Below are positions 1 through 38,782 of a stretch of 38,782 nt of DNA, in pieces. How positions within the stretch are numbered: the first letter of the stretch is position 1; each line of letters begins with the position of its first letter. Source of the DNA: Actinomycetota bacterium. GTDB taxonomy: Bacteria > Armatimonadota > SYMT01. The notes under the pieces were generated by a model, which saw only the letters and a program-made list of their open reading frames with translations, was not told the origin of the DNA and did not search any database. The stretch spans positions 1 through 38,782 of the forward strand of contig SYKE01000153.1 in NCBI GenBank assembly GCA_005798285.1, written 5' to 3'. The translations under genes were made by a program, and so were the position numbers.

Positions 1-206
1 GGCGCACCCGCACTCCACCACGCCATCCAGTATAGGGCCTGGGGAGAACGGCCGATGGTCTGGGGAGACGGGACCGTTTATGGGTCGTGTCACAGCGCCG
101 GAAAAGTTGGGAGTGAAGGCTGGTTGGCGCCACCGTCCCCGACGTTCGGGAGAGGGTGCGTGCTGCTGGAACGAGACGTCGCCGTGTCGAACTCAATCGG
201 TGGCGT

Positions 207-244
207 AAAAAAGAGCAGGGCGCCGCTTTCACGGCGCCCTGCTC
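207..244 (-). terminator. Intrinsic terminator of the first prepilin gene
   Basis: A perfect 13-bp inverted repeat (GAGCAGGGCGCCG at 213-225 and its complement at 232-244) encloses a 6-nt loop. On the minus strand it is followed directly by six T (207-212 read in reverse). It lies 33 nt past the stop codon of the minus-strand prepilin gene. This is a textbook rho-independent terminator for that gene. I see no gene in 1-206. Confidence 0.9.
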
Positions 245-277
245 CTTCAAGTGCAGACGGGCGAACCCGTGCAGCGA

Positions 278-1123
278 CTAGAGATCACCCGGCCAGGTGC
301 GGGAGGTGTTCTGGCGAAGTGAAATCGTGTAGTCAATGTGCTCAAGCGGGATGTTGCCGTTGAGCTGGCCCCACTTCAGACGATCCCAGCGATCGGCCTT
401 CACGTGACCGTCGGCGAACATGAAGTTGATCATGCTGCCGTGCGGCGCCACGCGCTGGACGTATCGGGACACCCACCAACCGCTGGTGTAAGGGTCCTTC
501 ATTCCGCGGGTGAGCGGCAGATTCAGCTTTGCGAGGAACGCGGGAATGTCCCGTGCTCCCCAGAGGCCGCAGTCCGATCGCTTGTAGGGGCAGTCGGCCC
601 ACGGGGAGATCGCGTCATAGACGCAAATCAGTTCCGAGGGGCGATTGACTTCCGCCATCTGGCGGCCCCAGAGCGACTGGTAGTTGTACCCGTAGCTGGT
701 GTAGATGTACTCCAGCCCCCAGCGCTGGCGGGCGGTGACGGGATTCGGCGCACAAACCGAGTTGTCACCCTGGTTGACGGCGGAGAGTTTCTGGTTGCTG
801 GGGCATTCGTAAATCTGCGACGCCTTGGTGTACTGCATCAGCAAGTTGCCGATCCAGCCATGGTACCAACCTCGGTACCTCATGTAGCCGCAGGAGCTGT
901 CCAGGCCCGGCGCAGCCGCCGGATACCGCTCATCGTAGTCCTGGATATACATAGTCCAGGCCGAAGCAATTTGCTTGAGGTTGGATGCACAGGCCGACTT
1001 GCGAGCGGTCTCGCGAGCCTGAGCCATCACCGGGAAGAGGATTCCGGCGAGGATGGCTATGATGGCAATCACCACGAGCAACTCGATGAGAGTGAAGCCT
1101 CTCCACTTCATGGAACGCTTCAT
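278..1123 (-). CDS. Type IV prepilin-like protein with H-X9-DG motif
   Basis: 281-residue secreted or pilus-like protein. The N-terminus [18 protein letters not shown] is a class III (type IV) signal: a short basic leader, Gly before Phe, Glu at +5, then a hydrophobic helix that both anchors and packs the subunit. A prepilin peptidase should cut after the Gly. The helix runs into [21 protein letters not shown]-like sequence. Near the C-terminus is [13 protein letters not shown], which is the H-X9-DG motif of prepilin-processing-associated proteins. Start 1123 is chosen because TTTGGAGG lies 11 nt upstream; an in-frame ATG 12 nt further in (1111) is the alternative, and the longer frame back to 1255 adds residues unlike a prepilin leader. 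It stands alone between a strong terminator and a divergent gene. The family is numerous in Armatimonadota; whether it forms pili, a pseudopilus or a surface adhesin cannot be told. Confidence 0.9.
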
Positions 1124-1406
1124 ACCGTTTGAGACCTCCAAAGGACAGAGCACTCGTCTGGCGCGCTGCCAACGAGACCGGCTGCCCTGTGCCGCTCGGG
1201 TAATAGCCCAGAACCCAAATGCGGTGGCATCTGGGCAGACAGCACGGAGCGCCACTTGATAACGCTACGTCGTTAGATACCCCATGGGCTTCGCGTCCTC
1301 CTTCGTGGATCTTGAACCTCAGGGATGCAACAACGAATCTCGTGGCGTGTCCGTCATACCGAAGGCTTCCGGATACCGAGGTCGACCGGGATCAGGAGCT
1401 CGGCTG

Positions 1407-3734
1407 ATGGGAAAGAGTGAACCTCCTATGCAGATCGTTGGCGCGGTGGGTGCTCGGAGCACCGTATCGGGGCGGCGTGGATCGATGTCCGGCTCGCTGC
1501 TGGTCGGCGCGGCTTCTCTGGGTCTCATTTCTCTGATTGGATTGGGCTCCCAGGTTCAGGCCGGCTCGCCGCCAAAGACCACGCACTGGTCGTTTCAACC
1601 AATTCGCAAGCCTGCCCCTCCCAACGCTGTCTCAGGAAGGAACTCTGGGGCATTAGTGCCCAGACACCCAATCGATGCCTTCGTTGAGAGTCGTCTCAAC
1701 GAACGGGGGTTGGCACCGGCGCCGCAGGCGGATCGACGAACGCTGATTCGACGTCTCACGCTGGACCTCACAGGCATTCCTCCGACCTACGAAGCCACCC
1801 AGGAGTACCTCAACGATCGATCTCCGGGCGCCTACGAGAACCTCGTCGACCGACTCCTCGCGTCTCCGCAGTTTGGTGTCCGCTGGGCGCAGCATTGGTT
1901 GGATGTGGCTCGATTCGGCGAGACCAATGGATTCGAGGTGGATGGGGATCGAGCTCAAGCCTGGCGATATCGCGACTGGGTGGTAGACGCCCTCAACTCC
2001 GACCTCCCCTACGATCGATTCATCACACTTCAGATCGCGGGAGATCTCCTGGAGCCGCAGAGCTTCGCCAGCCGGGTAGCCACCGGCTTCCTCCGTGCGG
2101 GACCTCAGCACATCGTGGGGGGGAATCAGGATCGTGCGGAGTTGAGGCAGGAGTGGCTCACGGAGGCGGTCACGGGGATCGGCGCCGGGATACTGGGACT
2201 GACCATTCAGTGCGCTCGTTGCCACGATCACAAGTTTGATCCGATCCCGCAGACGGATTATTACCGGCTCCAGGCGTACTTCGCGGCGGTCTCCAATCGG
2301 GACTGGAAACCGGAGAACCCGGCGGAGGATCTGCGGATCAAGGCGGCGCGGGAAGCTATTGAGACGCGGCAGCGGCCGATTAACGAGGCAATCGCCGCCA
2401 TCGAGAAACCTCACCGCGAACGACTGATGGCGGAACGACGAGCCGCTCTGACGCGTGCACAGGCGGATGCGCTGGCAGTCGCGCCGGCTCAGCGTACGGC
2501 GGCCCAACGACGACTGGCAGAGGAAGCTCAAACAGCCTTGAAGATCTCCTGGGATCAATTGGTCGCCGTCATCCCTCCGGACGAGCGAGTACGCCGGTCG
2601 GCGCTCCGACGACAATTGTTTGATATCGACCTGGAGCGTCCGGAGCCGGCGCCGGTTGCCCCCGGTGTGGCCGAGGCGACCGGCGGCGCCGTGGCGACCC
2701 ACGTGTTGATCCGAGGAGACATTCACACCCCCGGACCGCAGGTGACTGAGGGCGTACCGGCCGTTCGTGCGCGCGAAACCCAACCGAGAGCCGAGGGACG
2801 GATAGCGCTGGCAGCGTGGCTGACCGATTCCCGGAATCCGCTGACGGCGCGGGTGTACGTCAATCGCGTGTGGAAACACCTCTTCGGACGCGGCATCGTC
2901 GCTACCCCGAATGACTTCGGTCGGTTCGGCGCGGCGCCCACTCACCCGGAACTGCTCGATTGGTTGGCGGCCACCTTTACCGCTCCGGAGACCGGGGATG
3001 CGGCGGGCGGCTGCGGGAACCGGCTGAAGCAGCTCATCCGGCTGATCGTTACCTCGCGTACCTATCGACAGAGTTCCAACCCTACGGGCTCCGGCGTGAA
3101 GCGGGATCCGTCGAATGAACTCTTCTGGCGCCAGAACCGGGAGCGGCTCGACGCAGAGGCGCTCCGCGACTCGATGCTGGCAGCGGCGGGCAGCATCAAT
3201 CCGAAGTTGGGAGGGCCCCCGGTTCGCGTGCCCCTGGAGCCGGAGGTCTACGATCAGATTTTCACGGAGGGCGAACCTGACAATCTCTGGGAAGTAACGC
3301 CGGACCGATCCGAACATCGAAGGCGTACGCTCTATTTGCTCCGGAAACGAAATGTCCGCTTGCCGCTTCTGGCGGTGTTCGACCAGCCGGACATGATGAC
3401 GTCGTGCGGCGCCCGCCAATCCAGCATCCATGCCTTGCAGGCGCTGAGTCTCATGAACAGCGACTTTGCACGGCAGCGGGCCGCGGATGTGGCGGATCGT
3501 CTGCTGAGTTCCAAGGCGACGGCTGACGCCGCACGGATTACTCAGCTCTTCCGGTGGCTGCTGCAACGGGACCCAACCGCGGCCGAGGTGCGGGCTGCGG
3601 GACGGCTTCTCTCCGCCACTCGCCAGGCATCCGGTCCGCCGGGAACCGCGTCAAACGGCTCCGCCGAGCGGACCGCCTGGAACGAATTGGCGCTCGGAAC
3701 TCTGAATCTGAACGAGTTCGCATTCGTGCGCTGA
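1407..3734 (+). CDS. DUF1549/DUF1553 (PSD1-type) exported protein
   Basis: 775-residue protein of the planctomycete-type family with DUF1549 (about residues 88-290) and DUF1553 (about 460-765). A hydrophobic segment at roughly residues 26-50 (SLLVGAASLGLISLIGLG, ending near QVQA) looks like a signal peptide. DUF1549 carries one CxxCH (QCARCHDHKFDP, about residue 268), the pattern for covalent haem c attachment. The extra N-terminal cytochrome-c domain found in many relatives is absent, which explains the shorter length. A charged, Ala/Arg-rich insertion (about residues 320-400) separates the two domains. Start 1407 has AGGAG 8 nt upstream; the frame extends to 1284 without a good ribosome site. 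It is followed after 12 nt by a DUF1501 gene, the usual partner. Function of the pair is unknown; linked roles in exported polysaccharide breakdown have been proposed for the family. Confidence 0.88.
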   Translation: MGKSEPPMQIVGAVGARSTVSGRRGSMSGSLLVGAASLGLISLIGLGSQVQAGSPPKTTHWSFQPIRKPAPPNAVSGRNSGALVPRHPIDAFVESRLNERGLAPAPQADRRTLIRRLTLDLTGIPPTYEATQEYLNDRSPGAYENLVDRLLASPQFGVRWAQHWLDVARFGETNGFEVDGDRAQAWRYRDWVVDALNSDLPYDRFITLQIAGDLLEPQSFASRVATGFLRAGPQHIVGGNQDRAELRQEWLTEAVTGIGAGILGLTIQCARCHDHKFDPIPQTDYYRLQAYFAAVSNRDWKPENPAEDLRIKAAREAIETRQRPINEAIAAIEKPHRERLMAERRAALTRAQADALAVAPAQRTAAQRRLAEEAQTALKISWDQLVAVIPPDERVRRSALRRQLFDIDLERPEPAPVAPGVAEATGGAVATHVLIRGDIHTPGPQVTEGVPAVRARETQPRAEGRIALAAWLTDSRNPLTARVYVNRVWKHLFGRGIVATPNDFGRFGAAPTHPELLDWLAATFTAPETGDAAGGCGNRLKQLIRLIVTSRTYRQSSNPTGSGVKRDPSNELFWRQNRERLDAEALRDSMLAAAGSINPKLGGPPVRVPLEPEVYDQIFTEGEPDNLWEVTPDRSEHRRRTLYLLRKRNVRLPLLAVFDQPDMMTSCGARQSSIHALQALSLMNSDFARQRAADVADRLLSSKATADAARITQLFRWLLQRDPTAAEVRAAGRLLSATRQASGPPGTASNGSAERTAWNELALGTLNLNEFAFVR

Positions 3735-3746
3735 GGGGAAAGCTCA

Positions 3747-5174
3747 ATGCATCACGCTTTGGAAGACCAATCTGCAGGGGTTCATCTGCCGGGGGCGCTC
3801 TCGCGACGCGACGTCCTCTCGCGAGCGGGAGGGGGACTTGGGAGCCTCGCCCTGGCCACCATTCTCCACGGCGAAGCGTCGGCAGCACCGCAGCCGCCGA
3901 TGTACCCAGCAACCGCGAAGGCCGTCATCTTCCTTTATATGGTTGGTGGTCCCAGCCACATCGAGACATTCGATCCGAAGCCGGCGCTCCGCAAGCTGGA
4001 TGGCGAGCCCCTCCCGCAGAGCTTTGGTGAGATCAAGAGCCAGTTCATCAAGCAAGGCACGCCGGTCATGGGCTCCAATTGGGAGTTCAATCGCCACGGC
4101 CGATCGGGGCTGGAGATCTCGACACTCTATCCACACCTGGCTACCTGTGCGGATGACCTCGCGATCGTCCGTTCGTGCCATTCTGAATCCTTCGTACATG
4201 CTCCCGCCATGTATCAGGTGGTGACGGGTCGAACCCAGGCGGGACATCCCAGCATTGGCAGTTGGACCACCTACGGGCTCGGCAGCATCGGCGACAATCT
4301 GCCGGCGTTTTGTGTGATGACCCAGCCGGAGGGGCTGCCGGAAGGTGGAGCGCCAATGTGGGGGAGCGGATACCTGCCTGCGGCGCATCAGGGAACCACG
4401 CTCCGAGGCGGCTCCACGCCCATCCTGCACCTCGCTCCAGCCGGCCAGACCGACCCACGTAAGGAGCGCAGAATCTTTGACTACATCCGCGAGGTGAACC
4501 AGCTCAGCGGGGATGTGAGCGACTCGGACCTGGATGCGCGGATCGCCTCCTATGAGCTGGCGTACCGAATGCAGATGGCGGCTCCGGAGGCTACAGATCT
4601 CTCCCGCGAAAGCCGTGAGACCCGAGATCTCTATGGAGTCGATCAGCCGGAGACCGCGGAGTTCGGCTCCCGTTGTCTGCTCGCCCGGCGATTGGTAGAG
4701 CGAGGCGTCCGGTTTGTGCTGCTGTTCTCAGGCGGCGGTCCCGTGAACTTCCAATGGGACGCGCATGACAACGTAAAGGAGAATCACGACCGCCTTTGCC
4801 GCTGGACCGACCGCCCCATCGCTGCACTTCTCAAGGACTTGAAGCGACGCGGGATGCTCGACTCAACCCTGGTGGTTTGGGGCAGTGAGTTTGGTCGAAC
4901 ACCCGTCACACAGAATGGATCTGGACGGGATCACAATCCCGCGGGCTATTCCATGTGGCTCGCCGGCGGCGGCATTCGTGGGGGGACCGTCTACGGCTCC
5001 ACCGATGAGGTGGGTTTCCGCGCCGTGGAGAATCCGGTCCACATGAGAGATTTCCATGCGACGATCCTCCGTTGTCTGGGGATTGAGCACACCCGGCTCA
5101 CCTACCTCCACAACGGACGGCGAGAGCGGCTCACGGACATCGGCGGCCAGGTCATCGAGAAGATTCTGCGCTGA
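3747..5174 (+). CDS. DUF1501 family exported protein
   Basis: 475 residues, full length for DUF1501, a family with an alkaline-phosphatase/sulfatase-like fold but no assigned reaction. The N-terminus has a twin-arginine signal: [10 protein letters not shown] around residues 19-28, then a Gly/Ala/Leu-rich core ending near EASAAP. The body shows the family's hallmarks: [18 protein letters not shown], then RSCHSE, and near the C-terminus WGSEFGRTP and GRDHNPAGY, which resemble the metal-ligand blocks of sulfatase-like proteins. It starts 12 nt after the DUF1549/DUF1553 gene with GAGGGG upstream, so the two are co-transcribed and probably act on the same envelope or extracellular material. It ends 21 nt from a convergent gene. 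Confidence 0.88.
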
Positions 5175-5195
5175 CCCGGCCGCCGGAAGAATGGC

Positions 5196-5786
5196 CTAGC
5201 GGCGATTGCCGCGGCCTCGACCGGAGTTGCGACCGTTGTTGCAGTCGTCGTTGTCAAATCGGTCGCTGCCTCGGCCGCGGGCGTAATAGCCGGGCCCACG
5301 ATTCTTCTCGAAGCGGACGTTGTCGAAGTCCGAGTAACGGTCGCGGGAAGACCGATCGTACCGGAAGTCGGAGTTGCCATACGCCCCGCTGTCATACCGT
5401 TTGTCGCAGTGGTCACCCGAACCGCGAGAGTACCGGCCATCCACTCCGTTGTAGCGGCTGTTCACACCGGAGTATCTGTTGTCGATCCTCGAGTAGTCAT
5501 CGTATCGAGAACTGCTGCCGAAGCGGCCGTAACGACCGAAACGATCTTCATCCCGCTCCTCGGATGCTTCCCGCCGTCCCTGGATGAGCGAGTAGACGGC
5601 GCCCGCCGCCGCCACGCCGGCCACGACCGGTTTCCGAGTAACGGCGCCGTAGACGGCCACCGCTCCCAGGCCAATCGCGGTGTTTCTGCGGCCCTTCGAG
5701 CTGGCCGCCGCAGCGCCGGGCAGCACCACACCGAGCGCCATAGCGCAGGCGACCCATCCGGCAAATCGACTCTTGGTTCCGTGCAT
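5196..5786 (-). CDS. Exported Gly/Arg/Tyr/Asp-rich low-complexity protein
   Basis: 196-residue protein of unknown function. It begins with a clear Sec-type signal: basic start, hydrophobic WVACAMALGVVLPGAAAA, likely cut near AAA-SS. Two Ala/Gly/Val-rich stretches follow (about residues 37-67, AIGLGAVAVYGAV and VVAGVAAAGAVYSLI), similar to glycine-zipper segments that insert in or pack against membranes. From about residue 75 on it is low complexity, rich in R, Y, D, S, G and N, with degenerate 7-residue repeats of the form [SND]RY[SN]GV (about residues 100-125) and a basic RGRGNRR end. Start 5786 has CCGGAG 8 nt upstream. Opposite frames are also open here because of the skewed composition, but only this one has signal peptide, ribosome site and sensible hydrophobicity. 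Confidence 0.75.
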   Translation of the reverse strand: MHGTKSRFAGWVACAMALGVVLPGAAAASSKGRRNTAIGLGAVAVYGAVTRKPVVAGVAAAGAVYSLIQGRREASEERDEDRFGRYGRFGSSSRYDDYSRIDNRYSGVNSRYNGVDGRYSRGSGDHCDKRYDSGAYGNSDFRYDRSSRDRYSDFDNVRFEKNRGPGYYARGRGSDRFDNDDCNNGRNSGRGRGNRR

Positions 5787-6029
5787 GCTGGTTCTCCGGT
5801 GAAAGCTGCGGCCCCGTCACTGGGCTCCGAGCGGTTACAGGCGGAAGACCCGGATGGGCTCCGGTTGGTTCCCGATGGTTTTGGGTTCAGGCTGCAGCGC
5901 TCTTGCGCTTCGCCCCGAACCAAAGGCATGGCCCGCTGCCTGAAGTGGTCTGGAGAAGGGATCCCGATAGCTCCGGATAAAATAGGATCCACCAGTCGGC
6001 CCTCGTAGCGCCGGCTTCACCGGAACTCT

Positions 6030-6869
6030 ATGCACTCTTTTGAATACATCGAGCCTCGAACCGTGCTGGACGCGGTGCGGCACCTCAGCGAATACGGCGC
6101 GCGCGCCCGCGTTCTTGCGGGGGGAACAGACCTCCTCATCCAGATGGAGACGGGAAAGCACCGACCCGAAGTCGTTGTGAACGTGGCCCGGATCGAAGAA
6201 CTCCGAGCCATCTGCGAGCGTGACTCCGCCCTCTGCATCGGGGCCACAGTTCCGCTTCGGCAGGTGGAGAACCATCCCGCGGTCGTGCGCCTTTTCCCGG
6301 CGCTTGCCCGAGGCTGTCGTGAGGTGGGCAGTGTCCAGATTCGGAATCTGGGCACGCTCGGCGGCAACATCTGCAACGCGTCCCCGTCTGCCGATACGTC
6401 GACGGCGCTGCTCGCGTACGATGCTGTGGTGGATCTCGCGGGCCCGGGGGGCGCGGTGCGACATATCCCGCTCAGCGAGTTCTGGCTGGGTCCGGGGAAG
6501 ACCGTCGTGGAGGCGGGTGAGCTGCTGACGTCGATCCGGCTCCCATATCCGTCGGAAGGGACTCGAGCGTTTTACCGAAAGCTCGCGGTGCGAAAGGCGA
6601 TGGATCTGGCCATGGTGGGGGTCTGTGTCCGGGTGAGTCCGGATCCGCTACAGGTTCGAATCGCGTTGGGAGCCGTCGGACCGCGCTGCTATCGAGCGCT
6701 GGAGGCAGAGGCGGCCGTGGAGCAGGGTGGGGCCGCGGCGATCAACGCCGCTGCGGCGCTCGCAAGAGCGTCGGCGTCACCGATCGACGATCAGCGGGCC
6801 TCGGCCAACTACCGAAGAGACATGGTTGAGGTGCTTACCGCGCGGGCGCTTCGGGAATTACTGGGTTAG
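6030..6869 (+). CDS. FAD-binding subunit of a molybdenum hydroxylase (CoxM/XdhB type)
   Basis: 279-residue medium subunit of the xanthine dehydrogenase/CO dehydrogenase family. It binds FAD and passes electrons between the [2Fe-2S] subunit and the acceptor. The two FAD-contact motifs are visible: AGGTDL at residues 30-35 and GGNICNASPSAD at 111-122. The rest follows the family: N-terminal PCMH-type FAD domain to about residue 170, then the CO-dehydrogenase flavoprotein C-terminal domain (FYRKLAVRKAMDLAMVGV, about 183-279). The Shine-Dalgarno sequence is weak (CGGA 5-8 nt before ATG). The [2Fe-2S] subunit follows after 12 nt. The large molybdopterin subunit, without which the enzyme has no hydroxylase activity, is not in the window on either side. 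Confidence 0.93.
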   Translation: MHSFEYIEPRTVLDAVRHLSEYGARARVLAGGTDLLIQMETGKHRPEVVVNVARIEELRAICERDSALCIGATVPLRQVENHPAVVRLFPALARGCREVGSVQIRNLGTLGGNICNASPSADTSTALLAYDAVVDLAGPGGAVRHIPLSEFWLGPGKTVVEAGELLTSIRLPYPSEGTRAFYRKLAVRKAMDLAMVGVCVRVSPDPLQVRIALGAVGPRCYRALEAEAAVEQGGAAAINAAAALARASASPIDDQRASANYRRDMVEVLTARALRELLG

Positions 6870-6881
6870 GCTACTCCCAAC

Positions 6882-7349
<468 letters not shown>

Positions 7350-8026
7350 AGCCCCGACTCAGGCACTTCACGGGTGGAGCTCGTGGGTGCTCGTTACCGG
7401 TGGGCTGTGCCTCGCCTCGCTGGCGATCCCTGCCTTCCCTCAGGGAGCCCCGGCGAGGCGCGGACAGGGAGTGGCGGCGAACGTGTGGGCCGGAATAACA
7501 TCCGTAGAGGGACCCGGCCTGATCGTTACCTTGAAGGACAGCGCTCAGGATGTTCCGGCAGAGTCGGACCGCGACCACCTGCGCGTGCACGAGCAGGATC
7601 TGTTGGGAGTGATCAACTCCCTCAAAGCCGGTGGCTGCGAGGCGATGGCCATCAGCTCCCTCCGGGGGAAGTGGTACCGCATCACCTTTACCACCGCGTT
7701 CCGTGATGACGACAATGGAATACGCGTCAACGCCACGGTGCTGAAAGGCCCGATCCGCATCGCCGCGATCGGGGATCCCAGACTGATGAAGGCCGAATTG
7801 TTTCGGCGAGGCGGCGTCGTCCGCAGGTCCGGGCTTGAAGCGTTGAAGATGATCACTGTCACCACGGAGCGCACCATCCGGCTGCCGGCGGCTCCCACCG
7901 ATCGACAGCCCCAACACGCGCGGCCCGCGCCCCGGGTCGCCGAACCTCGGGGTGCAGATTCGGACTACAACTGAGCCGCGGAACGCCTCTGGGGTGCGGC
8001 GCCGGGGCCGACGCCGAGTGGGTTCG

Positions 8027-8058
8027 CCCTCCCCTGGCGACGTTTGGCCAGGGAGGGG
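8027..8058 (+). terminator. GC-rich hairpin after the DUF881 gene
   Basis: CCCTCCCCTGGC (8027-8038) pairs with GGCCAGGGAGGGG (8046-8058) across a 7-nt loop, with one bulged C. It lies about 50 nt after the DUF881 stop and 51 nt before the next gene. No T-run follows, so it is either a weak terminator or a transcript-end stabiliser. It separates the CoxM/CoxS/DUF881 group from the replication block. Confidence 0.5.
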
Positions 8059-8109
8059 ATCGCGGTGATTCTAAGCCTGAACTCTGCTTGAGCGGAGCAC
8101 ACTACCTAC

Positions 8110-9702
8110 ATGCAACGCGAACTCGCAACCACGGAAACTCTAATCACCGACAATCTCCAGCAGCTCCTTCAGGTGCTGCCGGAGGACTTGCGCCTCGCGT
8201 CGCAGCGAGATAGCTCGCTCGGAGAGCTGCTGGAAATCGTGCTGGACCTGGGCCGGCTTCCCGAGGCGCGCTACATCCTCGGAACCCGCGACATTGCGGC
8301 CCGAGCCGTCTCCCAGGAGGATCTCGATTACGTCACGACTCGGGTCGGGAGCTTCGGCAAGGACAATCGCGCGGGCATCGAACGGACGCTGCATCGCATC
8401 TCGGCCATCCGAAATCGCACCGGTCGAATCATCGGACTCACCTGCCGAATCGGTCGGGCCGTGTTCGGGACGATCGACATCATGCGCGACGTCGTCGAGT
8501 CGGGGAAGAGCATTCTCATTCTTGGTCGGCCCGGTGTGGGAAAGACAACCAAGCTTCGAGAGGTCGCACGGGTGCTGGGTGAAGAGCTTCGCAAGCGCGT
8601 GATCATTGTCGACACCAGCAATGAAATTGCAGGCGATGGCGACATTCCGCACCCTGCAATTGGCCGCGCTCGCAGGATGCAGGTGCCCGAGCCCGCGTTG
8701 CAACACTCCGTGATGATCGAGGCCGTGGAAAACCACATGCCGGAAGTCATCGTCATCGACGAGATTGGGACCGAGCAGGAAGCCTTCGCCGCCCGAACCA
8801 TTGCCGAACGCGGTGTCCAACTCGTCGGTACTGCGCATGGCAATACCCTTGAGAACTTGCTGATGAACCCCACCCTGTCGGATCTCATCGGCGGGATTCA
8901 GACGGTCACGCTCTCAGACGAAGAGGCCAAACGACGGGGCACTCAGAAGACCGTGCTTGAGCGCAAGGCTCCTCCCACCTTCGACATCGTGATTGAGATG
9001 ATCGACAAGGAGAAGATGGCGCTTCACCACGACGTGGCATCCACGATTGACAACTTGCTCCGTGGAAAGCCGCCTCGTCCGGAGATCCGGGAGCGGGCCG
9101 GGACCGGGGAGATCCACGTCATCCTTCCGGCTGAGGATGCGATCTTCATGGGGCAATCCGATGATCGCCACGCGGTCACCGGTTTCGCCACCGTCCCGGC
9201 GGGCAGCCTCCCGAGCGACCTGGAGCCGGCGCCTTTCGAACAAGCGAATCGAACTGTGCGCATCTTTCCCTATGGGGTCTCGCGAAATCGGCTCGAGAAG
9301 GCGATCAGGGATCTCGCGGTTCCCGGTCTCCTCGCTAAGACATGGGAGTCGGCGGACGCCGTCATCGCGCTCAAGTCGCACTACCATCGGGAACCAGGCC
9401 GATTGAAGGATGCCATCGATAAGAATCGACCCACGTTCGTCGTCCGCTCCAACACAAGCATTCAGATCGAAATGGTCTTGAGGCAAATGTTCGGCCAGGG
9501 CCGCGACAGCGAGGAGTCGCTCGCGATCAAAGAGGCGGAGGATGCGATTACTCGCGTTCTCAACTCTGGGGAGCCCGTCGAACTGATGCCCCAGAACGCC
9601 TACATCCGTCGATTGCAGCACCAACTGATCGAGAGCCATGATCTGGAGTCGAGCAGCGTCGGTATCGAGCCGCGCCGGCGCATCCGTGTTACCCGGGGTT
9701 GA
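8110..9702 (+). CDS. R3H-domain AAA ATPase (SpoIIIAA/Ycf45-like)
   Basis: 530-residue cytoplasmic ATPase of the family annotated as single-stranded nucleic acid binding R3H protein, related to stage III sporulation protein AA and chloroplast Ycf45. After an N-terminal helical region (1-130) comes the P-loop GRPGVGKTT at 139-147 and Walker B EVIVIDE at 212-218, followed by [12 protein letters not shown], a typical sensor-like segment. Residues about 315-480 form a linker with an Arg-rich patch. The C-terminal R3H domain (about 470-530) has the expected Arg...His spacing in RRLQHQ and ends in basic RRRIRVTRG. The reaction is ATP hydrolysis and the partner is probably single-stranded nucleic acid; biological role unknown. 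It starts the block with tmk, darA and holB, with a 6-nt gap to tmk. Confidence 0.9.
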
Positions 9703-9708
9703 AGACGG

Positions 9709-10383
9709 GTGTTCATCACGTTTGAGGGCCCAGAGGGAAGCGGTAAGTCGACACAGATCGCGCTTCTAGCTGAGACTCTGGAGCAGGCCGGTTGGGCCGT
9801 GCTGACCACTCGCGAACCCGGTGGCGTGGCAGTGGCGGAGCGCCTGCGGGAAATCGTGCTCCACGACAAATTGACGTCGGAAGCGGAAGCTCTGATCTTC
9901 CTCGCGGCTCGCGCTGAGCACGCGCATTCGCGAATATTGCCGGCGCTGGCTGCGGGTAAGATTGTACTGTGTGACCGCTTCAGCGACTCGACGCTGGCGT
10001 ACCAGGGGTACGGTCTGGGTTTGAACCTGGAGTTGCTGCGATCGCTCTGCACGTTTGCCGAGTCCGGTGCAAAGCCAGACCTCACTCTCTTGATGGATCT
10101 GGATCCGGCGATCGGGCTGAGTCGCCGGTTTGGGGCGCAGCCGATGCTGGATTTGGGACTGCAGGGAGCGGTCCCGGGATCTCAGCTAGCGAACCGCATG
10201 GAGCACCGCGGGATCGATTTTCATCAAAGAGTGCACAAAGGCTTCCTCGCGGAGGCAGACTTGAATAGAGATCGAACTTGCTTGATCGATGCGTCACAAT
10301 CGATCAAGCACGTTCGAACGCGGAGATGGTCTGAGGTGAAGCGGCGATTGCCCGCCCGCAGGAAGAGTGGAGGCTCGGGATGA
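9709..10383 (+). CDS. tmk: Thymidylate kinase
   Basis: 224-residue dTMP kinase (dTMP + ATP to dTDP + ADP), essential for dTTP supply. P-loop GPEGSGKST is at residues 7-15, the REPGG substrate loop at 35-39, and the DRF motif (DRFSDS) at 89-94. The lid region follows (RRFGAQP) and GIDFHQRVHKGF matches the family near residue 170. It is slightly longer than usual because of a basic Arg/Lys-rich tail (about 200-224). Start is GTG at 9709, placed by the conserved FITFEGPEGSGKS beginning; it is 6 nt after the R3H-ATPase stop. Its TGA overlaps the ATG of darA (ATGA at 10380), so translation of the two is coupled. Confidence 0.95.
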   Translation: MFITFEGPEGSGKSTQIALLAETLEQAGWAVLTTREPGGVAVAERLREIVLHDKLTSEAEALIFLAARAEHAHSRILPALAAGKIVLCDRFSDSTLAYQGYGLGLNLELLRSLCTFAESGAKPDLTLLMDLDPAIGLSRRFGAQPMLDLGLQGAVPGSQLANRMEHRGIDFHQRVHKGFLAEADLNRDRTCLIDASQSIKHVRTRRWSEVKRRLPARRKSGGSG

Positions 10384-10709
10384 AACTCGTCGTCGCCGTC
10401 ATTCACGACCGAGATCAGCGGCGTACCGGAGACGCCCTTCTGAAGGCCGGGTACAAGTTCACCAAGATCGCCAGCACCGGTGGATTCCTCCGAGAGGGCA
10501 ACGTGACCTTTCTTCTCGGCGCCGAAGAGAGCCAGCTCGAGTCTCTGATGGGGATCTTGAGCGAGTGCTCTCGAACCCGCGAGCAGTACGTGAATGTGCT
10601 TCCGCCGGAAGCCACGCCGGTCGGAACATTCATGGCCAATCCAGTCCGAGTTCAGGTTGGCGGCGCCATTGCTTTCGTGCTGGATGTCGAACGATTTGAG
10701 CGGTTCTAA
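10380..10709 (+). CDS. darA: Cyclic-di-AMP receptor, PII-like (DarA/PstA/YaaQ)
   Basis: 109-residue PII-like trimeric protein of the YaaQ/DarA family, which in Firmicutes binds cyclic di-AMP in the cytoplasm. The family's N-terminal strand KLVVAVIHDRD and the GYKFTKIASTGGFLREGNVTFLLG block (about residues 24-47), which forms the ligand-binding loops, are well conserved, as are the final VGGAIAFVLDVERFERF strands. It overlaps tmk by 4 nt and holB by 26 nt. The order tmk-darA-holB is the same as in Bacillus, which supports the call. It implies that the organism makes c-di-AMP, though no cyclase for it (DAC domain) is in the window. Confidence 0.93.
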   Translation: MKLVVAVIHDRDQRRTGDALLKAGYKFTKIASTGGFLREGNVTFLLGAEESQLESLMGILSECSRTREQYVNVLPPEATPVGTFMANPVRVQVGGAIAFVLDVERFERF

Positions 10710-11904
10710 CACGGCCTCGCCGCCACGGCTTCCTGGGGAGGAAGAGCTGATCGGGCAGCCGGTCCCGGAGACCATCCTGGCTCGAGCATTGCAGCGGGGT
10801 CACGTTGGTCACGCCTACCTCTTTGTCGGCGCCGCCGGTTCGGGGAAGGAGACGGCTGCGCGTCTGTTCGCTCGGGCGCTGATGTGCGAGCGTCAGCCCG
10901 CGGTTGAGGCCCGTCGGCCGAGTGTCGCCGGATGCGAGCGCGACCTCGGCGCAAACCTGCGCCTTGCACCCTGCGATTGCTGCCGAAACTGTCGGGCCAT
11001 GCTCTCCGGCACCCACCCAGAAGTGGCGATGGTGCACCCGGACAGCAAGACCGGGGCGGTGATCTCGATTGAGTTTGCCCGCGAACTCCGGGTGAACGCC
11101 GCACTTCGCCCTCGTTTTGGAGCACGGCGGATCTACATCGTTCCGCGCGCATCGGCATTCAGTGAGGATGCCTCCAACGCCCTCCTGAAGACCCTGGAAG
11201 AGCCGCCCGCCCACCTGACGCTGCTGCTGTGTGCACCTCACCCCGGCGCGGTGCTTCCAACGATTCGATCCCGCTGTCAGCTCTTGCGGTTCGGACCGGT
11301 TCCCCGTCAGGAGCTCACATCGGCGCTGCGGCGTCGGGGCACGTCCGAGGAATCAGCGCGGTTTCTGGCGGCGCTATCGGGTGGCCAGGCCGGTATCGCA
11401 TTCGAGCTGGCGGCCGACCCGACGCAGCTCCAGCGCCGGACCGAGCTTCTGGATCTCGTGCGACGGGTCCTGGGTTCTCGAAGTGCCGGAGCTCAGGACT
11501 CGCTCGCGGGCGTCCGAGCTCTGAGGTTTGCCGAGGACATTCGGGCGTTGGCGCGCACCATGGGGGAGTCGGAGAAACCGGCCCGCGGCCGGGGAGCGAC
11601 TGCGGCGGGTGTCAACCGAGAGGAATCCGCGGCCCAACGGGAGCGGCAGTTGCTCGCTGAGCTTCTCCTGGTGTTTCAAGGGTACCTGCGCGACGCCCTC
11701 GTGCTTTCTATGGGCTGCGATGGCGCATTGGTCCGAAACGGTGATCGCATTTCAGACTTGCAGGAGTTCGCACAGCGCCATCCGCCGGGTCGCCACGTCT
11801 CCGACTTACAACTCGTGCAAGAGTCGGTACAATTGCTCGAACGTAACACCACTCCAGCGCTGGTGCTGGAACGGCTTATGGCCGCGCTTCTGTCTGGATC
11901 TTGA
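10684..11904 (+). CDS. holB: DNA polymerase III delta' subunit
   Basis: 406-residue clamp-loader subunit. It shows IGQPVPETILARAL at the start, the P-loop-like GAAGSGKETAA (Thr/Ser of the P-loop shifted, as is common in delta'), and cysteines of a zinc module (CERQ ... CDCCRNC). The SRC-like sensor sits in PTIRSRCQLLRF and the segment EDASNALLKTLEEPPAHLTLLL is diagnostic for clamp-loader subunits. Delta' is the stator of the loader that places the beta clamp on DNA. The frame is open back to 10594, but that would overlap most of darA; ATG 10684 gives a 26-nt overlap and a normal N-terminus. Its own ribosome site is weak, so coupling to darA is likely. The region after about residue 300 (LGSRSAGAQDS...RGRGATAAG) is poorly conserved. 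Confidence 0.92.
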   Translation: MSNDLSGSNTASPPRLPGEEELIGQPVPETILARALQRGHVGHAYLFVGAAGSGKETAARLFARALMCERQPAVEARRPSVAGCERDLGANLRLAPCDCCRNCRAMLSGTHPEVAMVHPDSKTGAVISIEFARELRVNAALRPRFGARRIYIVPRASAFSEDASNALLKTLEEPPAHLTLLLCAPHPGAVLPTIRSRCQLLRFGPVPRQELTSALRRRGTSEESARFLAALSGGQAGIAFELAADPTQLQRRTELLDLVRRVLGSRSAGAQDSLAGVRALRFAEDIRALARTMGESEKPARGRGATAAGVNREESAAQRERQLLAELLLVFQGYLRDALVLSMGCDGALVRNGDRISDLQEFAQRHPPGRHVSDLQLVQESVQLLERNTTPALVLERLMAALLSGS

Positions 11905-11934
11905 GGATATGGCTTGTAGAGGCGCGAGAAAACC

Positions 11935-13107
11935 ATGATTGCCGGAGGCCCGTCGCTCGTGGAGTCGCTGCCGACTCTGATCCACGACGCCCTAACGGCG
12001 TCGCTGGAGCCCGGCGAGCAACTGTATGTTGCCGCTCGCGCGCAAGGTCAGGATTGCCTGGCCGTGACGGGTTCGCGAGTGTTTCGAATGTCGGTAGATG
12101 GCGCCGGGAAGCTCCGGTCCCATTGTGTGCCTCTCACGCAGGTGAGAGACATCGAGGTCGAGGCGGGACCTCTCGGCGGCCGACTATCCTGGCTGGAGCG
12201 TGACCGCACCGATCGAGTGATCGTCGGGTTTGCAGGATACGATGGTGGGAAGTTTCAGCGGGTGGCCGCGACGATGCGGCAGTTGGCTTCGGCTGCCGTG
12301 GGCGCCGAGTCGGTCCGAACACGCGCCCAAGGCGACGCCGAGCCCAACGTGGGGGACACCGCCTCCTGTGGCCGATGCGGACACCCTACGCGGGCGGGTT
12401 CGGCCTATTGCGGCGGCTGCGGAGCCCGCGTGTCGGATGCCTGTTCGGAGTGTGGCTGCGGGCTCGACCCGAAAGATCGCTTCTGCTCCCAGTGCGGAGC
12501 TATCCAGGAACCGGCTCCTACCGGGTGTTCGGAGTGCGGCGCTCCGGGTGTGGCTCGCCAATGTTTCTGCACCGTCTGCGGTTTTCAAATGGCTGCTGCG
12601 TGCGGATGCTGTGGTCGGGTTGTGCGGGCAGGATGGACGTACTGTCCCTCTTGCGGGGAGACACTGGTTGACGACGGCTCGGACGAGTTGGAAGAGATCG
12701 ATTCGGAAGAGGATGCCGATGAGGCTTCGCTCGAGTTGCCGCGGCCTGATCCGGAACGCCTGAATCGCCTCGGCGTCTCAGCGTTTGAACGCGATGACTT
12801 CCACGAGGCGTGTCGGTACTTTTCGGAGGCGGTCCGAGTGGATCCCCAGAACGCGGGTTACCAGACCAACCTCGGAGTGGCTTTCGGCGAATTGGGAGAC
12901 GATCTCCAGGCATTCGCCGCGTATCGGCGGGCTATCGAGTTTGACCCGCACCAGCTTCCCGCCTACTTGCATATGGGCAGCTTGTTCCTGGAGCGGGAGC
13001 GGCACACGGATGCCCGCGAGATTTGGGAGCGGTTGATCCGGCAATCGCCCAAGAGTGAAGAAGCCGCCGAGGCGCGAGAGTACCTTCGGCAGCTCGACGA
13101 CGTTTGA
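11935..13107 (+). CDS. PH-like/quadruple zinc-ribbon/TPR protein
   Basis: 390-residue cytoplasmic protein with no recognised name. Three parts are visible. Residues 1-130 look like a small beta-rich bacterial PH/GRAM-like domain (YVAARAQGQDCLAVTGSRVFRM, then VRDIEVEAG and DRVIVGFAGYDGGKF). Residues 145-241 hold four zinc-ribbon modules of CxxC...CxxC type (CGRCG..CGGCG, CSECG..CSQCG, CSECG..CTVCG, CGCCG..CPSCG), as in double zinc ribbon proteins. After a very acidic linker (244-268) come TPR repeats (about 275-390; NRLGVSAFERDDFHEACRYF). This suggests a scaffold or nucleic-acid-linked adaptor rather than an enzyme. It begins 30 nt after holB, so it probably belongs to the replication-linked operon. 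The TPR part is certain; the PH-like reading is tentative. Confidence 0.75.
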   Translation: MIAGGPSLVESLPTLIHDALTASLEPGEQLYVAARAQGQDCLAVTGSRVFRMSVDGAGKLRSHCVPLTQVRDIEVEAGPLGGRLSWLERDRTDRVIVGFAGYDGGKFQRVAATMRQLASAAVGAESVRTRAQGDAEPNVGDTASCGRCGHPTRAGSAYCGGCGARVSDACSECGCGLDPKDRFCSQCGAIQEPAPTGCSECGAPGVARQCFCTVCGFQMAAACGCCGRVVRAGWTYCPSCGETLVDDGSDELEEIDSEEDADEASLELPRPDPERLNRLGVSAFERDDFHEACRYFSEAVRVDPQNAGYQTNLGVAFGELGDDLQAFAAYRRAIEFDPHQLPAYLHMGSLFLERERHTDAREIWERLIRQSPKSEEAAEAREYLRQLDDV

Positions 13108-13139
13108 CGTCTTAGGTAGTTTTGCAGGCGAGGAGCACT

Positions 13140-13520
13140 ATGTCAGATCCCACCGATATCGGCGAGCGCGCTATTACGGCGGCTCAGGGCCTCATCCGCC
13201 GCGGTCAGGAAGTCGCCCGCCGCGAGACCCGTGTGATCCGCCTGCAGGGACAGATCTCCCGTCTCCGGGCGCAGCGCCAGCGGTTATTTCACCAGATGGG
13301 TCAGAAGGTCTTCGATCTCTTCGAAAGAGACCTGGTGAAGAACCAGGACCTGCGGATGATGTGCCAGCAAATCCGCGGCATCGACGCCGAGGTTGAGCTG
13401 AACCGCGAGGAAATCGAGCAGCTTAGAAAACCCGAGACTCGTCAGGAGGGTGGGGTCGACTCTGATCCTCGACCGAGAGTGGAGATCCTGGATCCGGACG
13501 ACGAGATCATCCGAGATTGA
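13140..13520 (+). CDS. Small coiled-coil protein, unknown function
   Basis: 126 residues, soluble, highly charged and predicted largely alpha-helical. Residues about 20-105 have regular heptads of Leu/Ile/Met (RVIRLQGQISRLRAQRQRLF, then IRGIDAEVELNREEIEQL), consistent with a coiled-coil hairpin. The tail is acidic (EILDPDDEIIRD). Start 13140 has GAGGAG 5-6 nt upstream, which is much better than TTG at 13122. It lies 32 nt after the zinc-ribbon/TPR gene and ends the operon, being followed at once by two strong hairpins. I do not recognise the family. Confidence 0.75.
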   Translation: MSDPTDIGERAITAAQGLIRRGQEVARRETRVIRLQGQISRLRAQRQRLFHQMGQKVFDLFERDLVKNQDLRMMCQQIRGIDAEVELNREEIEQLRKPETRQEGGVDSDPRPRVEILDPDDEIIRD

Positions 13521-13540
13521 CGCCGCTCCCCGGAGCGGCG
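13521..13540 (+). terminator. Hairpin directly after the coiled-coil gene
   Basis: CGCCGCTCC and GGAGCGGCG form a perfect 9-bp inverted repeat, with CC between the arms, beginning one base after the TGA stop and followed by GTTTAG. It is probably the terminator of the 8.1-13.5 kb operon, despite only a short T-run. Confidence 0.6.
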
Positions 13541-13554
13541 GTTTAGAGGGACAG

Positions 13555-13578
13555 GGGAGGGTCCATGCGGACCCTCCC
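13555..13578. terminator. Second hairpin between convergent operons
   Basis: A perfect 10-bp stem (GGGAGGGTCC/GGACCCTCCC) with an ATGC loop sits between the plus-strand operon end (13520) and the minus-strand ceramidase-like gene end (13586). It is symmetric, so it can serve transcripts from both sides; no T-run is present in either direction. Confidence 0.6.
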
Positions 13579-13585
13579 AAGCCGA

Positions 13586-14821
13586 CTACTTGAGCAACTC
13601 CGATGCGGACGCCGACAGGATCGGCCAGGTCTGTCGCCCAACCGACATGCTGCGCTCGTATTTGTAGGTGTCCCGAACGAAGTCGTCCGGATCGAGAATG
13701 TATCCGAGTTCATCGTTTCCGAGGGCGATGACCATTCGAAACTTGCCGGACATTCGGTTCTTCAGGTCCAGCGCCGGCCTGGGAAGAATCTCTCCGGGAA
13801 TGGTGACCATGCTCACCGTCCCGACATCGAGCCGCCAGACTTCGGTCGGTATCTTGCCGCCCGGCGCATCTCCATCCAGGATCTTGCCTGCCATCAGCAT
13901 CTTGAAGCCATCATTCTCCAGAGGAAGGGAGACATCGGCCCGTTTCAAGAGGATCGCTGTACGGTTGATCGGTTCCGCGCGACCGAGCGCCTGGAGCGCC
14001 GCGCGACCGACCCCGTCACCCACCCGCTCCATCTCTTCCATCGTGTGGGCTCGAATGTGCGGAGTCACCATCCCTCCGAGGGCGCCGTTCAGGTAGATCG
14101 CGACTCCGCCGTACTGCGCTTCCACCCGCTCCCGCACCGTGTGGATGAAGTCGGAGGTGAGGGCCTTCGTTTTGTTCACCTCCGGATGGCTGCCGTAGTG
14201 GATCACATTCGCCACGGGTTGACCGTCCCCGGTGATGAAGCGCAGGGCCGTCAACTCCTTGTCCTGGATGGGTTCTCGGGAGTTGTGGACAAATCCGTCC
14301 GGCACCGTCACGGTCGCGGCACTGAGGCGGACCGGCTTCAGGTCGGCCGCGGCGCTCTCGACGGCGGTGGCGATCCGGGTCTCCAGGCGATCCATATAAA
14401 TCGGATCAATGCCGGTTGTGAAGCTGTTCTTGCCCCACAAACCCAGTGTATCGGGTCCCGAGTGGACGTGGGTGCAGGAGATCAGGACGTTTCCGCTGGG
14501 AACCGACGTGATCCGCTGACGGATCTGGCGGACCCGGCGATTGGAAAGCCCGATGAGGTCGCAAGAGACGATCGCGGTGCGCGTGGCGCCGTCGTCGAGC
14601 ACCAGCACCCGGGCCCACAAGTCGTCTCGAACAGAGTCTGCCACCCGGTTGTTCTCATATCCGGCGATGTAGACCGGCCGGAAGAGTTGGGGAGTGATCT
14701 TCACCGCCGCAGCTCCGGCCCGAAGCGTCCCCGCCGCGCGGGCGGGTGCAGTTCCCCCCGTCGCTCCCACGGCGACGACCGCGCCGGTCACCACAGCCAT
14801 CAAAGTTGGCATCCAACGCAC
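13586..14821 (-). CDS. Neutral/alkaline ceramidase-like exported hydrolase
   Basis: 411 residues. The N-terminal signal peptide is clear (MPTLMAVVTGAVVAVGA...ARAAG). The body follows the neutral ceramidase N-terminal catalytic domain, a zinc amidase that splits N-acyl-sphingosine in characterised members: AAAVKITP, then RVLVLDDGATRTAIVSCDLIG, then ISCTHVHSGPDT (residues 114-125), where HxHSGPDT carries zinc-binding histidines, and NVIHYGSHPEV. It is about half the length of full ceramidases and lacks the C-terminal immunoglobulin-like domain, so the substrate may be another amide or ester. Start is GTG 14821, one base after the stop of the UPF0182 gene, with GGGAGGGG 7 nt upstream inside that gene's end. 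Translation of the two is therefore coupled. An in-frame ATG at 14812 is the alternative start. Confidence 0.87.
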   Translation of the reverse strand: MRWMPTLMAVVTGAVVAVGATGGTAPARAAGTLRAGAAAVKITPQLFRPVYIAGYENNRVADSVRDDLWARVLVLDDGATRTAIVSCDLIGLSNRRVRQIRQRITSVPSGNVLISCTHVHSGPDTLGLWGKNSFTTGIDPIYMDRLETRIATAVESAAADLKPVRLSAATVTVPDGFVHNSREPIQDKELTALRFITGDGQPVANVIHYGSHPEVNKTKALTSDFIHTVRERVEAQYGGVAIYLNGALGGMVTPHIRAHTMEEMERVGDGVGRAALQALGRAEPINRTAILLKRADVSLPLENDGFKMLMAGKILDGDAPGGKIPTEVWRLDVGTVSMVTIPGEILPRPALDLKNRMSGKFRMVIALGNDELGYILDPDDFVRDTYKYERSMSVGRQTWPILSASASELLK

Positions 14822-14822
14822 G

Positions 14823-17639
14823 CTATTTCCCCTCCCGACCCAACAGGGCCCTTAGCCTCGCGACAAGTGTCCGGGCACGATCGACGGACTTGCCGTACCC
14901 CGCCCAGTCTCCTGCCTTCAGGGCGCGGTCGGCTTCTTCAAACGCGGCTTCCGCCTGTGACGCCAGATCGGGGGCTCCCGAGGCGGCGACGGCGGCCGAC
15001 TGAGACGGGGCGCCACCGGTGGGCTTGCCCGCAGCGGGCTCCGACAACTCGGCTTCTCCCGCCAGCGCTCCGAGGGCCGCTCGAAGGGTGGTGCGCATCA
15101 CAACCTGGAGTCGGCCTCCACGCCTCTCAGCGAGAATGACCCGCTTGAGCTCAGGAATGCCCCCTGAGCTGTCCTGGGTGGTAGCCTCCAGATACAGCGG
15201 TTTGACGAAGAGGATGCTCTGGCCGACCGGTAGTACCAGAAGGTTCCCGTATCGCACTCGGGAGCCCTGTTGTCCGAGCAGCGTCGTGGTCTGCGACACC
15301 TCTGGATCGGTCTGGATAGCGTTGTCCACCTGTTCCGGAGAATCCATCTGAATCCGGGTTGGGAAGCGATAGAGCAGCAGTCGGCCGCCGTTCTCCGAGT
15401 CGTAGCGACCGGTCATCCACGCCGACATCGTGGTGCCGTTGCGCGTCTTGAACGGGAGGATCAGCGCGAACTCCTCATTCTTCTCGCCCGGCAGGCGCAT
15501 CACGACGTAATAGGGCTGCATGCGCGCGTCGTTGTCCACCCCGGTCTGGTCGACGTGCTCCTTGGGAATGTCCCACATATCCGATCGGGCGTAGAGCACG
15601 TCGGGCTCGGTGACATGGAAACGCGCGAGTTTGGTGGCCTGGACCGTGAACAGTCCTTCCGGATATCTCAAGTGTTCGTGAAGGGCCGGGGCCATTTCTC
15701 CGAGAGGCTTGAACAACCCCGGAAAGGCCCTAGAGTAACAGCGGAGGACCGGGTCGGCGTTGTCGGCGGCAAAGAAGGTCACGGACCCGTCGTAGGCGTC
15801 GACGGAGATCTTGACCGAATTCCTGATGTAGTTGAACGGATGTTCGGGCTCAGGCGCGCCGTCGGGGTCCGGAGCCCTGAGGCGATTGGTTCGGCCGGTG
15901 GGATCGCTGTACGGATACGTGTTTGAGACGGTGTAGGCGTCGACCAACCAGGTGAGCCGACCGTCTGCCGCCACGAGATACGGGTCGGAGTCCAGGTGAA
16001 GAAACGGTGCGATCCGCGCCACTCGATCCAGGATCGAACGTCGTAAGAGGATTCGGCTTTCGGGGACCAACTGGTCGGTGATGGCGATGTTCCAGTCGGA
16101 AAGATACAGCGCCATCAGCCACCGAGCGATCGGGTGCCCGAGCGAAATCCCCCCCTTCCCGTCATACTGACTCTCCGCGGTCGTCTGGTCGGAGGGGTAG
16201 TCGAACTCCTTCAAACGGCTGGGAGCGATGACGGGCCGGGTTGTCTCCAGACCGTAGTAGATCTGAGGCTTGCCGACCAGCGAGGCTGCGGCGCCTTCGA
16301 GTGGAAGGTCTTTTGCAAGCCAGCTCGGTCGACCCGCAGCGTCCGCCTCGTTGACGGCGCTCATCACCAGGCCATAGCCGTGGGTGTACTGCAGGGCCTG
16401 GTTGGTCCAGCGCTGTGGTTGTACCTGTTCCGAGACAAGTTCACGGGGGGCAACCATCACCTGACGCAGGCGGCCGTTCAACTTGTAGCGGTCGACGTCC
16501 ACCTCCGACACCGAGTAGTACTGGCGGAGGCCCTGAACCTTCTGAAACGCCTGACCCACGAGCCGATAGTCCCAGAGCCGAACGTTGGTCAGCGTGTCGG
16601 CTTCGGATGTGAGATCTGAAGGCGCAAGCGGTCGATCCGGATGGTAGTCCTGCACCGACATCCCGCCGAGGTTGTAGGCCGCGCGGGTCGCATCCAGATG
16701 ATGCTTCAGAAAGGAGCGCTCCTTCACCTGTTCGTTCGGCGCCACCTGGAAGCGCTGCATCATCTCAGGAAAGAGCTGGCCGAGGGTGAATTCCGCCGTG
16801 ATCAGCAGTCCCACCGCCACGACGGGCAGCCAGATCGCACGAAGTCGAATGTTGATGAGAAACCCGACCGCGCCGACAATCGCCACATACATCAGAAAGG
16901 TCAGCGCTGGAATTCGGGCGTGAACATCGGCATAGCTTGCCCCGAAGAGAAGATTGTTCTCATGCAGGAGTAGCCCGGCCTTCGAGAGATCGTACTGCGC
17001 CGCTCGCACCAAGAGCGATAGGCCTAGCAGCGCGGAGAGATGCGACCGCACACCAGGCGGGATTGCGAGGCGGCCTGCGAAGACCTGGAGCGCGCCATCC
17101 AGGTAGTAGTAGACTGCCGTGAGCAGAGTGACCAGCACCAACACCACAAACCCCGCCTGGCAGGCTGAATTCAGCAGTGGGTACCGAAAAACAAAGAATC
17201 CAATGTCCCGGTTGAGGATCGGGTCGACGGATCCAAACGACTCCGCGGCGGAAAAGCGGAGCCACTCATCCCAGAGCGTTCCCGAGGAGATCCCGAAGAG
17301 GACTCCGAGCCCGATCGCGGCCGCCACCAGCAACCCCGCGATACCGCCGCGGAGTTGCTCCACGGCGGGATGAGGCGACACCCGGCGCGATGAGACTTGA
17401 ACCCGTTGGGTCGACCGATAGGCTAGATGGAAGTTGAGCGCCGCGAACGCGAAGACGGCTCCGCCCACTGCGGCAGATAGCCCCAGACGAATCCCGAGCA
17501 GCTTCAGCCAGGCGCCGCGGTAACCCGTCTCGCCCATCCACTGCCAGTCCACCCAGAAGCCGACGAGAAGAGGTCCCGCGAGGAGAAGGATTATCGCCCC
17601 CAGGAACAGGAGAAACACCGGACGTCTGGACGACTGCAT
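14823..17639 (-). CDS. UPF0182 family polytopic membrane protein
   Basis: 938 residues, typical for UPF0182. The first about 330 residues hold some seven membrane segments (for example PVFLLFLGAIILLLAGPLLV near 7-26, GLSAAVGGAVFAFAALNF, IAGLLVAAAIGLGVLFGI, FLMYVAIVGAVGFLI). The rest is a large domain, probably extracytoplasmic, with the family's signatures: LKHHLDATRAAYNL, then TNVRLWDYR, the PQIYYGLETTRPVI block, and YEND-less NPFNYIRNSVKISVDAYDG. The last 90 residues are Ala/Glu-rich helices (AAFEEADRALKAGDWAGYGK), common to the family. Function is unknown in all members. Start 17639 gives a basic N-terminus; its ribosome site is weak. The ceramidase-like gene is read one base after its stop, so the two are one operon and probably work together at the membrane. 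Confidence 0.92.
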   Translation of the reverse strand: MQSSRRPVFLLFLGAIILLLAGPLLVGFWVDWQWMGETGYRGAWLKLLGIRLGLSAAVGGAVFAFAALNFHLAYRSTQRVQVSSRRVSPHPAVEQLRGGIAGLLVAAAIGLGVLFGISSGTLWDEWLRFSAAESFGSVDPILNRDIGFFVFRYPLLNSACQAGFVVLVLVTLLTAVYYYLDGALQVFAGRLAIPPGVRSHLSALLGLSLLVRAAQYDLSKAGLLLHENNLLFGASYADVHARIPALTFLMYVAIVGAVGFLINIRLRAIWLPVVAVGLLITAEFTLGQLFPEMMQRFQVAPNEQVKERSFLKHHLDATRAAYNLGGMSVQDYHPDRPLAPSDLTSEADTLTNVRLWDYRLVGQAFQKVQGLRQYYSVSEVDVDRYKLNGRLRQVMVAPRELVSEQVQPQRWTNQALQYTHGYGLVMSAVNEADAAGRPSWLAKDLPLEGAAASLVGKPQIYYGLETTRPVIAPSRLKEFDYPSDQTTAESQYDGKGGISLGHPIARWLMALYLSDWNIAITDQLVPESRILLRRSILDRVARIAPFLHLDSDPYLVAADGRLTWLVDAYTVSNTYPYSDPTGRTNRLRAPDPDGAPEPEHPFNYIRNSVKISVDAYDGSVTFFAADNADPVLRCYSRAFPGLFKPLGEMAPALHEHLRYPEGLFTVQATKLARFHVTEPDVLYARSDMWDIPKEHVDQTGVDNDARMQPYYVVMRLPGEKNEEFALILPFKTRNGTTMSAWMTGRYDSENGGRLLLYRFPTRIQMDSPEQVDNAIQTDPEVSQTTTLLGQQGSRVRYGNLLVLPVGQSILFVKPLYLEATTQDSSGGIPELKRVILAERRGGRLQVVMRTTLRAALGALAGEAELSEPAAGKPTGGAPSQSAAVAASGAPDLASQAEAAFEEADRALKAGDWAGYGKSVDRARTLVARLRALLGREGK

Positions 17640-17729
17640 AGCGGGGTTACCGGGACCGACGAGGTCCGGACCATGTCCTTATCCTAGCAAGCTGTGGGAC
17701 GCCGGGCAACGCGGCGTCTGGTGGGGCCC

Positions 17730-18725
17730 ATGAACAAGCCGCTCGATTACCACGCCCATCCCGTCTCTACCCCGGGTCGGGGCTACCGTTCGCTCCCGGT
17801 GACTCCGGCGGGCTCCACGCTCGAAGTCTGGCTGCCCGTGCTGGTGGTGAACGGCGCCAATCCGGGGCCAACGCTGGCCTTGTTGGCGGGAGTCCACGGC
17901 GATGAGTACGAGGGTATTCGCGCCATCCCTGAGGTTCTTAACGAACTCGACGTTACAAAGGTGTCGGGTCGAGTCCTGGCCGTGCCGATATGCAATCCGC
18001 CCGCGTTTCAGGCCGCCACACGCTGCTCTCCCTGGGACGGTCTGAATCTGGCGCGTGTATTCCCCGGAGATCCGAACGGGTCCATCACCGAGCAAATCGC
18101 GGCTGTCCTCTCGGATGAGATCATCGGGCCGGCCAACTTTCTGCTCGACATCCACAGTGCCGGGGTGGCCTACAGCATCGAGACGATGGTCGGCTACCCG
18201 TACGAAGACACGGAATTGGGGCGTGTGGCGCGCGGCGCCGCGGAGGCGTTCGGCGTCGGCGTGGTTTGGGCCCACCCGCACGATCCTTCCGCCACCGGCC
18301 GCACCGTGAGCGAGGCGTCTGCACGCGGCATTCCCTGGCTCTACACCGAGGCGCCGGGTTCCGGCAGAGTCCGCCCGAGCGATCTCGATGCCTTCAAGGC
18401 CGGTGTGCTCAACACCATGGGCTACCTGGGGCTGCTGGAGCACTCACCGGGGCCCTCGCCCATTCCGCACTATCTGTACGGGTCGGGCAACCTGGATCGA
18501 CCGCTCAAGACCGCCGTGGGCGGCTACTTCGTCTCGCAGGTCGATTTGTTGGAGCGGGTGTCGGCCGGTCAGTTTCTGGGCGCCGTGCTGGATCCGTCCG
18601 GCGCCGTGCTCCAATCGTTCCACGCGGATCGCGATGGCGTGGTCGCGATGATCCGGGGGCTGCCCAGGGTGCAGCCCGGCGACGGGGTATTCCTCGTAAC
18701 CGGGGAGATGGAGCCCGGGGCGTAA
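17730..18725 (+). CDS. Succinylglutamate desuccinylase/aspartoacylase family zinc deacylase
   Basis: 331-residue M14-like zinc enzyme of the AstE/AspA superfamily, which removes acyl groups from N-acyl amino acids. Zinc ligands are visible: GVHGDEYEG (His 56, Glu 59) and LLDIHSAG (His 142). The substrate-binding block DGLNLARVFPGD (about residue 103) is the family's arginine motif. A C-terminal beta domain (GGYFVSQVDLLERVSAGQFLG...) is as in relatives. The pattern is close to N-alpha-acetyl-diaminobutyrate deacetylase (DoeB-type) proteins, but no ectoine genes are nearby, so the substrate is left open. Start 17730 (ATG) has GGTGGGG close upstream; the frame from GTG 17694 lacks support. It ends 7 nt from a convergent gene. 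Confidence 0.88.
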   Translation: MNKPLDYHAHPVSTPGRGYRSLPVTPAGSTLEVWLPVLVVNGANPGPTLALLAGVHGDEYEGIRAIPEVLNELDVTKVSGRVLAVPICNPPAFQAATRCSPWDGLNLARVFPGDPNGSITEQIAAVLSDEIIGPANFLLDIHSAGVAYSIETMVGYPYEDTELGRVARGAAEAFGVGVVWAHPHDPSATGRTVSEASARGIPWLYTEAPGSGRVRPSDLDAFKAGVLNTMGYLGLLEHSPGPSPIPHYLYGSGNLDRPLKTAVGGYFVSQVDLLERVSAGQFLGAVLDPSGAVLQSFHADRDGVVAMIRGLPRVQPGDGVFLVTGEMEPGA

Positions 18726-18732
18726 CCCAACC

Positions 18733-19875
18733 TCAGGTGTTGCGCGCGCGAGGGGCCCAGTTGAAGGGGTAGCGGGCCTGAGTCTTGCTCAGGCCACGCA
18801 CCTCGATCCTGGTGGGATCGCAGACACCGAGTCCGAGTTCCTGGGCCATCATCAGATGATTGTCCCCAGGGAAGCATTCGGTCGCCGGCGCGGCCATCGG
18901 GTTGTAGCCCATCAGCCAGGTGGTGAGCGAGTCGGCGCAGACAGCGTTTCGGGAGGCGACAAGAAGCCCGGGCTTCAGCGGCTTCAGATCGGGGCACCAC
19001 GGGCCTTCGCCGCCTGATGTCGTTTCCACGCCTTCGATGATCGCAAGATTGATGGGTCGAATCCCCAGCGAGTCGACGGTGTGACGCGGCACCCGAAAGG
19101 TCGTTCGACGCGGGCCATTGGGATCGAGTTCCCCGGGCACGCCCGCCGCCGGTCGGATGCGCCCCTCGTGGAACATAGCGACGCGGGCATTCCTGGAGTT
19201 CTCGTCCTCTTTTTCCTGGCCGTAGAGCGAAGTCGGGGTCACGCCGAAGTTATTCTTCACGGATAGGGTGACGCCGGCGGTGACGTGGTTCTTCATCTTG
19301 GCAAGTGAGATGTAGTAGTCGCACTCGACGTAGGAGTGGTTGACGAAGTACGCGGGGTAAAGGCTGCCGCCCCACGGAACCTTCACCAGGTGGTATTTCT
19401 TGCCGCTGCCCAGGTTTCGAGTGTCTTCGAACTCGACGCGCGCCTTGAGCGATTGGAACCGGGAGAGGTCCCAACCGCCCGCCGCGATGGACTCCTCGAT
19501 CGTGCCGGGCCGATAGCTGCAATCCAGGAACCGGACGGTTCTGGCTCCGGCTCGGTCGAGGAGCGTGGCCAGCGCGATCGCCGAGGCGGGGTGAGTCTGA
19601 TAGGTTTGGGATGCCGGAAGGCCGGCGAACTTCTGCGAGGGGTTGCCGGTGAGGTTGATTTTGACCGCGACCGTCTTCCCCCGGACGGCGCGCCCCACTC
19701 CGCCGGCCAGGTCGACCGCCTCGGCCATGGCGCGGGTGTGTTCCGCAAGATCCCAGGTGGTGCAGCGCACCAGGGCCACGGGAGCCTCTGCCGCGGCGCG
19801 AGCAGGTTGAGTTGCCGCTCCCAGGGTGGTAGCACTCCAGGCGAAGAACTGTCTGCGATCGATGGACTGGTTCAC
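18733..19875 (-). CDS. DUF362 family exported protein
   Basis: 380 residues. The N-terminus is a Tat-type signal: DRRQFFAWSATTLGAATQPARAAA (twin Arg at 7-8). The body is DUF362: VALVRCTTWDLAEHTRAM, KTVAVKINLTGNPS, then YYISLAKMKNHVTAGVTLSVKNNFG, which is the family's most conserved block, and NLAIIEGVETTSGGEGPWCP. DUF362 proteins often carry ferredoxin-like clusters; none is visible here. Function is unknown. Start is GTG 19875 with GGAGG 7 nt upstream, which overrides the longer open frame to 20115. It is divergent from a Tat-type propeller gene and shares a 273-nt region with it. Confidence 0.88.
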   Translation of the reverse strand: MNQSIDRRQFFAWSATTLGAATQPARAAAEAPVALVRCTTWDLAEHTRAMAEAVDLAGGVGRAVRGKTVAVKINLTGNPSQKFAGLPASQTYQTHPASAIALATLLDRAGARTVRFLDCSYRPGTIEESIAAGGWDLSRFQSLKARVEFEDTRNLGSGKKYHLVKVPWGGSLYPAYFVNHSYVECDYYISLAKMKNHVTAGVTLSVKNNFGVTPTSLYGQEKEDENSRNARVAMFHEGRIRPAAGVPGELDPNGPRRTTFRVPRHTVDSLGIRPINLAIIEGVETTSGGEGPWCPDLKPLKPGLLVASRNAVCADSLTTWLMGYNPMAAPATECFPGDNHLMMAQELGLGVCDPTRIEVRGLSKTQARYPFNWAPRARNT

Positions 19876-19915
19876 GGGAACACCTCCGGTGGCATCGTCT
19901 GCCGGCTCTAGATTC

Positions 19916-19929
19916 TCCGACGAGTCGGA
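19916..19929. promoter_or_regulatory. 14-bp palindrome in divergent intergenic region
   Basis: TCCGAC-GA-GTCGGA is a perfect palindrome 40 bp upstream of the DUF362 start, within the shared region of the divergent DUF362 and propeller genes. Its size and symmetry suit a dimeric repressor or activator. No regulator gene is adjacent, so this is only a candidate operator. Confidence 0.35.
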
Positions 19930-19944
19930 CTGCACCTGTTGTCG

Positions 19945-19970
19945 ATCCGGGATCTTCAAGAATCCCGGAT
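19945..19970. promoter_or_regulatory. 9-bp inverted repeat in divergent intergenic region
   Basis: ATCCGGGAT (19945-19953) and ATCCCGGAT (19962-19970) form a perfect 9-bp inverted repeat with an 8-nt spacer (CTTCAAGA). It lies 16 bp from the palindrome at 19916. It could be an operator or a leader hairpin of either divergent gene; no T-run follows on either strand. Confidence 0.35.
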
Positions 19971-20148
19971 GGCGGGACGGGGAGATTCTCAGATAAAGCC
20001 GTCGTTCTTGCCGCTCCCGGATGCAGGTGTCGCCGTCCGGATCGTGAAATCGAAGGTGGTTCGTCGCCGCAGCGGGCGGGCCGGGCTTCGGGTCGTGAGG
20101 GATCTCGAAGCCCACTTTCGGCGGAGCGGTGCGGTGCCTGAAGAAACC

Positions 20149-21372
20149 ATGAATCGGCGACGGCTGCTGGCGGCTGCAGTGGGAACGGGGACCGGTTTGA
20201 ACTCAACCGCGCGGGCGCAGGAGCGCTTTCCTATCCGGCGGCTGACGCAGGGCCCGGCGCATCACTGGTTCGGGTACTACGACAAACTGCAGTTCGATCC
20301 CACGAGTCGCTATGTGCTCGGCATGGAGGTGGGCTTCGAGCACCGCTCGCCGAAACCGGAGGACTCGATTCGGATCGGTCGCGTGGATCTCCAGTCGAAG
20401 GATCGCTGGGAGACTCTGGGGCAGAGTCGCGCCTGGTGCTGGCAGCAAGGCTGCATGCTGCAGTGGATACCTCGATCTTCGACGCGTGTCATCTGGAACG
20501 ACCGGGAAGACGGGCAATACGTCTCGCGAATCCTCGACACGCGGACCGGCAAGACTCGAACCATTGGGAGCGCCATTTACGCGCTGAGCCCCGACGGCCG
20601 GAGCGCCGTTACCACGGACTTTCGACGGCTTGCCGATACACGGCCCGGCTACGGTTACAACGGAGTTCCGGACCCCTACCGGGACGAACTCCGGCCGGAC
20701 CGATCCGGGATCTGGCGCGTCGACCTGGAGACGGGGAAGAGCGAACTCATCCTGACGGTCCGGCAGATCGCATCATTGGGCCCGCAGTTGCCGTCGATGG
20801 ACGGAGTGAAGCACTGGTTCAACCATCTGCTCTTCAATCCGGATGGCTCGCGGTTCGTATTTCTGCATCGGTGGCAGGTGGGCCGAAGCCGTGAGACTCG
20901 CATGGTCACCGCTGCGCCGGACGGTACCGACATTCGGATGGTCGACTACAACGGCCTGACCTCTCACTTCATCTGGCGCGACCGAAACCACATTCTGGCT
21001 TGGTCCGGCCACCCGAGTCAGGGCAAGGCGTTCTACCTCTTCGAAGATGGCGGGATGAAAACCGTGGAGGCGGTGGGGAAGGGCGTGATGACCGACGATG
21101 GCCACTGCACCTATCTCGCCGGTGGGCGCTTTGTCCTTTGCGACACCTACCCCGATAGCCGGAGAATGCAGAAGCCGTACCTTTACGAGCTCAAGACGCG
21201 CCGCCGGATTGAACTCGGCGAATTCCTCTCCCCGGCCGAGTACACCGGCGAGTGGCGCTGCGACACCCATCCCCGCTCCAGCCCGGACGGGAAGTACGTG
21301 GTGATTGACTCACCAACCGCGGACGCGGGCCGACAACTTCATCTGATCGACGTGTCCGGCGTGAACCGGTAG
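20149..21372 (+). CDS. Exported beta-propeller protein, oligogalacturonate-lyase-like
   Basis: 407 residues. The N-terminus MNRRRLLAAAVGTGTGLNSTARAQ is a Tat-like signal. The mature part is a beta-propeller with PD40/TolB-like blades: DKLQFDPTSRYVLGMEV, AIYALSPDGRSAVTTDF, HLLFNPDGSRFVFLHRW, SHFIWRDRNHILAWSG and THPRSSPDGKYVVIDS. Histidines at several blade ends (HHWFGYYD, HWFNHLL, SHFIW, DGHCTY, DTHPR) recall oligogalacturonate lyase, where such histidines hold manganese and act on unsaturated oligosaccharides; the match is structural only and the substrate is not proven. The start at 20149 is chosen for the signal; the frame is open to 19939. The next gene follows after 31 nt. Confidence 0.8.
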   Translation: MNRRRLLAAAVGTGTGLNSTARAQERFPIRRLTQGPAHHWFGYYDKLQFDPTSRYVLGMEVGFEHRSPKPEDSIRIGRVDLQSKDRWETLGQSRAWCWQQGCMLQWIPRSSTRVIWNDREDGQYVSRILDTRTGKTRTIGSAIYALSPDGRSAVTTDFRRLADTRPGYGYNGVPDPYRDELRPDRSGIWRVDLETGKSELILTVRQIASLGPQLPSMDGVKHWFNHLLFNPDGSRFVFLHRWQVGRSRETRMVTAAPDGTDIRMVDYNGLTSHFIWRDRNHILAWSGHPSQGKAFYLFEDGGMKTVEAVGKGVMTDDGHCTYLAGGRFVLCDTYPDSRRMQKPYLYELKTRRRIELGEFLSPAEYTGEWRCDTHPRSSPDGKYVVIDSPTADAGRQLHLIDVSGVNR

Positions 21373-21403
21373 ACGCCGCCGAGCGGGGTGAGGGAGGGAT
21401 CAC

Positions 21404-23026
21404 GTGGTGGATCGAAGACAACTCCTTGCGGCCGGAACGACCGCGATGCTCGGATCAGAGGCTGTGGCCCAACAGCGCGATCGGCCCACGTTGAGCCCGA
21501 ACATCACACTCATCGACCGCTTCCGGGATCGGGTGGATCTTCCGGCGCCGACTCCGCCCGGCGTGATCTCGATCGGACGCGAGAAGCAGCTCTTTGTGGA
21601 CGACTGGATGATCGAGCGCCGAACGGGATCTCGACGCACGTTTCACCCGGTCCGGAAGCACCCGGCAAACCCGCTCCTGACCCCTGAGCGCGCCTGGGAG
21701 CGCCCTTCGGTGCTGCTCTCGGGCTCGGTGATGTACGACCCCAACCGGGTGCAAGACCGTTTTCGGATGTGGTATCTCTGCTACACACCGGTCGAGGATC
21801 CGGTGACCGGCGAGTCGATCCGAAAGGATGGGCGCGTCTGCTACGCCACCTCGGTGGATGGGCTCAGGTGGGAGCGCCCCGCCTTCGGACTGCATCCGTA
21901 CGGGAGCAGCCGATCCACGAACATCGTCATCCCAGCCGCGAATGGCTTTCCCGGCGTGGTCCTGGACCCCCGAGATCCGGATCCGGGCCGGCGCTATAAA
22001 GCCCACGCGCGTACCAATCGAGGTCACGACGCCTTCTTCTCGCCCGATGGAGTCCACTGGAGCGAGCCGCACCGAATGGATCTCGACGGCTACGACCGTT
22101 CTTCAGTGCACTGGGATCCCGTCCGGGAGTCGTGGGCGGCCAGCACCAAGTCCTGGTATCGCGCCGCGCCGGAGGCCCTCGAGTGGCGCGGCAGGGGCTA
22201 TCAGGAAAGTCGAGACTTTCTCCACTGGCCCCGGAAGGCGGCGTTTATGGCGGGGACCACGGAAGAGGGCCCGGAGATCGTGTACGCGCTGGATGCCTTC
22301 TACTACGAATCGCTCTACCTCGGAGCGTGGGGTCGGTACGTCGCTGAACCCAACGCGCACCTGGACCCTCAACTGGCGGTCAGCCGAAACGGCCGGCACT
22401 GGACACGACCGACCGAGGCGCCCTGGATACCGCTCTCGCCGCTTCCAGCCGACTACCGCCGAAAACCCGGTCCTCGTACTCCAACCGGCGTCGACCCACT
22501 TGATCCCCGAGTGCCATGGGACTATGGGAATACCAACATCAACAGCCTCGGACCCCTCCGAGTGGGAGATGAACTCTGGATCTATTACAGCGGGCGCAGC
22601 AGCGACCACCGATCGAGACCCCAGACCGGCGCCATCGGATTGGGAACGATGCGTCTGGACGGCTTCGCTTCGTTGGACGCCGGCCGTAAAGAGGTTGAAG
22701 TGGTCACCCGGCCCGTCCGACTGACCGGACCCGACATTCGTGTCAACGTCGATGCCGGCGAAGGCGAATTCCTCATGGAAATCACGGATCTGGCGGGACG
22801 CGCCTTGTCGCAGTTCAGCTTCGATCGCTGTCGACCGGTGAGGTCCGACGGCGTCCGACAGACCCTCTCGTGGAGAGGGAATCCCGAGTTGTCGATCGTC
22901 GGCGACCAGCCTGTTCGTCTGCGCGTTCGACTCCGATCGGCGAGGTGGTACGCCGTCTGGTGTGGAGAGGAACGACGTTGGTCTTCACCGGATACCGAGA
23001 CCTGGTCCGCCGCCGCCCGACGCTAG
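21404..23026 (+). CDS. Exported glycosidase-like (GH32/43-type propeller) protein
   Basis: 540 residues. Tat-type signal at the start (VDRRQLLAAGTTAMLG). The family recurs in planctomycete and Armatimonadota genomes and resembles five-bladed GH32/GH43 propellers: KQLFVDDWMIERR, then FRMWYLCYTP, CYATSVDGLRWERP, AFFSPDGVHWSEP, DRSSVHWDP, NTNINSLGPLRVGDELWIYYSGR and a C-terminal beta-sandwich (about residues 440-540; GEFLMEITDLAGRALSQFSFDRC). No catalytic residues can be assigned safely. GTG 21404 has GGAGGG 6 nt upstream. A second member is at 34494. It follows the propeller gene closely and probably shares its transcript. Both are likely to act on extracellular or periplasmic carbohydrate. Confidence 0.8.
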   Translation: MVDRRQLLAAGTTAMLGSEAVAQQRDRPTLSPNITLIDRFRDRVDLPAPTPPGVISIGREKQLFVDDWMIERRTGSRRTFHPVRKHPANPLLTPERAWERPSVLLSGSVMYDPNRVQDRFRMWYLCYTPVEDPVTGESIRKDGRVCYATSVDGLRWERPAFGLHPYGSSRSTNIVIPAANGFPGVVLDPRDPDPGRRYKAHARTNRGHDAFFSPDGVHWSEPHRMDLDGYDRSSVHWDPVRESWAASTKSWYRAAPEALEWRGRGYQESRDFLHWPRKAAFMAGTTEEGPEIVYALDAFYYESLYLGAWGRYVAEPNAHLDPQLAVSRNGRHWTRPTEAPWIPLSPLPADYRRKPGPRTPTGVDPLDPRVPWDYGNTNINSLGPLRVGDELWIYYSGRSSDHRSRPQTGAIGLGTMRLDGFASLDAGRKEVEVVTRPVRLTGPDIRVNVDAGEGEFLMEITDLAGRALSQFSFDRCRPVRSDGVRQTLSWRGNPELSIVGDQPVRLRVRLRSARWYAVWCGEERRWSSPDTETWSAAARR

Positions 23027-23051
23027 TCGGTGCGGCGGTGGGTGGAGTCCG

Positions 23052-24107
23052 TCAGGGCTGGCGTGGCTTCAGGCACAGCAACTCATCCCAGTGGCCCAGG
23101 TCGATCTCCGCGACGTACCGGCTGTGGAATCGCTCCAGCGGGATTTGATCCCAGTTCGGGACCACCTCTTGGAGCTCCGAAGGGATGCGGTGAATGAGCG
23201 CCGTGTAAGCGTGCTCGAGGAGCCGGTAGCCCGACGTGGCGGATCCGACAAACGCTGGATGCGGCGGTATCAGCCCATCCTCCACCATGGTCCGATCAAG
23301 CACATCGGAGATTTCATCCAGCAGTGCCTGCTTTCGCAGCCATGGCGTCTCCAACTTCACCGCTTCCTCGACCTGTGCGCCCATTCGCCGGTACATCCGC
23401 GGTAGTCCGGTGAACCGGGCCAACAGCCACTTATCGTAGGGGAAATAGACGCGATCCAGCAGAAACGCCAGTTGGACTCCCAGACGGATCGCCTTGCCGA
23501 AGGCAATGGATGCGTAGAGTTCATTCCCCCGCATCAGGGCTCGGTGGAGCGCGTAGCAACCCATGCCGGAGTAGTATCGGCTCCAATGCGCCAGGCGGCG
23601 AAGCCACACCGGCTCGGGATAGTAACTGTCGAATTGAGACCGAAGCGCAGTGAACCGGCCCGAAGGATCGTGCCAGATTTCGCCGTTGATGACGTGCACG
23701 ATGTCTTCCTCCGGGATGGAGAGCCACTCTTGATGCGATTCCGGCGCCTTCTTGAGGCCAATGGTTCGGTCGAGAAACGCCTCCAGCGACTCCGGAGCGA
23801 GTCCGGCGCCCTTGACGTGACCCTCTCGAAGCGATACCCCCTCGAATTCCGGCGGGAGCGCGGCTGCCACGGCGCGGGCGAGCGAGGCAGCGTTTCGCTG
23901 CAGCACCGCCTCCGGAAGAATGAGATCGATGCGGAGCCCCCAATGGTGGTCTCTGGAGAACTCGTCGTCCAGGCCGTAGGCTTCGGAGCCCAACCCGAAG
24001 AGTCCGAATGCGCCCTCACTCGCGACCTCGGGGACCTCCTGTTCGACGATGGGCAGCACGTGTTGCTGGAAAAAACGGCGGCTGACCGCCACGATCGACT
24101 CCGGCAC
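23052..24107 (-). CDS. DUF4037 protein (nucleotidyltransferase-like)
   Basis: 351 residues, cytoplasmic. The N-terminal part has the nucleotidyltransferase-like block GLGSEAYGLDDEFSRDHHWGLRIDLIL (about residues 38-64), in which a GS motif is followed by acidic residues DD and RID. The DUF4037 domain follows (YYSGMGCYALHRALMRGNELYASIAFGKAIRL, then LDRVYFPYDKWLLARF), as in other members of this uncharacterised group. The start is uncertain: GTG 24107 has AAGG about 10 nt upstream and gives a normal length, while the frame runs on to GTG 24179. It ends 25 nt from the convergent propeller gene and is divergent from greA with 224 nt between. No partner suggests a pathway. Confidence 0.78.
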   Translation of the reverse strand: MPESIVAVSRRFFQQHVLPIVEQEVPEVASEGAFGLFGLGSEAYGLDDEFSRDHHWGLRIDLILPEAVLQRNAASLARAVAAALPPEFEGVSLREGHVKGAGLAPESLEAFLDRTIGLKKAPESHQEWLSIPEEDIVHVINGEIWHDPSGRFTALRSQFDSYYPEPVWLRRLAHWSRYYSGMGCYALHRALMRGNELYASIAFGKAIRLGVQLAFLLDRVYFPYDKWLLARFTGLPRMYRRMGAQVEEAVKLETPWLRKQALLDEISDVLDRTMVEDGLIPPHPAFVGSATSGYRLLEHAYTALIHRIPSELQEVVPNWDQIPLERFHSRYVAEIDLGHWDELLCLKPRQP

Positions 24108-24268
24108 CTCGGTGTCCCTTTCACACGGCCCGTCGGCCCGTTTGGCGGCAGCATCCTTCCCGCACCTGCATCTCCGCACTGGGACCGATGGGAGAGTTGG
24201 CTGTTGGCCCCGCGTTCTCCTGGAATGGAGGCTTTGTGGTATTATTTGGGATCCTCACCTCCATCCAA

Positions 24269-24290
24269 CTCCCGAGTCACTCGGAGTCTG
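24269..24290 (+). promoter_or_regulatory. Hairpin in the greA leader
   Basis: ACTCCCGAG and CTCGGAGT pair around a TCA loop with one bulged C, about 42 nt before the greA start. It lies downstream of TATTAT (24240-24245), a possible -10 element without a recognisable -35. It could be an attenuating or stabilising leader structure. Confidence 0.3.
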
Positions 24291-24331
24291 CGCGTCGGGC
24301 GACCGGCCTCTCTCAAGTGGGAAACCATTCC

Positions 24332-24820
24332 GTGGAAGATCTGCCAAAGGGCAAGTACTACGTTACCGTCGCGGGCGGCGCACGACTTCAGGCAGAGTAT
24401 GAAGAACTCCTGACGAAGCGCACCGAAGTTGCGGGGAACATCCGTACGGCCAAGGCCTACGGAGACCTTTCCGAGAATTTCGAGTACCACGAAGCCAAGC
24501 GGGAGCAGGGTTTCCTTGAGGGTCGCATCCAGCAGCTCAAGGTGATCTTGCCGTCGCTCCACGTGGTGCGCCCCGAAGATGTTCCTCTCGACACCGTCAG
24601 CTTCGGCTCGGTGGTCACGCTCCGGGAAGAAACCGGCGATGAGTGGGATGTCTTGATCGTCGGACCCCTGGAAGCCGACCCGATGTCGGACCGCATCTCC
24701 TACGAGTCCCCGCTGGGCAGCGCCCTCACCGGGCAGTCGGTCGGAAAAACCGTTTCCATTGAGGTCCCGGCCGGGCGGACCGACTACGAGATCGTGGCCA
24801 TTCGTACCTACGAGGCCTGA
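24332..24820 (+). CDS. greA: Transcription elongation factor GreA
   Basis: 162 residues, normal for GreA. The N-terminal coiled coil (GARLQAEYEELLTKRTEVAGNI...GDLSENFEYHEAKREQGFLEGRI) has the acidic tip DLSENFEY that enters the polymerase secondary channel to stimulate cleavage of backtracked RNA. The C-terminal FKBP-like domain follows (VSFGSVVTLREETGDEWDVLIVG, then SPLGSALTGQSVGKTVSIEVPAG). Start is GTG 24332, with GGGAA 8 nt upstream; the frame runs to 24188 but those residues do not fit GreA. Its TGA abuts the start of the cyclase gene, so translation of the two is probably coupled. Confidence 0.92.
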   Translation: MEDLPKGKYYVTVAGGARLQAEYEELLTKRTEVAGNIRTAKAYGDLSENFEYHEAKREQGFLEGRIQQLKVILPSLHVVRPEDVPLDTVSFGSVVTLREETGDEWDVLIVGPLEADPMSDRISYESPLGSALTGQSVGKTVSIEVPAGRTDYEIVAIRTYEA

Positions 24821-27800
24821 TTGTCCGGCGTGAGCGCCATCAAACCCGAACCGACTGCAGACGGTCCCAACGGTTTGGGAAACGGCGCTCACTCGCAGGA
24901 GTGCCCGCACTGCGGGTACGCGCCGCCGCTGATCTGTCCCCGTTGCAAACTCGCGATGCCGTTCTCAGCACGCCACTGCGGCGGGTGCGGCGCCGCGCTC
25001 CTTCAACGCTGCGAGAACTGCCGGGAGTGGACCTCCGCTGGGCTGCCTCACTGTTGGCACTGCGGCGAAGTTTTGGCTCGAGCCGAAGCCACGCGTCGCT
25101 CGGACGCCGTGGGAGAGCGACGCAGGGTGGCCATCGTCTTCGCCGACGTCGCCGACTCCACGGCGCTCGCGGATCGGCTCGAGACCGAAGCAGCTTTCGA
25201 TCTCCTCAGTGGCTGCCTTCAGGGCCTCGGCGCACGGGTGAGCGACGCCGGCGGGTTTGTCGTGAAGTCGCTGGGAGACGGTATTCTCTCGCTCTTCGGA
25301 GCGCCAACGGCCCACGGTGACGACGGCGAGAGGGCGGTGCGGGCGGGCCTGGCGATGCAGCGCTGGCTCGACGACTATCGCGAGATTTCGTTTGGCCGTC
25401 ACGGCGTACGACCCCGTGTGCGTATCGGCATCCACTTCGGCGAAGTGGTGGCCGCGCCCGTCGTGACCGGCGGACGGACCGAGTACGACGTTCTGGGCGA
25501 TGCGGTGAATGTCGCCCGCAGGGTCGAGACCGCCGCCCAACTCGATGGCGTCTGCGTGAGCGAGGCCATGTATCGGATCACGCGGTCCCGGTTTGAGTTT
25601 CGGGATCTCGGCGCTGCCCGTTTGAAGGGCAAGCCGGAGCCGATGCGCATCTACCGGGCGCTTCGAGAGCGCACCGAGCCCTCTCGGGTGGAGGCGCCCC
25701 TCATCGGTCGCGGCCCCGAACGGGAGTTGATCCGATCCTCCGTGCAGGAAATCCTCAAAGGTGAGGCGGGTGAGTTGCTCTTTCTGGGCCCGATGGGCCT
25801 CGGCAAGAGTCGCATCCTGGACGAGTTGACCCGGGAACTGGCATCAGCGGGGGTACCGTTTCTCACGGCGATCGGATCGGCTGCCGAGAGTGCGGTGCCG
25901 CTGGCGCTGTGGCGGAGATGGCTATTCGATCTGTTGCCGTTGGAGGCGGGCTGGAGTCACGAGCAGGCGGTTGCGGCGCTTCGCGAGGCGATGATCGGGG
26001 ATGATCTGGCGCCCTGGGCGCCCTGGATTGCGGCTCTGGCCGTGGCGCCGGACCGGCTGGCGGCGCTCGATCCGGAAGCTCGCGAGCAGGTGACTCTGGG
26101 CGCCCTCCACGCCTTCTTACGGCACTGGCTCTCTGGACGTCCCGGCGCCCTCGTTGTGGATGAGTTGAGCCTGGTGGATGGACCCTCTCGCAGAATCCTC
26201 CTGGGGCTGAGTCAGCGAACCGTGGGGATGCCCCCTTTGCTGCTGGCTGGGGGCGCGCGCGAGCCGGTGGAAGGGTATTCGCCTGACGTGAGGGTGCGCA
26301 CTCTCTCCCCATTGACCCGGGAAGAGACCGCCCAGTTCGTCACCGCGCTGCTGCCCGACCAGGTGCTCGACGCGGCGGCGCTCGATCAACTCGCGACGCG
26401 TTCGGCGGGCAGTCCGCTTTATCTCGGGTTGATGCTGAGCGCTGCCGCCGAGTCCCACGATCCACGGCAAGCGCTCCGAGCGGTGCCGGACACCCTTGAT
26501 GGGGTTCTTCGCGCGGAACTGGACGCCTTGCCGATCTCCGCGCGGGTTGCGCTGGAGACGGCATCGGTGTTGGGAGCTGTGTTCGCCGAGGACTGGCTCA
26601 GCCAGATCTACGGAGTCGAAAGCTGGCGTCTCGCGGCGGAAACTCTGGAGCGACGCGGCATTCTCGCGGAGATAAAACCGGCGCCCGACCGGGAGTTGGC
26701 ATTCCGGCACGGGGCTCTTCGAGAGGTTGCCCATGATGGGCTGTTGAGTGCGGATCGCACGCGGCTGCACGGTCGGGCAGCTGAAACGCTGTCGGACCGA
26801 GCGGGCACTCGCCCGGAGTTGGCGCGGCGCGCGGCGCTGCATTGGGGGGCAGCCGGAATGCCGGACGAAGCACTGAAGTGGAACCTCCAGGCTGCGGAGT
26901 ACGCGGCAGCGCTCTTCGCCGGCGACGAGGCGAGCGGACTGTATCAGGAGTGTCTGGAGCAGGCGGCCCGGCTCGGCGACCCGGTTTCGCTGGCTCGGTC
27001 CCGTATCGGCCTGGCGGAACTTGCAGCCCATGCCGGGGAGTTTCCCGCATCGATGGACGGCTATCGGCAGGCGATGGCGGAATTGGAACCCCTGGGGTCG
27101 CACGGCGAGGGCGTCGGGGGAGATGTGGCTCGGCTTCGTGCACGCGCCGCGCTCGGTTGGGCTCGCGTCTTCGGCCAGACCGGCGCGCTCTCCGAAGCGC
27201 TCGATCAGCTCGAGGTGGTCGACGCTTCGATCATCGGGGATCAGACTCCGGAAGCCACGCTCCTTCGCAATCGAGCGGGTGTCGAGCGATCCCAAAACCT
27301 CAGGGGTTTGGGAAGGGCCGAGGAGGCGATCGCCGCAGCACAGGTGGTGATCGCCGCGACGGATGCCGAAGAGCAGCTCCAGATCCGAGTGGCGGCGGGA
27401 GCGGCGCTGGGAGCGGCTTACCGACTCCTGGATGATTGGCCTCGTGCGGAGAGCGTTTTGAAGGAGTCCGCCGATCAGGCGGAGGCCGGTGGCGACTGGC
27501 AGGGCGCGGCGGCTTGCTGGATCAACCTGGGGTCGGGACTGCAGGCTGCCGGAAGGCTGGCCGAAGCGGCCGTAGCTCACGAACGGGCCGTCGAGTACGC
27601 GCGCCGAATCGGCGATGTGGAGAAGCTCGCCATCGCGCAGATGGACCTGGGAACCGTCTGCCTCAATCGAGGCGAGTGGAGCCTCGCGGAACAGGAGTTT
27701 CGAGCCGCCCGTGCGGAGTTCCAGCGGATGGGTCACACGCTGGGAGAGATTGCCTGCCTCTACAACCTGGGCGAAACTCAGCGATGGTCGGCCGGGCTCG

Positions 27801-28243
27801 ACGCTGCCTGGGCTTCAGTTGAAGCGGCCCGCAAGCTCTTTGGAGTGGTGGATGCGCCCGATCTCCAGGTACACTTCGAGCTTCTCCGCTCCGAGTTGAC
27901 CCTGTCGGTGGACCCGCTGGAGAGCTTGAACGGTGCTCGACGAGCCGCTGCGCTGGCGGGGGAGCTTGGGTATGAGGCGGGTCGAAGGCTGGCGCTGCTG
28001 ACCGAGGGCCGTGCGCTCCAGCGGGCAGCTCGCAGCGAGAGCGCCGTCGGAGTGCTGACGGATGCTGCCGAGCGCTTCCGCCGGGCCGACGAGCAACTGG
28101 AGCATGCCCGCGCGATGATTCAACTGGGGGTTGTGCTGGCCGACGTCGGTCGCGCCGTGGAGGCGCGCGCTGCTCGGGAGACCGGGACAGAACTGCTGAC
28201 CCAACTCGGCGCCACCCCCTGGCTTGCCACGGCTGCACTTTGA
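24821..28243 (+). CDS. Zinc-ribbon/class III adenylate cyclase/ATPase/TPR protein
   Basis: 1140 residues. Residues 28-82 hold zinc-ribbon modules (CPHCG..CPRC, CGGCG, CENC, CWHCG). Residues 100-283 are a class III cyclase with an apparently complete active site: metal-binding Asp 109 (FADVADST) and Asp 153 (SLGDG), adenine-selecting Lys 149 and Asp 223 (YDVLGD), and transition-state Asn 230 and Arg 234 (NVARR). It should make cAMP from ATP. Next is a P-loop ATPase (GPMGLGKSR, 323-331) with VVDELSLVD as possible Walker B (about 445), then a long TPR-like helical region to the end. This is the layout of large signalling ATPases with a cyclase head. The start is TTG 24821 immediately after the greA stop, with GAGG close upstream; GTG 24830 is the alternative. 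Confidence 0.9.
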   Translation: MSGVSAIKPEPTADGPNGLGNGAHSQECPHCGYAPPLICPRCKLAMPFSARHCGGCGAALLQRCENCREWTSAGLPHCWHCGEVLARAEATRRSDAVGERRRVAIVFADVADSTALADRLETEAAFDLLSGCLQGLGARVSDAGGFVVKSLGDGILSLFGAPTAHGDDGERAVRAGLAMQRWLDDYREISFGRHGVRPRVRIGIHFGEVVAAPVVTGGRTEYDVLGDAVNVARRVETAAQLDGVCVSEAMYRITRSRFEFRDLGAARLKGKPEPMRIYRALRERTEPSRVEAPLIGRGPERELIRSSVQEILKGEAGELLFLGPMGLGKSRILDELTRELASAGVPFLTAIGSAAESAVPLALWRRWLFDLLPLEAGWSHEQAVAALREAMIGDDLAPWAPWIAALAVAPDRLAALDPEAREQVTLGALHAFLRHWLSGRPGALVVDELSLVDGPSRRILLGLSQRTVGMPPLLLAGGAREPVEGYSPDVRVRTLSPLTREETAQFVTALLPDQVLDAAALDQLATRSAGSPLYLGLMLSAAAESHDPRQALRAVPDTLDGVLRAELDALPISARVALETASVLGAVFAEDWLSQIYGVESWRLAAETLERRGILAEIKPAPDRELAFRHGALREVAHDGLLSADRTRLHGRAAETLSDRAGTRPELARRAALHWGAAGMPDEALKWNLQAAEYAAALFAGDEASGLYQECLEQAARLGDPVSLARSRIGLAELAAHAGEFPASMDGYRQAMAELEPLGSHGEGVGGDVARLRARAALGWARVFGQTGALSEALDQLEVVDASIIGDQTPEATLLRNRAGVERSQNLRGLGRAEEAIAAAQVVIAATDAEEQLQIRVAAGAALGAAYRLLDDWPRAESVLKESADQAEAGGDWQGAAACWINLGSGLQAAGRLAEAAVAHERAVEYARRIGDVEKLAIAQMDLGTVCLNRGEWSLAEQEFRAARAEFQRMGHTLGEIACLYNLGETQRWSAGLDAAWASVEAARKLFGVVDAPDLQVHFELLRSELTLSVDPLESLNGARRAAALAGELGYEAGRRLALLTEGRALQRAARSESAVGVLTDAAERFRRADEQLEHARAMIQLGVVLADVGRAVEARAARETGTELLTQLGATPWLATAAL

Positions 28244-28311
28244 CGTAGGGAACTGTCGGGCCCCCAGGGAACCGTCAACTAACACGACGCGAACGGGAGC
28301 GCTGCAGCGGA

Positions 28312-29688
28312 ATGTTGAGTGTCGGCCGGGGAACTCTGAAGCTCTGCGAGGGTGTGTCGCGCAGGGAGTGGATTCGTGCCGGGGCGTTGGGCGCGGCAGG
28401 TGTGGCGCTGCCGCAACTCCTCGCGGGTTCCGCGTCGGCGTCGGCGCACGAGCGCGGCTTCGGGCGGGCAAAGTCCTGCATCCTCCTGTTCTTGTTCGGC
28501 GCCCCGGCCCACCAGGACTTGTGGGACCTGAAGCCGGACGCTCCCGCCGAGTTTAGCGGGGAGTTCAAACCGATCCCCACCAACGTCTCCGGCATCCAGG
28601 TGGGACAGCACCTCCCGCTGACGGCTCGTCAAGCGCACCGGATGGCGATCGTGCGCTCGGTGACGCATCCCGACAATACGCATACCGTGGCCATGCACTA
28701 CATGCTCACGGGGCGACGCCACGCTGAGCCGAACACCAACCCCCAGAATAAGCCGGGCGACTTTCCAACCTTCGGCGCCGTGATGCGCTATCTGGAAAAG
28801 GGTCAAAGCGTTCTACCCGCCGGTGTCAGCCTGAACGCGCCGGCGAATCAGGTCTCTGCGAACAACCACATCTTTCCCGGGTTCTTCGCGGGACTGATTG
28901 GGCGTCGGTACGACCCGCTGTTCGTCTCGCAAGACCCCAATCTCACCGGCTTCAAGCCGTTCCAGCCGCCGGCGGGCCTCACCGACGATCGCCTGCTCCG
29001 CCGGGGGGAACTGCTCAAAGGAGTTGAGGAGTTTTGGCGTCGCACCGAGCCCTCCCTGGCCGGACGCAGTTACGACGACCACCACCGCCGTGCCCTCGAG
29101 CTGACCCTTTCCGCCGAGTCCCGCGCGGCGTGGGATCTGGAGCGCGAGACCCCCGCAACCCGGGAGCGCTACGGCCGGCATCCTTTCGGGCAGGGCCTTC
29201 TCCTCTCTCGCAGGTTGGTCCAGGCCGGTGTTCGTCTGGTGACCGTCAACTGGATGCGGGACGACGCGTTCTGGGATACACACTCGAACAACTTCAACCT
29301 GCTCAAGACCAGTCTGATTCCGCCATTTGACCGTGCGTTCTCCGCCCTCCTCGATGACCTTTCGGAGCGTGGAATGCTCGAAGACACTCTCGTGGTGGTC
29401 CTCGGGGAGTTCGGTCGCACGCCGCAGATCAACAAGAGCGCCGGCCGAGATCACTGGGCTGCCTGTAACTCCGTGGTTTTCGCCGGGGGAGGGATTTCCG
29501 GCGGCCAGGTTTACGGCGCCTCAGATGCTCACGCGGCCTATCCGGCGTCGGATGCCGTGACTCCCGAGGATGTAGCGGCCACCATGTACCATTCACTCGG
29601 AGTCGATCTGGCCACGGAACTGCGAGACTCTCTCGGTCGACCGCTGCCGTTGTGCGGCGGGGTCCCGATCCTTCCACTGTACAGCTAG
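28312..29688 (+). CDS. DUF1501 family exported protein, second copy
   Basis: 458 residues. A Tat signal is present (SRREWIRAGALGAAGVALPQLLAGSASA, twin Arg at 17-18). DUF1501 marks: CILLFLFGAPAHQDLWDLKP, IVRSVTHPDNTHTVAMHYMLTG, LGEFGRTPQINKSAGRDHW and FAGGGISGGQVYGASD. It is a different branch from the copy at 3747 and has no DUF1549/DUF1553 gene beside it, unlike that pair. It lies 68 nt after the cyclase gene. Possible ribosome site GGGAG is 13 nt upstream, rather far. Role in the cell wall or outside it is inferred only from the export signal. Confidence 0.87.
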   Translation: MLSVGRGTLKLCEGVSRREWIRAGALGAAGVALPQLLAGSASASAHERGFGRAKSCILLFLFGAPAHQDLWDLKPDAPAEFSGEFKPIPTNVSGIQVGQHLPLTARQAHRMAIVRSVTHPDNTHTVAMHYMLTGRRHAEPNTNPQNKPGDFPTFGAVMRYLEKGQSVLPAGVSLNAPANQVSANNHIFPGFFAGLIGRRYDPLFVSQDPNLTGFKPFQPPAGLTDDRLLRRGELLKGVEEFWRRTEPSLAGRSYDDHHRRALELTLSAESRAAWDLERETPATRERYGRHPFGQGLLLSRRLVQAGVRLVTVNWMRDDAFWDTHSNNFNLLKTSLIPPFDRAFSALLDDLSERGMLEDTLVVVLGEFGRTPQINKSAGRDHWAACNSVVFAGGGISGGQVYGASDAHAAYPASDAVTPEDVAATMYHSLGVDLATELRDSLGRPLPLCGGVPILPLYS

Positions 29689-29696
29689 GATTCCTT

Positions 29697-29715
29697 TAGC
29701 ACGCCGGCCGTGCTA
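29697..29715 (+). terminator. Hairpin after the second DUF1501 gene
   Basis: TAGCACG-CCGGC-CGTGCTA is a perfect 7-bp stem with a 5-nt loop, 8 nt after the TAG stop. No T-run follows. It may end the DUF1501 transcript. The remaining 208 nt before the next gene show no gene; a tRNA-T-arm-like stretch near 29775 is not part of a tRNA. Confidence 0.45.
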
Positions 29716-29923
29716 CTCGATCAAGAAGACAGATCGGTTCCGGTCCCACCCATGGGGGACGCCGCGAAACTCGCGGGCGGGTTCGACTCCCGGGCTCCGA
29801 ATGCCCCCCGGCTATGGAGATTCTTCCTCCTGCCTTCGATGAACCGAATCCAACAGAGTCTTCGCTCTCCGGGGGGCAGCCTTTGTCGGCCGTCTGACGG
29901 CCGCGCGCTCACGATCTCCAGAA

Positions 29924-32002
29924 ATGCAGCACCAGATCACGGTTCGTCGCCTCCAGGGCGTGATTCCGCCCCCACCGGCGGCCGCCGGTCAGGTGGCGGC
30001 GGAAGCCATCGAGATCTTTCGACGAAATCTTGAACGGCTTGGGTACAGGCCGTCCGCGGAACTGCTTGCTGCCTGCGAGCAGCTATCCCAGTCCGACTTC
30101 GCCGATTTTCACCGGGACCTGTTGAGTGAACTCCAGGTCCTCACGGGAAGCCATGTGGCGTTCGAACCGCTCTATCCCGCGTTTCCGGAACAGGTTCGGA
30201 GGATGCCGTTCTGGCGGCTCTTCATCAATGCCCAAACGCACTATTTGACTTCGGGTCGATGGCGCCCCCGATTCCGTCTCCGGCTGCGACCGGCCGACGA
30301 TGCGGCTCATGAGTTGACCGAACTGCGTCCCGTGTCGGATATCGATCTTTGTTCGCTGATGGGAAACCTCATCCATCAGAACAACGCGTTCACAGGAGAT
30401 GACCGCACGGATCTGTCGTGGTTCGTCCGGACTCGCCCTGCCGAGGCGGAGGATCTGCTGCCCGATACGATGCGTCGGCGCGAGAATGCCGCCTATCTCG
30501 TTTCGTGGTTCCTGTCCGTCCGTCCGGATCGGTTGGATCTGGTGACTCGCTTCTGCAGAAGCGCGACGGACGTTCTGCGTCTTGCCGCGGTTTGCTCGGA
30601 AGGAGACGCGTCGCTGGCGACGCACGTCCGCTTCAAGTCATTCGGCCGCCGGATGCGGCGGGCGATGTTGTCCGTCATTGAAGCGCAAGAGTGCCCGGCC
30701 GCAGAGATGCAGGGCCTTCGAGAACGATGGCTGCGACTAGGAGAACGCATCCACCCCGGCGAGTTCGCCTCCGAGTTCCCGGCCGCGGCGGAGGCCTTTC
30801 GGATCACCCGGAACCGATTGCCCACCGAAAGCTACTATTCCAGATTGGAGCGCCAGCTCAGCGACGGAAACTTCGCTGGTGCGGCAGCGCAACTGGCGGA
30901 GCGGCCCGGCCAGTTTGCTCGACGATTGGATCATCTGTTTCGACTCGCCGGGGAGCAGGCCGGAGAGGTGCTCGCCCGGCTCGAGACCTGCGTCGACACG
31001 GTTCCGACCCCGATACTGCTGCAGTTGGCGTCACACTTTGGGCGTCGGGCCCAGGTGTTGGAACGGCGGACGTTCTTTCCAAAAGGCAATGTGGCTCGGG
31101 CCTTCACCGTGGAGAAGCCCCTGCATGCTCTGGATCCGGCCCTCTGCGAACGAACGGTGGCGCTTCTCGAGCGAACGCTTCGGAAGAGATTCGCGGCCCT
31201 CGAGCCCCTGGGCAATGTTTATCTTGACCCTGCGCTGGAGAATTTCCCAGCGCCGTTTGCTACACGCTCGGCGTCTCGGGCCTTTCGAACCCTGTCTCGT
31301 GGGAGCCGCCTGGATCTACCGCCGGGTGACACGATCCGGTTCTTCCTCTGGTGGACCGATGGCCCTCATCGAACGGATGTGGACCTCTCGGCGGCAGTGC
31401 TCGACGAGAACTACATCCTGAAGCAGTATGTCGCCTACTATCAGTTGAAGTCCGAGTGCGGCGTGCACTCCGGGGACATCGTTAGCGCCCCGAACGGCGC
31501 CGCCGAGTTCGTGGACATCTCGATTCCGGCTGCGCTGAAATGCGGTGGACGGTATCTCGCGATGACGGTGAACATGTACTGGGGTGGTCCCTTCTGTGAT
31601 CTACCCGAGTGCTTTGCGGGGTGGATGGCGAGGAGTCGGCCCGGGTCCGGCGAGATCTTCGAGCCGCGGACGGTGGTCGACCGGCTGGATCTCACCGCGG
31701 ATACGCACGTCGGCGTACCCCTGGTGGTGGATCTGGCCAACCGGAAGCTGATCTGGTGCGATCTGGCGCTGGGCCGCGCTCCCACCTGGCAGAACTCCCT
31801 CCACAACAACCTTCGCGGGGTGACGATGGGTGTGAGGGCCTTTGTCGAACTGCAGCGGCCGACGCTCCACGATCTGTTCCGCCTGCACGCCACCGCGCGC
31901 GGGCAACTGGTCAGCTCGCCCGCGCTTGCAGATACCGTGTTCTCGGTGGAGGCGGGCACGCCGTTCAAACTCGATGAGATCGGCGCACACTTCCTCGCCT
32001 GA
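29924..32002 (+). CDS. Large cytoplasmic protein with C-terminal TerD-like domain
   Basis: 692 residues without signal peptide or membrane segments. About residues 1-440 are helical, Arg/Leu/Glu-rich and not recognised. Residues about 465-570 look like a TerD domain: FFLWWTDGPHRTDVDLSAAVLDE (acidic DVDLS as in the calcium site of TerD), then a YYQLK element, then GVHSGDIVSAPNGAAEFVDISI, where HSGD is the TerD hallmark, and a strand-rich AMTVNMYWG. Residues 580-692 continue with a beta-rich tail. TerD-family proteins belong to tellurite/phage-resistance and stress systems; long proteins with this layout are known next to ter genes in some bacteria. None of terA, terB, terC or a kinase is nearby. 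The ATG has no Shine-Dalgarno sequence, so the start is tentative. Confidence 0.72.
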   Translation: MQHQITVRRLQGVIPPPPAAAGQVAAEAIEIFRRNLERLGYRPSAELLAACEQLSQSDFADFHRDLLSELQVLTGSHVAFEPLYPAFPEQVRRMPFWRLFINAQTHYLTSGRWRPRFRLRLRPADDAAHELTELRPVSDIDLCSLMGNLIHQNNAFTGDDRTDLSWFVRTRPAEAEDLLPDTMRRRENAAYLVSWFLSVRPDRLDLVTRFCRSATDVLRLAAVCSEGDASLATHVRFKSFGRRMRRAMLSVIEAQECPAAEMQGLRERWLRLGERIHPGEFASEFPAAAEAFRITRNRLPTESYYSRLERQLSDGNFAGAAAQLAERPGQFARRLDHLFRLAGEQAGEVLARLETCVDTVPTPILLQLASHFGRRAQVLERRTFFPKGNVARAFTVEKPLHALDPALCERTVALLERTLRKRFAALEPLGNVYLDPALENFPAPFATRSASRAFRTLSRGSRLDLPPGDTIRFFLWWTDGPHRTDVDLSAAVLDENYILKQYVAYYQLKSECGVHSGDIVSAPNGAAEFVDISIPAALKCGGRYLAMTVNMYWGGPFCDLPECFAGWMARSRPGSGEIFEPRTVVDRLDLTADTHVGVPLVVDLANRKLIWCDLALGRAPTWQNSLHNNLRGVTMGVRAFVELQRPTLHDLFRLHATARGQLVSSPALADTVFSVEAGTPFKLDEIGAHFLA

Positions 32003-32071
32003 ACTCGGCGGGGAGCGCCGCGCCGCGGCACATCGACGGGACTCGCGTTGGGGAGAGTCGGAGGACCGGGA

Positions 32072-32449
32072 TTGACCTTTCAGGCGTTGGATGAGCCGGT
32101 GGACCCGAGGTCGCCAGAGATAGAACTATCGGACTTTCAGCGAGTCGATCTCCGGGTGGGCACCATCGTCGATGCCCGTGCATTCCCGGAAGCGCGCAAA
32201 CCGGCGTACCGACTCTGGATCGACTTTGGATCGGCGATCGGAATTCGGACCTCCTCGGCGCAGATTACCGGCCTTTACCGGCCCGAGGAACTCATCGGGC
32301 GGCAGGTTATTGGGATCGTCAACTTCCCGCCACGGCAAATTGGGCCATTTCGATCGGAAGTACTCGTGATCGGGGTGGACGATGCCGATGGGGCCGTGGT
32401 TCTCCTAGCGCCGGACCGGCCCGTTCCTGATGGTTCACGACTCTACTGA
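32072..32449 (+). CDS. csaA: CsaA-like tRNA-binding domain protein
   Basis: 125 residues. The fold is the OB-type tRNA-binding domain shared with the C-terminus of methionyl-tRNA synthetase and with CsaA, a small dimeric chaperone and tRNA-binding protein. Sequence marks: FQRVDLRVGTIVDARAFPEARKPAYRLWIDFG, then GIRTSSAQITGLYRPEELIGRQVIGIVNFPPRQIGPFRSEVLVIGV. Start is TTG 32072, with GGAGG 7 nt upstream; the frame from 32048 would have no ribosome site. It lies 69 nt after the TerD-like gene, perhaps on the same transcript. Cellular role of CsaA outside secretion in Bacillus is not settled. Confidence 0.87.
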   Translation: MTFQALDEPVDPRSPEIELSDFQRVDLRVGTIVDARAFPEARKPAYRLWIDFGSAIGIRTSSAQITGLYRPEELIGRQVIGIVNFPPRQIGPFRSEVLVIGVDDADGAVVLLAPDRPVPDGSRLY

Positions 32450-32843
32450 CGAGCGCCACCGCCCTCACGCCTGGCGTCGTGTGATCGAGCGGGCACAGCC
32501 GGAATCGCCGACCGCAGAGCTTGATCATCAGCGTTTCCTCGGGGGTTCATCTGCCAATCGACGCATATCGGAAGTCGACTGGCGTCTGGCCGCTTTCGGA
32601 CATGGCCACAGGGTCGGCGACGCCCGACGCCGAGGGCGACCGGTCGTCTGAGCACAGCATGAGGAAGCGGTCCCAGCGGCGGGGCTGCCATCGGCGGTGC
32701 AACCACAGCGTCAGGCGATGCTGCAACTCGCCGTGCGACCCCACGTGCATCGCGCAAACCGGTTCGCACAGTCCGCGTGATCGGCGTATCTCCCCCTCGA
32801 ACACGAATTCGCGACGAGAGCCGCGAGGGGGAGTGCACCGAGC
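32450..32843. other. 394-nt stretch without a convincing gene
   Basis: Between csaA and the acetyltransferase gene I see no gene I can support. A minus-strand frame of 85 codons (32547-32804, GTG start, Trp- and Arg-rich) is open but lacks a recognised family. The region is rich in inverted repeats: GCCAATCGAC (32553-32562) with GTCGACTGGC (32574-32583), one mismatch, and TCGGCG...CGCCGA near 32615-32633. It may be leader or terminator structure, a decayed gene, or a short unknown gene. Confidence 0.5.
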
Positions 32844-33545
32844 ATGTGGGCTACTATCCGGGCAGACCTGGGACGAAAAGCTGAATGGTACGGCCTGAGG
32901 AACACTGCCGGCGCTCGGTTCCGGATGCTATTCAGGGCCGGTACCACGGCGCAACTCTTGCTTCGAGTGACTGAGGCGCTGCTGTTCGTCGGACCCCTCT
33001 CGGAACTCTCGTCCCGGCTGATCGCATCCTGGGGCCACGCGACGATCGGTCGCGGTGTCACTGTCGGACCCGGACTGGTGCTCCTCCAGAGCTCTGGCAT
33101 CTCGATCGCCTCCTCCGTCCGAGCCGGCCGCAACCTGACGCTCCAGCACGGGGTCACCATCGGCGCCCAGCGGGCCGAGGGTCCCGTGCTGGGGGACAAC
33201 GTGTTCGTCGGCGCCGGCGCCAGGGTTCTGGGAGCCATAAGGATTGGCTCCGATGTAAAGATCAGCGCGAACGCCGTTGTTATGCAAGACGTGCCGGACG
33301 GCGCGACCGTGGTCGGTGCGCCGGGCCGGGTGGTGAGAGTTTACGGCGAGAAGGTCGCTGCATCCGCTCCGCCGCAGCCGACTGAGAGATCGAGCATCCC
33401 CGCCGCTTCACACCGCCGTCGACCGAGATCACACCCCCTGGCCTCCACCGCACATGAAGGCGGGTCTCCTGTTCAAGCGTCGATGGGCCGGAAGGGTTGG
33501 GATGGTTACGCGGCGGAGCGAAGTCCAGCGGTACCCGCGGGTTAG
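32844..33545 (+). CDS. Serine acetyltransferase-like hexapeptide-repeat protein
   Basis: 233 residues. The left-handed beta-helix (about residues 60-170) has hexapeptide repeats and the serine acetyltransferase block LTLQHGVTIGAQ with the catalytic His 102, then LGDNVFVGAGARVLGAIRIGSDVKISANAVVMQDVP and VVGAPGRVV. In cysteine synthesis the enzyme moves an acetyl group from acetyl-CoA to serine. It has a short N-terminal part compared with CysE, as in the SAT-like sugar or lipid acetyltransferases, so the acceptor is uncertain. The last about 60 residues are Pro/Ser/Arg-rich with no family match. Start 32844 has GGGGAG 10 nt upstream. Confidence 0.82.
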   Translation: MWATIRADLGRKAEWYGLRNTAGARFRMLFRAGTTAQLLLRVTEALLFVGPLSELSSRLIASWGHATIGRGVTVGPGLVLLQSSGISIASSVRAGRNLTLQHGVTIGAQRAEGPVLGDNVFVGAGARVLGAIRIGSDVKISANAVVMQDVPDGATVVGAPGRVVRVYGEKVAASAPPQPTERSSIPAASHRRRPRSHPLASTAHEGGSPVQASMGRKGWDGYAAERSPAVPAG

Positions 33546-33599
33546 GCGACAACTATCCTCCCCGTCCGCAGAGGAGGAACCGACGGGTGGCCACACCCG

Positions 33600-33637
33600 G
33601 GCCCGGCTTTTCGAGCTAACTCTCGGGAGGTCGGGCC
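33600..33637 (+). terminator. Stem-loop between acetyltransferase and prepilin genes
   Basis: GGCCCGGC (33600-33607) pairs with GTCGGGCC (33630-33637), with one G-T pair, and encloses a smaller CGAG/CTCG stem. It lies 54 nt after the acetyltransferase stop and 118 nt before the prepilin. It could end the former transcript or be the first helix of the prepilin leader. No T-run follows. Confidence 0.35.
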
Positions 33638-33660
33638 GTCGCCGTTCAGGCCATCTACGA

Positions 33661-33710
33661 CGGGACCTGAGCACCTTTGCACATTCGCAAAGGTCACAGG
33701 GGTGATCCCG
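33661..33710 (+). promoter_or_regulatory. Structured leader of the second prepilin gene
   Basis: A perfect 8-bp hairpin, ACCTTTGC-ACATTC-GCAAAGGT (33673-33694), is framed by CGGGACC (33661-33667) and GG-TGA-TCCCG (33701-33710), giving a two-level stem. It ends 45 nt before the GTG start of the prepilin. It does not fit the c-di-GMP riboswitch consensus that I know, but it has the shape of a 5' regulatory RNA element. Confidence 0.4.
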
Positions 33711-33754
33711 GTCAACCCATCGATGGTCTCCCGCTTCCGGAAAGGAAGTCCCGA

Positions 33755-34492
33755 GTGAAGAAGCCATCTCGAGGGTTCACCCTCATCGAACTTTTGGTCG
33801 TCATCGCAATCATCGCCATTTTGGCGGCAATCCTCTTCCCGGTGTTCGCCCAGGCTCGCGAGAAAGCCCGCTCGGCCCAGTGCCAGTCGAACCTCAAGCA
33901 GATCGGCGTCGGCATGACGATGTATGCTCAGGACTACGATGAAGTGTTCCCGCTGTATGTGGCGAACTGGAGCACCAGCGTCATCCAGTCCTACATCAAA
34001 AACGTGGATGTGGTGACTCGATGCCCGAGCGCTTCGCCGTCGACCAATATCGGCGCGGTGCCGACCAGTTCCTGCGCACCACGGTGCTACACCGGCGTGG
34101 CGTACGCTTTGAATGGGGCGCACCGGGACCCGGGCTATCCGACACCGCCCTTCACGTTCAACAACGCAACCGTGGCCAGCATGCCGATGGCGGGCACGCC
34201 ATCCGACACGGTGTGGGTCAGCGACTACGCCACGCCGCAGGCGAGCTATCCGCAGAACAATGCCTTTGTGCAGAACTGCGTGTTCTCGTACTGGGGCTCG
34301 CGCCACAACCGGGGAAACAACACCTTGTATCTCGATGGTCACGTCAAGACCGTTCAGATGCAGCGTTTGAAGGATCCGGACAACTTCGCGTTGGAAGGAC
34401 CGCCCCCGGCTGGGTTCTGCGCCGGATTTGCCAACTGCACGACGGTGGGCCCGTACCAGGTCTACGTCGACGCCTGCCGGCCGAAGGACTGA
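33755..34492 (+). CDS. Type IV prepilin-like protein with H-X9-DG motif, second copy
   Basis: 245 residues. Class III signal: [31 protein letters not shown], with Glu at +5 after the cut site, followed by [20 protein letters not shown]. The C-terminal part has the H-X9-DG motif in [12 protein letters not shown]. Several cysteines ([30 protein letters not shown]) may form disulfides in the exposed head. Start GTG 33755 has AAAGGA 9 nt upstream; the frame from 33677 would disrupt the leader. The glycosidase-like gene begins one base after its stop (34494), so the two are translationally coupled, which suggests that pilin-like protein and hydrolase act together at the surface. Only the N-terminal region is similar to the copy at 278-1123. 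Confidence 0.92.
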
Positions 34493-34493
34493 G

Positions 34494-35720
34494 ATGCGAT
34501 TGACACGCCGAGCTTTCGGAGCGATCGCCGCAGTTCCCACGATCGCCGGACTCTCCACGCCGCGAGCAAGCCTGGCTCCGATGGCACCACTTCCCCTGGG
34601 TAAGCACCGCGAGCTGTTCGTGGACGGCTACGTCGTCGACAGTCTCCAGGGAGTTCGGCAAGTCCCCCACGAACCGCGAGATATGGGCGCCGTGTACCGG
34701 TTCGACAAGCCCTGGGAAGGACCGTTTTCGGCGTACGTCTCGGTGCTCAAGGATGGCGGAGTCTACCGGATGTACTACCGGGGACTCCCTCGCCCTGAGC
34801 ACGACACCGGCTATGAGTCTCTGTGCTATGCCGAGTCGACGGACGGCGTCAACTGGACGCGCCCAAATTTGGGGCTCGTTGCGGTGGATGGATCGACGCG
34901 GAACAACGTGTTGATCGGGAAAAGCGAGGCAGGCACCCATGCCTTCGGTCCGTTCGTGGACCATCGGCCCGGCGTACGGCCCGATCAGAGGTATAAAGCT
35001 CTGGGTTTGATGCGGTGGAAGTCGCCGGATGGCAAACCGGACTGGGCGCTCGCAGGGTGGACTTCGCCGGATGGGGTGCGCTGGAGCCGGACCGGCGAGA
35101 AGCCACTCATTCTAAACGACACTCCGCACTTCGCATTCGACTCGCAAAACGTCTGCTTCTGGTCGGAGAGTGAGGGCGTCTACGCTGCGTACGGGCGCAC
35201 CTGGAAGGACGGAGTTCGCCGGATCTCTCGTTGGACCAGTCCGAACTTCGAGACCTGGTCGGGCAGCAGCCTGATGGAGTACCGTCGGGCAGGGGCGCTC
35301 GCGCCGATCGAGCACCTTTATACCAACCAGACTCATCCCTACTTTCGGGCCCCACAGATCTATCTCTCCACGGCGGCCAGGTTCTTTCCCGGCCGACAGG
35401 TTCTCACCGCCGAAGAAGCGAAGGCGATCCGGGTGGACGCAGACTACTTCAAGGACACTTCGGACTCGGTGCTGATGAGTTCTCGGGGTGGCAGCGAGTA
35501 CGATCGCACGTTCATGGGAGCACTCATCAAGCCGGGTATCGGAGCGCAGAACTGGGTCTCTCGCTCGAATTATCCGGCGCCCAACATCGTGCAAACCGGC
35601 GGTGACGAGATGTCGATCTACGTCAAGCAGAACTACGGCCAACCGACCTCGCATCTCCGACGGTACGCCTGGCGGCTGGATGGCCTGGCAATCCCTGCAG
35701 GCGGACTACGACGGGGGTGA
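34494..35720 (+). CDS. Exported glycosidase-like protein, frameshifted N-terminal part
   Basis: 408 codons in frame. The N-terminus MRLTRRAFGAIAAVPTIAG is a Tat-type signal. It belongs to the same propeller family as 21404: HRELFVDGYVVDS, then VYRMYYRGLPRPEH, LCYAESTDGVNWTRP, DQRYKALGLMRW, HFAFDSQNVCFWSE and SHLRRYAWRLDGLA. AAGGA lies 6 nt before the ATG, which starts one base after the prepilin stop. The frame then runs into AIPAGGLRRG-stop, whereas the family continues with a beta-sandwich. That continuation is present in another frame from 35692. An extra A at about 35690-35691 (GGC CTG GCA A TCC CTG) explains the break. It is either a real inactivating mutation or an error in sequencing or assembly. 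Confidence 0.85.
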   Translation: MRLTRRAFGAIAAVPTIAGLSTPRASLAPMAPLPLGKHRELFVDGYVVDSLQGVRQVPHEPRDMGAVYRFDKPWEGPFSAYVSVLKDGGVYRMYYRGLPRPEHDTGYESLCYAESTDGVNWTRPNLGLVAVDGSTRNNVLIGKSEAGTHAFGPFVDHRPGVRPDQRYKALGLMRWKSPDGKPDWALAGWTSPDGVRWSRTGEKPLILNDTPHFAFDSQNVCFWSESEGVYAAYGRTWKDGVRRISRWTSPNFETWSGSSLMEYRRAGALAPIEHLYTNQTHPYFRAPQIYLSTAARFFPGRQVLTAEEAKAIRVDADYFKDTSDSVLMSSRGGSEYDRTFMGALIKPGIGAQNWVSRSNYPAPNIVQTGGDEMSIYVKQNYGQPTSHLRRYAWRLDGLAIPAGGLRRG

Positions 35721-35997
35721 GTGGGTGAGCAAATCGTTGGCGTTCACCGGCAAGGAGCTCAGTTTGAACTTCGCTACGTCGGCCGGTGGCTCGATTCGCG
35801 TTGAGTTGCAGGACTCGGAAGGGACTGCGCTGCCGGGATTTGCTCTCGCGGATTGTCGAGAGGTCATCGGCAACGAAATCGATCGCAGGGTTCGCTGGCG
35901 TTCCGGGAGCGATGTCTCTGCACTCGCAGGGCACCCGGTGCGGATCCGGATGAGGATGAAGGACGCAGACCTCTACTCTTTCCGATTTGAGGGGTGA
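35691..35997 (+). pseudogene. C-terminal part of the frameshifted glycosidase-like gene
   Basis: From 35692, in the frame one base off the N-terminal part, about 101 codons read SLQADYDGGEWVSK..., ending KDADLYSFRFEG at a TGA. This is the conserved C-terminal beta-sandwich of the family: GKELSLNFATSAGGSIRVE, then LPGFALADCREVIGNEIDR and VRIRMRMKDADLY. The copy at 21404 has the matching region (LMEITDLAGRALSQFSFDRC, then PVRLRVRLRSARWY). Without the extra base the joined product would be about 500 residues. No ribosome site suggests separate translation; the fragment is therefore listed as the downstream half of a disrupted gene. Confidence 0.85.
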
Positions 35998-36016
35998 GGC
36001 GATCCGGAGCCCTGCA

Positions 36017-36179
36017 AAACGTCCCCGATCTGGAGCGCCCGACCCTGAGGGAGTCGGGGGGGAGAACGCTTCAGATCGGGGACGCAGGAGAGATGCAGCC
36101 CTGGAAAACCGGTGTGCGAAGACATTTGCCGTCGAGAGGGAACACTTCGGTGCCGCCGCCCTGATGTGAAACGTCCCCG
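36017..36179. repeat. Long hairpin plus repeated AAACGTCCCCG element
   Basis: CGTCCCCGATCTGGAGCG (36020-36037) and CGCTTCAGATCGGGGACG (36067-36084) are 18-nt inverted arms with one G-T pair. Between them CCCGAC/GTCGGG (36038-36043 and 36053-36058) forms an inner stem. AAACGTCCCCG at 36017-36027 recurs at 36169-36179. It begins 20 nt after the stop of the disrupted glycosidase-like gene, in the 247-nt gap before the convergent apt gene. It may be a terminator, a structured RNA or a short mobile inverted repeat. Confidence 0.5.
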
Positions 36180-36220
36180 CCCCGATTGACGCTGCGCGAC
36201 GCGCCCCCCTCGGGCGGGGT

Positions 36221-36240
36221 CCGGCATCTGCCGATGCCGG
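36221..36240 (-). terminator. Hairpin after the apt gene
   Basis: CCGGCATC-TGCC-GATGCCGG is a perfect 8-bp stem with a 4-nt loop, 4 nt past the apt stop on the minus strand. It is followed by a C-rich run rather than T, so it is either a weak terminator or an end-stabilising hairpin for the mtnP-mtnA-apt message. Confidence 0.5.
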
Positions 36241-36244
36241 AGGT

Positions 36245-36763
36245 TCAGTAGGTCAGCAAGCTGAGCGCATCATGCGGCGCGAGCGCTTCCCGTCCCTCCA
36301 GGAAGGCCAGTTCGACCATAAAGACGAAGCCGGCGACTTCGCCCCCGCCGCGCTCGATGAGCTCCGCGGCGGCAGCGGCGGTGCCGCCGGTAGCCAGCAA
36401 GTCGTCCACCACCAACACTCGCTGCCCGGGCAGGAGAGCGTCCTTGTGCATTTCCACGGTGTTGGAGCCGTACTCCAGATCGTACTCCACTCGAATGGTT
36501 TCAGCCGGCAGTTTGCCCAGCTTTCGGATAGGGATGAATGGCTTGCTCAACGCGACCGCGATGGGAGCGCCAAAGATGAATCCTCGAGATTCGATACCGG
36601 CAATGGCGTCCGCGTCCACCTCTTGGGCATAGTCGGTCATCAGCCGAACGACCTCCGAAAAGGCCGCCGGGTCCGACAACACAGGAGTGATGTCTTTGAA
36701 GACAATCCCTTCGTTGGGGAAGTCCTTCACGTCTCGGATGAGGGATTCGGCAATGAGTGGCAA
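36245..36763 (-). CDS. apt: Adenine phosphoribosyltransferase
   Basis: 172 residues, the usual length. It joins adenine and PRPP to AMP and pyrophosphate in the cytoplasm. The PRPP-binding motif is VLVVDDLLATGGT at residues 116-128; GIVFKDITPVL (19-29), AGIESRGFIFG (55-65) and KLGKLPAETI (81-90) are typical of Apt. The start is TTG 36763, with GGGAG 9 nt upstream, 3 nt past the mtnA stop; no ATG in this frame gives a full N-terminus. It is last of the mtnP-mtnA-apt operon, where its task is to salvage the adenine freed by MtnP. Confidence 0.95.
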   Translation of the reverse strand: MPLIAESLIRDVKDFPNEGIVFKDITPVLSDPAAFSEVVRLMTDYAQEVDADAIAGIESRGFIFGAPIAVALSKPFIPIRKLGKLPAETIRVEYDLEYGSNTVEMHKDALLPGQRVLVVDDLLATGGTAAAAAELIERGGGEVAGFVFMVELAFLEGREALAPHDALSLLTY

Positions 36764-36766
36764 AGG

Positions 36767-37831
36767 TCAGTTCTCCCGGTTGCGAAGAGCCGTCAGGGAC
36801 GTGTCGAAGGGTGGCCAGGCGATGCCCCGCTCGGTGATGATCGCAGTGATCAGTCGCGAGGGCGTAACGTCGAACGCGGGATTGTATACGGAAACCCCCT
36901 CGGGCGCCAGTCGAATCGTTCTCGCATCGGTCACCTCGGAAGGATCTCGTTCTTCAATCGGAATCTCGTCTCCCGACTCGAGCGAAAAGTCTACCGTGGA
37001 TAGAGGGGCCGCCACGTAGAACGGCAGTCCGTGTGCGTGCGCCAGAACGGCCACGCCGTAAGTGCCGATCTTGTTGGCGGTGTCCCCGTTCGCTGCGATG
37101 CTGTCGGCCCCCACGATGGCGGCCTGCACCCGGCCCTGACGCATCAGCGAGCCCGCTACATTGTCGGAGATGAGTGTGGCGGGAATGCCCAACTGCAGAC
37201 ACTCCCAAGCCGTGAGGCGCATGCCCTGCAGACGGGGGCGCGTCTCATCCACCCACACGTGCAGCCGCTTGCCGGCCTCCACTGCCGACCGAACGACCCC
37301 GAGCGCCGTGCCGTGATACACCGCTGCAAGACTACCGGTGTTGCAGTGGGTGAGGATGTTGCCCTCATCGGGAAGGAGTTCGGCGCCGTAGGCTCCCATC
37401 GCGACGCATGCCGCGACATCTTCGTCCGCCATCTGTCGAGCCTCGGCAAGCAGCGCCTCCGCCAGTTCCACCGGTGGCAGGTCCGTTCCCAGGAGCACGC
37501 GGAGCATCCGTTCAATGGCCCATAAGAGGTTGACGGCGGTGGGGCGTGTCGACCCCAGTTCGCGTGCCGCGCCCTCAACTGCGGACCGGAAGTCCGAGAC
37601 GGATCGCTGGCTTGCCGCCAGCGCCGCCAGCGCCATCCCGTAGGCGGCCGAAATCCCGATCGCCGGCGCTCCGCGAACCGCCATGGTGCGAATGGCATCT
37701 GCGACTTCGTGCGAGTCTCGCAGCGTGAGGATCCGAAACTCCTCGGGAAGAATCCGCTGGTCGATCATGCGGACACAGGAGTCTTCCCAGTAGACGGTGT
37801 GGACGTCGCGGGGGAGGGGGGACGCTGTCAT
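36767..37831 (-). CDS. mtnA: S-methyl-5-thioribose-1-phosphate isomerase
   Basis: 354 residues. It turns methylthioribose-1-phosphate into methylthioribulose-1-phosphate in methionine salvage. The eIF2B-like fold is seen in MAVRGAPAIGISAAYGMALA (about 50-69). Catalytic residues are Cys 163 in ILTHCNTG and Asp 243 in VGADSIAANGD; NKIGTYGVAVLAHAHGLPFYVA follows. The start is ATG 37831 with AAGGA 4-5 nt upstream; the frame to 37882 would overlap the end of mtnP. It sits 14 nt after mtnP and 3 nt before apt. No mtnB, mtnK or later steps of the pathway are in the window. Confidence 0.96.
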   Translation of the reverse strand: MTASPLPRDVHTVYWEDSCVRMIDQRILPEEFRILTLRDSHEVADAIRTMAVRGAPAIGISAAYGMALAALAASQRSVSDFRSAVEGAARELGSTRPTAVNLLWAIERMLRVLLGTDLPPVELAEALLAEARQMADEDVAACVAMGAYGAELLPDEGNILTHCNTGSLAAVYHGTALGVVRSAVEAGKRLHVWVDETRPRLQGMRLTAWECLQLGIPATLISDNVAGSLMRQGRVQAAIVGADSIAANGDTANKIGTYGVAVLAHAHGLPFYVAAPLSTVDFSLESGDEIPIEERDPSEVTDARTIRLAPEGVSVYNPAFDVTPSRLITAIITERGIAWPPFDTSLTALRNREN

Positions 37832-37845
37832 TGGATCCTTCACGG

Positions 37846-38643
37846 TTAGCCTAGCCGGGCCTTCCGCGCCTCGTCTTCGCACGAGCAGTGACGGTCGGCG
37901 CCCATCCTCGGCACGGTCTCTCGGATGAGGGCCTGGATCTTATCCACGTTGAGTCGGAAGACCCGGAACACTTCTTCAATGGAAACCGGCTCCCGCCCGT
38001 GGGAAATGCCGGTGTCGTAGTCCGTGACGAGAGCAATGCCGGTGTAGCAAATCCCGAGTTCTCTGGCCAGCATCACTTCCGGATACTGAGACATGGTGAC
38101 CACATCCCAGCCTTCGCGAGTGAACCACGCGCTCTCGGCACGAGTGGAGAACCGGGGGCCGTTGATCACGACGATCGTACCTGAGTCCCGCATTGGGATG
38201 CCGAGCCGACGTCCCTCTTCGAGGACGAGTTCTCGAAGGCGACCGCAGTACGGCTCCGCTGCGCCAATGTGGTGGGTCTCCGGACCGTCGAAGTACGTGT
38301 CGTGGCGGCCGCGGGTCCGGTCCACAAATTGATCCAGCACTACGAACTCGCCGGGGTGGATGTCCTCCTGCAGGCTGCCGCACGAGCAGGGGGCAAGGAT
38401 TTCTCGAACTCCGAGTGCGCGGAAGGCCCAGATGTTGGCCCGGTAGTTCACCGCATGTGCCGGATGCTGGTGCTTCTTTCCGTGGCGCGGAAGGAAGGCG
38501 ACGGGGCGTCCCGCAACGGTCGCCAGTGCGATCCGATCGCTGGGGGCGCCGAACGGAGTCTCCACCTCGATTTCCCGAACATCGTCCAGGAACTCGTAAA
38601 AGCCTGATCCCCCAAACACCCCGATGGTGGCGGTCTCGGTCAT
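37846..38643 (-). CDS. mtnP: S-methyl-5'-thioadenosine phosphorylase
   Basis: 265 residues. It splits methylthioadenosine with phosphate into adenine and methylthioribose-1-phosphate. Family marks: IGVFGGSGFYEF (phosphate loop), RHGKKHQHPAHAVNYRANIWA, CSCGSLQEDIHPGEFV, INGPRFSTRAES and MSQYPEVMLARELGICY, then VTDYDTG, where the Asp contacts the adenine ring. This fits MtnP better than purine nucleoside phosphorylase. Start ATG 38643 has GGAGGT 9 nt upstream and overlaps the stop of the upstream gene (ATGA). It heads the salvage group mtnP-mtnA-apt. Confidence 0.95.
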   Translation of the reverse strand: MTETATIGVFGGSGFYEFLDDVREIEVETPFGAPSDRIALATVAGRPVAFLPRHGKKHQHPAHAVNYRANIWAFRALGVREILAPCSCGSLQEDIHPGEFVVLDQFVDRTRGRHDTYFDGPETHHIGAAEPYCGRLRELVLEEGRRLGIPMRDSGTIVVINGPRFSTRAESAWFTREGWDVVTMSQYPEVMLARELGICYTGIALVTDYDTGISHGREPVSIEEVFRVFRLNVDKIQALIRETVPRMGADRHCSCEDEARKARLG

Positions 38644-38782
38644 CGTGGGTGACCTCCGGTCAAAAGCATGACTCCCACCACGGTGGCAACCCACAGCAGG
38701 CCGTTCACCAGAAGTGGGCGATCCTCAACCAGTTCCAGCACCGGATTGCCGCCCTTTCCTCGCTGGTGGCTCAGATAGAGGA
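38640..38782 (-). CDS. UbiA-like prenyltransferase, C-terminal end (partial)
   Basis: The last 47 codons of a minus-strand gene that begins outside the window. The readable end is LYLSHQRGKGGNPVLELVEDRPLLVNG, then the membrane segment LLWVATVVGVMLL and TGGHPR. The pattern NPVLELVEDRPLLVNGLLWV resembles the last loop and helix of UbiA-family enzymes such as decaprenyl-phosphate phosphoribosyltransferase. Its TGA overlaps the mtnP start by 4 nt, so the two are coupled in one operon. The identification rests on a short stretch and is tentative. Confidence 0.6.
   Translation of the reverse strand, partial: LYLSHQRGKGGNPVLELVEDRPLLVNGLLWVATVVGVMLLTGGHPR

Follow-up and report, generated by a model that had tools for sequence, protein, structure and literature searches.

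What does a large protein with TerD-like motifs do when it stands apart from any ter operon? We asked this of a gene in the window, by which we mean the whole 38,782-nucleotide stretch of DNA that was analysed and which comes from an assembly that is 69% complete. The gene is an intact reading frame with an ATG start and no internal stops, its start codon coincides with the start in most aligned homologues, and its GC fractions at codon positions 1, 2 and 3 (0.68, 0.48 and 0.74) are the same as those of the other window genes. It is preceded by a gene for a DUF1501 protein and followed, 45 bases downstream on the same strand, by the CsaA-like gene that the earlier note had named there (TIGR02222, E 3e-48). 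The features of the locus are as follows.

29924..32002, + strand: whole gene, 692 amino acids, a RING-less relative of NF041916 (MXAN_6230/SCO0854), from the NCBIfam profile and the homologue alignment
29924..31243, + strand: N-terminal helical domain, residues 1-440, from the AlphaFold model
30245..30277, + strand: place of the Prok-RING_4 insert of RING-bearing relatives, residues ~108-118, absent here, from the alignment and Pfam
31289..31756, + strand: TerD-fold domain, residues ~456-611, from the family profile, hhalign, the AlphaFold model and structure search
31376..31516, + strand: invariant acidic/HSGD site (D485, D487, S516-G517-D518, G525, E528, D531), from the 77-sequence alignment
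31802..31993, + strand: C-terminal helical tail, residues ~627-690, from the secondary structure of the AlphaFold model
32048..32449, + strand: CsaA-like protein with a tRNA-binding domain, a neighbour only, from Pfam and TIGR02222

Farther off in the window, Pfam recognised a 1140-residue protein (24821-28243, + strand) that combines a double zinc ribbon, a nucleotidyl cyclase, an AAA ATPase and TPR repeats, as well as a DUF4037 protein (23052-24179, - strand) beside GreA (24188-24820). Reading frames at 36245-38694 (- strand), read by eye only, resemble adenine phosphoribosyltransferase, MtnA-like and MTA-phosphorylase-like proteins, that is, a methionine/purine salvage cluster, and a prepilin-type leader motif ([17 protein letters not shown]) occurs in two window proteins (278-1255, - strand; 33677-34492, + strand).

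To establish whether the C-terminal part is a TerD domain, we began from the elements that had been taken as signs of it, DVDLS and GVHSGD, which are present at residues 485-489 and 513-518. The Pfam TerD model (PF02342) does not match the protein even at E 10, its gathering cut-off not being reached, so that sequence motifs alone are weak evidence here and independent proof was needed. Alignment of residues 440-692 with 37 TerD domains by hhalign gave a probability of 97.3% (E 2.1e-11) over residues ~456-611, with control segments (residues 1-200 and 200-440) each below 1%, and when a profile built from 20 family sequences was compared with PDB chains, the top match was the TerD structure 2kxt, weak (E 0.033) but in the same register. 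The AlphaFold model, built from 77 sequences with a mean pLDDT of 92.3, was nearest to TerD crystal structures (3ibz, E 6.9e-6, TM 0.64 on the target; 2qz7, E 8.1e-4), and thus the check by structure prediction that the earlier note had proposed found the expected fold. Residues ~456-611 are a genuine TerD domain, though a very divergent one. With TerD (2kxt, 3ibz, 2qz7) it shares the fold, the register of the DxD and H-S/T-G-D motifs and the acidic residue that follows, whereas the GDGDDE-type loop of TerD reads PNGAAE in the window protein and the TerD-like part, which lies below Pfam detection, makes up only ~155 of 692 residues and is joined to a 440-residue helical domain. Eight residues (D485, D487, S516, G517, D518, G525, E528 and D531) do not vary across the 77 aligned sequences, H515 is conserved in 76, and these acidic/HSGD positions form a candidate metal or ligand site by analogy with TerD. 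TerD proteins occur widely, and there is no settled view of what they bind or do.

Turning to the remainder of the protein, residues 1-440 are mostly helical in the AlphaFold model (pLDDT 93.5). No Pfam family was found for them, and a structure search of the model yielded no matching solved fold, the best PDB match having an E of 0.17; a TROVE-like (TROVE/Ro60) helical part was considered and rejected at a profile probability below 1%. The description of this region as about 440 unrecognised residues therefore holds for Pfam and fails for NCBIfam, where a single family spans most of the protein. That family, NF041916 (MXAN_6230/SCO0854 family RING domain-containing protein), matches with an E of 1.8e-132 and a score of 443 bits, below its curated cut-off of 600 bits, and the homology covers nearly the whole length in both helical and TerD parts (model positions 3-93, 181-355 and 380-758 of 842), the window protein differing in having no RING insert and a shorter C-terminus. 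The phage family PHROG 33734, annotated only as hypothetical, matches residues 213-677 (E 6e-69). Because these two matches together extend over most of its length, the protein is not the undescribed component that it had been proposed to be. The helical and TerD parts are conserved together in the full-length members aligned, which points to one old architecture and not to a local fusion. We found no paper on MXAN_6230 or SCO0854 in the literature, and a link of the family to repair (see below) may have been mentioned earlier.

The RING finger for which the NCBI family is named is absent from the window protein by Pfam and by alignment, as it is from relatives of the same phylum and of Bacillota. 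Pfam detects Prok-RING_4 in Streptomyces and Variovorax plasmid members (loci L059 and L060), and a CxxC (RING) insert occurs in 7 of the 77 sequences in the alignment, each of these 7 from a viral contig. Loss of the RING by N-terminal truncation was rejected, since the alignment places it as an internal insert; the RING is an optional insert of the family, and members without it make up a large and conserved portion of an 88-row tree. Within this tree the window copy groups with homologues from seven other genomes of its phylum or of Abditibacteriota, the clade of these eight genomes and one viral contig having a support of 98; its long end branch (1.37) and unusual composition leave its exact place within the group unsure. 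Relatives are common in Paenibacillus and occur, full-length or partial, in 70 viral contigs and several cultured phages. Paenibacillus planticolens has a second, broken copy (L058), of which only fragments align (residues 34-86 and 318-415), and an intact copy (L038) elsewhere on the same contig. A suspected second copy beside the Pnkp gene of the window's own genome (L194, 384 amino acids, RREN motif) was rejected as a Transposase_31-type protein.

To see the company that the family keeps, we examined 123 loci with flanks of 6-8 kb, of which 121 had an identified family gene. Clustering of the neighbour genes ranked Thg1 first, and the neighbour families confirmed by Pfam were Thg1, RtcB, Hen1_N, PNKP_ligase, RlaP, TROVE, PolyA_pol (CCA) and AAA_33 kinase. 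At least one confirmed repair family or RtcR lay within the fetched flanks at 25 of the 121 loci, and such neighbours were seen around homologues of Paenibacillus, Variovorax, phages and viral contigs. In one locus (L043) the gene is followed by Hen1, Pnkp, RtcB and Thg1, all on the same strand, and in another (L018) TROVE, RlaP and RtcB lie downstream of it; Thg1 and a small kinase are found near the family gene in L019, L020 and L025, and Hen1-Pnkp in L038 and L046; in Variovorax, RtcR lies a short way upstream on the opposite strand. Although their focal proteins fall into a single group at a linkage of ≥85% identity, L025, L038 and L046 have different repair partners. Across 45 genomes, 4 of 21 Thg1 genes and 3 of 80 RtcB genes were near the family gene, against 0.05 and 0.21 expected, with a true significance that is lower because some of these loci are related. 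Most Paenibacillus loci have no repair gene nearby, and in the reverse test only 5 of 80 viral Thg1 loci had the family gene within their flanks. Beside viral copies, an N6-methylase-like protein recurs within 1-2 genes (L093, L096, L097, L101, L105 and L106), that of L105 being Pfam N6_Mtase.

Around the window gene itself no adjacent RNA-repair gene was found, the CsaA-like protein being the only tRNA-binding neighbour, and none adjoins the family gene in the five related loci of the phylum with listed neighbours, so that the link in this group exists only at the level of genomes. There, we compared 12 carriers with 279 other genomes of the phylum (291 in all), which revealed enrichment in carriers of Thg1 (7/12 versus 8/279, p 1.4e-7), RlaP (10/12 versus 38/279, p 3e-7) and Pnkp (8/12 versus 45/279, p 2e-4), p-values that ignore kinship. 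All three remained significant when only genomes of 3.8 Mb or more were counted, a set assembled by hand from listed genomes with some unlisted ones left out. RtcB was not enriched (9/12 versus 216/279) and was rejected as a specific partner. The genome from which the window comes encodes Pnkp at full length as well as RtcB, each on a contig other than the window's, and at 69% completeness neither Thg1 nor RlaP was detected in it. Among viral records that hold the family gene, 26 of 50 also hold Thg1, a raw count over carrier records only; Thg1 has been called sporadic in jumbo phages (PMC7824862). In one related genome (L196, G044 C77), Hen1 and Pnkp lie ~9 kb from a Thg1 and small-kinase pair, with the family gene on another contig than this repair island.

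Since relatives stand repeatedly among genes that mend RNA, a helper in RNA repair is more likely than a tellurite-resistance gene, and this bears on the reading closest to the earlier note, namely a stand-alone stress or defence protein of Ter type. In that case its TerD domain would, as in ter systems, capture calcium or a signal resembling a nucleotide when phages, toxins or oxidants strike, and RNA repair would have no special part in its role. Such a protein would account for the TerD fold and its invariant acidic site, and comparative work on jumbo phages has held that their Ter proteins serve to exclude rival phages and lists some of these phages as having TerD on its own (PMC7824862). 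TerD proper is also somewhat commoner in carriers (2/12 versus 2/279, p 0.009), but 10 of the 12 phylum carriers lack it, so a ter system is not the usual partner. The earlier claim that no other ter gene is present was upheld in that PF02342 matches nothing in the 69% complete assembly, a genome-wide search that covered TerD alone among the ter genes. A survey of homologue neighbourhoods, which had been suggested as a way to find ter genes, recognised none in those examined, nor were any seen around the window protein; PADLOC defence models do not match the protein, and its full-length architecture differs from that of TerD. We regard this reading as unlikely; a role in stress or conflict is plausible, as had been proposed, but the evidence favours RNA or tRNA repair as its form. 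Three of the four phylum genomes with true TerD (G020, G044 and G114) have several copies each, with 5 to 11 matches.

The abundance of viral relatives, with copies near tRNAs, Thg1 and CCA-adding genes, could also be read as the mark of a counter-defence gene of viral origin that the host has kept and that shields translation from suicidal tRNA-cutting defences. Against this stand the well-supported grouping of the window copy with genomes of its phylum and of Abditibacteriota, which suggests long cellular residence, and the failure to recognise phage genes among its window neighbours, and we consider such an origin improbable. Prok-RING_4 in two relatives and the family name taken from it might also suggest an E3-like protein from a prokaryotic system of the ubiquitin type, degenerate through loss of its RING finger, but the optional nature of the insert and the breadth of the RING-less part of the tree, together with neighbour proteins, read or scanned, among which no ubiquitin-like, E1, E2 or JAB genes were recognised, make this very doubtful. 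Just as hard to credit is joint work with the CsaA-like protein in translation or protein export: although the two genes are close neighbours on one strand and the CsaA-like protein carries a tRNA-binding domain, their pairing is absent from the five related loci with listed neighbours, and a functional pairing was rejected.

We therefore return to RNA repair. Computation supplies the fold, the kinship with NF041916, the invariant site, and the clustering and joint occurrence with genes for RNA repair. The window protein belongs to an already named family as a variant without the RING; it carries a TerD-fold domain, and genomic context links it to RNA repair. Judged by this context, the family probably has an accessory role in the repair of RNA, chiefly of tRNA, with a helical scaffold and a TerD-fold domain. 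The family occurs in the same genomes as the bacterial and phage repair systems RtcB/RtcR, Pnkp/Hen1, RlaP, TROVE and Thg1, and in some lineages in the same gene clusters, whereas the window protein has no known repair enzyme domain and its helical part no known catalytic or RNA-binding motif. Many such systems of bacteria and phages have been reviewed, and the family is not named there as a repair component (PMC7824862). The ligand of the TerD-like domain would, at a guess, be metal-dependent and might be a nucleotide or the end of an RNA cut by an RNase, and the helical part might dock repair enzymes such as Pnkp/Hen1, RtcB, RlaP or Thg1. In its own organism the window protein would likewise act in RNA repair; we infer the biochemical step, in which it would most likely serve the response to RNA damage as a scaffold that binds a ligand or a metal.

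A wider proposal, which we offer tentatively, is that a broad bacterial and large-phage family in which a TerD-fold sensor is fused to a new helical domain constitutes a dedicated component of RNA repair. If true, this would join the ter stress world to tRNA repair, and it would give a function to a phage family known only as hypothetical, one that includes a confidently modelled helical domain without a solved relative. The recurrence of this TerD-fold family with Pnkp/Hen1, RtcB, RlaP and Thg1 would then give it a testable task, the response to cut RNA.
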